Shown here piece after piece: positions 1-52,702 of a stretch of 52,702 nucleotides of DNA. This stretch comes from Bacteroidia bacterium. GTDB lineage: Bacteria > Bacteroidota > Bacteroidia > Flavobacteriales_D > Sanyastnellaceae. The notes under the pieces are model-generated. The model worked only from the letters and a program-made list of their open reading frames with translations. It made no database searches and was not told the origin of the DNA. Both the position numbers and the translations under genes were made by a program. The stretch spans positions 1 through 52,702 of the forward strand of contig JAUICJ010000020.1 of NCBI GenBank assembly GCA_030427925.1. The letters are read 5' to 3'. Each line of letters starts with the position of its first letter. Position 1 is the first letter of the stretch.

Positions 1-42
1 TGGTTCGGCGTGATGCGCCCCATCGATTTGGATTCGTTTTGA
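1..42 (+). CDS. C-terminal tail of a large secreted protein (partial, 13 codons)
   Basis: The first 42 bases read in frame as WFGVMRPIDLDSF followed by TGA. This nearly matches the last residues of the partial minus-strand protein at the right end of the window (WFGVMRPTDLDNF), and the first 20 bases of the two are identical. The fragment is therefore the end of a paralogous gene that lies to the left of the window and is transcribed into it. From the right-hand copy, the family has a C-terminal FlgD/type IX-like sorting fold. Nothing else of this protein can be seen, so its role is inferred only from that similarity. Confidence 0.75.
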   Translation, partial: WFGVMRPIDLDSF

Positions 43-152
43 TGGCGGTCGCGAAGGTTTGTTAAATCATCGGGATTGCGTGTGGATTTGATGGGCCTTC
101 GGCGGGAAAGGGGTCGATTTGGGGCGGACTTTTGTGCCCAAATTTCACGCCC

Positions 153-2483
153 ATGCTCAGGTGGTTGCTTTCAGGTTGCTTCGGGTTGTTGTTGGTGGCG
201 CATGCGTCCGGCCAAACCCGCATAACGGTCAGCGGAACCGTCACAGACGCCACCACCGGTGAGACGCTCATCGGTGCGCAGGTCTACGGTTTGGGGACAC
301 AAAGCGGCATGCTCACGAACGGCTACGGGTTTTTCAACCTGCAGGTGCCAAGCGATTGCCCGGGCGTGAGCGTCCAATACATCGGATACCAAACCGACAC
401 CATCGAGGTCAGCGGCGCCTCGCGAACGGGACTTTCCGTGGCGCTCCAGCCCTACACCATCATGACGGAGGCGGCGGTGATCGAGGCAGAAGGCAGCGCC
501 CCCGAAGAACGCGCTGAAAAGCTGGGCACCCTCGAATTGCGGCCCGAAGAGGCGCGCTCCATCCCACAACTGTTCGGGGAACGCGACGTCATCAAGGCCA
601 TCCAACTCATGCCCGGGGTGCAGGCCACCAGCGATGGCGGCAGCGGCTTCTTCGTCCGCGGCGGTGGCGCAGACCAAAACCTCATTCTCCTCGACGAAGC
701 CCCGGTCTACAATCCGAGTCACCTGCTCGGCTTCTTCAGCGTGTTCAACGGCGACGCCCTCAACACCGCGGAGCTCTACAAATCGGGCATCCCCGCTCGG
801 TTCGGCGGCCGCGCCTCGAGCGTCCTGGACATCCGCATGAAGGACGGCAACGCGGGCAAGACGACGGTCAGCGGCGGCATCGGCCTGATTTCGAGCCGCC
901 TCACCATCGAAACCCCGCTCGCGGATGGTCGGGGGTCCGCGCTCATCTCCGGCCGCCGCACCTACGGCGACCTGTTCCTCAACTTCAGCGCGGACACGAA
1001 CCTCCAGAACACGGCCCTCTATTTCTACGACCTCAATGCCAAGGTCAACTACCGCATCAACGACCGCAACCGCCTCTACCTCTCGCTCTACAACGGCCGC
1101 GACGACTTCGATTTCGCCGAGGCCTTCCTGCTGCGCTGGGGCAACCGCACCGCGACGCTGCGCTGGAATTTCCTGCTGTCGGATGAGATCTTCCTGAACA
1201 CGTCGGTGGTGTGGTCGGATTATGCGTACCGCGTGGGGTTTGGCCCAGAGGACACGGGCTTCTTCCGCGATGCAGGCATTCAGGATGTCCAAATCAAGGA
1301 GGACTTCACCTGGTATGCCCATCCCTCGCACACGGTGCGGTTCGGCGGCCAGTGGATCCAGCACACGTTCAGCGACGTGGTGAGCATCGACTCCGAACCG
1401 GCGCCCGACCGCGCGGGTTGGGAAACGGCGCTGTACCTCGAGGACGAGTGGTCGTTTGCCCCGCGGTGGAAGGCGGTGGCGGGGTTGCGGGCGGCGCGGT
1501 TTGATCTCGTGCGCGGTCCGGTCTACGCACTCAATGCGGAGGGCGAGCTCGTGGGCGACCCGGGCGAGGCCGGCGACGCGGGCTTCGGGACCGGCGGCCT
1601 CGAACCGCGGTTGTCCGTGCAAGGCGCGGTCGGCAAGCGGCACGCCCTGAAGTTCTCGGCCGAGCGCAACCGCCAATTCCTGCACCTGGTTTCGAGCAGT
1701 GCCGCGGGCAACCCGACGGACCTGTGGCTGCCGGTGTCGAACAACGTGGCGCCCCTCGTGGCCGATCAGTACGCGGGCGGCTGGTCCACGAACACGGAGG
1801 ACGGCATGTGGTCCCTCTCCGCCGAGGTGTACTACAAACGCATGCGCGACCTGTTGGAATTCAAGGTCGGTGCGGACGTGTTCGCCCCGACGACCTTGGA
1901 GACGGAGCTGGTTTCGGGGGACGGCGAGGCGTACGGCATTGAATGGCTCGTGCGCAAGGAACGCGGGGACTTCACCGGTTGGGTGAGCTACACGCTGAGC
2001 CGCTCGTTCCGAACGTTCGACGCCATCGACGACGGGTTGGTGTTCCCGGCTGCGAGCGACCGCATCCACGACATCAGCTTGGTGGCGATGTGGCAGGTTT
2101 CTCCGCGCGTTTCCGCTTCCGCGAACTGGGTCTACCACACGGGCGACCCCGCGACCTTCCCCACGGGTTGGTACCTCTATGAAACCCAGTTGGTCCCGCA
2201 GTATTCGCGCCGCAACCAAGGCCGCTTCCCGCATTACCACCGCCTCGACCTCGGCATCACCTTGAAGAGCAAGGACGGCGTAGCGCGCTCAGGAGGAGGC
2301 AAGACCGGTTGGCAAGCCTTCCGCGGCGGCGAATGGACGTTCTCGTGCTACAACGCCTACGGACGCGAGAACACGTACCTCATCAACTTCGAGCCGAGCG
2401 AAGAAGACCCAACCCAAACCCAAGCCGTGTCCTTCGCCCTGTTCAAAGTCATTCCATCGATCAGCTATGATTTCAAGTTTTAA
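153..2483 (+). CDS. TonB-dependent outer-membrane receptor with N-terminal carboxypeptidase-like domain
   Basis: A 776-residue outer-membrane transporter expected to take up a large or scarce substrate using TonB energy. The order is: signal peptide (residues 1-20, ending ASG/Q), a carboxypeptidase-regulatory-like beta-sandwich (about 22-88; GTVTDATTGETLIGA), a plug domain (about 140-235, with VRGGGADQN and LLDEAPVYNPSH), then a long beta-barrel ending in the aromatic SYDFKF. I use ATG 153 because it begins the signal peptide cleanly; an in-frame TTG at 132 would add seven residues. The gene overlaps the DUF4249 lipoprotein gene by 17 bases, so the two form an operon, a common pairing in Bacteroidota. 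It is not a SusC-type receptor: no SusD follows. The substrate is unknown. Confidence 0.93.
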   Translation: MLRWLLSGCFGLLLVAHASGQTRITVSGTVTDATTGETLIGAQVYGLGTQSGMLTNGYGFFNLQVPSDCPGVSVQYIGYQTDTIEVSGASRTGLSVALQPYTIMTEAAVIEAEGSAPEERAEKLGTLELRPEEARSIPQLFGERDVIKAIQLMPGVQATSDGGSGFFVRGGGADQNLILLDEAPVYNPSHLLGFFSVFNGDALNTAELYKSGIPARFGGRASSVLDIRMKDGNAGKTTVSGGIGLISSRLTIETPLADGRGSALISGRRTYGDLFLNFSADTNLQNTALYFYDLNAKVNYRINDRNRLYLSLYNGRDDFDFAEAFLLRWGNRTATLRWNFLLSDEIFLNTSVVWSDYAYRVGFGPEDTGFFRDAGIQDVQIKEDFTWYAHPSHTVRFGGQWIQHTFSDVVSIDSEPAPDRAGWETALYLEDEWSFAPRWKAVAGLRAARFDLVRGPVYALNAEGELVGDPGEAGDAGFGTGGLEPRLSVQGAVGKRHALKFSAERNRQFLHLVSSSAAGNPTDLWLPVSNNVAPLVADQYAGGWSTNTEDGMWSLSAEVYYKRMRDLLEFKVGADVFAPTTLETELVSGDGEAYGIEWLVRKERGDFTGWVSYTLSRSFRTFDAIDDGLVFPAASDRIHDISLVAMWQVSPRVSASANWVYHTGDPATFPTGWYLYETQLVPQYSRRNQGRFPHYHRLDLGITLKSKDGVARSGGGKTGWQAFRGGEWTFSCYNAYGRENTYLINFEPSEEDPTQTQAVSFALFKVIPSISYDFKF

Positions 2484-3288
2484 GCACTTCGCCGGGGCCG
2501 TGCTCGTGGCGTTCGCGCTCACGGGTTGCGAGCAAGTCATCGAGTTGGAGTTGGATGAAAACCAAACCCTGCCCGTCTTCTCCTTCCGCTTCAACGCTTC
2601 CGCCGGTCAGGTCATCGGCACCGTTTCCGAGTCGGTGGACTTCTACAGCCCGACGGCGCCGATGTTGGAAACGTCGGCAGCGGTGGAGTTCATCGCGCCC
2701 GACGGCGCCATCACCGCCATCAGCCCGCTGCCGGACTCGCTGTACCTCGGCACGGTCGAGGGCACGTTCAACACGGGCGACACCGTTGGGTTGCGGGTGG
2801 TCCGCGCCGGGCAGGAATACACTGCCTTCAATGCCATTCCCGAGCCGCTGCCCATCGACTCGGTGCAGGTTCGGGAATTTGAGGGCTTTCCGTTTGGCCC
2901 GCCCCCCGATAGCCTTGCGGGCCCACAGTACGAGATTTACTTGTACTTCCCGCCGACCGAGGAATCGCGCAACCTCTTCGTTGAGTTCCTCGTGAACGGC
3001 GAGCTCCAAACCGACGTCCTGCAAGGGTTGAAGACCACGCCGGGGGAAATGACGGAGATTCCGCTCGGTTGGAGCCAACGCTTGTTCAATCCGGAGGAGG
3101 TCGTTCAGGTTTGGGCCTGGACCATCTCCGACGACACCTACGATTACTGGCTGGCGCTGAGCAGCATTTTGGGGGCCTTCGGTCCGTCGGGTGTGCCGGG
3201 CAACCCGCCCAATCACTGGTCCAACGAAGCGCTCGGTCACTTCTTCGTCGGCCGATTGGCCACGTCCCAAGCCATTCTGCCAGAGTGA
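2467..3288 (+). CDS. DUF4249-family lipoprotein
   Basis: A 273-residue protein with a lipoprotein signal (AFALTGC, Cys at about residue 18) followed by a beta-rich domain containing EQVIELELDENQ, the usual opening of DUF4249 proteins. These are surface or periplasmic lipoproteins found beside TonB-dependent receptors in Bacteroidota; their biochemical role is not established. The 17-base overlap with the receptor gene points to translational coupling and a shared job, for example substrate capture next to the receptor barrel. Family assignment comes from the N-terminal motif, the length and the context. Confidence 0.82.
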   Translation: MISSFKHFAGAVLVAFALTGCEQVIELELDENQTLPVFSFRFNASAGQVIGTVSESVDFYSPTAPMLETSAAVEFIAPDGAITAISPLPDSLYLGTVEGTFNTGDTVGLRVVRAGQEYTAFNAIPEPLPIDSVQVREFEGFPFGPPPDSLAGPQYEIYLYFPPTEESRNLFVEFLVNGELQTDVLQGLKTTPGEMTEIPLGWSQRLFNPEEVVQVWAWTISDDTYDYWLALSSILGAFGPSGVPGNPPNHWSNEALGHFFVGRLATSQAILPE

Positions 3289-3304
3289 GCCCGCTCACCT
3301 TGGT

Positions 3305-3329
3305 TGTCACGAAAATGTCACGAACTTTG
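3305..3329 (+). promoter_or_regulatory. Promoter with two direct repeats in front of the RND efflux operon
   Basis: Two copies of TGTCACGAA lie at 3305-3313 and 3316-3324, 11 bases apart, which is one helical turn. The second overlaps a -7 box GAACTTTG (3322-3329; one mismatch to TAnnTTTG). A TTG at 3300-3302 lies 19 bases upstream of that box. The box ends five bases before the ATG at 3335, so the transcript would be nearly leaderless. The repeats could be an operator for a regulator of the pump; no regulator gene is adjacent. Confidence 0.5.
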
Positions 3330-3334
3330 TCCGC

Positions 3335-4471
3335 ATGTCCCCAGTCCTAAAAAGCATCCTGCGCTTCGTCGCAGGAGCGGCCATCCTCGCTTCTGGCTTG
3401 GTGGTGGCCCGCACGTTGATCGGCATGAAACCCGAGGCTCCGATTTCTACGCGCCCTGTGCAGCCGCGTCCGGTGAAGGCGATGGCGTTCGCTCCCGGGG
3501 ATGTGGTGCCCGTGACGCCCATTGAGGGCCGGGTGGATGCCTTGCATCGCATGGACGTGTTCGCGGAGGTGAATGGCGTTTTGGCCCTTGGCGGCAAGGA
3601 GTTTCGCGAAGGGACCCGTTACCGTCAGGGCGATGTCATGCTTCGCCTCGACGACAGCGAGCCCCGGGCGGCCCTGGTGTCGCAGCGCAGCCAACTCCTG
3701 CAACTGCTCAGCACGAGCCTCGCGGACCTGCGCCTCGATTACGGCGACGCCTGGCCGAATTGGCAGGCGTACGTCACGAATTTCCGGGTCGATGAGGCGT
3801 TGGCGCCGTTGCCGGAGTTCATGAGCGATCGCGAACGGCTGTTCCTCGCGAACCGGGGCATCTTGAGCGCGTACCACAGCATCCGAGCGGCGGAAGAGCG
3901 GCTGGAAAAGTACACGGTGCGGGCGCCGTTCAACGGTACGGTCACGACCGCTTCCGTCCAGCCCGGGGCGCTCGTTCGCGCAGGGCAGCCGGTCGGAACG
4001 TTCGTGGGGGAGGATGCGTTCGAAGTGAAGTCCGCGGTTCACGCGCGCTACCTCGACCGGATTCGCTCCGCGGACGAGGTGGAGTTCGTGGAAGAAACGG
4101 GGGAAGTGGTGGCCACCGGGGAGGTGATGCGCATTGCGAACAACGTGGATGCCTCGACCCAAAGCGCCAGCGTGTTTTGTGCCGTCACTCCGGTGAACGG
4201 AAGTTCGGCCACGTTGCGCGATGGTCGGTACCTGAGCGGGACCATCCGCAGTGGGGCGGTGCCGGAGGCGATGGCGGTGCGATTGGATTTGGTCCAACCC
4301 GACAACACGGTCTTCGCCATTGAAGGCGGGGAACTGGTGAAACGCCCGGTGCAAGTGGCCTTTCGGTCCATCGATGCGGCCATCATCACGGGACTCGACG
4401 AGGGCACGGTGCTGCTCGCCGAGCCGGTCAACGGCGCCTACCCCGGCATGGCCGTGAAAACCGCCGAGTGA
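3335..4471 (+). CDS. RND efflux periplasmic adaptor (membrane fusion protein)
   Basis: A 378-residue HlyD/AcrA-like adaptor linking an inner-membrane RND pump to an outer-membrane TolC channel. An N-terminal membrane anchor (about residues 4-25) precedes a biotinyl-lipoyl half (VDALHRMDVFAEVNGVL), a short helical hairpin (about 115-190), the second lipoyl half (YTVRAPFNGTVTTASVQPGALV) and beta-barrel domains. I chose the ATG at 3335; the frame is open further upstream, but that part lies inside the DUF4249 gene. The stop overlaps the pump start (TGATG). It is the first gene of a complete three-gene efflux operon. Confidence 0.9.
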   Translation: MSPVLKSILRFVAGAAILASGLVVARTLIGMKPEAPISTRPVQPRPVKAMAFAPGDVVPVTPIEGRVDALHRMDVFAEVNGVLALGGKEFREGTRYRQGDVMLRLDDSEPRAALVSQRSQLLQLLSTSLADLRLDYGDAWPNWQAYVTNFRVDEALAPLPEFMSDRERLFLANRGILSAYHSIRAAEERLEKYTVRAPFNGTVTTASVQPGALVRAGQPVGTFVGEDAFEVKSAVHARYLDRIRSADEVEFVEETGEVVATGEVMRIANNVDASTQSASVFCAVTPVNGSSATLRDGRYLSGTIRSGAVPEAMAVRLDLVQPDNTVFAIEGGELVKRPVQVAFRSIDAAIITGLDEGTVLLAEPVNGAYPGMAVKTAE

Positions 4472-7400
4472 TGCAAGGATTGATCCGCTACTTCGTCAAG
4501 TACAACTTGACCGGCGACATGCTGATGATCGCCATCCTCATCGGGGGCTACATCGGCTTGATGAACCTGCGTTCGAATTTCTTCCCGGAGGTCGCTTCGA
4601 AGACCATCCAGGTGCAAGTGGTGTACCCGGGCGCCTCGCCGGAGGAGATCGAGGAAGGCATCGTCGCGAAGATTGAGGAGAACCTCCAAGGGATTGCGGG
4701 GTTGGACCAGGTCAAATCCGTTTGCAACGAAAACGCCGGCAGCATCACCATCGAAGTGCTCGACGCCCGCGAGACGGACGAAATCCTCCAAGACGTGAAG
4801 AACGCGGTGGACCGCATTGCGAGCTTCCCCGTGGGCATGGAACCGCCGATTGTGTACAAGCAGGATGCGGTCGGCGTGGCCTTCACGTTCGCCATCACGG
4901 GCGTGGACGATTTGCGTGTGTTGAAGCGGGAGGCGCGGCTGATCGAGCAGGAGCTCCGTTCGGTGGACGGCATTTCGCAGATTGCGTTGAGCGGTTTTCC
5001 GGAGGAGGAGATCGAAATCCGGTTGCGGGAGGACGCGCTGATGGAATTGGGGTTGACGATACCGCAAGTGACGGCGGCGGTGCGCGCAGCGAACATCGAG
5101 GCGACGGGCGGGCGCCTGAAGACGGAGAGCGAGGAGCTCATCATTCGGGGCCGGTACCGGGAGTACACCGCGCAGGAGCTCAAGGACATCGTGGTGCGGG
5201 CGGACCGTGAGGGCCGGGTGGTGCGGTTGGCCGATGTGGCGGAGGTGGTGGATCGGTGGGCGGACAACGACCCGTCGCGCAACTGGTTCAACGGGGCGCC
5301 GGCGGCGGTGGTCACGGTGAACAACTTGAACTCGGAATCGATTTTGGTCATCACGGAATACATCCGCGATTACATCGAGGCCTACAACGCCCGCGGAGGC
5401 GACACGCGCATCGAAGTCATCCGCGACTCGTCGGTGGTGCTCAACCAGCGCATCGACTTGCTCGTGAACAACGGGGTGGTGGGCTTCCTGCTCGTGGTGC
5501 TGTTCCTTGCGTTGTTTTTGAATGTGCGGATTGCGTTTTGGGTGGCATTGGCCATTCCCGTGTCGTTCATGGGCATGTTCTTGGTGGCGGATTATGTGGG
5601 CATCACCATCAACGTGATCTCGCTGTTCGGAATGATTTTGGTCATCGGCATCCTCGTGGACGATGGCATCGTGATCGCGGAGAACATTTACCAACATTAC
5701 GAACGGGGGGCTTCGCGGGTGCGGGCGACCATCGATGGAACCCTCGAGGTGTTGCCGGCGGTGTTCTCGGCCATCTTGACGACGGTGGTGGCCTTTTCGG
5801 CATTCTTCTTCATCGAAGGCCGGTTGGGGGATTTTTTCACGGACATGGCGAAGGTCATCATCTTGACGCTCGTGTTTTCGTTGGTGGAAGGGGCGTTGAT
5901 TTTGCCCGCCCACATCGGCCATTCTCGGGCGCTGCGCAAGGACTTCAAGCCCAATGCGTTGGAGCGGGGGATGCGGGCCTTCATGGAGGGGCTGCGGGAT
6001 CGGGTTTACGCGCCGGTGTTGCGGTTTGCGCTGCGGATGCCGTGGATCATGTTCGCCATCATTGGGTTCGTGTTCCTCGTGACGGTGCCGGGGCTCATCG
6101 GGGGTGGGTTCGTCAAGACGACCTTTTTCCCGTTCATCGAGGGGGACAACTTGACCATCAATTTGGCCATGCAATCGGGCACGCGGGAAGGCGTGACGAA
6201 GGCCCAACTCGATCGCATTGAAGCCGTGGTGTGGGAAGTCAACGAGGAGCTGAGTGCTCAGCGGGAGGATGGGCTCCAAATGATCCAGGCCGTCGACAAG
6301 CGACTCGGGCCGACCACGTACAACGGCCTCATCAACGTGCAGTTGCTCGATGGGGAGCGGCGGGGCATGCAATCGACGGACATCAGCGCGATGATCAGGG
6401 AGCGGGTGGGGCCAGTGTACGGCGCGGAGAACTTGAGCTTTGCGGCGTTCAGTCCGTTTGGTCGGCCGGTTTCGGTGTCGTTGTTGGGCAACGATTTGAA
6501 GGCGCTTGAGGCGGCCACGAAGGAATTGAAGGAGGCGATGTTGAACCGGGACGATTTGAAGGACGTCACCGACAACAACCAGGAGGGAGCGCAGGAAGTG
6601 GAGGTCGAGCTGAAGCCGCGGGCTTACCAGCTGGGGCTCACGGAACTTGAGGTGATGTCCCAAATCCGTCAGGGTTACTTCGGTTCGGAAGTGCAGCGGT
6701 TGCAGCGCGGCCGCGATGAAGTGCGCGTGTGGGTGCGCATTGACGAGCGGGATCGGGCCTCGGTGGGTGCGCTTGAGAATTTCCGGGTGCGCACCGTGAC
6801 GGGTGCGTTGGTGCCGCTGACGGAGGTGGCGGAGTTGCGCATGGGCCGCGGGGTCAGTGCCATCAACCGGCTGTACGGTCAGCGCGAGGTCCAGGTAGGG
6901 GCGGATTTGGCCGGCCCGTGGGTGTCGGCTACGGATGCGAACGCCGACATTCGGGCCCGCGTGGTGCCGGAGATTTTGGCCCACTATCCGACCGTTACGG
7001 CCAGCTTTGAAGGCCAAAACCGCGAACAAGCGAAATCCCAGCGTTCCATCCAAGCCGTGATGCCGCTGGTGTTCGCGATCATGCTGTTCATCATCATCCT
7101 GACGTTCCGCTCGCCGTTGCAGGGCCTCGCGGTCTTCGGGCTCATTCCCTTCGGCTTGATCGGTGTGAGCCTCGGCCACTGGTTCATGGGGGCGCAAATC
7201 AGCCTGTTCTCCATCCTCGGAATGCTGGCGTTGGTGGGGATTTTGGTGAACGACGCGCTCGTGTTCGTGGCGGCGTTCAATGGTTATTTGAAGCAGGGCA
7301 TGGAGGTGCGGGAGGCGATTTGGGAGGCGGGGATGTCGCGTTTCCGGCCGATTTTGCTGACCTCGGTGACAACGGTTGCGGGCCTCGCGCCGCTCATGCT

Positions 7401-7629
7401 GAACAAGAGTTTCCAGGCGCAATTCCTCATCCCGATGGCCATTTCGGTGGCGTTCGGTTTGCTGTTTGTGACGGTCATCATCTTGATTTTGTTGCCGGTT
7501 TTCTTGCAGTGGATCAACCCGTTACACCGTTCTTGGGTGTGGGTCAAACGGGGGGACTGGCTGACGCCGTTGGATGCGGAACCGGCTCGCAGGGAGCTGG
7601 TTGATTTGGACGACATGACCCACCACTGA
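4471..7629 (+). CDS. RND multidrug efflux pump, inner-membrane permease (AcrB/MexF superfamily)
   Basis: A 1052-residue proton-driven pump, the usual length for the hydrophobe/amphiphile efflux branch. It has 12 expected membrane helices in two repeats (TM1 near residues 9-28; a cluster from about 328, and another from about 865), with two large periplasmic loops. The proton-relay acidic pair sits in GILVDDGIVIAEN (D397, D398) in TM4. The substrate cannot be read from sequence; the cation-specific signatures of CusA-type pumps are not evident. ATG 4471 overlaps the adaptor stop by one base, and the TGA overlaps the TolC-family ATG in the same way, so the three genes are translationally coupled. 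Confidence 0.95.
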   Translation: MQGLIRYFVKYNLTGDMLMIAILIGGYIGLMNLRSNFFPEVASKTIQVQVVYPGASPEEIEEGIVAKIEENLQGIAGLDQVKSVCNENAGSITIEVLDARETDEILQDVKNAVDRIASFPVGMEPPIVYKQDAVGVAFTFAITGVDDLRVLKREARLIEQELRSVDGISQIALSGFPEEEIEIRLREDALMELGLTIPQVTAAVRAANIEATGGRLKTESEELIIRGRYREYTAQELKDIVVRADREGRVVRLADVAEVVDRWADNDPSRNWFNGAPAAVVTVNNLNSESILVITEYIRDYIEAYNARGGDTRIEVIRDSSVVLNQRIDLLVNNGVVGFLLVVLFLALFLNVRIAFWVALAIPVSFMGMFLVADYVGITINVISLFGMILVIGILVDDGIVIAENIYQHYERGASRVRATIDGTLEVLPAVFSAILTTVVAFSAFFFIEGRLGDFFTDMAKVIILTLVFSLVEGALILPAHIGHSRALRKDFKPNALERGMRAFMEGLRDRVYAPVLRFALRMPWIMFAIIGFVFLVTVPGLIGGGFVKTTFFPFIEGDNLTINLAMQSGTREGVTKAQLDRIEAVVWEVNEELSAQREDGLQMIQAVDKRLGPTTYNGLINVQLLDGERRGMQSTDISAMIRERVGPVYGAENLSFAAFSPFGRPVSVSLLGNDLKALEAATKELKEAMLNRDDLKDVTDNNQEGAQEVEVELKPRAYQLGLTELEVMSQIRQGYFGSEVQRLQRGRDEVRVWVRIDERDRASVGALENFRVRTVTGALVPLTEVAELRMGRGVSAINRLYGQREVQVGADLAGPWVSATDANADIRARVVPEILAHYPTVTASFEGQNREQAKSQRSIQAVMPLVFAIMLFIIILTFRSPLQGLAVFGLIPFGLIGVSLGHWFMGAQISLFSILGMLALVGILVNDALVFVAAFNGYLKQGMEVREAIWEAGMSRFRPILLTSVTTVAGLAPLMLNKSFQAQFLIPMAISVAFGLLFVTVIILILLPVFLQWINPLHRSWVWVKRGDWLTPLDAEPARRELVDLDDMTHH

Positions 7630-8966
7630 TGAAACCGATGAAGCGATCCTTGATCCCCGCGACGCTGCTCGTCGTCGCCTTGGCGTTGGGCATGCACGCT
7701 GCGCTGGCGCAGGAGTCTCTGACGCGGGAGGCCGCGTTGACGCGGGCCCTTGAGCACAATTATGGCTTGAAGCTCGTGCAATTGCGGGCGGACCTCGCCG
7801 CGGCCGGAAACGACTGGGGAGCAGCCGGGGCGTTGCCCCGTGTGACCCTCACGGCCACGCCATCGAGTTCCGTTTCCGACCAGCGCGAAAACCCCGCGGC
7901 CTTCCTGCAGGAACGGCTGGAATCCTCGGGATTCAACATCGGGGGACAGGCCAGCTGGACGCTGTTCGACGGGATGGGCATGTTCGCGAACAAGCGCGCC
8001 CTGGATTTGTTGGAAGCCCAGGCGGGCGGAGAGGTGGAGTTGCTGGTCGAACAAACGGCTCAGGCCGTGCTCCAAGCCTACGACGCCGTCTTGGTGCAGG
8101 ACGCCTTGCTCGAAGCCCTTTCGCGCTCCATGCGCTTCACTCGGGACCGCATCGATTGGCTCGAAAACCGCGAGGCGGTGGGTGCGGCGGGTTCCTTCGA
8201 TCGGCTGCAGTTCGAGAACGCGTTGCTTGCGGACAGCACCGCCTGGATCCAGCAAGAGCTGGCGCGCCGGGCGGCCGTTCGGAACTTGAATCTGCTGATG
8301 GGCGAGGAGGAGCAGGTGGATTGGACGTTCGATTCGGAGTTGGGCATTCCGGGGGCGCTACCGGATTTGGCCCAACTCGAAAGCCAAATCGCGCAATCCG
8401 AAACGAGCATCCGCAACGCCCTCCTCGGTGAAGCCCTCGCAGAAACCCAGCTCGACCAGGCGCACGCCCGCCTTTATCCGGTGCTCAGCCTGACCGCCAG
8501 CTACGCCGACCAGTCGAATCAAATCTCCGCCGGTGCCCTCAACGGTCAGAGCCGAGTGAAGAACAGTTCCGCTGCGCTCACCCTCAATTTCAACCTGTTC
8601 AATGGGGGCGCCACCCGCCGGGCCATCGATCAAGCGCGCATCCAGCTGGACCTCGCCTCCACGGCGACGGAAAACCAAGTGCAATCCACCCTGTTGGTGC
8701 TGCGCAATGCCGTGGACCGGTTCGAATCCCAAGCCCAACTTTTTGCGCTGGCGGACCGCTCGGTCGAGAACGCAGAAGCCCTGGTGTCCATTGCATCCGA
8801 CCGCTACACCTTCGGGGCGCTGACGTCGTTGGATGTGCGGGAATTGCAGTTGGCGTTGCTCCAAGCAGAGGTCGGGCGGTTGCAAGTCCTCGCGGCGTGG
8901 AATGCCGCGTCGATTGAAGTGCAGCGGCTGGCTGGCGGGTTGCGGCCTGAGCGGGTCAGTCGATGA
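7629..8966 (+). CDS. TolC-family outer-membrane efflux channel
   Basis: A 445-residue outer-membrane channel protein. The signal peptide (about residues 1-26, ending ALAQ) is followed by two repeats of the TolC/OEP coiled-coil domain: LTREAALTRALEHNYGLKL opens the first, and the second repeat follows LNFNLFNGGATRRAIDQAR. It completes the tripartite pump with the adaptor and permease upstream. Start is the ATG in TGATG; a second ATG nine bases later is also possible. Its last 11 bases overlap the end of the convergent gene at 8956-9417. Confidence 0.93.
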   Translation: MKPMKRSLIPATLLVVALALGMHAALAQESLTREAALTRALEHNYGLKLVQLRADLAAAGNDWGAAGALPRVTLTATPSSSVSDQRENPAAFLQERLESSGFNIGGQASWTLFDGMGMFANKRALDLLEAQAGGEVELLVEQTAQAVLQAYDAVLVQDALLEALSRSMRFTRDRIDWLENREAVGAAGSFDRLQFENALLADSTAWIQQELARRAAVRNLNLLMGEEEQVDWTFDSELGIPGALPDLAQLESQIAQSETSIRNALLGEALAETQLDQAHARLYPVLSLTASYADQSNQISAGALNGQSRVKNSSAALTLNFNLFNGGATRRAIDQARIQLDLASTATENQVQSTLLVLRNAVDRFESQAQLFALADRSVENAEALVSIASDRYTFGALTSLDVRELQLALLQAEVGRLQVLAAWNAASIEVQRLAGGLRPERVSR

Positions 8967-9417
8967 CGGCGCCCGTGCAGAGGCACATCGGCTGATAGGC
9001 GGTGCGTTTGATGCGGATGGCCTTGGCTTGCTCGTCGTACGGGAGTGGTCGGGCTTCTGGGCCCTTTCCCGTCTCGACCCAAACCGCATCCGGCCGATAC
9101 CCCATCCGCACCAAGTGGCGTTGAACCGGCCGCGCCGCAACCTGCATCTCAAAGGGCCAAATCAACTTCCCGTTCAATTGGGTGCACGCATACGTGCAGG
9201 CCTCGGCATCCATCGGTCCAAGGGGCGCAACGCCCCAATCGAAGGGCGTGGTTTGGTAAGCCAACCCATCCCGCTCCATCACCTCTTGCGGAGCCACCAA
9301 TGGGCCAAACACCAGCTCCTCTTCCACCTCCGCGATGGCCACGGGCCCTTCTTGGGCGAATCCGCGCCCCAACGTCAGCAACGCCCCTGCCAAAAGCATG
9401 CATTTCGTCCATGTCAT
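8956..9417 (-). CDS. Small exported protein of unknown function, four-cysteine
   Basis: A 153-residue protein I do not recognise. It has a clear signal peptide (TWTKCMLLAGALLTLGRGFA, cut before QEG) and a mature part with two cysteine pairs, ACTYACTQ in the middle and MCLCTG near the C terminus, which could form disulfides or bind a metal. There are no membrane helices after the signal, so it is probably periplasmic. It is transcribed away from the neighbouring unknown gene with 53 AT-rich bases between, and has its own -7 box four bases before the ATG, so it is probably a single-gene unit. Confidence 0.6.
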   Translation of the reverse strand: MTWTKCMLLAGALLTLGRGFAQEGPVAIAEVEEELVFGPLVAPQEVMERDGLAYQTTPFDWGVAPLGPMDAEACTYACTQLNGKLIWPFEMQVAARPVQRHLVRMGYRPDAVWVETGKGPEARPLPYDEQAKAIRIKRTAYQPMCLCTGAVID

Positions 9418-9421
9418 GATA

Positions 9422-9429
9422 TAAATATA
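9422..9429 (-). promoter_or_regulatory. -7 promoter box for the gene at 8956-9417
   Basis: TATATTTA on the minus strand matches TAnnTTTG in all but the last base and ends four bases before the ATG, within a clearly AT-rich 53-base gap in an otherwise GC-rich region. This implies a leaderless or near-leaderless mRNA. Confidence 0.45.
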
Positions 9430-9470
9430 CGACAGAATCGAATATTATCACGACGAAAGCACTTATCAAT

Positions 9471-10040
9471 TCATTCCGTTGCCTCGCTGCTGTTCATGGT
9501 CGACGCCTCGTTCCGGTTGATTTGGAATCCCACTGGCGAGGGCGAATCGGTGGCTTGGGTGTCGAGCTCCCAGTGGGCAAGCGCTTCAAAAAACGCGCCG
9601 ACTACCCGATGAATGCGCGCTTCGTCCCATTCCTCCGCGCCACCGATGCCCAGCACCCGCGTGGCTTCGTCCGACTCGCTGGCAAATTGATCGCACTGCG
9701 GGAATTGGACCCACGCCGCCACGCGGCCATTCGTCAGTTGGGAGAACACGAGCGCGCCGAACTCCTTGTGCAGCACTTGGTCGTTGTTCATGACCTGATT
9801 GAGGGGCGAATCCGGGTTGTATTGGAACGGTGAAGGACGCCGACCCAGGGTCGCAATGACCGATTCCCGGTGCGTGAACACGTCGTTCACTTGCACTTCC
9901 CAAGCCAGGCGTTCTTCCGAACCGATGGCGTTCAAGGTGCGCTGAAGCAACGACCGCACTTCGGGCCAAGCCTGCCGCGCCCCATCCACATCGGCGAGGG
10001 CCGACCGGTATTGCTGAAGTCCTTTCGCGTATCCGTTCAT
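9471..10040 (-). CDS. Hypothetical cytoplasmic protein
   Basis: A 189-residue protein with no signal peptide and no membrane segment, so probably cytoplasmic. The N-terminal half looks helical ([20 protein letters not shown]); a central part reads [10 protein letters not shown], and the C-terminal 30 residues are polar and probably disordered. I recognise no domain. Its ATG overlaps the gmd stop by four bases (ATGA), so it is translated from the gmd transcript. That suggests, without proving, a link to nucleotide-sugar or surface-glycan metabolism. Confidence 0.55.
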
Positions 10041-11122
10041 TCTTGGGGGATGTAAGTGGTGTGACCGCCGGCCTTGAGCAGCTCATTGCGCTGGAACAGT
10101 TCGATGTCCGAGGCGACCATTTCGCTGCACATCGCTTCAAGGGTCGTGGTGGCTTCCCAGCCCAAAACCCGCTTCGCCTTCGCCGCATTCCCGACCAACA
10201 ATTCGACCTCAGCCGGTCGGAAGTACCGCGGGTCCACCGCCACGAGGGTCCGCCCCGTACTCGTGCACACCCCGATTTCATCGACCCCACTGCCCTGCCA
10301 ATCCAGCACGATGCCCACCTCTGCGAACGCCAGGTTCACGAATTCCCGGATGGCGACCGTCCGGCCGGTGGCGAGCACGTAATCGTCCGGCGTATCCTGT
10401 TGCAGCATGCGCCACATGCCCTCCACGTAATCCCGCGCGTGGCCCCAGTCCCGCTGGGCGTCGAGGTTGCCGAGGTACAGCCGGTCCTGCAGTCCGAGGT
10501 GGATGGCCGCCGCCGCCCGCGTGATTTTCCGCGTGACGAAGGTCTCGCCCCGCCGCGGGCTCTCGTGGTTGAACAGGATGCCGTTCGAGGCGTGGATGCC
10601 GTACGATTCGCGGTAGTTCTTCACAATCCAAAACCCGTACAGCTTAGCGACCCCATATGGACTCCGCGGATAGAAGGGCGTCGTCTCGGACTGCGGCACC
10701 TCCTGCACCAGCCCATAGAGCTCCGACGTGGACGCTTGGTAAAACCGCACGTCCCGCTCCATGCCGAGGATGCGGATGGCCTCGAGGATGCGCAAGGTGC
10801 CGATGCCGTCCGCGTTCGCCGTGTATTCCGGCGTGTCAAAGCTGACCTTGACGTGGCTCATCGCCGCGAGGTTGTAGATTTCATCCGGTTTGACCTCCTG
10901 GATGATGCGAATGAGGTTCGTGGAATCCGTCAAGTCCCCATAATGCAACCGAAAGCGCACCCCTGCGGTGTGTAAATCTTGGTAGATGTGGTCGATGCGG
11001 TCGGTGTTGAACTGAGACGCCCGGCGCTTGATGCCGTGCACCTCATATCCTTTTTCCAACAGCAATTCCGCCAAATAAGAGCCATCTTGGCCTGTAATTC
11101 CGGTAATCAGCGCACGCTTCAT
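10037..11122 (-). CDS. gmd: GDP-mannose 4,6-dehydratase
   Basis: A 361-residue short-chain dehydrogenase of the extended type that converts GDP-D-mannose to GDP-4-keto-6-deoxy-D-mannose, the first step to GDP-L-fucose. The NADP-binding motif [14 protein letters not shown] is at the N terminus, followed by STSELYG and the catalytic YGVAK; all are typical of Gmd. I set the start at ATG 11122, just before [10 protein letters not shown]; the frame is open upstream without any conserved residues. An AAAAGGA lies a few bases upstream of this start, one of the few SD-like sites in the window. The next enzyme, GDP-L-fucose synthase, is not adjacent but lies at 37683-38624. Confidence 0.95.
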
Positions 11123-11194
11123 GAAATGTCCTTTTGCAAATGGATAGGGGGTTCCCCAACCTTGCAAGTTAGGCAATCTGCGCGGGTTGAATGC

Positions 11195-13093
11195 TCATGA
11201 ACTGCTGATGAGTTCTTGGTTCTCGACCAAATTCCGATACAACCCTCCAGCCGCCATCAGTTCCTCGTGCGTGCCCTCTTCGGCCACCGCCCCGTCGCTC
11301 AGCACGGCGATGCGGTCGGCGTGGCGGATCGTGGACAAACGGTGGGCGATGACCAGGCTCGACCGGCCGGTCATGAGGCGCTCCAGTGCGATTTGGACTT
11401 CCTTCTCGGACGCGGTGTCCAGCGCGCTCGTGGCTTCGTCGAGGAGGAGCAAATCCGGATCGCGGAGGATGGCCCGTGCAATGGCGATGCGCTGGCGCTG
11501 TCCGCCACTGAGTTGCACGCCGCGGTCGCCAACAAGTGTGCCGTAGCCCTCTGGGAAGCCGAGGATGAAGTCGTGCGCATTCGCCTGCTGCGCCGCGGCT
11601 TCGATTTCAGCATCCGTGGCCCCGGGCTTGCCATAAGCGATGTTCGATCGGATGTCCCCGCCGAAGAGGATCACCTCCTGAGGAACGTACGCGATGCGCA
11701 GCCGGTACCCGGTGAGCGGGTATTCCGAGAGGGGCTTTCCGTCCACGGAGATCGTCCCCTCGGTGGGTTCGTGGAAGCGCAGCAGGAGGGAGGCGATGGT
11801 GGACTTGCCCGCACCCGATGGGCCGACCAGGGCGACCTGTTCGCCCGCCGCGATGCGCAAGTTCAGGTCGCGCAGCACCGGAACGTCCGAACGGTTCGGG
11901 TAGTGGAACGCCACGTGATCAAAGACCACTTCGCCCTTCATTTTCGGCAGGGATGCCGGTTGCAGCCAATCCCGCGCAGCCGACTCCAAATCGCTCGGGT
12001 GCTCCGGCTCGCTTCCGGTGGCCGGCAGCTCCGTCGCCGTTCGGACGGGTTCCCGCTCCTCGTGCAGCAAATCCATCAACGTGTCGATGGCCCCCAACCC
12101 CCGCTGCAGTGCGCTGAATTGCGCCGCCAGCCCGCCGATCGAGCCCGCCACCAAGCCCGTCATGAGCAGGAAGGTGAAGAAGTGCTCCGACGCCAGACCG
12201 CCTTGCGCCATCAAATCCGCCCCGCGGAAGATCACGAGCGTGATGGCCCCGAAGATGAACAGGATGATGAACGACGCAAAGGCCCCGCGCCAAATTGCCC
12301 CGCGCATCGCCAACGTCCGAATTTCCCGAATGCTCGCCAGGTAACGCAGGATTTCAAGCGCCTCGTTGGCAAAGCTCTTGACGCTCACCATGCCGGTCAG
12401 CGATTCTTGGACCACGCCGTTCGACGTGGCGACTTGGTCTTGCGTCCGCTTCGACAGCTTGCGGATGAACCGGCCAAACCCAATGGCCGCCAAAATCATG
12501 ACCGGCAGCGTCCCCAACATCAGCAGGGTCAGGTGGACCGAGAAGTAGAGGAGGGCGGCGATGCCCCCGATGACGATGATGATTTGGCGCAGCAATTCCG
12601 CCAACGTGGTGGTGAACACATCTTGAACCGCGGTCACGTCTGCTGAAATGCGGCTGTTCAAATCGCCCACGCTGTGCGTGTCGTAGTAGGACATCGGCAG
12701 GCTCACCACCGCCTGGAACGCATCGCGCCGCATCGCGAGCATCATGTTCTCGGTCATGTGGGCGAACAAGTAAACGCGGATGAAACTGAGCACGGCTTGC
12801 ACGCCGAGGATGGCCAAAATCGCCCAGCCAATGGCCTGCAAGTCCCCCATGTCAATGCCCAACCCGCCCAACATGTCCGGCCCTGCCGCCGCCTCCCCAC
12901 TGACGCCCACGCCACCGAGTTGGCCCCACATCCGGGTGACGAACAGCGTCAGGACGCTGCTGATGGAAATGATGAGGATGCCGACGGCGTACCCCCACGC
13001 ATAGGGTCGGAGGTAGCGGCCGACGCGCTTGACCCGCGACCAGTTCTTCCATTCGAACTTCTTGCCATCGGAATCGGGTTGTTGCCTTGCCAT
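11195..13093 (-). CDS. ABC exporter, MsbA-like (fused membrane and ATPase domains)
   Basis: A 632-residue half-transporter. Residues about 30-330 form the six-helix transmembrane domain; residues about 388-625 form the ATPase with Walker A GPSGAGKST (424-432), signature LSGGQRQR (528-535), Walker B LLLLDE (548-553) and the H-loop IAHRLST. It works as a homodimer in the inner membrane. Lipid A-core export is the usual role of close relatives, but peptide or drug export cannot be excluded. Residues about 345-385 form a longer than usual linker. It begins with its own promoter and is divergent from rpmH. Confidence 0.9.
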   Translation of the reverse strand: MARQQPDSDGKKFEWKNWSRVKRVGRYLRPYAWGYAVGILIISISSVLTLFVTRMWGQLGGVGVSGEAAAGPDMLGGLGIDMGDLQAIGWAILAILGVQAVLSFIRVYLFAHMTENMMLAMRRDAFQAVVSLPMSYYDTHSVGDLNSRISADVTAVQDVFTTTLAELLRQIIIVIGGIAALLYFSVHLTLLMLGTLPVMILAAIGFGRFIRKLSKRTQDQVATSNGVVQESLTGMVSVKSFANEALEILRYLASIREIRTLAMRGAIWRGAFASFIILFIFGAITLVIFRGADLMAQGGLASEHFFTFLLMTGLVAGSIGGLAAQFSALQRGLGAIDTLMDLLHEEREPVRTATELPATGSEPEHPSDLESAARDWLQPASLPKMKGEVVFDHVAFHYPNRSDVPVLRDLNLRIAAGEQVALVGPSGAGKSTIASLLLRFHEPTEGTISVDGKPLSEYPLTGYRLRIAYVPQEVILFGGDIRSNIAYGKPGATDAEIEAAAQQANAHDFILGFPEGYGTLVGDRGVQLSGGQRQRIAIARAILRDPDLLLLDEATSALDTASEKEVQIALERLMTGRSSLVIAHRLSTIRHADRIAVLSDGAVAEEGTHEELMAAGGLYRNLVENQELISSS

Positions 13094-13097
13094 GGTA

Positions 13098-13105
13098 CAA
13101 AATTA
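13098..13105 (-). promoter_or_regulatory. -7 promoter box of the MsbA-like gene
   Basis: TAATTTTG on the minus strand is an exact TAnnTTTG match ending four bases before the ATG, so transcription should start at or next to the start codon. No good TTG -33 element is visible upstream. Confidence 0.6.
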
Positions 13106-13189
13106 GGCGACCTTTACAGCTCCTGAACGCGCGCTTGCAGCCGAATTTCCCCCGACATCGAAGGGGGAAAAGAAATTCACAGTCGGGTT

Positions 13190-13220
13190 TTGGTATTCGT
13201 GAAAACTTCGTCTATCTTTG
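13190..13220 (+). promoter_or_regulatory. rpmH promoter
   Basis: TTG (13190-13192) and TATCTTTG (13213-13220) are spaced by 20 bases, a textbook Bacteroidota housekeeping promoter. The predicted start lies about 44 bases before the rpmH ATG, so this gene, unlike many in the window, has a true leader. Confidence 0.75.
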
Positions 13221-13269
13221 CCCTCCCGAAAACGGAAAAAAACGCCGTGGCCGGTAGAAACAGCTCGAT

Positions 13270-13437
13270 ATGAAAAGGACATTCCAGCCCTCCGTACGGA
13301 AACGCCGCAACAAGCATGGCTTCCGCAAGCGCATGGCCTCTGCCAACGGCCGCAACGTATTGGCTTCACGTCGCCGCAAGGGCCGCAAGAAGCTCACGGT
13401 GAGCAGCGAGCGCCGCCACAAAGGCATCGAGCGTTAA
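13270..13437 (+). CDS. rpmH: 50S ribosomal protein L34
   Basis: A 55-residue, extremely basic protein beginning [20 protein letters not shown], which is unmistakably L34 of the large ribosomal subunit. The length is slightly above the usual 44-53, because of the C-terminal extension [14 protein letters not shown], which is common in Bacteroidota. It has its own promoter and is followed by a strong terminator, so it is a single-gene unit. The usual neighbours of rpmH (rnpA, yidD, dnaA) are not here; yidD lies alone at 48297. Confidence 0.97.
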
Positions 13438-13485
13438 GACTGCCCGGGGCTTCACGCTCCACCGGCATTGAACACGACCAACCTG

Positions 13486-13517
13486 AAAAAAGGGACCCGA
13501 AACCGGGTCCCTTTTTT
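13486..13517 (+). terminator. Rho-independent terminator after rpmH
   Basis: A perfect 14-base stem: AAAAAAGGGACCCG pairs with CGGGTCCCTTTTTT around an AAAC loop. The A-tract and T-tract make it potentially bidirectional. Confidence 0.9.
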
Positions 13518-13563
13518 CGTGCGCCGAGCCCAGGGATTGGATTTGAAAAAAAATCGCAGCCTT

Positions 13564-13618
13564 GGATAATAAAAACGGGCGAGGTGAGTTACCATCACGC
13601 CGCAACGTCACCTTATCC
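13564..13618. repeat. Interrupted inverted repeat upstream of the macroglobulin gene
   Basis: The right arm TCACCTTATCC (13608-13618) is complementary to GGATAA (13564-13569) plus GGTGA (13583-13587), with about 13 bases bulged between the two left parts. It lies between the rpmH terminator and the macroglobulin ATG and could be a leader structure or an operator. The pairing is short, so it may be chance. Confidence 0.3.
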
Positions 13619-13632
13619 ATTCGCCTGCTTTG

Positions 13633-16600
13633 ATGAGAACCTTCCCTTTTTCCCTGCCCCTGATCGGTGGGCTGTTTTTTTTGTTGATTTCTTGCACCGA
13701 AACCGGGAGGGAGCTGAAGGACATGGATCCGGCGGCACACGCGTATGTCCTGGAGCACAGCGCCGGCATCGTGTCGGCGAGCAGCGAAGTGGTGGTGCGG
13801 CTGGCGGAAGATTTGGCCATCGGCATTGAACCGGGAACGGAATTGGAGGAGGAGGTGTTCACGTTCCGGCCTGCCGTCAACGGAAAGGTGGTTTGGAAGT
13901 CGAGCAACGCGTTGGCGTTTTTGCCGGACGAACCCTTGGCGTCGGGAACGCTGTATGAGGTGACGTTCCATTTGGGGAAGTTGAAGGAGGTTCCAGCGGT
14001 GTTTCGGGATTTGGCCTTCAATGTGCAGACGATTGAGCAGGGCTTCGAACTGCGCGAATTCCGCTTGAACCCTTATTCCCAAGCGGATTTCACGTGGAAC
14101 CGGCTGCAGGCCACCCTCATCGCAAACGACGTCAGTTCGATCGATGAGGTGTCGAAGCGGATTGCCTTGGAAGGCATCGCAAGCGACCGCATTCAGTGGG
14201 AAAGCGATGCTGGCGCGAAGGTGTTTACGGTGAACGTGGACTCGATGCAGCGGGTGGCGGAGGAACAGGTTTTCGTGGTGACGGACCGCGGCGAGCCCTT
14301 GGATACGCTGGTCTTGCCGTCGATCAGCGATTTCCGAATGCTGGACCAATTGGCCGTTCAGTTGCCGAACCAGGAGCTCCGCCTCTTTTTCTCGAGCCCC
14401 GTAGCCAGCCGGCAGCGCTTCGATGGCATGTTCCAAATCAACGGAGTCGACGTGGAAGACGTGGAGGTCAGTGGAACCCTCGTGACGCTGCGCCCGGCCG
14501 AGCCGATTGTGGGGGACGTGGCCTACCGGGTGGCCCAGGGCCTCCGCAGTTCGCGGGGTGAGGCGCTCAGCATGGACTGGAACGGGCGCGCGTTTTTCAA
14601 TGCGGAGAAGCCGGCCGTGCGCTTCGCCTCGTCAGGGAACATCGTGGCGGGCACGGGCGATGCGGTGGTGCCCATTGCGGCCGTGAACCTGCGCGCCGTG
14701 GACGTCCGCGTCTACCAGATTTACGAAAACAACGTTCACCAGTTCTTCCAGGCCAATGCCATCGGTGGGGACGACGCCCTGCGCAGCGTGGCCCGGCCCA
14801 TTGCGGAACGGAGGCTCGAATTGGACGGCATGGAAGGTGGCCGATGGGAAAATTTCGGATTGGATTTGGACCAAATCGTGGAACGGGAGCCCGGCGCGAT
14901 CTACCGATTGGAACTCGGCTTCCGCCCATCCTATAGCCTGTACCCGTGCACCGAGGTCCCTGAAGACCCCGAGGTCGACGCCCCCAATCCGGATCGCTTC
15001 GACGAGGATTACTGGGATCCTTGGCGCGTGCCAGGCTATCGGTACAGCGAGCGCGACAACCCGTGCCACGTCAGTTATTACACTGCGGACAGAAAGGTGC
15101 GCAAGAACGTGCTCGTTTCCGATGTCGGACTCATCGTGAAAAGCGGGGGCGAGGCGTGGTACGTCTACGTGACCGACCTCAGTTCGGGAGCGCCTCAAGC
15201 CGGGGCCCAAGTGGAGTTCCGCAACTACCAAGGCCAGCAGATGGCCCGCGCCACCACCGACGCCACGGGCAAGGCGACCCTGCCCCTCGACGGCACCCCC
15301 TTCCTCGCCATCGCCACCATCGGGGAACAAAAAGCCTACCTGAAATTGGAACGCGGAGCGAGTTTGTCCGTTTCCGCTTTCGAAGTCGGGGGCGAGCAAG
15401 TCGAAGATGGCATCCAGGGGTTTCTGTATGCGGAGCGCGGGATTTGGCACCCAGGCGATTCGATTCACCTCGATGCCATCCTCGACGATTCCGCGAACCC
15501 GCTTCCGCCGGACCACCCCCTCGTGCTCAACGTCTATTCCCCGTCGAATCAACTCATTCAACGCAAGGTCCTGACCCGCGGGACGGGCAGCATCTTCAAC
15601 TTGGGATTCTTCCTCGACCAGGACGTGGCCACCGGCCGCTACCGGGCCGAGTTGGTCGTCGGTTCGAAGGCATTCAGCAAATCCCTGTCCGTCGAATCCA
15701 TCCAGCCGAACCGATTGGATGTGCGGTTGGAAGCGGTGGAGGCGGGCATGCTCGAGGTGAAAAACCAGGGCGCCGTTGCGCGGTTGAGCGCGGAGTGGTT
15801 GACGGGCGCCAAGGCTCCGCACCTGCGCTACGAAATCAAGGGCGCGCTCGTTCGCGATGCCCAAGCGTTCAAGGAGGCTTGGCCGCGCTACGCGTTCTTC
15901 AATGACTTGCAGGAAGTGAGCCAGTTGGGGGATGAGGTGTTGGCCGAGGGCGAGTTGAATGGTTTGGGCCAAACCATCGCCACCTTGAAACTCGGCAACC
16001 TGGATGCCCAACCGGGTCCGTTGCGGTTCAAGAGCTACACCCGCGTGTACGAACCGAGCGGCCGGTTCAGTGTGGCGACGCATGCGCTTCCGTTGCACCC
16101 GCACGCCGCGTACGTCGGCATCCAAGCCCCGGAGGAAGGCGAGCAGGGTTGGCTGAATACGAACGAATCGCACGATTTCGGACTGGTTCGAGTGGATCCC
16201 CAAGGCCGACTGGCCCCGGGCCGGGTGAAGGTGGACGTGTACGGGCTGACCTGGAACTGGTGGTGGAGCCGGCGCAACGGCCAATCCACGTACTTGAATT
16301 CCGACGCGATCCGCTTGCTTTCGTCGCAAGAAATTCAGCTCACGAGCGGCCAAGGGCGCGCGGGCATCGAAGTGAAGGATGCGGACTGGGGCCGGGTGTT
16401 GGTGGTGGTGACGGATTTGGAAGGCAGCCACCAGGCGACGGCGTACAGCTACTTTGATTGGTCCAATGACCGCGACCGTTCGGAGCGCGCGAGCGAGGAA
16501 GGAGCCGGCGTCATTGCCATCACCCTCGACAAGGAGCGCTACGAAGTGGGTGAAACGGTCACGCTCAAGGTGCCCAGTGCGGCCGGCGGGCGGTTGCTCC

Positions 16601-19080
16601 TGAGCTTGGAGAATGGCCGGGATCAGGTTTGGGACCAACTCATCGAGACCGATCAGGGGACGACCACCGTCCGCTTCCCGCTCACGGCGGAAATGTCCCC
16701 GACGATCTACGCCCACGCGATGATCATCCAGCCCTTCGACGGAAAAGCGAACGACCTGCCCCTTCGGCTCTACGGCATTTCCCCGATCGAAGTGGTCGAC
16801 CCCGACCGCCGGCTCGAAGTGGAGGTGTCGGTGCCCGAAGAAGTCAAGCCCAACACGACCCTCGAAGTGTCGGTGAGCGAGCGCTCAGGCGCCCCGATGG
16901 AATACACGTTGGCGGTGGTCGACGAAGGCTTGCTGGGCCTCACGAACTTCAAAACCCCGGACCCGCATGCGGCCTTCAGCAAGCGGCAGGCGCTGGGGGT
17001 TCGGACATGGGACGTGTACGAATGGGTCATGAACGCGTTCGGCGGGCGGCTCGAGCGGGTGCTCGCGGTGGGCGGCGACGCGGCCTTGCTGCGCGAGCAG
17101 GAGGACAATTCGGACCGTTTCAAGTCGGTGGTGGCGCATTTGGGCCCCTTCACGCTGGATGCAGGGAAGCAGCGGACGCACCAAATCCCGATTCAGAATT
17201 ACCTCGGCAACGTCCGCGTGATGGTCGTCGCAGCGAACGCCGACCGCGCCGTCGGCAGCGCCCACGCGAACGTCCGGGTGAAACAAGACCTGATGGCGCA
17301 ACTGACGGTTCCGCGCCAGCTGGCGCCCGAGGAAACGGTGGTGGTGCCCGTGACGGTGTTCGCCATGCGCGATGGACTGGGGACCGTGGACGTGCAGGTC
17401 AAATCGAACGACCTCGTGGAATTCGAATCCGATGAGCAGCGCGTGACGTTCCGCGAGGAGGGCCAGCAGACCCTGTACTTCCGAGGGAAGGTCCGCCGCG
17501 CGGTGGGCACGGCCACCTTCACGGCCACGGCGCGGTCCGCTCGTTTGACCAGCACGGACGAGCAACGCGTGGTGGTCCGTCATCCGCTGGCGCGGGAACA
17601 CGCGAGCACGACCACGTTCCTCGATGCGGAGCCGCTTGAATTGCAACTCACGCCGATGGGCATTCCGACGAGCAACACCGCCGTTGTTGAAATCAGCCAA
17701 CTCCCGAGCCTCCGGCTGACCGAGCGCATCGAGTACCTGATGGGCTACCCGCACGGATGCACCGAGCAAATCACGTCCCGCGCCTTTGCCCAACTGTACG
17801 TGGGCGACTGGATTGAACTCGATGCGGCGCACGCTTCGGCCGCTCGTGAGCACGTAGTGGCGGCGATGAATGCGTTGCGGACGCGGCAACTGCCCGATGG
17901 GGGGTTTCGGTATTGGCCTTCGAGCACGTCGGCGCACGAATGGGCTTCCACGTACGTGGGTCATTTCTTGGTCATGGCGGAGCAGCGCGGGTTTGACTTG
18001 CCCGTGGGCATGTTGAAGTCGCACCTGAGCCATGAGCGGAAGGCGGCGCGCAACTGGACGGCGAGTGAAGGCAGCAGCGATCAGGCGCAAGCTTACCGGC
18101 TTTACGTTCTTGCTTTGGCCCACCAGCCTGAACTCGGGGCGATGACCCGGTTGATGAACCGCTCAGCGTTGTCGAACCGCGCGCGGTTCACCCTTGCGGC
18201 TGCGTATGCGGCGGCGGGGGAAGTGCGGTGGGCCCAGGAATTGCTGGGCGCCTGCACGCTACCCGGTGGGGCGAACCGATTTGGCTACGCCACGTTCGGC
18301 AGTCCCGTGCGGGATTTGGCGATGTGGGTCGATGCGCTGCATCGCTGTGGGCGGCGGGATGAGGCGGTGCGACTGGGGCTGGATTTGGCAGAGGCGCTGG
18401 GGACGGGTTGGCGATCCACCCAGGAAATCGCCTTTGGATTGAACGTGCTCAGCGAGGTATTCGAACCCCAGCCCGACGCGGTGCTCGACGTGGAAGTCGG
18501 TCTGGGAGGAACCTCGCAGCGGTACGTGAGCGATCGGCGCATCGTGGAGGTGCCGGTGCCCGATGCGGACCGAGTGCAATCGCTGAGCGTTCGGTGCAGC
18601 GGGGGCTGTTTCGTGACCGTGACCCGAAGCGGGGTGCCGGTCTACGGGGAGGAATCGGCGCGGCAATCGGGCCTGGAGATGGTGGTGACGTACTTCGATG
18701 CCAACGGCAATCCGATGGACCCGAGTTCGGTGCGCGTGGGTTCGACGATGCGCGTTCGGATGCGGGTCAAGCGGACGAAGGTCGGGGACGATTTCGAGCG
18801 CTTGGCTTGTACGGTGCCGCTTGCCGATGGGTGGGAGGTGACGAATACGCGGTTGAGTGGGGGAGCTGGGAATGGTGGGGTGGAACACGAGGATTTCCGG
18901 GATGATCGGGTGTTGACGTACTTCGATTTGGCCTACGGCAACGTGCGCGAGCTGGAATTTGAACTCATTGCAACGTATCCGGGTCGGTTCTATTTGCCCG
19001 GGGTGCGCGTTGAGGGCATGTACGATTTGGGAATGCAAGCGGTTGAAGCGGGGTCATGGGTCGTCGTTCGCGAAAACTGA
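13633..19080 (+). CDS. Bacterial alpha-2-macroglobulin lipoprotein (YfhM type)
   Basis: An 1815-residue periplasmic protease-trapping protein. A lipoprotein signal (FFLLISC) begins the protein, and repeated macroglobulin beta-sandwich domains follow. The thioester motif GCTEQ is intact (C1376-Q1379), followed by the all-helical thioester domain and a final receptor-binding-like beta domain. In the family, a protease cuts the bait region, the thioester is exposed and the attacker is covalently trapped. ATG 13633 is preceded by an in-frame TTG giving only one more residue. Its last 25 bases overlap the penicillin-binding protein 1C gene; this pairing is widely conserved, and the protein is thought to guard the envelope while PBP1C repairs the wall. 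Confidence 0.93.
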   Translation: MRTFPFSLPLIGGLFFLLISCTETGRELKDMDPAAHAYVLEHSAGIVSASSEVVVRLAEDLAIGIEPGTELEEEVFTFRPAVNGKVVWKSSNALAFLPDEPLASGTLYEVTFHLGKLKEVPAVFRDLAFNVQTIEQGFELREFRLNPYSQADFTWNRLQATLIANDVSSIDEVSKRIALEGIASDRIQWESDAGAKVFTVNVDSMQRVAEEQVFVVTDRGEPLDTLVLPSISDFRMLDQLAVQLPNQELRLFFSSPVASRQRFDGMFQINGVDVEDVEVSGTLVTLRPAEPIVGDVAYRVAQGLRSSRGEALSMDWNGRAFFNAEKPAVRFASSGNIVAGTGDAVVPIAAVNLRAVDVRVYQIYENNVHQFFQANAIGGDDALRSVARPIAERRLELDGMEGGRWENFGLDLDQIVEREPGAIYRLELGFRPSYSLYPCTEVPEDPEVDAPNPDRFDEDYWDPWRVPGYRYSERDNPCHVSYYTADRKVRKNVLVSDVGLIVKSGGEAWYVYVTDLSSGAPQAGAQVEFRNYQGQQMARATTDATGKATLPLDGTPFLAIATIGEQKAYLKLERGASLSVSAFEVGGEQVEDGIQGFLYAERGIWHPGDSIHLDAILDDSANPLPPDHPLVLNVYSPSNQLIQRKVLTRGTGSIFNLGFFLDQDVATGRYRAELVVGSKAFSKSLSVESIQPNRLDVRLEAVEAGMLEVKNQGAVARLSAEWLTGAKAPHLRYEIKGALVRDAQAFKEAWPRYAFFNDLQEVSQLGDEVLAEGELNGLGQTIATLKLGNLDAQPGPLRFKSYTRVYEPSGRFSVATHALPLHPHAAYVGIQAPEEGEQGWLNTNESHDFGLVRVDPQGRLAPGRVKVDVYGLTWNWWWSRRNGQSTYLNSDAIRLLSSQEIQLTSGQGRAGIEVKDADWGRVLVVVTDLEGSHQATAYSYFDWSNDRDRSERASEEGAGVIAITLDKERYEVGETVTLKVPSAAGGRLLLSLENGRDQVWDQLIETDQGTTTVRFPLTAEMSPTIYAHAMIIQPFDGKANDLPLRLYGISPIEVVDPDRRLEVEVSVPEEVKPNTTLEVSVSERSGAPMEYTLAVVDEGLLGLTNFKTPDPHAAFSKRQALGVRTWDVYEWVMNAFGGRLERVLAVGGDAALLREQEDNSDRFKSVVAHLGPFTLDAGKQRTHQIPIQNYLGNVRVMVVAANADRAVGSAHANVRVKQDLMAQLTVPRQLAPEETVVVPVTVFAMRDGLGTVDVQVKSNDLVEFESDEQRVTFREEGQQTLYFRGKVRRAVGTATFTATARSARLTSTDEQRVVVRHPLAREHASTTTFLDAEPLELQLTPMGIPTSNTAVVEISQLPSLRLTERIEYLMGYPHGCTEQITSRAFAQLYVGDWIELDAAHASAAREHVVAAMNALRTRQLPDGGFRYWPSSTSAHEWASTYVGHFLVMAEQRGFDLPVGMLKSHLSHERKAARNWTASEGSSDQAQAYRLYVLALAHQPELGAMTRLMNRSALSNRARFTLAAAYAAAGEVRWAQELLGACTLPGGANRFGYATFGSPVRDLAMWVDALHRCGRRDEAVRLGLDLAEALGTGWRSTQEIAFGLNVLSEVFEPQPDAVLDVEVGLGGTSQRYVSDRRIVEVPVPDADRVQSLSVRCSGGCFVTVTRSGVPVYGEESARQSGLEMVVTYFDANGNPMDPSSVRVGSTMRVRMRVKRTKVGDDFERLACTVPLADGWEVTNTRLSGGAGNGGVEHEDFRDDRVLTYFDLAYGNVRELEFELIATYPGRFYLPGVRVEGMYDLGMQAVEAGSWVVVREN

Positions 19081-21338
19081 TTGCGATTTCGGGTGCGGCG
19101 GTCCTCCTGTGGTGGTGGTTTTCCGTGCCCGCGACCTTGTTCGATGTGCCGCATTCCACGGTGCTCGAATCGCGGGAGGGGCAGTTGCTGGGTGCTCGGA
19201 TTGCGGCGGATGGCCAGTGGCGTTTCCCGCGGGTGGACAGCGTTTCGACGAAGTTCCGGCAGGCCATTCTGGCGTTTGAGGACGAGCGGTTTGAGTGGCA
19301 TCCGGGGGTGGATCCCGTGGCGTTGGCGCGCGCGGTGTACCTGAACGTGACTCGGGGCGAAGTGGTTTCTGGCGCGTCGACGCTGACGATGCAGGTGGTG
19401 CGTTTGTCCCGGAGCAATCCGCCCCGGACGTACGTTGAGAAGCTGACCGAAATGTTCCGGGCGGTCCGCTTGGAGGTGCGCCATTCGAAGGAGGAAATCC
19501 TCGCGTTGTATGCGGCGCACGCGCCGTTTGGGGGGAACGTGGTGGGGCTTGAGGCGGCGAGTTGGCGGTACTTTGGTCGGGGGAGTTGGGATTTGTCCTG
19601 GGCAGAGAGCGCGGCCCTTGCGGTGCTTCCGAATGCTCCGAGCACCATCCTGCCGGGGCGGTCTGACGCTGCATTTCTAGCGAAACGCAACCGGTTGCTG
19701 GACAAGCTGCTCGGTCGGGGGGTGCTCGATTCCACGGAGTGGCACCTCGCTCGCCTGGAGCCGCTCCCGCGGGAACCCCTTGCCCTGCCGCAACGGGCGC
19801 CGCACGCGCTCGATCGGCTCGTGGCGGAGCGTCCAGGGGAGCGCGTGCAATCCACCCTTGCGGCGGTCTGGCAACGGGACGTGCAGCACATCGTGGACCA
19901 GCACGTGCGCGCCTCGACGGGCAACGAAGTGCACAATGCCGCTGCGATGGTGGTGGATTTGCAGTCTGGTGAGGTGCCTGTTTACGTAGGCAACGCCTCG
20001 ATGCCTGGCGTCCCGGGTGGGGCCATCGACATGTTGCGGGTTCCCCGTTCAACGGGCAGCATCTTGAAGCCGTTTTTATTCGCCTCGGCATTCGAGGAAG
20101 GCAGGCTGGGGCCGAAGTCCTTGGTTCCGGATGTGCCGACCCGCATCGGAAACTACACGCCGCGCAATTTCGACCGGACTTACCGCGGCGCGGTGACGGT
20201 GGAGGCGGCGCTTCGGAGTTCGCTCAACATCCCTGCGGTCCACGTCCTTCGCGAAGTCGGTTTGAAGCGCTTCCACCATCAACTGCGGAGTTTGGGCTTC
20301 ACGGATCTGCGCGAGGACGCGGACCATTATGGGCTGGCACTCATCCTCGGCGGTGGCGAGGTCCGTCCGCTGCAGGTGGCGAGAACGTACGCGAATTGGT
20401 TGAAGCCGCTTTGTCCGGAATTGCCGGGGCTGCGAACGATTTTCGGAGAGCCGATCCGAGCGTCGGAAGGAGCCATGGAGGGAGAAGCGGTCTTCGAAGC
20501 GCTCGAGGTGATGACCACGCTGGTGCGCCCGCGGGCTTGGGAACATTGGCGGCCTTGGCGGCGTGTGGCTTGGAAGACGGGGACGAGTTTTGGCCACCGC
20601 GATGCGTGGGCCGTGGGGACGGACGGGCGGTGGCTGGTCGTGGTGTGGACGGGGAACGCGGACAACGAGGGGCGGCCGGGGTTGATCGGGGTGGAATCTT
20701 CGGCCCCGTTGTTTTTCGAGGTGATGAACGCGTTACCAGACGGGGCGTTTTTCGAACGCCAAACCGCAGCCGCCCAAGCCGAGGTCTGCGCGCAATCGGG
20801 ATTCAAGGCGGGGCCGCACTGCGCCCGTTCCGAGGTTCAGCTCACGCCACCCAATGGCTTGCGCTCGTGCGCGCTCTGCCAACCGATTTGGCTCAACGAT
20901 CGGGGCGAGCGCGTGATGAAGTCGTGCGCTCCCGATGCCCGCGATACGACGTGGCTCATCTTGCCGGCTTCGCAGCAGTGGTATTATCGCCAGCAAGGAG
21001 GACCCTTGCCTTCGCCGCCGGCGTGGAATCCGTCGTGCCGGTCGGGGCACCAGGAGGCTGCGATGGAGTGGCTCTACCCGCAATGGGGTGAGGTGATCCA
21101 GCGGACGCGGGATTGGGATGGGCGCCTCGGCGGCGTGGTGTTGGAGGTCGGTCACCGGGAGGTGGAAAGCACGGTGTTTTGGTACGAGGACGACCGGTTT
21201 TTGGGCCAAACCTCGCCCCCGCATCAATTGGAAGTGCCCCTCGCACCCGGTCCGCACCGGCTGCATGCGCTCGACGGCCAAGGCAACCGCATCGAAGTGG
21301 AAATCACCGTTTCGCCGCCGGCAGCCCTCGCTGAATGA
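19056..21338 (+). CDS. pbpC: Penicillin-binding protein 1C (bifunctional transglycosylase/transpeptidase)
   Basis: A 760-residue peptidoglycan synthase. A membrane anchor (residues 8-24) is followed by the GT51 transglycosylase: EDERFEWHPG (catalytic E75) and GASTLTMQ (106-113). The transpeptidase has SILK (S335-K338), SLN (389-391) and KTG (507-509). The C-terminal 100 residues match the beta-sandwich typical of PBP1C, with a short cysteine-rich stretch (RSCALCQPIW) before it. It starts inside the macroglobulin gene, so the pair is co-translated. Confidence 0.95.
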   Translation: MGRRSRKLIAISGAAVLLWWWFSVPATLFDVPHSTVLESREGQLLGARIAADGQWRFPRVDSVSTKFRQAILAFEDERFEWHPGVDPVALARAVYLNVTRGEVVSGASTLTMQVVRLSRSNPPRTYVEKLTEMFRAVRLEVRHSKEEILALYAAHAPFGGNVVGLEAASWRYFGRGSWDLSWAESAALAVLPNAPSTILPGRSDAAFLAKRNRLLDKLLGRGVLDSTEWHLARLEPLPREPLALPQRAPHALDRLVAERPGERVQSTLAAVWQRDVQHIVDQHVRASTGNEVHNAAAMVVDLQSGEVPVYVGNASMPGVPGGAIDMLRVPRSTGSILKPFLFASAFEEGRLGPKSLVPDVPTRIGNYTPRNFDRTYRGAVTVEAALRSSLNIPAVHVLREVGLKRFHHQLRSLGFTDLREDADHYGLALILGGGEVRPLQVARTYANWLKPLCPELPGLRTIFGEPIRASEGAMEGEAVFEALEVMTTLVRPRAWEHWRPWRRVAWKTGTSFGHRDAWAVGTDGRWLVVVWTGNADNEGRPGLIGVESSAPLFFEVMNALPDGAFFERQTAAAQAEVCAQSGFKAGPHCARSEVQLTPPNGLRSCALCQPIWLNDRGERVMKSCAPDARDTTWLILPASQQWYYRQQGGPLPSPPAWNPSCRSGHQEAAMEWLYPQWGEVIQRTRDWDGRLGGVVLEVGHREVESTVFWYEDDRFLGQTSPPHQLEVPLAPGPHRLHALDGQGNRIEVEITVSPPAALAE

Positions 21339-21383
21339 TTTTTTTAACTAAGTTGCCGTGTTTCATTTACCATTCATCGCATC

Positions 21384-21737
21384 ATGAACGAATCCAGCGT
21401 CATCCTCGGATCCATGTTGATCTACCTCCCCATTTTTGTCTTGCTGCTCGCCGCGCATTGGAAGGTTTATCAGAAAGCCGGGAAGCCCGGGTGGGCGTGC
21501 ATTGTGCCCATTTACAACTTGATCGTGCTGTGCGACATCATTGAGAAGCCCAGGTGGTGGGTTTGGCTCATGATCCTTCCTTATGTGAACATCGTGTTTT
21601 TGATTTGGGCGTGGAATCGGTTGGCGCTGCGGTTTGGCAAGTCGGTGGGCTTCACGATCGGGATGTTTTTTCTGCCCTTCATTTTTTGGCCCATCCTCGG
21701 CTTCGGATCGAGCACGTACACGCCCTTGGGCGAGTGA
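21384..21737 (+). CDS. DUF5684-like small membrane protein
   Basis: A 117-residue inner-membrane protein with three or four helices (about 8-26, 43-52, 58-77, 86-107). The sequence AGKPGWACIVPIYNLIVLCDIIEKPRWW is split by charged turns and is typical of the DUF5684 family of unknown function, sometimes annotated as signal-peptidase-like although no catalytic residues are present. It stands alone, 45 bases after pbpC, and converges with the phosphopantetheinyl transferase gene with only four bases between the stops. Confidence 0.75.
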   Translation: MNESSVILGSMLIYLPIFVLLLAAHWKVYQKAGKPGWACIVPIYNLIVLCDIIEKPRWWVWLMILPYVNIVFLIWAWNRLALRFGKSVGFTIGMFFLPFIFWPILGFGSSTYTPLGE

Positions 21738-21741
21738 TGCG

Positions 21742-22365
21742 TCAGGGGAGTGGGCCGAGGGCGATGCCGAATTCGCCGGCGAGTTGCGCGATGTAAAACG
21801 AGTGCGTGTTCTGCTGAATGCGCACGGGGATTTGGCCTCCACGTCGGTACTCCGCGGCGGGCAGCAGCTCGAGCACCTCGATGCCGCCCAGGTAGTCCAA
21901 ATCCGGTCCGAGCGCTTTCCATGCGGCCTCCTTCACATTCCAAATCGCACACCGCCGCCATTCGGACTCCGCTTCGGTGCCCACAAGCGCGCGCTCGGCG
22001 TCGCTGAATACCCGCGGCGCCACGCGCTCAAGTTGCGGACGCGGCGTCTCCATGTCCAAGCCCACAGGCGCCGATCCGATGGCAACCCCTGCCCACGTGA
22101 CCCCGTGGGCATCCTGGGCGTGGCTGATGGACAAGGCAGCGTTCGGCAGCAGCGGTCCGCCGTAGCGGTCATGGGTCACGGGTTCCTCCACGCCGAGGCG
22201 GTGCAATGCGGCGTCCACGGCAGCGTGTTCGAGGCGGCGCATGGCGTTCAGTTCGTTGATGTTCCGTTCCGGAAACCGGCGTTGCACCGCGGACCAGTCG
22301 ATCGCGTCCGGCACGCTTGAAAAAGCGCACGCGTAGCCAGGAGGAAGGGAGCTGGGCAACTTCAC
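21742..22365 (-). CDS. 4'-phosphopantetheinyl transferase superfamily protein
   Basis: A 207-residue enzyme expected to move the phosphopantetheine arm of CoA to a serine of a carrier protein. The magnesium-binding motif VGLDMETPR and the downstream WNVKEAAWKALG are both present, preceded by LSISHA. The length and two-half layout suggest the Sfp/EntD-like class rather than the short AcpS. It starts with GTG at 22365. No polyketide or peptide synthetase gene is in the window, so the partner could be the fatty-acid carrier protein or something elsewhere. Confidence 0.88.
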   Translation of the reverse strand: MKLPSSLPPGYACAFSSVPDAIDWSAVQRRFPERNINELNAMRRLEHAAVDAALHRLGVEEPVTHDRYGGPLLPNAALSISHAQDAHGVTWAGVAIGSAPVGLDMETPRPQLERVAPRVFSDAERALVGTEAESEWRRCAIWNVKEAAWKALGPDLDYLGGIEVLELLPAAEYRRGGQIPVRIQQNTHSFYIAQLAGEFGIALGPLP

Positions 22366-22419
22366 GGACGGAAGTTAAGTCCGCTCCCCGTGAACCCTGA
22401 CAGGTCGCGCCTTGTTCCT

Positions 22420-22427
22420 TACCTTTG
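22420..22427 (+). promoter_or_regulatory. -7 promoter box of ahcY
   Basis: TACCTTTG is an exact TAnnTTTG match, 32 bases before the ATG. A CTG 20 bases upstream stands where TTG is expected. The predicted leader is about 25 bases, too short for a riboswitch. Confidence 0.55.
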
Positions 22428-22459
22428 TGACGTCTTTTTTCATTCGAAATCAACGAACA

Positions 22460-23779
<1,320 letters not shown>

Positions 23780-23800
23780 TTGCGGAAAGACGGAATGCAC

Positions 23801-23837
23801 AACGGGCCGCTCCTTCATTGGGGCGGCCCGTTTTTTT
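23801..23837. terminator. Shared terminator between ahcY and the convergent Rieske-like gene
   Basis: AACGGGCCGC (23801-23810) pairs with GCGGCCCGTT (23823-23832), followed by a T-tract. The stop codon of the minus-strand gene sits right at its edge, so it mainly serves ahcY. Confidence 0.85.
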
Positions 23838-24249
23838 AATTGTAGACGCGGAGGACGGGAGGGGTCCAACTCGTGTAGTAGCGGTGGAGCGGGATGGTGG
23901 CGGGGCCGTTCATGACGGAACCGTCGATGATGAGCCACTGCGAGTCGCTGCACGGGTCTTCGAGGAAGAGGCCGTCGTCGCTGACGGTCACGGCACAGCC
24001 TTCGGGGATGTCGTAGGTCGCGTGGCGGTCGAGCGCGACGAATTGGTCGTCGGTGTAGCGGTAGACCACGATGCCCTTCGAGCCGCCGGTCAGCAGGACG
24101 TGGCCGGTGGGCACGTTGAGGGTTTGGTAAGCCGGCAGGTCGAGGTTGATGTCGAAGTCCACGGGCACGTAGGGAATGTCTTGCTGGAGGGAATCGCATT
24201 TGGCCTGCAAGAGGAGCGGGGCCAAAACCAGCCACCAAATTTTACGCAT
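23836..24249 (-). CDS. Rieske-like exported protein with degenerate cluster ligands
   Basis: A 137-residue protein with a signal peptide (MRKIWWLVLAPLLLQAKC; the Cys could be lipidated, although the residue before it is atypical). The rest follows the layout of small Bacteroidota Rieske-fold proteins: ALDRHATYDIPEGC where the first Cys-x-His pair would sit, then EDPCSDSQWLIIDGS and GPATIPLHRYY where the second box ends. The two Cys and two His needed for a [2Fe-2S] cluster are not all in place, so it probably keeps the fold without the cluster. ATG 24249 overlaps tsaB by eight bases; a TTG start at 24264 is less likely. Assignment is by motif order and is tentative. Confidence 0.5.
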   Translation of the reverse strand: MRKIWWLVLAPLLLQAKCDSLQQDIPYVPVDFDINLDLPAYQTLNVPTGHVLLTGGSKGIVVYRYTDDQFVALDRHATYDIPEGCAVTVSDDGLFLEDPCSDSQWLIIDGSVMNGPATIPLHRYYTSWTPPVLRVYN

Positions 24250-24967
24250 GGGAAGGCGGATCAAGGGCGGCCGCGCGCAATCCCAGCGGATCCTTCGGCG
24301 CGCCCGCCTGAAATTCTTTCAAATACCGGGGCTCAAAGTAGGCCAAATCCACCGGCTCCGCGCGCTCCAACAGCGCCCCCGCCCGCGCGGCATCCGGCTC
24401 GCACGCGATGAACGTGGCGTCCGTCCGCAAGCGGAGCGCCTCCACCTTCGCGGCCGCATCCCCGATGCACACGAGCACCGGCGCCTCCAGCCCCGAACCC
24501 GCCGGCACCGCCTCCCGCAAGTCCACTGCCGCCGCCGACCCCTCCGCGGTCCACACCCCGTTCGTCACCCGGAACGGCCGCACGTACACCTCCAACCGCC
24601 GCGCATCCAACACCGGCCAAACCGCCACATCGTCCCCCACCAAGTCCACCCCGTGCGCCAGCAATTCCAGCGTGTCCAGCGCGAGCAACGGAATGCCGAG
24701 CGCATGGCACAATCCCTTCGCCGTCGAGACCCCGATGCGCAGGCCGGTGTAGGAACCCGGACCCGCCGAAACCGCCACGGCTTCCAGCGACTGCGGGGTC
24801 CAACCAGCATCGGCGACCACCGCGTCCACGAGGGGCATCAACCGCTCGGCATGGAGGTGCCGCGTGTCGTCGCGCTCCGCCCGCTGGGCGACGCATTCCG
24901 TCCCCACGAAAGCCGCCACCGAGCACCGCTTCGTACTCGTTTCAATGACGAGAACCCGCCGGCTCAT
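24242..24967 (-). CDS. tsaB: tRNA threonylcarbamoyladenosine biosynthesis protein TsaB
   Basis: A 241-residue actin/Hsp70-fold protein that with TsaD and TsaE installs the universal t6A37 modification on ANN-decoding tRNAs. VLVIETSTK at the N terminus and AGPGSYTGLRIG are diagnostic. It lacks the metal-binding histidines of TsaD, as expected for TsaB. The start overlaps the adaptor gene by four bases (ATGA), so this essential housekeeping gene is carried on an efflux transcript. Confidence 0.93.
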   Translation of the reverse strand: MSRRVLVIETSTKRCSVAAFVGTECVAQRAERDDTRHLHAERLMPLVDAVVADAGWTPQSLEAVAVSAGPGSYTGLRIGVSTAKGLCHALGIPLLALDTLELLAHGVDLVGDDVAVWPVLDARRLEVYVRPFRVTNGVWTAEGSAAAVDLREAVPAGSGLEAPVLVCIGDAAAKVEALRLRTDATFIACEPDAARAGALLERAEPVDLAYFEPRYLKEFQAGAPKDPLGLRAAALDPPSHA

Positions 24968-26226
24968 TCCTCCTCTGCCGTGGCGGTGATGGCGTCGCCG
25001 TCCTCCAACTTGCGCGACACGTATTCATAAGGCCCTGTTACCACCGCATCGCCTTCTTCGAGACCGCTCAGCACATGGATGTAGCGGCTGTCCTGAATGC
25101 CGGTTTCGATGGGAACCCAAACCGCTTTCCCCTCGCGCTCAACGAACACCCCCAACTCCGATTCCGACTCCTTCGCCCGCGTCGTAACCGCCTGAATCGG
25201 AACGGAAAGCGCCGACTCCTCCTGCGCTGTCAACAAGTCCACCGTGGCGCTCATGCCCGGCCGGAAGGGCGAGTACGTGGAATCCCGCTCGCCCAACAGG
25301 TGCGCGTAACTCGCCTCCAACAAGCGCACCTTCACCGAAAAGTTCGTGACTTGGTCCATCGAAAAGCCCGTGGCCATTGCGTTCAAGGCCGTGTTGCCGA
25401 TTTCCGAAACTTCCCCATCGAAGACCTCCTTGAGGTAGGCGTCCACTTCGACTTCCGCCCGGTCGCCGAGGTTCACCCGAACGATGTCGCTCTCGTTGAC
25501 TTCGAGGTTGACCTCCATCGCCTGCAAGTCGCTGACCTTCATGATGACCTCACCAGCCATGAAGCCCGTTCCTTGCACGCTCTCGCCTTCCTCCTTGCTC
25601 AGCGCCGTGACCGTGCCCGATTGGGGGGCACGCAGCGTGGTGCGCGAGAGGTTGTCCCGGGCCTCTTGAACGGACGCTTCGGCACTGCTGATGGCGTATT
25701 CCGCGGACAAAACGCTTTGCTCCGCGGCCAGCCGGGTCGCCTTGGCGGTTTCGAAGTTCGCTTGACCGGAATCGTATTCGGCTTGGGAAACGACTTGGTC
25801 GTTGAAGAGCTGCTGGGTCCGGCTCCACGCGCGCTCGGCCGCGGCGAACTGGGCCTCGGCTTGGACGAGTTGCGCCCGGGCGCTCGCTAAGCTGGAGCGC
25901 ATCGAGTTCAGGCTTGCGGTGGCGCGGTTCAGGGCTGCTTCGTAGACGTCGGGGTTGATGACGCAGAGCAGGTCGCCCTTGCTCACGTAATCGCCTTCTT
26001 TGACGGGCAGGGACAGGATTTGGCCGCTGACTTCAGCCGTGATGTTCACCTCGACTTCCGGTTGGATTTTCCCCGAAGCGGAAACGCGCTCGATGAGGTC
26101 ACGGCGTTCCGTCTTTTCCGTGGTGACGGCGGTTTCTTCCGTGCGTGGACCCGCGATTTTTGCCACGACGATCAGCACCACGATGAGGGCGATGCCGAGG
26201 ATCCACAGGCGGTTTTTCTTGTTCAT
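24964..26226 (-). CDS. MacA-like periplasmic adaptor
   Basis: A 420-residue membrane fusion protein with an N-terminal anchor (about residues 6-24), a lipoyl half (IQPEVEVNITAEVSGQI), a long coiled-coil hairpin (about 100-200, rich in Ala, Glu and Gln), the second lipoyl half (TLRAPQSGTVTALSKEEGESV) and beta-barrel domains. The motifs are those of adaptors for MacB-type ABC exporters. A TolC-family gene lies six bases upstream, but no MacB gene follows: tsaB does. The ATPase partner must be elsewhere or a different transporter is used. Confidence 0.88.
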   Translation of the reverse strand: MNKKNRLWILGIALIVVLIVVAKIAGPRTEETAVTTEKTERRDLIERVSASGKIQPEVEVNITAEVSGQILSLPVKEGDYVSKGDLLCVINPDVYEAALNRATASLNSMRSSLASARAQLVQAEAQFAAAERAWSRTQQLFNDQVVSQAEYDSGQANFETAKATRLAAEQSVLSAEYAISSAEASVQEARDNLSRTTLRAPQSGTVTALSKEEGESVQGTGFMAGEVIMKVSDLQAMEVNLEVNESDIVRVNLGDRAEVEVDAYLKEVFDGEVSEIGNTALNAMATGFSMDQVTNFSVKVRLLEASYAHLLGERDSTYSPFRPGMSATVDLLTAQEESALSVPIQAVTTRAKESESELGVFVEREGKAVWVPIETGIQDSRYIHVLSGLEEGDAVVTGPYEYVSRKLEDGDAITATAEEE

Positions 26227-26232
26227 TTCGCG

Positions 26233-27687
26233 TTATCGGAAGGTGAGGGGTGCGCCGGAATAGAAGTCAAGGATGCGGCTCTTGAAGGCCAAATCATACA
26301 ACGCCCGCAACCGATTCACCCGCGCATTGTCCAGCCGGGCCCGCACGTCGGCGTAATCCAGTGCCGTGACCGTCCCCGCCTCGAAGCGGGTTTCCGCGTT
26401 GGCAAAGGCGAGTTCGGCGGCGCTCAAGGCCCGCTCTTGCGCGTCGAGCGTGCTCTTCGCGGCCAAGGCGTCGGCCCAAGCCTGTTCGACGGTTTGGGTC
26501 AACGACTGGCGGGCTTGCTCCAACCGGTAATCCGCCCGAAGCGATTCCACCTCCGCGCGTTTCATGTTCGACCGCACGCTGAACCCGTTGAATAGGGGCA
26601 CGCTGAGCGAGAAGAACAGGCTTTGGTTGCGGTTATCCCGCACCTGATCACCGAAGGCCACGGTCTCGAAATTCTCGTAGTACGTCTGTTCCGTCGTCAA
26701 GAGGAACGAAAGGGTGTCGTTGATGTTGACGGTGCCCAACGCGATTTCCTCGGTGATGGGGTTGCCGACCGGAGCCTGGCGCGCACCGGAATAGCCGGTT
26801 CCCATGGAATAACTCATGAACGCGCGCGGCATGCGGCCTGCGCCGGCAAGCCGTTCTCCGATGAGGGCGTCCTCAACGGCGTATTCGGCCGCTTTGATTT
26901 CGGGGAAGTTCGACAGGGCGTGTTGGACGGCCGCGTTCGGAGAGGCGGGCACCACGAGGCGCTCCAGGTCTTCGTCGGAAGGCCGAGCCACTTGGAATCC
27001 GCTGGCGGCGCTGCTCGGCAGTTGCAGCAGTTGGGTCAGGTTCAGTCGTGCGAGGTAAGCTGCGTTCTCGGTGGCCACCACATTGGCTTCGTCCCCTGCA
27101 AGTTGGGCTTGAACGTCCAGCAAGTCCGCTGGCGCGGCTGCACCGGCTTCCACCAGGCGTGCGACGCGCTCGACTTGGCGGGCGGAGGCTTGCCGGTTCA
27201 CGTCCGCTACCGTGATGAATTCGTCTTGGAACAGCACGTTCAGGTAGGCGGCCGCGATCGTCAAAGCCAGGTTGTTTCCCACTTGTTCGACGCCCACGTT
27301 CGCGCGCAGGGCCGAAAGCCTCGCGCGCTCAAGGTTCAAATGGTTCGTGAAGCCGTTGAACAGCACGACGCCAGAGGACAGGCCGAAGCTGTTCGAGCGG
27401 ATGCGGGCAGACGCGAATTGGTTGGTGAAGGGGTCAATGGTTTGGCCAAAATTGTAGCCGTGGGAAGCCGAGGCATTCAACGAAGGCAAGAACGCCCCAA
27501 GGGCCGCCTCCTCCCCAATGGCCGCCGAAACCTCGCCCAAACGCGCTTCCTGCAACGACAAGTTGTGCTCAAACGCGTGATCGATGCACCGCTGCAACGT
27601 CCACACTTCTTGAGCGTTGGCCCCTGCGCTTACGAGGACGGCCAAAGCCAGCGCCCACCAGCGCGGCGCCAAATGTTTCCATACCAT
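26233..27687 (-). CDS. TolC-family outer-membrane efflux channel
   Basis: A 484-residue outer-membrane protein with a signal peptide ending SAGANAQ and two OEP repeats. The first opens WTLQRCIDHAFEHNLSLQEA; SHGYNFGQTIDPFTNQFA is the pattern seen in the TolC homologues that pair with MacA/MacB in Bacteroidota. It is the first gene of the tolC-macA-tsaB-Rieske-like unit and carries its own -7 box just before the ATG. Confidence 0.92.
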   Translation of the reverse strand: MVWKHLAPRWWALALAVLVSAGANAQEVWTLQRCIDHAFEHNLSLQEARLGEVSAAIGEEAALGAFLPSLNASASHGYNFGQTIDPFTNQFASARIRSNSFGLSSGVVLFNGFTNHLNLERARLSALRANVGVEQVGNNLALTIAAAYLNVLFQDEFITVADVNRQASARQVERVARLVEAGAAAPADLLDVQAQLAGDEANVVATENAAYLARLNLTQLLQLPSSAASGFQVARPSDEDLERLVVPASPNAAVQHALSNFPEIKAAEYAVEDALIGERLAGAGRMPRAFMSYSMGTGYSGARQAPVGNPITEEIALGTVNINDTLSFLLTTEQTYYENFETVAFGDQVRDNRNQSLFFSLSVPLFNGFSVRSNMKRAEVESLRADYRLEQARQSLTQTVEQAWADALAAKSTLDAQERALSAAELAFANAETRFEAGTVTALDYADVRARLDNARVNRLRALYDLAFKSRILDFYSGAPLTFR

Positions 27688-27691
27688 GCAC

Positions 27692-27699
27692 CAAAGCTA
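27692..27699 (-). promoter_or_regulatory. -7 promoter box of the tolC-macA-tsaB unit
   Basis: TAGCTTTG on the minus strand is an exact TAnnTTTG match ending four bases before the ATG. The nearest TTG upstream is 27 bases away, too far for a normal -33 element. Confidence 0.55.
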
Positions 27700-27746
27700 C
27701 AAAACCCTGAGGCAGCGAATCCCCCACAAGTTCCCAAAACCTCCAC

Positions 27747-28361
27747 TCAAATCGCACGCACCTCCAAGGAAATCCGAGGCTCCTCCTCGTTGCTGCACCT
27801 CCCTTCCAGCGAGAGCCGGCCCGGCGCAATGCCCTCCGTGACGAGAAACTCCCAAACCGAGCGCGCCCGCTGCCTCCCCAACCGTTCGCATTCCAAGGCA
27901 TCCACGCCCTCCACTGAACAGGAAATGACGAGTTCCGACGAGGGATGCAGGTTCATGAATTGCACGAGGTATTCCAAGGTCAGCAACGAGTGGTAGTCCA
28001 AACGAAACGAGGCCTCCACGAACTGCACCCACGGCAGTTCCATCCGCAGTCCCGCTTTGAGCGGCGCGAGGGCGATGGTGTCGGTGCCCAGAAATGGCAC
28101 CTCAAATTCCGCTGAGTGCAACAGGAATTGGGGCTCCAAGACGAGGGCATGCACTTTCCCTTCCACGCCCGACGGCACCTCGTGGAAGGCGGCTTTTTCC
28201 GAACGGATTGGCTTTGGCCTGTCGGGAACCTCCAGCACCAATTCCGCCTCCACCGGCAAACGCTTTGCTGCATGAATGACGGCCCACCCCGACGCTCCCT
28301 GAGCGGCCGCCCACGATGCACCCAGTCCCCAATACATCAACACGAGTAGAAAACCGCGCAT
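27747..28361 (-). CDS. Exported protein with degenerate OmpA-like C-terminal domain
   Basis: A 204-residue protein with a signal peptide (about residues 1-20, ending WAAAQ). The N-terminal half is beta-rich. The last 90 residues follow the OmpA/MotB peptidoglycan-binding layout: YLVQFMNLHPSSELVIS, then RLGRQRARSVWEFLVTEGI and RLSLEG. The usual Asp and Arg that hold diaminopimelate are not clearly preserved, so wall binding is uncertain. It is the last minus-strand gene after the oxidase cluster, 33 bases below the CxxC membrane protein, and may belong to that transcript. Confidence 0.6.
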   Translation of the reverse strand: MRGFLLVLMYWGLGASWAAAQGASGWAVIHAAKRLPVEAELVLEVPDRPKPIRSEKAAFHEVPSGVEGKVHALVLEPQFLLHSAEFEVPFLGTDTIALAPLKAGLRMELPWVQFVEASFRLDYHSLLTLEYLVQFMNLHPSSELVISCSVEGVDALECERLGRQRARSVWEFLVTEGIAPGRLSLEGRCSNEEEPRISLEVRAI

Positions 28362-28394
28362 GGGCTGTCATACGCAGTTGCTGTTCCGAAGGTT

Positions 28395-28631
28395 TCAGGA
28401 GTTGTTCCGCGCCTTCTTGCGCCAAAAGAACACCACCCCCAAGGTGGCCAGCAGCGCGTACGGGATCGCCATCAAATACAAAATGCCCGCGTTGAGCCCG
28501 CGCCCCAAGCCCCCATCCGCAGCGCTGTCTTCCGCTACGGCTTTGCACATCACGCACTGTGCCTCCACGTCTCCGGGAAACATGCCCCACAGGACCAGGC
28601 CTGCCATCAACCAAGCGATTCGTTTCATCAT
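28395..28631 (-). CDS. Small CxxC membrane protein in the oxidase cluster
   Basis: A 78-residue protein. A signal peptide ends at DVEA, leaving a mature N terminus that starts QCVMCKAV, with a CxxC pair (C26, C29) as its second and fifth residues. A single membrane helix (about 48-70, YLMAIPYALLATLGVVFFW) and a basic tail RKKARNNS follow. The layout places the CxxC outside the inner membrane. The start ATGATG overlaps the DUF420 stop. I know no function; its position after SCO and DUF420 genes suggests a part in copper or haem handling for the oxidase. The open frame continues upstream, but that part overlaps the DUF420 gene. Confidence 0.7.
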   Translation of the reverse strand: MMKRIAWLMAGLVLWGMFPGDVEAQCVMCKAVAEDSAADGGLGRGLNAGILYLMAIPYALLATLGVVFFWRKKARNNS

Positions 28632-29176
28632 GCGGGATAGTAAGGTGAAATCATCAAGTACACGATGACCCCGGTCAGCGTCACGTACATCCAGAGCGGC
28701 CACGTGATGCGGGCAATTTTCCGGTGGCGCTCCACTTGCATCCGGAACCCCCGCAACCACGTAAACAACACCAACGGAATGATCACCGCTGACAACAAAA
28801 TGTGCGACAACAGCACGAAAAAGTAAACGGACCGGATCCACCCTTCGCCACCGAACTTCGTCGATTCCGTCGTGAGGTGAAACGCCACATAGGAAACCAG
28901 AAACAGCACCGAAAGCCCCAACGCCGTGGTGGTGGCTGCCCGGTGGATGTCAATGCGCTTGTTTTTGATGGCGATGAAGGCCACAACCAACGCCAGGAAC
29001 GCCGTACCATTGAACACGGCATTCAGTGCGGGAAGCAGGTACAAGGCCTTCCGCGTTTCTTCCGAAAGGGATTCCGCAGGGGGAATCAAGAACAACAACG
29101 CCACCACCGCGGGAACGGCCAAGGCTGCGGCCCAAATCACCCGACTCACCGTGCGTTCGTTTTCAATCCAGCTCAT
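28628..29176 (-). CDS. DUF420 membrane protein (CtaM-like oxidase assembly factor)
   Basis: A 182-residue inner-membrane protein with five helices. The conserved stretches are LPALNAVFNGTAFLALVVAFIAI, IDIHRAAT, SYVAFHLTTE and LLSHILLSAVIIPLV, whose histidines are typical of DUF420. Members assist assembly of haem-copper oxidases (CtaM in Firmicutes). I prefer ATG 29176; a TTG at 29200 overlapping the SCO stop would add eight residues. It belongs to the oxidase cluster. Confidence 0.85.
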   Translation of the reverse strand: MSWIENERTVSRVIWAAALAVPAVVALLFLIPPAESLSEETRKALYLLPALNAVFNGTAFLALVVAFIAIKNKRIDIHRAATTTALGLSVLFLVSYVAFHLTTESTKFGGEGWIRSVYFFVLLSHILLSAVIIPLVLFTWLRGFRMQVERHRKIARITWPLWMYVTLTGVIVYLMISPYYPA

Positions 29177-29196
29177 GCCATCCAAGTTTTCAGGGC

Positions 29197-30429
29197 TCAA
29201 GGCTCCGTTGCCAAGAGCTGCTTCAAGTGGTTCAACAACTCATCCACCTCTTCGGTTGCCGTTCCGTCATAATAACCGCGAATCCGTCCTTGCCCGTCGA
29301 TGAGCGCGAACGTGTCGGAGTGGAAAAAACCGCCTGCCGCCGTGTCGCTGGGCAAGGCCGTCAGGTAATACCCGTTGCGCGCCATGTCGTACAGGTCCGC
29401 CTCAGCGCCCGTCAGGAACTTCCATTGCGCCGTATCCGCTCCGATGCGGGTCGCGTATTCGAGCAACCGCTGCGGCGTGTCGCGCACCGGGTCGACTGTG
29501 TGACTGAGGATGAGCACCTCGTCTTCCGTGATGCCCTCCTTGCGCAGTTGGGCTTGCAAGCGAACCAGTTGGCTGCTCATCACGGGACAAATCGTAGGGC
29601 AATGCGTAAAGAAGTAATCCACTACCCGAACCCGTTCCCCCACATCCCGGTGCGAATACTCCCGACCGTCTAAGTTCGTGAAGGCAAACGGTGGCACCAC
29701 ATGCCCTTCAGGCCCCATCACGGGCAACGGCTCCGCATCCGCCAACGCCTCCGCGGCCTTCTCCCGCGCATACGCCGCTTCATCCAGTTCCTTTTGCAAC
29801 AACGCGATGTCCTCCACCGCATCCCGGATCGCGTCCTCCGATGCAGCGTGGTAGACGCCGCGCAAGTACCCCGACGCATCGACCAGCCAAATCGTCGCCA
29901 CGTTGTAGGGGTCCGCCGGGTCGCGTTGGATCATGAAGTCCTCCGAGACCAACCGGTCGATTTCCGCCCGGTCGCCCGTCAAGTACTGCCACTTGCCATC
30001 GACCTCGTTGTAGCGCGTATTCGTTTCCACGTAATCCCGCAACACTTCGGGGCGGTCCTGTTCGGGCTTGAGCGTGAAGCAGACGGTCACGATGTCTTCC
30101 TCAGCCCGGTAGCGGAAGTTGGGCCAAAGCAACTGCTTCGTCACACTGGCTACGTGGGGAGCATCCGTCGCAAAGAAGGCCGCGAGCCACACCTTCCCTG
30201 CGAGGGAGTCGCGGGTGAAGGCCACACCGTTTTGGTTGATCAATTCGAAGTCGCCCACCCGTTGAACCCCTGGGGTGCGTCCTTCCACCGGGCCGTCGAC
30301 GGTGTAATAGGGCAGCGTGTTGAATTCGTGCTCGCCCATGATGCCGAAAAGCACCAGCCCAAACAAGGGCAAAAACAAAAGTACGCCCCCGAGGAGGGCG
30401 TACTTTTTCAATGCGTGAATCCGGGTCAT
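29197..30429 (-). CDS. Tandem SCO1/SenC-family protein, first domain degenerate
   Basis: A 410-residue membrane-anchored thioredoxin-fold protein for delivering copper to, or reducing, the CuA site of cytochrome oxidase. An anchor helix (about residues 9-30) is followed by two SCO domains. The second (about 240-405) has the full copper site: FFTHCPTIC (C277, C281) and FFHSD (H370). The first (about 55-215) has the same layout (VGDFELINQNG, KWQYLTGDR against QWKFLTGAE) but D89 and V93 replace the cysteines and N176 replaces the histidine. A charged Ala/Glu-rich helix (about 212-233) joins them. Known SCO proteins are about 200 residues with a single domain. It lies between the subunit IV and DUF420 genes. 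Confidence 0.88.
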   Translation of the reverse strand: MTRIHALKKYALLGGVLLFLPLFGLVLFGIMGEHEFNTLPYYTVDGPVEGRTPGVQRVGDFELINQNGVAFTRDSLAGKVWLAAFFATDAPHVASVTKQLLWPNFRYRAEEDIVTVCFTLKPEQDRPEVLRDYVETNTRYNEVDGKWQYLTGDRAEIDRLVSEDFMIQRDPADPYNVATIWLVDASGYLRGVYHAASEDAIRDAVEDIALLQKELDEAAYAREKAAEALADAEPLPVMGPEGHVVPPFAFTNLDGREYSHRDVGERVRVVDYFFTHCPTICPVMSSQLVRLQAQLRKEGITEDEVLILSHTVDPVRDTPQRLLEYATRIGADTAQWKFLTGAEADLYDMARNGYYLTALPSDTAAGGFFHSDTFALIDGQGRIRGYYDGTATEEVDELLNHLKQLLATEP

Positions 30430-30448
30430 GCGTTCCGGAGTTGTGCCA

Positions 30449-30826
30449 TCAATGGAAGGTGCTGAAGAGGCTCAAGTGCCCGAAGCCCTCGGTGATGGCA
30501 ATGAAAATGAGGTAAGCAATGAACACGAGGTAAGGCGCCAACACCACGCGCTTCAAGTTCGAGCGCTCGTCACCGAGGTGCATGAACACCATGACGATGT
30601 AGGCGGCCTTCACGAGCGTCATGATGATGAACGTCCACTTGATGGCCGTCCACGTGAACGTTTCCGAACGCTTGAAGAAAATGCCCATCAGCACCTCAAT
30701 GGTCGTCAGGACCGTCAACAGCACGGTCACCTTCACGATGTTCTTGCGGATCTTGATGCCCTCTTCTTCGCTGTGGTGAGCGTTCAGGGCGTAGCTGTCA
30801 TTGACAAGGAGGTCGTCGCGTTCCAT
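30449..30826 (-). CDS. Cytochrome c oxidase subunit IV family protein
   Basis: A 125-residue inner-membrane protein with three helices (about 30-50, 62-82, 92-112). The segments VTVLLTVLTTIEVLMGIFF, FIIMTLVKAAYIVMVFMHLGDE and APYLVFIAYLIFIAITEG are typical of prokaryotic oxidase subunit IV, a small structural subunit. It follows subunit III with four bases between, so it is in the same operon. The histidine-bearing N-terminal segment (NAHHSEEEG) is common in Bacteroidota members. Confidence 0.88.
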   Translation of the reverse strand: MERDDLLVNDSYALNAHHSEEEGIKIRKNIVKVTVLLTVLTTIEVLMGIFFKRSETFTWTAIKWTFIIMTLVKAAYIVMVFMHLGDERSNLKRVVLAPYLVFIAYLIFIAITEGFGHLSLFSTFH

Positions 30827-30830
30827 GGCG

Positions 30831-31802
30831 TCAGATGAGGTAGAAGAAGGTGAATACGAATACCCAAACGAGGTCTACGAAGTGCCAGTACAAGCCGACC
30901 TTCTCAACCATCTCGTAGTGCTTCCGGCGCTCAAAGACTCCATTCACGGCCATGATCAACACGATGAGGTTGATGATGACACCACTGAAGACGTGGAATC
31001 CGTGGAAACCCGTGATGAAGAAGAAGAAGTTCGCGTAGGATTGCTGAACGGCGTATTCGCTGTCGTGCATGTTCGCTCCGAAAGCGAAGTTTTCCGAACG
31101 GGCGTTCCACAGCTTCAGGGCATCCGCACCCGACACCGCGCTTTCGTTCTCCACGTACTTGTTCAACGTCAAGGTCTCGAGGGCGACTTCATGGCCGTTG
31201 TCCACGAACATCACGTTCCCGTGGCCCTCGTGCATCGACACGGTGAGGTCACCTTCCCGCCATTTGGCCACGGCATCACCGAGGTGGTGGTCCATGTACA
31301 CCGCATCGCCCGCGTTCAGCGTGAACTGCTCGCCGTCGACATCGGTCACGGTCACTTCCTCAGCGAGCAGGAACATCCCGCCCGAACCGTGGATGAAGTG
31401 CGACCATTCCCAAGCCTGCGAGCCGAGGAAGAAGAAACCGCCGATGACCGTAGCGAACAGCCACCGGACCACGCCGCGCTGGTCGTTCCGGTGTCCCGCT
31501 TCAACCGCCAACACCATCGTCACCGAAGAAACGATGAGGATGAACGTCATCAAGGCCACATAAATCAAGGGGTACTCGCCTTCGAGGCCCGGAAGCGCTC
31601 GGAAAACTTGTTCGCCGATTGGCCAAGCGTCTTCACTTCCTGCCCGCGCAAATCCGTATGCAGTCAACAACCCGCCGAACGTCAACGCGTCCGATACCAG
31701 GAAGTACCACATCATCATCTTGCCGTAGGTGACGCTGAATGGCGACCGTCCGCCGCCCCAGAGGATCTCTTTAGAAATCGCTTTTGTTGCTTCTCCGCCC
31801 AT
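30831..31802 (-). CDS. Cytochrome c oxidase subunit III (first copy, with large insertion)
   Basis: A 323-residue oxidase subunit with the helices of subunit III: SYGKMMMWYF-like start (YGKMMMWYFLVSDALT), LIYVALMTFILIVSSVTM, GGFFFLGSQAWEW, FFFFITGFHGFHV and GLYWHFVDLVWVFVF at the end. Between SQAWEW and the FHGFH helix there is a soluble insertion of about 110 residues (about 140-252), rich in Asp, Glu and His, which should face the periplasm. Related Bacteroidota proteins carry an insertion here too. A -7 box lies 16 bases upstream. Confidence 0.92.
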   Translation of the reverse strand: MGGEATKAISKEILWGGGRSPFSVTYGKMMMWYFLVSDALTFGGLLTAYGFARAGSEDAWPIGEQVFRALPGLEGEYPLIYVALMTFILIVSSVTMVLAVEAGHRNDQRGVVRWLFATVIGGFFFLGSQAWEWSHFIHGSGGMFLLAEEVTVTDVDGEQFTLNAGDAVYMDHHLGDAVAKWREGDLTVSMHEGHGNVMFVDNGHEVALETLTLNKYVENESAVSGADALKLWNARSENFAFGANMHDSEYAVQQSYANFFFFITGFHGFHVFSGVIINLIVLIMAVNGVFERRKHYEMVEKVGLYWHFVDLVWVFVFTFFYLI

Positions 31803-31818
31803 GGTGGGAATTTGGGCG

Positions 31819-31826
31819 CAAACTTA
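31819..31826 (-). promoter_or_regulatory. Internal -7 promoter box in the oxidase cluster
   Basis: TAAGTTTG on the minus strand is an exact TAnnTTTG match, 16 bases before the subunit III start and inside the 94-base gap between the two subunit III genes. No clear TTG partner. It could give a second transcript for the downstream half of the cluster. Confidence 0.5.
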
Positions 31827-31896
31827 CTAAAGGAACTGCGAAAATCCCCACCTTATGGGACCTATTGAGAATCGTTCTAAACTAGGCCAAATCCCA

Positions 31897-32682
31897 TCAA
31901 TTCATCAAAAACAGGAATCCGAACAGGTAGAGCCAGAGGATTCCGAGGAAATGCCAGTACGTGTTCATCGTTTGGAGGCGGACCGTGTCGCCGGCGTGAA
32001 TGGTGCCTTGGAACACGCGGATGCCATTGACAACGAGGTAGATGAAGCCGAACACGAGGTGCAAAATGTGGATGGCAATGAGGACCCACAAGAGGCCGCT
32101 GCCGAGGTTGCTCGTCCGGGTGACGTCCGGCGTAATGGGCTGCGCCATGAGTTTGTCATCCGGCATGTAAAATTCCTTGCGGATCGCATCGTAGAGCAGC
32201 GGCTCGTCGTTCACTGTGACCGTGTAGTCGACGCCGTAGACGGCCGGACCGTCCACGAGGTCCTTGATGGAGTTCCAGCGGTAGGCCTCGCCGGATTCGG
32301 TTTGTGTGACCGTGAAGCCCAAACCCAGATCCGACAACGCCCGCCAGCCCGCCGATTGGGAGAGCGTGAAGGCCACGCCGAGCGCGAGCGTCACGCCGAG
32401 CGCGAGCAGCGTCCCGTTTTTCGAACCTGCGCGCATTTGGCGCAGCGCAACAATGGCCGTCGCGGAGGAAGCCGCGAGGAACGCCAAGCTCCACCACAGC
32501 GCGTCGGGTGCCGTGGCGTGGACCCAGAATTTCCCCATGTTCAAAACGATGTAGGCGCTGGTGAAACCGGCGAACATCATGACAACGGCGAAGATGATGA
32601 AGTACATCAGCATCTTCTTCGTCCGTGCGCGAACAGCGGGGTCGACTCCTTCGAAAACGTCGGTGCGGGTGGTGGTGGTCAT
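31897..32682 (-). CDS. Cytochrome c oxidase subunit III family protein (second copy)
   Basis: A 261-residue membrane protein of the same fold as the first subunit III but clearly diverged. It has MLMYFIIFAVVMMFAGFTSAYIV, SLAFLAASSATAIVAL, an insertion of about 80 residues (about 110-190), LWVLIAIHILHLVFGFIYLV and the final NTYWHFLGILWLYLFGFLF, where the WHF/W motif of subunit III is kept. Paired subunit III genes are usual in this oxidase type of Bacteroidota. It starts four bases after ctaB, so the two are co-transcribed. Confidence 0.88.
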   Translation of the reverse strand: MTTTTRTDVFEGVDPAVRARTKKMLMYFIIFAVVMMFAGFTSAYIVLNMGKFWVHATAPDALWWSLAFLAASSATAIVALRQMRAGSKNGTLLALGVTLALGVAFTLSQSAGWRALSDLGLGFTVTQTESGEAYRWNSIKDLVDGPAVYGVDYTVTVNDEPLLYDAIRKEFYMPDDKLMAQPITPDVTRTSNLGSGLLWVLIAIHILHLVFGFIYLVVNGIRVFQGTIHAGDTVRLQTMNTYWHFLGILWLYLFGFLFLMN

Positions 32683-32686
32683 GGCG

Positions 32687-33550
32687 TTAGAGTTGATCGA
32701 GAACGTATGCGATTTGGACCAAAGGCAGGTAGAGGAACGAGGCGAACATCAGCCGCCGCGCATCTGCCAATTCCAGCGAGCGGTAAAGCTTCAGGGCCGC
32801 CCAAAGGAAGCCGATTCCGGCCACGAGGGACACGATGAGCGCGGCATTTCCCACCATCGGCGCGCCCGTCGGCAACGCCCAAGGAAGGAGGCTGGCGGGA
32901 ATGCAGAAGGCGGTGTAGAGGACGATTTGGAAGGCCGATTCCTTCGTGCGCCCACCGCGAAACGGCAGGAGTTGGTAGCCGGCCTTTGCGTAGTCGTCGT
33001 GTGCGAGCCAAGCGATGGCCCAAAAATGCGGGAACTGCCACATGAACTGCACGGCGAACAAGGTGCCCGGCTCGATGCCGAAGTCGCCGGTGGCGGCCAC
33101 GTAGCCGATCATGGGCGGAAGGGCACCGGGGAAGGCACCGACGAAGACGCTGAGGGAGGTTTTGCCCTTCAGTGGCGTGTAGATGAACGCATAGCTGACG
33201 ATTGCTGCGACACCCAGCCAGCCGCTCAATGGGTTGAGGGAGAACAAGCTGCCGAGTCCGATGGCGGCCGCTGCGAGGCTCCATCCCCAGGCCTGGGCCG
33301 GCGACATCCGACCCGTGGGAAGGGGGCGGTTTTCCGTTCGCGCCATGAGCCCGTCAATGCGCCGTTCGATGATTTGGTTCAACCCGTTCGACGCGCCCGT
33401 AAGCAAGTAGCCGCCCACCGCAATCTTCAGCAGCGTGGGCAAATCGATTTCCTCCGTCGCCATGAACCAACCGAGCACAGCCGACAGCACGACGAAGAAC
33501 CCCAAGCGGAGTTTGAAGAGGGTGGCGACGTCTTTGAGGGTTCCGGACAT
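32687..33550 (-). CDS. ctaB: Protoheme IX farnesyltransferase (haem O synthase)
   Basis: A 287-residue UbiA-superfamily inner-membrane enzyme that adds a farnesyl group to haem b to give haem O for the oxidase. The first prenyl-diphosphate motif is seen in NGLNQIIERRIDGLMARTENRPLP, with the basic TENRPLPTGR typical of CtaB/CyoE; a second acidic site reads AHDDYAKAG. About eight or nine helices. It is the first gene of the oxidase cluster with its own -7 box upstream. Catalytic subunits I and II are not in the window. Confidence 0.95.
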   Translation of the reverse strand: MSGTLKDVATLFKLRLGFFVVLSAVLGWFMATEEIDLPTLLKIAVGGYLLTGASNGLNQIIERRIDGLMARTENRPLPTGRMSPAQAWGWSLAAAAIGLGSLFSLNPLSGWLGVAAIVSYAFIYTPLKGKTSLSVFVGAFPGALPPMIGYVAATGDFGIEPGTLFAVQFMWQFPHFWAIAWLAHDDYAKAGYQLLPFRGGRTKESAFQIVLYTAFCIPASLLPWALPTGAPMVGNAALIVSLVAGIGFLWAALKLYRSLELADARRLMFASFLYLPLVQIAYVLDQL

Positions 33551-33572
33551 GGTAGGTTAACAACTTGCGCGG

Positions 33573-33580
33573 CAAAAGTA
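33573..33580 (-). promoter_or_regulatory. -7 promoter box of the oxidase cluster (ctaB)
   Basis: TACTTTTG on the minus strand is an exact TAnnTTTG match, 22 bases before the ctaB ATG. A TTG lies 15 bases further upstream, a shorter spacing than usual. Confidence 0.5.
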
Positions 33581-33611
33581 CTGCACGAAGGTGCGCAAAG
33601 TGTGTTGCGGG

Positions 33612-35153
33612 TTACCAATCCCGCTCTTCCAATGCGGGTTGGACGCGCAGGCCAAATTCCAATCGCCCCCACCACACGCCTTCCCCCGCTTCGGCCCACC
33701 GGCCGGCGGCCCGCATGAACAGCCGCCCGTACCCGAACCGCTCGTGCGCCCACTCCACATCCGCGAACCCGCGCCACGTCGTGACCACCTCACCGAAGAG
33801 TTCGCCCACGCCGTCTTGGACAGGCCGCAGCGTGTAGGAGAGGAGCGGGCTGGTGCCCAAGCTCGTCGAAGCGTTGGGGTCGGCCGCGCTGATGATGCTG
33901 CGCCCTCCTTCCAACGCGGCTTGCACGTCGTCCACGCCTTGCCGCACGTGGGTCGCCCCGATGGAAAGCCGCACGCGATCCCAGGTCGCGATGCCGTGCA
34001 CCCGCCATTCGATGAAGTTGGCTCCCAGGGGATGGGCGAGGGGGCTCCGGTCGTGGGTCCAGGCCGTCTCCTCCACGACGTGGCTGTATGTGTAGGGCCG
34101 GGCAGCACACCGTTCCAGAACGGCATGCCAGACGTCTCCTCGGTGGTGCACGGTGTGGACTGTTGCCCATTTGTTCGCCCACCACCCGCGGTCGCTGAAC
34201 ACTTCGCGGGTAACCCATTCGTCGAAGAGCCACTGGCTGCTGAGCGACCACCTGCGGTCGGGGGAGTGCCATGCACCTTCGAGGCCCACGAGGGCGTTGT
34301 CGGCGGAACCGAGGCGGTATTCGGTCGGCCGGAACGCCACGAACGGCACGAAGTAGGCCGGCTCGAGCCGAAAGGGAATGCCCGAATCGACGGCCAGCCA
34401 AGTGACCGCACCGAACAACGTCCCTTCGAATCCACGCCCGAGGTCGGCGCTGACGGAATGGGCAGCAAGGAACGACCGGTTCCGCTCCGCATACTGCCAC
34501 GGCGCCCACGCATTGGGGTCGGTTCCTGGGACATCGGGCGGCGAACCCTCGAACCATTGGCGTTTCGCGGCGATGAGGTGTTCGTACCGCACGCGCCCGC
34601 CGTCCACTTGCAGGGCGAGCTGGGGGAGAGGCGCCGCCGCTTGATCCATCCAAACCGATCGCCAACCGTGCCCCCAATGGCGCGCAAGTTGGCCCGCTTG
34701 CAAGGAAATGGACGGGCTGATTTGGTAGGCCACCAACCCTTCTAAGCGGGTGGCGCCCACGGAGGTGAGGTTGGGGGTGTTCGCTCGGCCCCATCCATCG
34801 AATACGCCCCACGTGTAGGCCAATTCATGCCACGGCCCCGACACCCCGGGGATGCGGCGGTATTGGCCCTTCACGTGGACCTCCCACTTTTCCGCTTCGT
34901 CTTGACCGCGAACTTCCAACAGCGCTGTGCCGCCCCAACCGCCACTTCCAGAGAACAAGGGGCTTTGGCGTGCTCCCAAGGCCAACAGGGGCTCAACGCC
35001 CGCCCCAACGCTCCACCCCGCCGAATCCAACGCGATGTCACCCCCAAGTGAGTGGGTCAGCATGGGGGCCAATGAATCGCTCCCGGAGAAAGCGAACGCG
35101 CTTCCCCAACCCCAAAACATTCCCCACGCGACGACCAGTAACAGACGGTGCAT
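33612..35153 (-). CDS. Wzi-like capsule assembly outer-membrane protein
   Basis: A 513-residue protein with a signal peptide (about residues 1-21, ending AFAFS) and a beta-barrel pattern throughout: alternating stretches such as GLVAYQISPSISLQAGQLA, RHWGHGWRSVW and FRLEPAYFVPF. This matches the layout of Bacteroidota proteins annotated as capsule assembly Wzi family, thought to help fix capsule or export glycan at the cell surface. I chose ATG 35153; a GTG at 35171 overlaps the upstream gene. It directly follows the WecA-like transferase, which supports a role in surface polysaccharide. Confidence 0.7.
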   Translation of the reverse strand: MHRLLLVVAWGMFWGWGSAFAFSGSDSLAPMLTHSLGGDIALDSAGWSVGAGVEPLLALGARQSPLFSGSGGWGGTALLEVRGQDEAEKWEVHVKGQYRRIPGVSGPWHELAYTWGVFDGWGRANTPNLTSVGATRLEGLVAYQISPSISLQAGQLARHWGHGWRSVWMDQAAAPLPQLALQVDGGRVRYEHLIAAKRQWFEGSPPDVPGTDPNAWAPWQYAERNRSFLAAHSVSADLGRGFEGTLFGAVTWLAVDSGIPFRLEPAYFVPFVAFRPTEYRLGSADNALVGLEGAWHSPDRRWSLSSQWLFDEWVTREVFSDRGWWANKWATVHTVHHRGDVWHAVLERCAARPYTYSHVVEETAWTHDRSPLAHPLGANFIEWRVHGIATWDRVRLSIGATHVRQGVDDVQAALEGGRSIISAADPNASTSLGTSPLLSYTLRPVQDGVGELFGEVVTTWRGFADVEWAHERFGYGRLFMRAAGRWAEAGEGVWWGRLEFGLRVQPALEERDW

Positions 35154-35167
35154 GCGGCAAAGGTCGT

Positions 35168-36313
35168 TCACAGAATCGCCCCGCGGCTGTTGTGCCGCAT
35201 GTGATGGCGCTCCTTCTCAAGTCGTTCTCTTCGGTTCGCCTTGACGCTTGCAGATTTCCGAAGGATGGGCGTAAAAAATCCGAAAGCCAATCCCAACAAC
35301 GCGACAAATTTGACGGTGTCGTTGCCCGGAACGAACGCGAAAAGGCCCCAGCCGATTCCCGCAATCAGCAGCGTGTACGCGTGCACAGCGAGGCTCGTCC
35401 GCTGGTGACCCCAGCCGAGGGCCATCATCCGGTGGTGCAAGTGGTTGCGGTCGGGCGCAAAAGGTGAACGGCCTTTCTTGATGCGCAACGTGAAGACCCG
35501 GAGCGTATCGACCAACGGATAAGCCAACAGCGTCATCGCAATGACCGGCGCAGGGACCGCGCTCAAAAATTCAGGTAAGAGGGCTTCGTCCAAATTGATG
35601 CACTCAATGGCAAACACATAAGCCAAAAGGCCCACGGGCAAGGACCCGCCATCGCCGAGGAAAATGTTGGCGGGATACCAATTGAACCGGAGGAAACCGA
35701 GCAAGGCACCGCAGAGGGCGAAGGCAACGACGGCGCTGTGGATTTGGCCCACCGACGCAAACAACAACCCGAAAGCAAACGACGAAATCGCCCCGAATCC
35801 CCCAGCAAGTCCATCCACCCCGTCGATCAAATTCATCGCGTTCACGACCACGATGTAGACGAACAAACTGAAGAGGCTCGAAACGTAAAAGGGGATCTCC
35901 TCGATGCCAAAGAGCCCATTGAACGTCGTGATGCGGAAGCCGCCTTCGAAAATGAGCAACCCACCAAGCAACAGGTGCACCAGCAGCTTTTTACTCGGAG
36001 ACAGGCCCACCAAATCGTCTTTCAGCCCCAAGAAGAAGAGCACCACGAAGGCGGAAATCGCAGCTCCCCAGTGCTCGCCTGTTTGGGCGGATTGGATGGC
36101 ATCAGGCAGAAAGAGGGTCACGGATGTGAGCAAGCCAAAAAAGACCGCAACGCCGCCGATCGTAGGCACGGCGCGCGTGTGAAGCTTGCGCTCCCCTTCG
36201 GGTTCATCCACCAGCCGTTTCCGGCGTGCCACCGCAATCAACGTGGGCATGGAGAAGAGCACCAAGCCACCCGCGAGCAAGAAGGATTTCAAAAAGATTG
36301 TAAGTGAATCCAC
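35168..36313 (-). CDS. WecA/MraY-family glycosyl-1-phosphate transferase
   Basis: A 381-residue multi-pass membrane enzyme that moves a sugar-1-phosphate (usually GlcNAc-1-P) from UDP to undecaprenyl phosphate, starting a surface glycan. Its motifs are GLKDDLVGLSP, NLIDGVDGLAGG, FLGDGGSLPVG and the HHR-type DRNHLHHRMM that separates WecA-like enzymes from MraY. It starts with GTG at 36313. The peptidoglycan cluster genes are absent, which also supports WecA rather than MraY. Confidence 0.9.
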   Translation of the reverse strand: MDSLTIFLKSFLLAGGLVLFSMPTLIAVARRKRLVDEPEGERKLHTRAVPTIGGVAVFFGLLTSVTLFLPDAIQSAQTGEHWGAAISAFVVLFFLGLKDDLVGLSPSKKLLVHLLLGGLLIFEGGFRITTFNGLFGIEEIPFYVSSLFSLFVYIVVVNAMNLIDGVDGLAGGFGAISSFAFGLLFASVGQIHSAVVAFALCGALLGFLRFNWYPANIFLGDGGSLPVGLLAYVFAIECINLDEALLPEFLSAVPAPVIAMTLLAYPLVDTLRVFTLRIKKGRSPFAPDRNHLHHRMMALGWGHQRTSLAVHAYTLLIAGIGWGLFAFVPGNDTVKFVALLGLAFGFFTPILRKSASVKANRRERLEKERHHMRHNSRGAIL

Positions 36314-36317
36314 GGTT

Positions 36318-36325
36318 CTAAAGTA
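36318..36325 (-). promoter_or_regulatory. -7 promoter box of the WecA-like gene
   Basis: TACTTTAG on the minus strand has one mismatch to TAnnTTTG and ends four bases before the GTG start, so the transcript would be leaderless with a GTG start codon. Confidence 0.45.
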
Positions 36326-36350
36326 CCCTAAAGCGTTGTGCGATGGGGTT

Positions 36351-37682
36351 TCATCGCCCGTGAATTTTATGTGACAATCCGACTGAATGCGTTATCGAGC
36401 CGAAGTAAGGTGCGTTTTCAAGTGAAGGTTCATGTCCTTCAACATATTGTATTTCAGCCACTAAAGCGATGGGCCAATGGGTGGACAAGGTGCGTGCGCA
36501 TGACAGTGTCATGATGGATACTTTGGTGCTACTCCACGTATTTTCGGGGCCAATGTTTCCCGAATTGCGGTGCGGGATGACCTGTTCGAATTGGGTGCGA
36601 ACGGACCAATGCGTGAAGAATTTGGCCGACCAACCACATGACAAAGTGGAGACGCCATCACCCCAAAAGTGAGCCAGTGGAGTTGCCGAATGTAGCAAGG
36701 GGAGCTGGTACGAGCCGTCCAATCGGATGGAACTCGCCGATCCGGCCCGGGCCCGATGCCATTCCGCCCAAAAAAGGGAATTCGGCCGGTGCCAATTCAC
36801 GTTCAGGATTTCACCCATCCACCGGGGGCTCCCATCGGCACGGAAACAGGCCGCCCAATCCATGGACACGCCGAAGTACCCGCTGAAGGGACCCCGCGAA
36901 AACGCGCCTTGGACCCCTCCCCAATGACGCACGTACCGGGATTCCGATCCGAAGGGGACGCGCGCCATCCGGTACCACAGCACGTCCGTGGACCAGCGTT
37001 CGCTGCCGTGCATTCCCACGCCCACGCGGCTGACGCGTTGCCGGGCGTACAGGGATTCTGCCGTGGCCCCAAGGGGTCCGCGCTCTGAGCCGATGGCCGA
37101 TCCGACCCAACCGCCCGCGTGCCATTTGGCACCCTTCCGTGAAAGCCCCACGAACGGCAAAGGCGCCGCATTTCGGCTCCAAAACGCGCTGCCCCTTCCG
37201 CTCCCTTCGTGCTGGTGATCGAGGCCGGCGCGGAATTCAAGGCGTTCCACTTGGCGCTCCAGCGTTGTCGTTGCGCGCGAGGCATCGAAGCGCAGGGGAG
37301 TTCCGGGCTGGTAGCTGGTCCGGTCGATCCATTTGGCCCGTCCCCAACCGGGCAGGGCAACTGTTCCCGCTTGCAAATCGGACGTCGCATGCGCCCAATA
37401 GGAGGTCAGCGGATCGGCCGCTCCTTGCCGTTCTTGCAACGTACCGCGCACCCGCCACTCCCCGTCGATGACCGCCTCAAACCGCGCGCCGCGGTTGTTC
37501 TCGAACACGGTGCCGTTGGACCCCCCGCCGATCCGAAGGTCCATGAACGGATTCACGAGAACTTCCGCCCCATCCCCAGAAAAGTCCAGCAAATCCCGGT
37601 CCCACCAACGGGTCGAATCGGCTTCTTGGGCGCGAACGCCCGAAAAGCCCACCCACAGCCCCGCCAGGACAAGCCAGCGCAT
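36351..37682 (-). CDS. Unknown outer-membrane beta-barrel protein in the fucose/glycan region
   Basis: A 443-residue protein with a signal peptide (MRWLVLAGLWVGFSGVRAQ). The mature part is rich in Trp, Arg and Gly with alternating amphipathic strands (WRVRGTLQERQG, FFTHWSVRTQFEQVIP), typical of an outer-membrane barrel. It opens with NPFMDLRIGGGSNG and has several short Arg-Gly-Ser segments. I do not recognise the family. It abuts the fcl stop with no gap, and a second porin-like gene (33612-35153) lies beyond the WecA-like gene, so a role in export or anchoring of a fucose-containing glycan is plausible but unproven. Confidence 0.6.
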   Translation of the reverse strand: MRWLVLAGLWVGFSGVRAQEADSTRWWDRDLLDFSGDGAEVLVNPFMDLRIGGGSNGTVFENNRGARFEAVIDGEWRVRGTLQERQGAADPLTSYWAHATSDLQAGTVALPGWGRAKWIDRTSYQPGTPLRFDASRATTTLERQVERLEFRAGLDHQHEGSGRGSAFWSRNAAPLPFVGLSRKGAKWHAGGWVGSAIGSERGPLGATAESLYARQRVSRVGVGMHGSERWSTDVLWYRMARVPFGSESRYVRHWGGVQGAFSRGPFSGYFGVSMDWAACFRADGSPRWMGEILNVNWHRPNSLFWAEWHRARAGSASSIRLDGSYQLPLLHSATPLAHFWGDGVSTLSCGWSAKFFTHWSVRTQFEQVIPHRNSGNIGPENTWSSTKVSIMTLSCARTLSTHWPIALVAEIQYVEGHEPSLENAPYFGSITHSVGLSHKIHGR

Positions 37683-38624
37683 TCAGAACCGGTTGCGCAC
37701 CTCGTTGTACACGGATTCGATGCCTTCCCGCAGTCCGATGCCGGCCTTCCATCCCAATCCATTCACTTTCGAAACGTCCAGCAATTTCCGCGGTGTGCCG
37801 TCCGGCATGTTGGGGTCAAAGCGCAACGTGCCCGTGAACCCCACCACGTCGGCAATCAGTTCGGCCAGTTCCCGAATGCTCAAGTCCTCGCCGGTTCCGA
37901 TGTTCACCCAGCCCGCCTCGTTGAACGTGTCCATCAGGTGCACGCAGGCCGCGGCCAAATCGTCCACGTGCAAGAACTCCCGCTTCGGGCGACCGCTTCC
38001 CCACACTTCCACTTCAGCGGCTCCTTCGGCCTTCGCTGTGTGCATTTTGCGCAACAGGGCCGGCAAGACGTGGCTGTTCTGCAGGTCGTAGTTGTCGCCG
38101 GGACCGTAGAGGTTCGTCGGCATGGCGCTGATGAAGTTGTCGCCGTATTGTTCGCGGTAGGTTTCGCAGAGCTTGATGCCCGCAATTTTCGCGATGGCGT
38201 AAGGTTCGTTCGTCGGTTCGAGCGGCCCCGTCAGCAAGGCGTCTTCGCGCATCGGCTGTTCCGCGTGCTTCGGGTAAATGCAGCTGGATCCGAGGAAGAG
38301 GAGTTTCTGCACCTCGGCTTCGTGCGCGGCGTGGATGATGTTCGCCTCGAGCATGAGGTTTTCGTACAGAAATTGCGCGCGGTAGGTGTTGTTCGCATGG
38401 ATGCCGCCGACTTTTGCGGCTGCGAGGTAGACCAAATCCGGGCGCTCCGCGGCGAAGAATTCCCGCACCGCTCGTTGGTCCAGCAAATCCAATTCCGCCC
38501 GCGTGCGCGTGATGATGTTCCGGTACCCGCGCGCCTCAAGCGCCCGGACGATCGCCGATCCCACCATGCCGCGGTGTCCGGCCACGAAAACGCGGTGTTC
38601 GGGATTGGGAGTGAATGCCTTCAT
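37683..38624 (-). CDS. fcl: GDP-L-fucose synthase
   Basis: A 313-residue short-chain dehydrogenase (epimerase/reductase) making GDP-L-fucose from the 4-keto-6-deoxy intermediate that Gmd produces. It shows [14 protein letters not shown] for NADPH binding, [10 protein letters not shown] with the catalytic Ser/Cys, YAIAK with Tyr and Lys, and [12 protein letters not shown]. It is separated from gmd by 26.6 kb. It lies in a row of envelope-glycan genes and carries its own -7 box, which is formed partly by the stop codon of the ABC permease gene before it. Confidence 0.96.
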
Positions 38625-38628
38625 GCGC

Positions 38629-38636
38629 CAAAATTA
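38629..38636 (-). promoter_or_regulatory. -7 promoter box of fcl, overlapping the upstream stop codon
   Basis: TAATTTTG on the minus strand is an exact TAnnTTTG match and ends four bases before the fcl ATG. Its first three bases are the TAA stop of the ABC permease gene. Confidence 0.55.
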
Positions 38637-39491
38637 CTTCGAAACCGCCGACCGCAGGGCGTCGCCGATCCAGGTGAAACTCAGCACCACGCTCACGATC
38701 AAGGCACCGGGTGCGAGGGCGAGCCACGCGTGTCGGCCCGTGATGAGCGCGTAGTGTTCTTGGACGAGGTTGCCCCAGGAGGGCATCGGGATTTGGGCCC
38801 CCACTCCGAGGAAGCTCAACCCCGCTTCGATGAGGATGGCGGCCGCAAAATTCGCCGCCGCCACCACGATGAGCGGCCCCGCGGCATTCGGCAACATGTG
38901 GCGGAACAAAATGCGCCGCTCCGGCAGGCCCAACGCCCGCGCAGCTTCCACGAAATCCTGCTCGCGCAACGAAAGGAACTGGCCCCGCACCACCCGCGCC
39001 ACATCCACCCACATCGTCAGTCCGATGGCCACAAAGACTTGCCAAAACCCCTTTCCGAACGCGAGCGTGATGGCCAGCACCATCAACAAGGTCGGCAGGG
39101 TCCAAACGACCTGGATGAAGCCGCTCAACACGGCATCGACCCACCCGCCGCGGTATCCCGCCCACGCCCCGATCGTCACGCCGATGAAGAGCGAAATCAG
39201 CACGGCCACCGCCCCGACGCCCAAGCTGATGCCGGCTCCGGCCATGAGGCGGCTCAGGTAATCGCGGCCGTAGCGGTCGGTCCCCAGCCAGTGCGTCATC
39301 TCGGTTCCGTCGGCGCGCACGGAGGTGCTGCCGGGCGTGAGCAGGGCGTGTTCGAGCTGTTGGTCGTTTGCGTAGCGGCTGCCGTCGGGACGGACCCAAG
39401 GGCCGAGGAGGGCGATGAGGGTCCACAGCGCAATCCAAGCTGCTCCGGCGGAAGCCAAGGGGTGTTGACGGATCGCGGAAAGGCCCTTCAT
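38634..39491 (-). CDS. ABC transporter permease, DppC/OppC type, unaccompanied
   Basis: A 285-residue inner-membrane permease. The N-terminal helix is followed by HWLGTDRYGRDYLSRLM, the signature before the transport domain of DppC-type proteins, and the EAARALGLPERRILFRHMLPN coupling loop (EAA motif). Five more helices follow. The usual partners (DppB permease, ATPases, substrate-binding protein) are not adjacent; it stands alone between fcl and a glycosyltransferase gene. The partners may be elsewhere. Confidence 0.9.
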   Translation of the reverse strand: MKGLSAIRQHPLASAGAAWIALWTLIALLGPWVRPDGSRYANDQQLEHALLTPGSTSVRADGTEMTHWLGTDRYGRDYLSRLMAGAGISLGVGAVAVLISLFIGVTIGAWAGYRGGWVDAVLSGFIQVVWTLPTLLMVLAITLAFGKGFWQVFVAIGLTMWVDVARVVRGQFLSLREQDFVEAARALGLPERRILFRHMLPNAAGPLIVVAAANFAAAILIEAGLSFLGVGAQIPMPSWGNLVQEHYALITGRHAWLALAPGALIVSVVLSFTWIGDALRSAVSK

Positions 39492-39516
39492 GTGGGCAAG
39501 TTACGCAAGGGCCGGG

Positions 39517-40542
39517 TCAAATTTGGCGGCCCTTCCACTCCATGGGGCGGAGCATGCGGACGGCGGCCGCCACGATGAGGACGGGGTAGCCGACGGCGAG
39601 CCGCAGGTCGTCTGCAACGGGGTTCCAGGGGAGGTCGAAGGCCCGCGCGGCGTGGTGGGCGTACCAAGTGTCGAGCAGGGTTTTGCCGAGGAACAGGGCG
39701 GCGGCTGCCGGGAGGGGGAGGCCGATGAGGAGCAGGACGTAGCCGGCCACGAGGGCACTGACCGTGCGCGCACCGGCTGAACGGTACTTCCGGGACTTTT
39801 TGCCCCAGCGGGCGCGCTGGTGGATCCAACCGCGCCAGGTGCTCACCGGGTTCGTGGTGGCCCAGGCCGCGGGGCCGGTTGCAGCTGCGGTCCGACCGCC
39901 TTCGGCAGCGAGGGCTTCGAGGGCAAACAGGTCGTCCCCCGAGGCCTCGTCTTCGCGGAGGTCGAGTTCGAGCCAGCGGGTGCGTCGCCAAAGGAGGTTC
40001 GCGCCGGAGCCGTTTTCGGCTTGGCCGCGCCGGGCGGTGGAGAGGGCCCAGCCCATCATGCAGGCGTACTCGAGGGCTTGGACGCGGCTCCAAGGGGCGT
40101 CGGGGTGGGGGGCGAGGCGGACGGGGGCGATGACGGCGTCGACCTTGTCGGAGGCCGCGCCGAGGAGGGCCGCTGCCCAGTCCGGGCCGACGCGGACGTC
40201 GGCGTCGAGCGTGGCGACCCAGCGGGTGGTGGCGGCTTGGAATCCGGCGCGGAGGGCGGATTTTTTGCCGGTGCCGGGGTTGGGGAGGACGCGGGCGCCG
40301 CGCTGCCGGGCGAGTGCGGCGGTGCCGTCGTCGCTGCCGTCGTCGATGACCAGCACGTCGAGTCCGCGGAGGTCGTCGAGCAGGTCGCCGAGGTGCGCCG
40401 CCTCGTTGCGGCAGGGGATGACCACCGTGAGGTCGAGGGCGACCGGCGCAAGCGGGGTGCTGGGCCGGGCCAAATCCCGTCCCCACCGCACCACGCGCAC
40501 GCCGTACAGGGTCAGCCAAAGGGCGGTGAGGAGGAAACTCAT
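39517..40542 (-). CDS. Family 2 glycosyltransferase, membrane-anchored
   Basis: A 341-residue enzyme with an N-terminal helix (MSFLLTALWLTLYGVRVV), a GT2 domain with VVIPCRNEAAHLGDLLDDL, VIDDGSDDGT and DADVRVGPDW (DxD metal site), then QRARWGKKSRKY (the Q/RxxRW region) and about three C-terminal helices. It probably adds a sugar to a lipid-linked glycan at the inner membrane. I set the start at ATG 40542, overlapping the upstream stop by four bases (ATGA); the open frame continues upstream but is only the shadow of the flippase-like gene. Confidence 0.85.
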   Translation of the reverse strand: MSFLLTALWLTLYGVRVVRWGRDLARPSTPLAPVALDLTVVIPCRNEAAHLGDLLDDLRGLDVLVIDDGSDDGTAALARQRGARVLPNPGTGKKSALRAGFQAATTRWVATLDADVRVGPDWAAALLGAASDKVDAVIAPVRLAPHPDAPWSRVQALEYACMMGWALSTARRGQAENGSGANLLWRRTRWLELDLREDEASGDDLFALEALAAEGGRTAAATGPAAWATTNPVSTWRGWIHQRARWGKKSRKYRSAGARTVSALVAGYVLLLIGLPLPAAAALFLGKTLLDTWYAHHAARAFDLPWNPVADDLRLAVGYPVLIVAAAVRMLRPMEWKGRQI

Positions 40543-41351
40543 TTGGCCTTCCCCTGAAGGACCGCCCCGACCGCCGCCGGCACCGCCAAGTTCACGCCCC
40601 AAATCAAAAACGCGGCCACCACCGCCGCCCCCACCGCGCCCCCCTCCGGCCGCAACACCGCCAGCGTCACGGCTTCCCGCACGCCCAGTTCCCCCAAGGC
40701 CGCACTCGGCACCGCGGTGTTCCCGAGGAAAATCAGCGCCACGCTCCGCCACGGCACCGCCAGCCCCATCGCCGCGAACGCCAGCACAAACTGTCCCGAA
40801 AAGACCGCATACCGCGCGGCGCTCAACCCCAACGTTCCGAGGCGCGCCCCCACCGACATCGGCTCCGCATCCGCCCAGCCGAACCGCTTCGGAACCCGCG
40901 GACTCCAAAGCAGGAACGCCCCCAACGCGGCCGCCAGCCCCGCGGCCCACCCCCAGCGCCCCTCGAGCGCCACGCCGCCCGCCGCCACCGTCACGAACAA
41001 CTGCGCCGCCCCCGAAGTCGCGAACGCCCGAGCCGCCGAAGCCCGCCGGTCCGCCGGCGCCGCCGCCACCCGCCCGGCCACCTCCCCGATCCGGTTCGGC
41101 GTCACGAACGCCCAACCGGCCCCGATGAGCACCTCCCTCACCGCCGTCCCCCACGCGAGCCCGCGGTTCAGGAACCGCCATTTGGCCACCTCCACCCCCC
41201 AATTCACGGGCATCAACGCCAGCACGCCCCCCACCGCGGCCCACCTCGGCTCCGGCCACTCCACGGCCCAAACCTCATGCCGCCACACCTCCCACGCCAC
41301 CCAACCGAGCGCGAGCAGTGAAATCCCGATGGAAAGCAGCCGCCGATTCAT
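40539..41351 (-). CDS. Flippase-like YbhN/lysylphosphatidylglycerol synthase TM-domain protein
   Basis: A 270-residue inner-membrane protein with about seven helices. Its conserved points are NWGVEVAKWRFLN and WAFVTPNRIGEVAGR, which match the YbhN/UPF0104 flippase-like family. The last helices carry FLGNTAVPSAALGELGVREAVTL, also typical. Members are linked to lipid or polyprenyl-linked sugar movement. It is coupled to the glycosyltransferase gene by an ATGA overlap, which fits a lipid-linked sugar job. Divergent from ruvC with only 25 bases between the start codons. Confidence 0.78.
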   Translation of the reverse strand: MNRRLLSIGISLLALGWVAWEVWRHEVWAVEWPEPRWAAVGGVLALMPVNWGVEVAKWRFLNRGLAWGTAVREVLIGAGWAFVTPNRIGEVAGRVAAAPADRRASAARAFATSGAAQLFVTVAAGGVALEGRWGWAAGLAAALGAFLLWSPRVPKRFGWADAEPMSVGARLGTLGLSAARYAVFSGQFVLAFAAMGLAVPWRSVALIFLGNTAVPSAALGELGVREAVTLAVLRPEGGAVGAAVVAAFLIWGVNLAVPAAVGAVLQGKAK

Positions 41352-41356
41352 GCTCC

Positions 41357-41364
41357 CAAATGTA
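41357..41364 (-). promoter_or_regulatory. -7 promoter box of the flippase-like gene
   Basis: TACATTTG on the minus strand is an exact TAnnTTTG match ending five bases before the ATG. It overlaps the divergent ruvC -7 box by two bases. A TTG lies 23 bases upstream, inside ruvC. Confidence 0.6.
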
Positions 41365-41370
41365 CCTTAG
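41363..41370 (+). promoter_or_regulatory. -7 promoter box of ruvC
   Basis: TACCTTAG has one mismatch to TAnnTTTG and ends six bases before the ATG. It is back-to-back with the box of the flippase-like gene, so the two promoters cannot both hold polymerase at once. Confidence 0.5.
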
Positions 41371-41376
41371 CCGAGC

Positions 41377-41940
41377 ATGTCCCCCCCCAAAGAGCAGATC
41401 ATCCTCGGCATCGACCCCGGCACCACCATCATGGGGTACGGCGTCATCCGCGTGGTCGGCAAGCAGCAGGAACTTTTGGAAATGGGTGCGCTGCACTTGT
41501 CGAAGTACAAGGACCACGCGGTGAAGTTGAAGCGGATTTTCGATCGGGTGGTGGCGTTGATCGAGACGCACCATCCGGATCATTTGGCGGTGGAGGCGCC
41601 GTTCTTCGGGAAGAACGTTCAGTCGATGTTGAAGTTGGGGCGGGCGCAGGGCGTGGCGTTGGCGGCGGCGTTGTCGCGGGACGTGCCCATTGCGGAGTAT
41701 GCGCCGCGGCGGGTGAAGCAGAGCATCACGGGGTCGGGCGCGGCGAGCAAGGAGCAGGTGGCGGCGATGGTGGCGCGGACGTTGAAGATTCCGGAGGCTT
41801 CGATGCCGAAGGAGCTCGATGCGACGGACGGGGTGGCGGTGGCGTTGTGCCACGCGTTTCAGCTCGCTACGCCGCGCATGCAGACGGGCCACAGCGGGTG
41901 GAAGGCCTTCATCGCCGACAACCCGGATCGGGTGCGTTGA
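41377..41940 (+). CDS. ruvC: Crossover junction endodeoxyribonuclease RuvC
   Basis: A 187-residue RNase H-fold nuclease resolving Holliday junctions with RuvAB. The acidic residues sit in [14 protein letters not shown] (first Asp), [11 protein letters not shown] (Glu) and [14 protein letters not shown] (Asp pair). The segment [18 protein letters not shown] is also typical. It is a single gene with its own -7 box and a terminator downstream. ruvA and ruvB are not in the window. Confidence 0.96.
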
Positions 41941-41991
41941 AATTTTTTTCACCGAAGCGTAACCTTCGCGGAGTTGGCCTCGTTAAAGACC

Positions 41992-42009
41992 TTGAAGCTT
42001 CGGCTTCAA
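41992..42009. repeat. UUCG tetraloop hairpin downstream of ruvC
   Basis: TTGAAGC / TTCG / GCTTCAA forms a perfect seven-base-pair stem with the very stable UUCG loop, in the 126-base gap between ruvC and ddl, 32 bases before the terminator. It could protect the ruvC mRNA 3' end. Confidence 0.45.
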
Positions 42010-42040
42010 TAACAGTTTACTTGTTTTCATTCAACTGGGG

Positions 42041-42074
42041 AGGGCTGTCCAACGGGGCGGCCCTTCTTATTTTT
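42041..42074 (+). terminator. Terminator between ruvC and the convergent ddl gene
   Basis: AGGGCTGTCC pairs with GGGCGGCCCT (two G-T pairs) around an AACG loop, followed by a T-rich run. The ddl stop codon lies just inside it. Confidence 0.75.
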
Positions 42075-43065
42075 TGGCCAAACCCACCGTCGCCTCGACC
42101 ACCCGAGTCAGGATGTCTTGCTTGCTCAGGCCGATGGCCGCCCCCTGTTGCGGAACGATGCTCGCCGCCGAAAACCCCGGCACCGTGTTGATCTCGATGA
42201 TCCGCGGAATGCCGTCCATCAAGATCATGTCCACCCGCGCCATGCCCGCGCAGTCCAAATCCCGATACACCGCCACCGCCAGTTCCTGCAGTTGTTCGGT
42301 CGTTTCCGCGGGCAAATCGGCGGGGGTGATTTCGTCCGAAGCACCTTCGTACTTCGCGGCGTAATCGAAAAACGCGTTGTGCGAAATGATTTCGGTGATG
42401 GGCAAAGCCATGACGCCGCCTGCGCCATCGGGCAACACGCCGACGGTGAATTCACGTCCGTCTAAAAAGCCTTCCACGAGCACCGACGACGATTCAGCCG
42501 CCAAGGCGGCCCGGATGGCGGCCCGGAGCTCTTCCACGCGGTCCACCCGGTGCACCCCAACGCTCGATCCGGCTTCGTTGGGCTTCACGAAGCACGGCAA
42601 GTCGATGCCCACCAGCAGCAATTCCAAATCCAATCCTTCCACATCCGCCCCTTTCGGAATCTCCTTCGAGGGCGCCACGGGGTGGCCCTTCGCTCGGAGC
42701 AAACCAGTGGTCCATCCCTTGTGAAAGGTGAGGGCCATGTTGCGGGCGTTGCCGGTGGTGTGCGGAATGCCGAGCAGCTCGAAGTAGCCCTGCAGGCGCC
42801 CGTCTTCCCCCGGCGTGCCGTGAACGATGATGAACACCCCATCGAAGGGCGGAAGCCCGGGCACGGTGAATTTTTCGCGGCTGACGGCGCGGCGTTCGCC
42901 CGCGACTTCGGCCCACCACCCGTCGGCGTCGATGTGGATCAACGTCGGCTCGTACCGCTCCCGGTCGAGGTGTTCCATGACGTTGGCAGCGGACTTCCGC
43001 GAAACGGCGGCCTCGGCGGAGTATCCCCCGCACACCACGGCCAAACGAAGCTTGGGCGCATTCAT
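42067..43065 (-). CDS. ddl: D-alanine--D-alanine ligase
   Basis: A 332-residue ATP-grasp enzyme joining two D-alanines for the peptidoglycan precursor. The N terminus has VVCGGYSAEAAVSRKSA; FDGVFIIVHGTPGEDGRLQGYFELL is the family core; FVKPNEAGSSVGVHRV, EGFLDGREFTVGVL, ARVDMIL and IIEINTVPGFS follow. It lies nine bases after purK on the same strand, so the two are probably co-transcribed although they belong to different pathways. Confidence 0.96.
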   Translation of the reverse strand: MNAPKLRLAVVCGGYSAEAAVSRKSAANVMEHLDRERYEPTLIHIDADGWWAEVAGERRAVSREKFTVPGLPPFDGVFIIVHGTPGEDGRLQGYFELLGIPHTTGNARNMALTFHKGWTTGLLRAKGHPVAPSKEIPKGADVEGLDLELLLVGIDLPCFVKPNEAGSSVGVHRVDRVEELRAAIRAALAAESSSVLVEGFLDGREFTVGVLPDGAGGVMALPITEIISHNAFFDYAAKYEGASDEITPADLPAETTEQLQELAVAVYRDLDCAGMARVDMILMDGIPRIIEINTVPGFSAASIVPQQGAAIGLSKQDILTRVVEATVGLAKK

Positions 43066-43074
43066 CTCAGGGCG

Positions 43075-44211
43075 TCAAGATACGCGGGTTCCGTCCACGC
43101 GCAAGGCGTCCCGCAGCTCGAGCACCCGGGCTTTCACGGCTTCGACCGTCGCGCCGGTCACCGTGACGTGGCCCATTTTCCGAAACGGTTTGACGGCGGT
43201 TTTTCCGTAGATGTGGGCGTAAACGCCGGGCAAGCCAAGGGCCGCGCCCAGGCCGGTGTAGACGGGGCTGCCGTGCGCATCCGCGGCCCCCACGAGGTTG
43301 AGCATCGCGCCGGCGCTGCGGGCCGAAGCGTCGCCGAGGGGCAAGTCGAGGATGGCCCGGAGGTGCTGCTGGAATTGGGACGTGTGGTTCGCCTCGATGG
43401 TGTGGTGGCCGCTGTTGTGGGTGCGCGGCGCGAGTTCGTTGACCCAAAGGGCGCCCTCCTGGTCGAGGAACAGTTCCACCGCGAGCAAGCCCGTGAATCC
43501 CATGGCGTCGGCCACGCGCAGGGCGAGGGCTTCGGCTTCTTTCGCCGTTTCGGGGCTCACGTCGGCGGGGGCGATGAGGTAGTCCACGAGGTTCGCCACC
43601 GGGTCGAAGACCGCTTCGACCACGGGGAAGGTCGCCGTGGCGCCCGACGGGTTGCGGGCCACGATGACGCTCAGTTCCTTCGCGATGTTCACGGGTTGCT
43701 CCAGCACGCACGGGGCGTCGAACCCCGCGTCGTCTGGGGTGCGCAGGATGGCGACTCCTTTGCCGTCGTAGCCGCCCTTGCGCAGTTTTTGGACTACGGG
43801 GAAGGCGGTCGGCGGAGCGTCGCTCAGGGTGAACGGGGCGGAAGGGATGCCGTGCGCGGCGAAGAACTGCTTTTGCAGCCCCTTGTCTTGGATGGTGGCG
43901 AGGTGTTCCGGGTCGGGGTGCACTTCCACGCCGGCCGCTTTGAGGCGCCGGAGGCCGTCCACGCTGACGTGCTCGATTTCGATGGTGATGACGTCGAGTT
44001 CCTTGCCAAATTCAAACACCGCATCCGCATCCTGCAGGTCGCCCTGCACGAACCGGTGGGTCAAGTGCCGGCAGGGCGCGTCGGCCGCGGGGTCCATCAC
44101 CTCAACCCGCAGGTCCCAATCGGCCGCCGCTTGGATCATCATCCGTCCCAACTGTCCGCCACCGAGGACGCCCACGCGCAGTTCCGCGCCAAAAGCCACA
44201 TCGTTTCGCAT
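43075..44211 (-). CDS. purK: 5-(carboxyamino)imidazole ribonucleotide synthase
   Basis: A 378-residue ATP-grasp enzyme that carboxylates AIR with bicarbonate and ATP in purine synthesis. The N-terminal VGVLGGGQLGRMMIQAA, the ATP-grasp segments (KLRKGGYDGKGVAIL) and the C-terminal NELAPRTHNSGHHTIEA are diagnostic. I set the start at ATG 44211; the frame is open 17 codons upstream but overlaps the divergent mscS start. purE is not adjacent. Confidence 0.95.
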   Translation of the reverse strand: MRNDVAFGAELRVGVLGGGQLGRMMIQAAADWDLRVEVMDPAADAPCRHLTHRFVQGDLQDADAVFEFGKELDVITIEIEHVSVDGLRRLKAAGVEVHPDPEHLATIQDKGLQKQFFAAHGIPSAPFTLSDAPPTAFPVVQKLRKGGYDGKGVAILRTPDDAGFDAPCVLEQPVNIAKELSVIVARNPSGATATFPVVEAVFDPVANLVDYLIAPADVSPETAKEAEALALRVADAMGFTGLLAVELFLDQEGALWVNELAPRTHNSGHHTIEANHTSQFQQHLRAILDLPLGDASARSAGAMLNLVGAADAHGSPVYTGLGAALGLPGVYAHIYGKTAVKPFRKMGHVTVTGATVEAVKARVLELRDALRVDGTRVS

Positions 44212-44215
44212 GCCG

Positions 44216-44223
44216 CAAAGGTA
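44216..44223 (-). promoter_or_regulatory. -7 promoter box of purK-ddl
   Basis: TACCTTTG on the minus strand is an exact TAnnTTTG match ending four bases before the purK ATG, in a divergent gap of only 31 bases shared with mscS. Confidence 0.6.
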
Positions 44224-44230
44224 TTCTTGC

Positions 44231-44238
44231 GAAGTTTG
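44231..44238 (+). promoter_or_regulatory. -7 promoter box of mscS
   Basis: GAAGTTTG has one mismatch to TAnnTTTG (G for the first T) and ends four bases before the ATG. It lies seven bases from the purK box in the opposite direction. Confidence 0.45.
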
Positions 44239-44242
44239 CGGC

Positions 44243-45298
44243 ATGGAATTTTTCGAAGTCATTTTCCTGGGTAATCCGCTGCGCGAGTGGGGGGTGGCCT
44301 TGGTTTGGCTCCTCGGCGGCGTGGTCGTGGGGCGCCTCGTTTACCGCTGGTTTTCCCGCCGTTTGAAGCGTTTGGCGGCGCGCACGTCTTCGGAGGTGGA
44401 CGATTTGATCGTGGACCAAATCGAGGAGCCCATCGCCCTGGCGGTCGTGCTGCTCGGCGCTTGGTTCGGCTACGACCACCTTCGTTTCGGCGAGGGCGTC
44501 GACACGTTCATGGAGCACGTCTTCAGCATCGCGGTGGCCCTCGACGTGACGTGGCTTGCGGCCCGGCTCATCGATTCCCTGGTCGGCAACTTCCTCGCCC
44601 GGGTGACCGAGCGGTCCGAATCGAAGATGGTAGGTCAGGTCACGCCCATTTTGCAGAAGACGCTCCGGGCCACGATTTGGGTCCTGGGCACCATCATGGC
44701 CTTGAACAACGCGGGCTACGATGTGGGCGCCTTGTTGGCGGGGGTCGGCATCGGCGGCCTCGCCATGGCGATGGCGGCGAAGGATTTCGTGGCCAACATC
44801 TTCGGCGGCATCACCGTCTTCGTCGACAAGCCCTTCGTGGTCGGCGACCGCGTCCAGGTGGCGGGCATCGACGGCACAGTCCTCGAAATCGGCATCCGCA
44901 GCACGCGCATCAAAACCCTGGCCGGTCGGATGGTGACCATCCCGAACCACAAATTCACAGACGGCGTCGTGGAGAACGTTACGGCGGAGCCGGCGCGCAA
45001 GGTGCGGGTGGATTTGGGCCTTACCTACGACACCACCCCGGAGCGGATCGAACTCGCGTTGAGCATCCTGGAGGAGATCATCGTGGCGCATGTGGGCACC
45101 CAGGACAACACCACCGTTTGGTTCAGCGGCTTCGGCGATTTCAGCCTCAACGTGAGTGCGGTGTATTTCGTCCTGAAGGAAGCGGATGTGACGCTGACGC
45201 CGAGCGCCATCAACCTGGAGATTCTGAAGCGGTTCAACGCCGAAGGCCTCGAATTCGCCTTCCCCACGCAGACGGTGCTCGTGCAGCAGCCCAATTGA
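44243..45298 (+). CDS. MscS-family mechanosensitive ion channel
   Basis: A 351-residue inner-membrane channel releasing solutes under hypo-osmotic shock. There are about four helices, with the pore helix GVGIGGLAMAMAAKDFVANIFGGITVFVDKPF, in which the Gly/Ala packing of TM3 is kept, then the beta domain (VGDRVQVAGIDGTVLEIGIRSTRIKT) and the alpha/beta C-terminal part. I set the start at ATG 44243, just after the divergent promoter; the frame is open much further upstream, but that is a shadow of purK. Confidence 0.93.
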   Translation: MEFFEVIFLGNPLREWGVALVWLLGGVVVGRLVYRWFSRRLKRLAARTSSEVDDLIVDQIEEPIALAVVLLGAWFGYDHLRFGEGVDTFMEHVFSIAVALDVTWLAARLIDSLVGNFLARVTERSESKMVGQVTPILQKTLRATIWVLGTIMALNNAGYDVGALLAGVGIGGLAMAMAAKDFVANIFGGITVFVDKPFVVGDRVQVAGIDGTVLEIGIRSTRIKTLAGRMVTIPNHKFTDGVVENVTAEPARKVRVDLGLTYDTTPERIELALSILEEIIVAHVGTQDNTTVWFSGFGDFSLNVSAVYFVLKEADVTLTPSAINLEILKRFNAEGLEFAFPTQTVLVQQPN

Positions 45299-45303
45299 TC
45301 GAT

Positions 45304-45569
45304 CCGCTGGGATTGAAATCCCCAAATTAGACCAGCCATCGCCTGCGCAGCAGGACGAAGCTGGCGCGGTGCCATGTCGGGGGCTCGTGTGGTTTTTTTT
45401 CGCGCCGCTGGATTTGAAATCGCCAAATTCGCGGGGTGTCGGCCCGAAAAGTGGGGATTTCAATTTGAGCGGTGCGAATTTTCTCGTCGTCAGGTCAATT
45501 TTTGCCCCGTTTATGCGAAATCCCCAATCCCGGTCCGAAAAGTGGGGATTTCAATCCGAGCGGTGCGCA
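45304..45569. repeat. Cluster of five short inverted/direct repeats (about 25 bases each)
   Basis: The gene-free 314 bases between mscS and the next gene (45299-45612) hold five copies of a motif with core GGGGATTTCAATCC and flank GAGCGG/CAGCGG. Copies lie at 45304-45328 (minus), 45405-45429 (minus; 22 of 25 bases as the first), 45444-45478 (plus), 45515-45533 (minus, partial) and 45535-45569 (plus). The two long plus copies share about 32 of 35 bases. GAAATCCCC (45517-45525) and GGGGATTTC (45544-45552) form a perfect nine-base inverted pair, so strong hairpins are expected. No open frame here looks real. It resembles REP/MITE-like intergenic elements rather than CRISPR. Confidence 0.8.
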
Positions 45570-45612
45570 CGACATCGACCGCAAAAGGGAATATCTTGGG
45601 CGGGTCAAACCT

Positions 45613-46377
45613 ATGCATTTCGCCATGCGTTACGATGTGATCATACACCAGGACGAGCCGCGGTACTGGGCGATGGTGGGGGCCACGGTGGTCGGAGGGC
45701 TGCTGTTCGTCAAGGTGTTGGACCGGTTGGATGCGGAGCAGCGGGAGCGGCTGTTGCCGCGTTTGGGCTGGCTGCTCATCGCATTCAATTTGTTGTTGCC
45801 CGTCTACGCGACAGTGCATCCGGAGCAGCAGTTTACGTTGCACCGGTCGTTGCCCTTGCACTTTTGTGGGTTGAATTTTGTGTTGGTGGCGTTGAATTGC
45901 TTTTGGCGCAACACGTGGGTGTACACGTTTTCTGCCTTCCTCGGGACCATCGGGGGCCTGCATTCGTTCATCACGCCGCAGTTGACGGTCGGCGATGCGC
46001 CCATCGTGCTGGTGGATTATTGCATTCGCCACGGCTTCATCATCTTCATGCCCATCGTGATGACGCGGCATTTTGGGATGCGGTTTCCTAGGATGGGGTG
46101 GCTGAAGACGTATGGGATGGCCGCGGTGGTGTCGACGTTGATGGCGGGGGTGAATTGGGGGTTGAATACGTACTGGCCTGTGCCGGCGCACCAAGTGGCG
46201 AATTACATGTACATGTGGGAGCCGCCGAAAGTGGACAACCCGCTGGTGCGGGCGGATTGGGGATGGCCGGGGTATTTGGCGCCGTTGCACGTGGCGTTGA
46301 TTGCGCATTTGGTGGTGGTCAATGCGATTTATCGGTGGGCCGAAGGCCGGCGGGTGGTGGGGGTGATGGAGAGTTAA
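45613..46377 (+). CDS. TIGR02206/YwaF-like integral membrane protein
   Basis: A 254-residue protein with about seven helices. The block HRSLPLHFCGLNFVLVALN, followed by FLGTIGGLHSFITPQL and HGFIIFMPIVM, is the signature of the TIGR02206 (YwaF) family of unknown function. I set the start at ATG 45613, where the conserved part begins; the open frame runs back through the repeat cluster, but that part has no protein-like character. It is the only gene between the repeats and thyA. Confidence 0.8.
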   Translation: MHFAMRYDVIIHQDEPRYWAMVGATVVGGLLFVKVLDRLDAEQRERLLPRLGWLLIAFNLLLPVYATVHPEQQFTLHRSLPLHFCGLNFVLVALNCFWRNTWVYTFSAFLGTIGGLHSFITPQLTVGDAPIVLVDYCIRHGFIIFMPIVMTRHFGMRFPRMGWLKTYGMAAVVSTLMAGVNWGLNTYWPVPAHQVANYMYMWEPPKVDNPLVRADWGWPGYLAPLHVALIAHLVVVNAIYRWAEGRRVVGVMES

Positions 46378-46390
46378 GGGCCGGGTGGCC

Positions 46391-46398
46391 TATTTTTG
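46391..46398 (+). promoter_or_regulatory. -7 promoter box of thyA-folA
   Basis: TATTTTTG is an exact TAnnTTTG match ending six bases before the ATG, in the 27-base gap after the YwaF-like gene. No TTG -33 element is evident. Confidence 0.55.
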
Positions 46399-46404
46399 GG
46401 CCCA

Positions 46405-47199
46405 ATGCGCGCCTACCACGACCTCCTGAACCACCTGCTCACCCACGGCGTGAAGCGGGAAGATCGCACCGGCACCGGCACCCTCGGCTGCTTCGGCTAC
46501 CAAATGCGCTTCGACCTGAGCGAGGGTTTCCCCGTGCTCACGACGAAGAAGCTGCACCTGCGCAGCATCATCCACGAGTTGCTGTGGTTCCTGCAAGGGG
46601 ACACGAACATCGCGTACCTGAAGGAGAACGGGGTGCGGATTTGGGACGAGTGGGCGGACGAAAATGGCGATCTCGGGCCGGTCTATGGCTACCAGTGGCG
46701 CAGCTGGCCCAACCCCGATGGCTCGCACACGGACCAAATCGCCAAGCTGCTCGACGGCCTGCGCAACAACCCGTACTCCCGTCGCCACGTCGTGAGCGCA
46801 TGGAACCCGAGTTTCATCGACGAGATGGCGTTGCCGCCGTGCCATTGTTTGTTCCAGTTTCACGTGGCGGAAGGCCGGCTGAATTGCCAGCTCTACCAGC
46901 GTTCAGCGGATACGTTCCTGGGCGTTCCGTTCAACATTGCGTCGTATGCGCTGCTGACGATGATGGTCGCGCAGGTGGTGGGATTGGAGCCGGGGGAGTT
47001 CGTTCACACCTTCGGGGACGTCCATTTGTACTTGAATCACGTGGACCAAGCCCGAGAACAGCTGACCCGCGAGCCCTACCCCTTGCCGAAAATGCGCATC
47101 AACCCCGACGTCACCGACCTGTTCGCCTTCCGGTACGAGGACTTCGAGCTGGTCGACTACGTGGCGCATCCGCACATTAAAGCTGAAGTGAGCGTCTGA
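46405..47199 (+). CDS. thyA: Thymidylate synthase
   Basis: A 264-residue enzyme, exactly the length of the E. coli protein, making dTMP from dUMP with methylene-tetrahydrofolate. The catalytic cysteine is C146 in [20 protein letters not shown] at the N terminus, [28 protein letters not shown] and [12 protein letters not shown] are all conserved. I chose ATG 46405 over a TTG nine bases earlier because the latter lies inside the promoter box. TGATG overlap with folA: the dihydrofolate made here is recycled by the next gene's product. Confidence 0.98.
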
Positions 47200-47708
47200 T
47201 GCGGGTCACGAGCATTGCGGCGGTGGCGACGAATGGCGTCATCGGGAAGGACAACGACCTCGTCTGGCGCCTGCGGGACGACATGCGGTTCTTCATGGAC
47301 ACGACGAAGGGTCACCACGTCATCATGGGGCGGCGCAATTTCGAATCCATTCCCGCGAAGTACCGGCCGCTGGCGGATCGGCCGAACATCGTCATTTCGC
47401 GGAACCCGGACTATGCAGCACCGGGAGCCACCGTGGTGGCCTCGTTGGAGGCGGCCTTGGAGGTGGCGCGGAACGCGGGAGAAGTAGAGGCGTTCATCAT
47501 CGGGGGAGGCCAAATCTACCAACTCGCCCTGGAGGCCGGCGCCGTGGACCGGCAATTGTTGACGCACGTGCAAGCGGAGCCAGAGGGGGACGCGTTTTAC
47601 CCGGCGTTCGAGGAATCGGATTGGATTGCGGAGCGGATTGGGGGGCAAGAGGCAGATGAGCGGAATGAGCACGGGTTTGAGATTTGGGCTTACACGCGCC
47701 GGCGTTAA
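47199..47708 (+). CDS. folA: Dihydrofolate reductase
   Basis: A 169-residue NADPH-dependent enzyme that regenerates tetrahydrofolate after thymidylate synthase. IAAVATNGVIGKDNDLVWRLRDDM covers the substrate-binding loop and the acidic residue; HHVIMGRRNFESIP and EAFIIGGGQIYQLAL follow. It is coupled to thyA by a one-base stop/start overlap, the standard arrangement for this pair. Confidence 0.97.
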   Translation: MRVTSIAAVATNGVIGKDNDLVWRLRDDMRFFMDTTKGHHVIMGRRNFESIPAKYRPLADRPNIVISRNPDYAAPGATVVASLEAALEVARNAGEVEAFIIGGGQIYQLALEAGAVDRQLLTHVQAEPEGDAFYPAFEESDWIAERIGGQEADERNEHGFEIWAYTRRR

Positions 47709-47717
47709 CTTGGCATC

Positions 47718-48287
47718 ATGGACGACATCTTACGGGGGATTCAGCACATCCTGGACTGGCGCGGTTACGATCACATGTTGTACTTGCTGGCGCTCGCGGC
47801 GTGGGCCGACTGGAAGGGGGCGGGGCGGCTCGTGTTGCTTGCCACGGCGTTTACGGTGGGGCACAGCGTGACGCTGTTTTTAGCGGGCATGGACTGGGTG
47901 CGGCCGAACAGCGCATGGATTGAGTTCCTGATTCCGGTGAGCATTGTGGTCACGGCGCTTTTGAATTTGCGGCGCTCGGCGGCGAAGGGGCAGGGGTACC
48001 GGCCGGGCAAGTGGTTGTACCTCGTGACCGTTGCGTTCGGGCTCATTCACGGCCTCGGGTTCTCGTCGTTTTTCCGGATCACGCGGGATCCGGGGGAGGG
48101 GATCGTGATGCCCTTGCTGCGGTTCAACTTGGGCGTGGAAATCGGCCAACTGGCCTTCTTGTTGACGTTTCTTGCCGTTGCATCGCTGCTCCGCGCGTTG
48201 GGCGTCACGCAGCGCGAGCAACAGGTCTTCGTTTGTGCGGGGACGTTTGCGGTCGCGCTCATGATGGCGCTGGAGCGGATGCCGTAA
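47718..48287 (+). CDS. HupE/UreJ-family membrane protein
   Basis: A 189-residue inner-membrane protein with about six helices. TAFTVGHSVTLFLA and the later FGLIHGLGFSSFF are the paired His motifs of the HupE/UreJ family, whose best-known members carry nickel or cobalt for hydrogenase and urease. Neither enzyme is in the window. It begins ten bases after folA with TAACTTG just before it, a truncated -7-like box. The next gene (yidD) starts ten bases downstream, and a His-rich lipoprotein follows, which fits a metal role. Confidence 0.82.
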   Translation: MDDILRGIQHILDWRGYDHMLYLLALAAWADWKGAGRLVLLATAFTVGHSVTLFLAGMDWVRPNSAWIEFLIPVSIVVTALLNLRRSAAKGQGYRPGKWLYLVTVAFGLIHGLGFSSFFRITRDPGEGIVMPLLRFNLGVEIGQLAFLLTFLAVASLLRALGVTQREQQVFVCAGTFAVALMMALERMP

Positions 48288-48292
48288 TTTTA
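48285..48292 (+). promoter_or_regulatory. -7 promoter box of yidD, overlapping the upstream stop codon
   Basis: TAATTTTA matches TAnnTTTG except for its last base and ends four bases before the yidD ATG. Its first three bases are the TAA stop of the HupE-like gene, the same arrangement as at fcl. Confidence 0.4.
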
Positions 48293-48296
48293 GGCC

Positions 48297-48539
48297 ATGC
48301 GCCATGCGTTCATTGCCCTTGTGCGGGCTTACCAAATCCTCTTGAGTCCCCTTCTCGGGTCCAATTGCCGCTTTCATCCGACGTGTTCGGCCTACAGCAT
48401 CGAGGCGTTTCGGGTGCACGGGGCGTGGCGGGGTTTGGCCTTGTCGGCAAAGCGCATCAGCAAATGCCACCCCTGGGGGGACAGCGGCTTCGACCCCGTT
48501 CCTCCGAAAGATCCATCCACGAAAACACAGAATCCATGA
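48297..48539 (+). CDS. yidD: Membrane protein insertion efficiency factor YidD
   Basis: An 80-residue protein with an amphipathic N-terminal helix and the family core [23 protein letters not shown] and [15 protein letters not shown], containing the three conserved cysteines. YidD helps the YidC insertase at the inner membrane and normally lies in the rpmH-rnpA-yidD-yidC cluster; here it is about 35 kb from rpmH. Its stop overlaps the next ATG (ATGA), so it is coupled to the His-rich lipoprotein gene. Confidence 0.95.
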
Positions 48540-49018
48540 AATCGTTCCTCCTTGCGGCTGCTGCGGCAGTCCTGATGCTCGCTGCGGGATGCGGCGAAGA
48601 GCAATCGGCCACCTTGAAGGAGGCCATTTCCGTTCACGATGAAGTGGTGCGCTTATCGAATGAATTGCACGAGTCCCTGGTGGCTGAGTTGGGGGAGAAG
48701 GCGGATGAAATCCAAGCGGCTTTCGCGGAAGGAGATACGGCGCTGGCTCGGCAACTTCAACGGCTCGAGGCAGAGTTGAGCGCCCTGGACATGCGGTTTC
48801 ACGAGGTGTCGGAGGCGGTGGTGGAGGTGCCGGGTCATGCGCACGATTGCGGGCACGACCACGAACATGGGCACGACCACGACCATGCCCATGATCACAG
48901 CGCCTCCAGTTTGGAAGGGATGAGCGATGAGGCCATTTTGGAGATCCAGCAAGCGTTGAAGGAGAGCATGGAGGCCATTCGTGCCGAGCTCAAGGCGCTG
49001 GAAGGGTCGGCTGAATGA
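48536..49018 (+). CDS. His-rich coiled-coil lipoprotein, putative metal binder
   Basis: A 160-residue lipoprotein (lipobox MLAAGC) with a helical, probably coiled-coil part (about residues 24-95, [19 protein letters not shown]), then an extremely His/Asp-rich run (about 100-122: [19 protein letters not shown]) and a second helix (about 127-158). The His/Asp run is a likely zinc, nickel or copper binding site. A family of flavobacterial lipoproteins starting with HDEVM-like helices resembles the first part. ATGA overlaps on both sides couple it to yidD and to the beta-propeller gene. The function is unknown. Confidence 0.75.
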
Positions 49019-50304
49019 GGGGCCTGCTCATTTGTTTGGCGTGTGGCCTCTTCGCGGGGGTTGCGGCTCAAGGACCTGCGAACGTGGAGATTCATCGGTA
49101 CGCCGGAATGGGCTACGCGCCGTGCGAACCTTCCATTGCAATCAGCCCCGCGAATCCCCAGCGCATCGTCGCTGGATCCATCCTCGATAACGTGTACTGG
49201 AGTGAAGACGGTGGGGCCTCGTGGACGTTGGATCGGCTGACGTCGCCCCATGGGGTGTTCGGCGACCCGTGCGTGGTGGCGAGTCCTTCGGGCGATTTTT
49301 ATTACCTGCACCTCAGCGATCCTTCAGGCCGCGGTTGGTCGGATGCGGGGCTGTTGGACCGCATCGTTTGCCAGCGCTCGAAGGACGGTGGGCAGTCCTG
49401 GTCGCGCGGGAGTTTCATGGGACTGAACGGCGCGAAGGACCAGGACAAGGAATGGGCGGATGTGACGCTGGACGGCAAAGGCATCGCGGCGTGTTGGACG
49501 CAATTTGATCGGTACGGCAGCACGGCGGATCAGGACAGTTCCGTCATCTTGTGTTCGACTTCCAACCGCAAGGCGCGGCGGTGGTCAAAGCCGGTCCGCG
49601 TCAGCGCGGTTGCGGGGGACTGCGAGGACAGCGATGAGACGGTTGAGGGCGCGGTGCCGGCCTATGGGCCGGATGGGGCGTTGAACGTGGTGTGGGCGCG
49701 GGGTGAGCAGCTTTGGTTCAACCGTTCGGAGAACGGAGGGCGGCGGTGGTTGGAGTCGGAGCGGGCCGTAGCGGACATCGTGGGGGGCTGGGATCGGGAG
49801 GTGCCGGGCATTGGAAGGGCCAATGGCATGCCGGTTACGGATGTGGATTGCAGCGAGGGACCCCATCGCGGGCGGATTTACGTCAACTGGACGGATTTGC
49901 GTTCGGGCGACAGCGACGTGTTCCTGTGTTATTCCGACGACGCGGGCCGCACGTGGTCGGATGCGGTGCGGGTGAATGAGGACGATACCGCGACGGACCA
50001 GTTTTTTACGTGGATGGCCGTGGATGCGGTTACGGGAGGGGTGCACATCGTTTATTATGACCGGAGCGGAAACGTTTCCGTGGGTGACGTGGCCACCGAG
50101 GTCGTGGTGGCCAGTTCGTGGGACGGCGGGGTCACGTGGGAGCACGTCGTGGCGAGCGAGTCGGCTTTCGTCCCGGGTCAAGCCTCGTTTTTCGGGGACT
50201 ACAACAACATTTCCGCACACGGAGGGGTGGTGCGTCCGATTTGGACGCGGGAAGACCGGGGCGTGCTGAGCATTTGGACGGCGCTGTTGGATTTCGCGCC
50301 GTGA
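49015..50304 (+). CDS. Exported BNR-repeat (sialidase-fold) beta-propeller protein
   Basis: A 429-residue protein with a signal peptide (about residues 1-18, ending GVAAQ) and at least four Asp-box (SxDxGxxW) repeats: YWSEDGGASWTL, RSKDGGQSWSR, CYSDDAGRTWSD and SSWDGGVTWEH, plus a weaker NRSENGGRRW. The fold is that of sialidases, but the catalytic arginine triad and Tyr/Glu pair cannot be assigned, so it may be a glycan-binding or structural propeller. It overlaps the lipoprotein gene (ATGA) and converges with the HIT gene with three bases between. Confidence 0.8.
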   Translation: MRGLLICLACGLFAGVAAQGPANVEIHRYAGMGYAPCEPSIAISPANPQRIVAGSILDNVYWSEDGGASWTLDRLTSPHGVFGDPCVVASPSGDFYYLHLSDPSGRGWSDAGLLDRIVCQRSKDGGQSWSRGSFMGLNGAKDQDKEWADVTLDGKGIAACWTQFDRYGSTADQDSSVILCSTSNRKARRWSKPVRVSAVAGDCEDSDETVEGAVPAYGPDGALNVVWARGEQLWFNRSENGGRRWLESERAVADIVGGWDREVPGIGRANGMPVTDVDCSEGPHRGRIYVNWTDLRSGDSDVFLCYSDDAGRTWSDAVRVNEDDTATDQFFTWMAVDAVTGGVHIVYYDRSGNVSVGDVATEVVVASSWDGGVTWEHVVASESAFVPGQASFFGDYNNISAHGGVVRPIWTREDRGVLSIWTALLDFAP

Positions 50305-50307
50305 GGA

Positions 50308-50697
50308 TCAGGCTTGGCGGATGCGTTCCGCGATTTCGGCCAGTTCCTCGGGGCTGATTTCGAGCTTGGGGCGCTCGAAGTTCATGTCCCCGACGGCGTT
50401 CAGGGGGATGAGGTGAACGTGGGCGTGGGGCACTTCAAGGCCGATGATGGAAACGCCGATGCGCTTGCAGGGGATGGCGCGCTGGATTTGGCCTGCGACT
50501 TGTTGCGCAAAGGCATTGATTTCCGCGAGCGTTGTGGCATCGAGGTCAAAGAAGTAATCGACCTCCTGCTTCGGGATGACGAGCGTGTGGCCCTTCACCA
50601 GCGGAAACACGTCGAGGAAGGCCAAAAACCGTTCGTTCTCCGCCACCTTGTGGCACGGAATTTCTCCAGCGACGATGCGGCTGAAAATGGACGGCAT
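50308..50697 (-). CDS. HIT-family nucleotide hydrolase/transferase
   Basis: A 129-residue protein with the histidine triad PHAHVHLIPL, the hallmark of the family, and the N-terminal SIFSRIVAGEIPCHKVAENERFLAFLD typical of Hint-like members, which split AMP-lysine or similar nucleotide conjugates. ATG 50697 overlaps the greA stop (TGATG). A greA-HIT pairing is common in Bacteroidota. Confidence 0.94.
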   Translation of the reverse strand: MPSIFSRIVAGEIPCHKVAENERFLAFLDVFPLVKGHTLVIPKQEVDYFFDLDATTLAEINAFAQQVAGQIQRAIPCKRIGVSIIGLEVPHAHVHLIPLNAVGDMNFERPKLEISPEELAEIAERIRQA

Positions 50698-51170
50698 CAC
50701 CGGGTGATTTCGAGGACCTCGAAGGGGATGAGGCCTGCGGGTACCTGGACTTCGGCCACGTCGCCGACGGCCTTGCCGAGCAGCCCTCGTCCGATGGGGC
50801 TCTCCACGGAAATTTTCTTCTCCGCGAGGTTGGCTTCGTTCTCGGCAACGAGGGTGTAAGTCACTTCGGCGTTGTTCTTTTGGTTGCGCAGTTTGACCGT
50901 GCTGAGGATGTAGACCTTCGTGTTGTCGATGAGTGAATCGTCCACGAGCCGTGCGTTCGCGAGGGTGTTTTCGAGTTTCACCAAACGCGCTTCCATCATG
51001 CCCTGCGCTTCCTTCGCCGCATCGTATTCTGCGTTTTCGCTGAGGTCCCCTTTGTCTCGGGCTTCTGCGATTTGTTGCGAAATGCGGGGACGCTCCACCG
51101 TTTTCAAGTGGTGAATTTCGTCCTTGAGTTTTTGCAGCCCTTCGGGCGTGAAGTATGAAAAGTTCGACAT
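50697..51170 (-). CDS. greA: Transcription elongation factor GreA
   Basis: A 157-residue protein that rescues backtracked RNA polymerase by stimulating transcript cleavage. The N-terminal coiled coil shows the acidic tip ARDKGDLSENAEYDAAKEAQ (D and E residues that reach the polymerase active site), and the C-terminal domain has SPIGRGLLGKAVGD. Full length, normal start. It lies downstream of a bidirectional terminator and is followed by the HIT gene. Confidence 0.97.
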   Translation of the reverse strand: MSNFSYFTPEGLQKLKDEIHHLKTVERPRISQQIAEARDKGDLSENAEYDAAKEAQGMMEARLVKLENTLANARLVDDSLIDNTKVYILSTVKLRNQKNNAEVTYTLVAENEANLAEKKISVESPIGRGLLGKAVGDVAEVQVPAGLIPFEVLEITR

Positions 51171-51212
51171 GGTATGGCGGGTTTCATTACATGAAGGTGG
51201 ACTTCACGTAAA

Positions 51213-51245
51213 AAAGAGAAAACCCGCAACACGGGCTTTCTCTTT
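51213..51245. terminator. Bidirectional terminator between the PorV/PorQ gene and greA
   Basis: AAAGAGAAA and CCCG pair with CGGG and TTTCTCTTT around CAACA with one A-C mismatch. It ends the PorV/PorQ transcript. A smaller hairpin GCTCC/GCAAG/GGAGC (51272-51286) lies right after the PorV/PorQ stop. Confidence 0.8.
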
Positions 51246-51295
51246 CACTAAAGTAATCAATTTGAATCAAAGCTCCGCAAGGGAGCGGGGTTGCT

Positions 51296-52333
51296 TCACA
51301 ACGAGATGTGGAGTCCGATGCTGTGGTTGCCACCGAACGGATTCGTGGTGCGGTAACCGTAATCGAGTCCGATGCGGCCGCCGTCTTGTCCAGCAGGCAC
51401 GCTGACGGTCAAGCCTGCTGCGGGCCCCGTGTAAGCGGTGGTGATGGCTTCGGATCCGATGAGTCCTTGTTCCCACATGTAGCCTGCGCGCAGCGTCAAC
51501 GACTCTTTGTATTGGAATTCAAATCCCGCACCGAATTGGTCTTTCGTGAAGGAATTCGAGACGAACTGCCCCGTCAAGGTTCCCGTCACCTCCTCGAGGG
51601 AGACGACGTCGTAGCCAAAGCCGATGTTCACGAGGGAAGGCAATTCGTAGCGTTCAGCACGTTGGAGCACGGTCAAGCTGTTCGCGGATCCTTGCGGAGT
51701 GGCCGTCACCGTCAAACCATCGCCTGCGTAGCGCATGGGCGCGCCGACGTTGCGCAGGGCGATGCCGAAGGTCAACCGCTCGTCAATGGGGCTGATGTAC
51801 CGGATACCGGCATCAAACGCCACACCGCTTGCACGCACGTTGGAAATCGCTTCTCCGATGATGCGCACCGTCATCCCGCCGTAAATCGAATTCGAGAACG
51901 CTTTCGAGTACGAGACGCCGATGTTCGAGAAGGAGGGCGAGAACGTACCGATGCCGCCTTCGGGCAGGTCCACTGTCGTGATGTCGATGTCACCGAAGCC
52001 CATCGTCATGACCGTGATGCCGAGGACCGCTTCGCCACCCACCTTGGTTGCGAAGCCGACGCTGTTCACGGAAATGCCCGAGCCGCTCAAGTATTGCGTG
52101 TTCGCGAACGACAGTTCGTTCTTCTCGACGAAGGCCAACCCCGCGATGTTCAAAAAGCACGATTCCAGCCCCTGGACGGTGGCCATGTTGGTTCCGGCCA
52201 ACCCGTTGGACTGCGCCCACGGGTTGATGAGCAACTGCCCAGCACCAGCGGAGCCAGCGCGATCCGGATTGCCTGCCAGCGCCGTCGTTCCTGCAAGGAG
52301 CAGCGCGAAAAGTGGTAGGATTGCCTTGTTCAT
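51296..52333 (-). CDS. PorV/PorQ-family outer-membrane protein
   Basis: A 345-residue beta-barrel protein of the FadL-like type. The signal peptide (about residues 1-20, ending ALAG) is followed by GAGQLLINPWAQSNGLAGTNMATVQGLESCFLNIAGLAF, the opening seen in PorV/PorQ proteins of the type IX secretion system. It is shorter than the true PorV (about 390 residues), so I call it a family member only. It lies 19 bases after the gene for the large secreted protein, and is probably co-transcribed and co-functional with it. Confidence 0.82.
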   Translation of the reverse strand: MNKAILPLFALLLAGTTALAGNPDRAGSAGAGQLLINPWAQSNGLAGTNMATVQGLESCFLNIAGLAFVEKNELSFANTQYLSGSGISVNSVGFATKVGGEAVLGITVMTMGFGDIDITTVDLPEGGIGTFSPSFSNIGVSYSKAFSNSIYGGMTVRIIGEAISNVRASGVAFDAGIRYISPIDERLTFGIALRNVGAPMRYAGDGLTVTATPQGSANSLTVLQRAERYELPSLVNIGFGYDVVSLEEVTGTLTGQFVSNSFTKDQFGAGFEFQYKESLTLRAGYMWEQGLIGSEAITTAYTGPAAGLTVSVPAGQDGGRIGLDYGYRTTNPFGGNHSIGLHISL

Positions 52334-52352
52334 GATCGTTCAGGTTCTCTAA

Positions 52353-52702
52353 TTAGAAGTTGTCCAAGTCGGTCGGGCGCATCACGCCGAACCACTTGAG
52401 GATTTTCTCGCCGACGCCGGGCACGTCCACGTGGATGATGTAGACGCCGCCTGCAATCGGGACGTTGACCTCGTTCTTCAAATCCCAGTCGAGGGAAGTC
52501 AGCGGGTCGGCTTTTTGGAACTGGCGGACGAGGGTGCCGTGCAGGTTGTAGATGCTGACGGTGCAGACTTCTGGTAGGTTGGTGATTTTCACCCGGTTAT
52601 CGAGCTTGCTGGTCTCGTACCCGCTGAAGGCGTAGTAGGGGTTGGGCACCACGTTGATGCGGTCCAATCCATCGGTGAGTTCCGCCGTCACGCCCGTCTC
52701 TG
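52353..52702 (-). CDS. Large secreted protein, C-terminal part (partial at window end)
   Basis: The last 115 or so residues of a protein continuing beyond the right edge. VVPNPYYAFSGYE, RVKITNLPEVCTVSIYNLHG, VPIAGGVYIIHVDVPG and the terminal KWFGVMRPTDLDNF follow the FlgD-like/type IX C-terminal layout: a beta-sandwich sorting or display domain. The gene lies just upstream of the PorV/PorQ gene, as in other Bacteroidota. Its tail is nearly the same as that of the fragment at the left window edge, in inverted orientation. The N-terminal part and the function are not visible. Confidence 0.8.
   Translation of the reverse strand, partial: ETGVTAELTDGLDRINVVPNPYYAFSGYETSKLDNRVKITNLPEVCTVSIYNLHGTLVRQFQKADPLTSLDWDLKNEVNVPIAGGVYIIHVDVPGVGEKILKWFGVMRPTDLDNF

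Follow-up and report, generated by a model that had tools for sequence, protein, structure and literature searches.

What is the repeated motif that fills the intergenic stretch downstream of an mscS-type mechanosensitive channel gene in a member of the Sanyastnellaceae, and by what kind of agent could it have been placed there? The initial annotation of the window, that is, the whole analysed stretch of 52,702 nucleotides, had described five versions of the motif in alternating orientation and had offered several readings, including a REP- or MITE-like element family, a site for a REP-type transposase (RAYT), and a structured RNA or attenuator. The genome that carries the window is one draft assembly of 2.95 Mb in 51 contigs, 99.5% complete, which was compared with other genomes at one genome per species.

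The repeat cluster at the mscS locus

The features of the locus are collected in Table 1. A profile search of the window without speed filters returned four matches of 28.1 to 36.2 bits, followed by the next at 9.3 bits, so that four of the five described versions stand as good copies, whereas the fifth is degraded to a half-end. Both orientations of the motif are present in the cluster, as described, and the near-exact direct repeat, noted earlier as 35 bases, was measured at 37 nt. Inverted pairing within the cluster is also borne out, the best pair consisting of 21 nt with 95% complementarity (45304-45324 and 45543-45563). The motif is confined to this place in the window: all four matches to the 20-mer GGGGATTTCAATCCNAGCGG at up to three mismatches lie within the mscS cluster, compared with 0.02 expected from shuffles, and a genome-wide search for the exact core GGGGATTTCAATCC gave just two occurrences, each inside the same cluster.

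Table 1. Genes and repeat features at the mscS locus (positions in the window)
Feature	Position	Strand	Support or remark
mscS-type mechanosensitive channel gene, upstream	44243..45298	+	Pfam MS_channel_1st/2nd/3rd
314-bp intergenic stretch between the stop of mscS (45298) and the start of the following gene (45613)	45299..45612	.	
Repeat end 1, abutting the mscS stop	45295..45328	-	profile 29.9 bits
Repeat end 2, GGCG variant	45396..45429	-	profile 28.1 bits
Direct repeat of 37 nt, copy one	45440..45476	+	
Repeat end 3	45448..45482	+	profile 36.2 bits
Degraded half-end, inner half GGGGATTTC kept, AGCG side lost	about 45506..45530	-	6.9 bits
Direct repeat of 37 nt, copy two	45531..45567	+	92% identity, offset 91 nt
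Repeat end 4	45539..45570	+	profile 32.9 bits
TMEM164-family membrane protein gene, downstream	45613..46377	+	Pfam PF14808, 99.9 bits

A repeat family dispersed through the genome

The motif is not unique to this locus. The genome search with the profile recovered a family of 46 ends, which were grouped manually into 16 intergenic clusters on 11 contigs. Fifty-one candidate ends had been chosen by eye from pattern matches, and 45 of them were used to build the profile, which is based on sequence only; the six left out were C3b 30153, C7 2788, C24a 80633, C49 45525, C24b 101205 and C50 7464, the last of which was nevertheless recovered by the search. The 46 matches score from 38.6 down to 21.9 bits, with one extra at 9.2 bits, and since 45 of them are training ends, this result mainly shows that the list of ends is near complete. 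The pattern GGGGATTTCAATNNNAGCG, at up to two mismatches, found 44 matches in the genome versus none for its reversed control.

Across the 45 ends the consensus is AAAGTGGGGATTTCAATNNNAGCG followed by an AT-rich tail, and the core is preceded by a lead-in of GTGGGG or TTTGGGG. Of the 46 ends, just 12 read AGCGNNGCG, and the full tag, AGCGGAGCG, is rare (2 of 46). A similar string, AATTTGGCGATTTGAA, was seen on contig C3 at about 24797 (L056) and on contig C36 at about 235332 (L025), neither place giving a profile match; these two places may hold ends that have diverged, or may belong to a second family.

The ends are organized predominantly as doublets, with 42 of the 51 candidates forming 21 adjacent minus-then-plus pairs (in 16 pairs neither end is degenerate), and with the GGGG cores inside a doublet spaced 6 to 122 bases apart. 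When the ends were masked, no interior match was found between different clusters among the 16 at E <= 0.05, while internal duplications are present in clusters C9 and C48a. No gene lies inside any of the 16 clusters, and no gene-bearing element with the family's ends was seen there. A CRISPR array was ruled out by the irregular spacing and alternating orientation, and integron attC sites were considered and set aside as a candidate.

Corresponding sites and profile searches in relatives

The mscS and TMEM164 genes are adjacent in five relatives, separated by a gap of roughly 0 to 75 bp (judged by eye) that lacks the motif; this comparison derives from nine relative loci put to tblastn, five of which had both genes. 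At the C48b site, the one same-genus genome available for comparison (completeness 87%) shows a gap of 17 bp behind the DUF2400 gene, where this genome has 127 bp; both flanks align at 75 to 77%, and the short site is too diverged for a target-site duplication or an exact boundary to be discerned. At the C11 site the same-genus genome gave no match, and the other five genomes compared matched only to the right of the cluster. The same-genus genome as a whole has no profile match at E <= 0.01. Within the taxonomic family the motif is not conserved in relatives, an outcome that the initial annotation had listed among its refuting conditions, and a gain in the lineage of this genome would be the simplest reading of the occupied versus short sites.

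Searches across a wider set gave sparse and weak matches. In a pattern search of 60 genomes, this one included, seven others had one match each at up to one mismatch. With the profile, under stricter filters, 138 of 149 other genomes had no match at E <= 0.01, and the remaining 11 had one or two, the best at 22.8 bits and so overlapping the weakest end of this genome (21.9). In one genus (g5), three of the four profile matches apparently fall in one shared coding stretch, and in another (g20) both apparently fall in one common coding stretch, in each case as judged by eye. A pattern with 18 specified bases matched 10 database records once each, where about 7 to 8 would be expected by chance and this genome was possibly excluded. 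The family pattern also matches 22 viral contigs, once each.

RAYT genes and their repeats in the same order

Repeats of the same build were found beside RAYT genes in the same order. In one genome of the order (G054), the stretches around its profile matches and Y1 matches were examined. Both of its profile matches correspond to a repeat, GGATTACAAATCC-AGCGGAGCGA. Repeats of this type, in the form GGATTGCAAATCC-AGCGGAGC, also flank a gene of 190 aa (L198:8038-8610) in inverted orientation on each side, and the protein of this gene carries the motifs TNHLHM, FWQ and YIHQNP and matches Y1_Tnp (PF01797) at 24.4 bits. Because this link began with E values of 0.002-0.003 per genome among 149 others, it could, taken alone, be due to chance. 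The G054 repeats share the core GGATT.CAA.TCCAGCG with the ends studied here, which follow the same register of GGATT, a three-base loop, A-n-n-n-n and AGCG; the family profile gives no match to the repeats beside the G054 gene.

The comparison was extended to 14 Y1 genes, namely that of G054 and 13 others, found by tblastn at E <= 1e-35 when 16 more stretches of relatives, chosen for their weak Y1 matches, were searched with the G054 protein. The closest group consists of the G054 gene and four others at 54-58% identity (L207, L211 and L212 of G050; L210 of G039), and all five have a palindrome with AGCGGAGC, or a one-base variant of it, on either side of the gene, so that three genomes of the order (G054, G050 and G039) carry RAYT genes between inverted repeats of this build. 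At the nine genes with 37-44% identity, some of whose stretches are truncated by contig ends, a palindrome with AGCGGAGC was not seen; some of these nine carry other inverted repeats. The 12 best PF01797 loci (L083-L094) also showed no such repeats. Of 16 occurrences of AGCGGAGC, 9 are preceded by 13 bases that form a palindrome with 4-5 of 5 pairs, compared with 5 of 375 for other AGCG occurrences. The lead-in of the relatives' repeats is mostly CCGCA, and the GTGGGG or TTTGGGG lead-in was not seen beside the relatives' RAYT genes that were compared.

Several further observations were made at these genes. Across L198, L207, L210, L211 and L212 the palindrome varies by gene (GGATT..AATCC, GCATT..AATGC, GGGC..GCCC) and the AGCGGAGC tag is constant. 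In a genome of the window's own family (G007), a relative of the G054 RAYT (L209:1631-2355) is flanked by 32-nt inverted repeats in which the palindrome is GCGTTGCAAACGC and the tail, GCACGAGCG, is a different one. In G037, a RAYT relative (L206:1651-2421) is enclosed by inverted repeats of 56 nt that belong to another type and are 88% complementary.

According to PMC6006769, TnpA of subclass 2.6 occurs mostly in Bacteroidetes and is marked by the motifs NH[LIV]H, WQ and YIH[QN]NP, and its genes are flanked by atypical REPs that lack GT[AG]G and have weaker structure. Judged by their motifs, the RAYT genes compared here would belong to this subclass.

Search for a cognate enzyme in the genome

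A RAYT gene elsewhere in the genome, which the initial annotation had raised as a check, was not found: the PF01797 model gave no match genome-wide at E <= 1, while in a search of 60 genomes that include this one, 28 had a match above the cut-off of the same model. The sensitivity of the model for this subclass is weak, given that the G054 gene itself scores just 24.4 bits, and a diverged gene of the subclass 2.6 type may therefore have been missed. A tblastn search with the G054 RAYT protein over 99 overlapping loci of the genome (about 357 kb in sum, window included) found nothing at E <= 1, in agreement with the earlier statement that the window encodes no matching transposase.

The result of the PF01797 search is what would be expected if the family, as a mobile repeat or a MITE, depended on a different recombinase, its likeness to the REPs of the order being coincidental, and the conserved GTGGGG before the core, unlike the relatives' repeats, and single ends that lack a conserved hairpin would also fit such an origin. 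This explanation is considered unlikely, given that GGATT, CAA and AGCG stand in the same register as in the G054 repeats beside a RAYT gene and that the 16 clusters reveal no gene-carrying element with these ends.

Genomic placement and RNA structure

All 16 clusters are intergenic, except that in two cases a gene end is overlapped by 5 bases; by the same gene calling, the intergenic share of the window is 8.7%. Genes were called with a codon score for which eight genes of the window served as the training set, and the left neighbour of C3b is far off and uncertain. The neighbouring genes are co-directional at eight clusters, convergent at seven and divergent at one. The sole cluster between divergent genes, at 80602-80760 of contig C24 (L019:1367-1525), consists of two fused ends, CTAATCCCCAAATTTGGGGATTAG, with almost no interior. 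The second gene to the right of the C7 cluster (L036:2449-3018) encodes DVDGDGVC-type repeats, the DNA of which recurs widely in this genome and its relatives.

Selection on RNA elements at the 3' ends of genes, acting as terminators or mRNA stabilisers, was weighed as a source of this placement. It would account for the short distance between cluster edges and the facing stop codons (median 15.5 bp, 22 distances), for the enrichment of convergent gaps (7/16 clusters vs 5/45 window gaps, p = 0.009), and for whole-cluster folding with z <= -2 in 16 of 24 cluster/strand folds. A position 3' of a gene is, however, ordinary, with just 4 of the 45 window gaps divergent, and the depletion of divergent gaps among the clusters (1/16, p = 1.0) is not significant; eight of the 24 folds lie above z = -2, and good folds of whole clusters are in any case expected of inverted repeats. 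A terminator scan, which sees loops of 3-8 only, found none here, and Rfam over the 16 loci gave three matches at E <= 1, all under the gathering scores.

Covariation was likewise not detected. RNAalifold on 45 ends returned 0 consensus pairs. A stem derived from the G054 repeats was kept in 64% of cells in the ends of this genome, the same as in shuffles, and when shifted by one base it was kept in 85%, with no compensatory change. The arms of 16 doublets, five of the 21 with degenerate ends having been left out, agree at 79.7% of positions compared with 81.1% in shuffled data (p = 0.93). The structured RNA or attenuator proposed at first, for which compensatory changes in the stems had been suggested as the check, is not supported by any of these three tests, and selected RNA elements at 3' ends are regarded as a distinctly improbable source of the family.

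Conservation in sequence and not in pairing would suit multiplied binding sites for a nucleoid or regulatory protein, as would the somewhat crowded distribution of the clusters (6 pairs within 25 kb vs 2.05 expected, p = 0.02). Such sites are a very improbable explanation of clusters that lie mostly 3' of genes and have no comparable set in relatives (149 genomes, by profile).

A probable orphan REP-type population

The evidence points to the mscS cluster being part of an orphan population of REP-type repeats with REPIN- or BIME-like doublets, of the kind linked to Y1 transposases of TnpA subclass 2.6, a reading to which we give a probability of roughly 0.7. The REP-like family suggested in the initial annotation is well supported by the 46 ends in 16 clusters, and what was directly observed comprises the dispersal of the ends, their arrangement in doublets, their position between genes, the relatives' sites that lack the motif, and the like-built repeats at RAYT genes of the order. 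Proven membership among REPs or REPINs is withheld, because it was assessed on the palindrome and a cognate gene: among the 46 ends, all five palindrome pairs are kept in 3, four in 12, three in 22 and two in 9, and the searches found no gene.

In the proposed mechanism, each end would consist of 13 bases that form an imperfect palindrome (GGATT-TCA-AnTCC), with an AGCG-type tag behind it. The single-stranded ends would have been recognised by a Y1 enzyme, and this enzyme would have copied doublets into intergenic sites; later tandem duplications including flanking DNA may have enlarged some clusters. In its behaviour the family resembles REPs or REPINs, and the subclass 2.6 type is its most likely ancestor. 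We infer that a Y1-type enzyme spread it, the gene of which would have been lost, have diverged beyond the reach of the Pfam model, or be missing from the assembly. A variant in which a REPIN-like population outgrew or outlasted its Y1 enzyme, and some other enzyme, one reading linear sequence, spreads its diverged ends or did so recently, is given only a small chance; if true, interspersed inverted doublets would have a way of spreading that needs no RAYT.

The REP-type kind is already known, and the orphan state is the point of interest. On this reading, a type of REP that has been described little gains what looks like an orphan case, in an order whose enzymes sit between repeats of the same build, and the case leads to the testable prediction that repeats decay after enzyme loss, the palindrome first. 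The finding that palindromes with AGCGGAGC accompany one group of RAYT genes in the order, and were not seen at the more distant RAYTs, additionally offers a test of the matching between enzyme and repeat.

Comparison with known repeat systems

Literature searches turned up no description of this family, which is no proof that none has been published. MITEs are similarly non-coding with inverted ends (PMC3116915), but no common interior was found between the clusters, no parent element was seen within them, and no target duplication was seen at the diverged short site. The GTAG and CGTC REP superfamilies share with the family dimers in opposite orientation, tandem units that include flanking DNA, and a location in unidirectional or convergent gene gaps, whereas neither tag can be read, by eye, beside the consensus core (PMC3733652). 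Compared with REPINs and BIMEs, the interiors are unrelated between clusters, no RAYT was found and the single end has no clear hairpin, although the spaced inverted doublets, the extragenic position and the clustering are alike (PMC3116915). With respect to the REPs of subclass 2.6, the family differs in that no gene was found in its own genome, the palindrome is more degenerate and the lead-in is GTGGGG or TTTGGGG; it resembles those atypical REPs in lacking the GT[AG]G tag, in its weak structure and in its dispersal through the genome, and comparable repeats lie beside genes of the order that bear the motifs of that subclass (PMC6006769).
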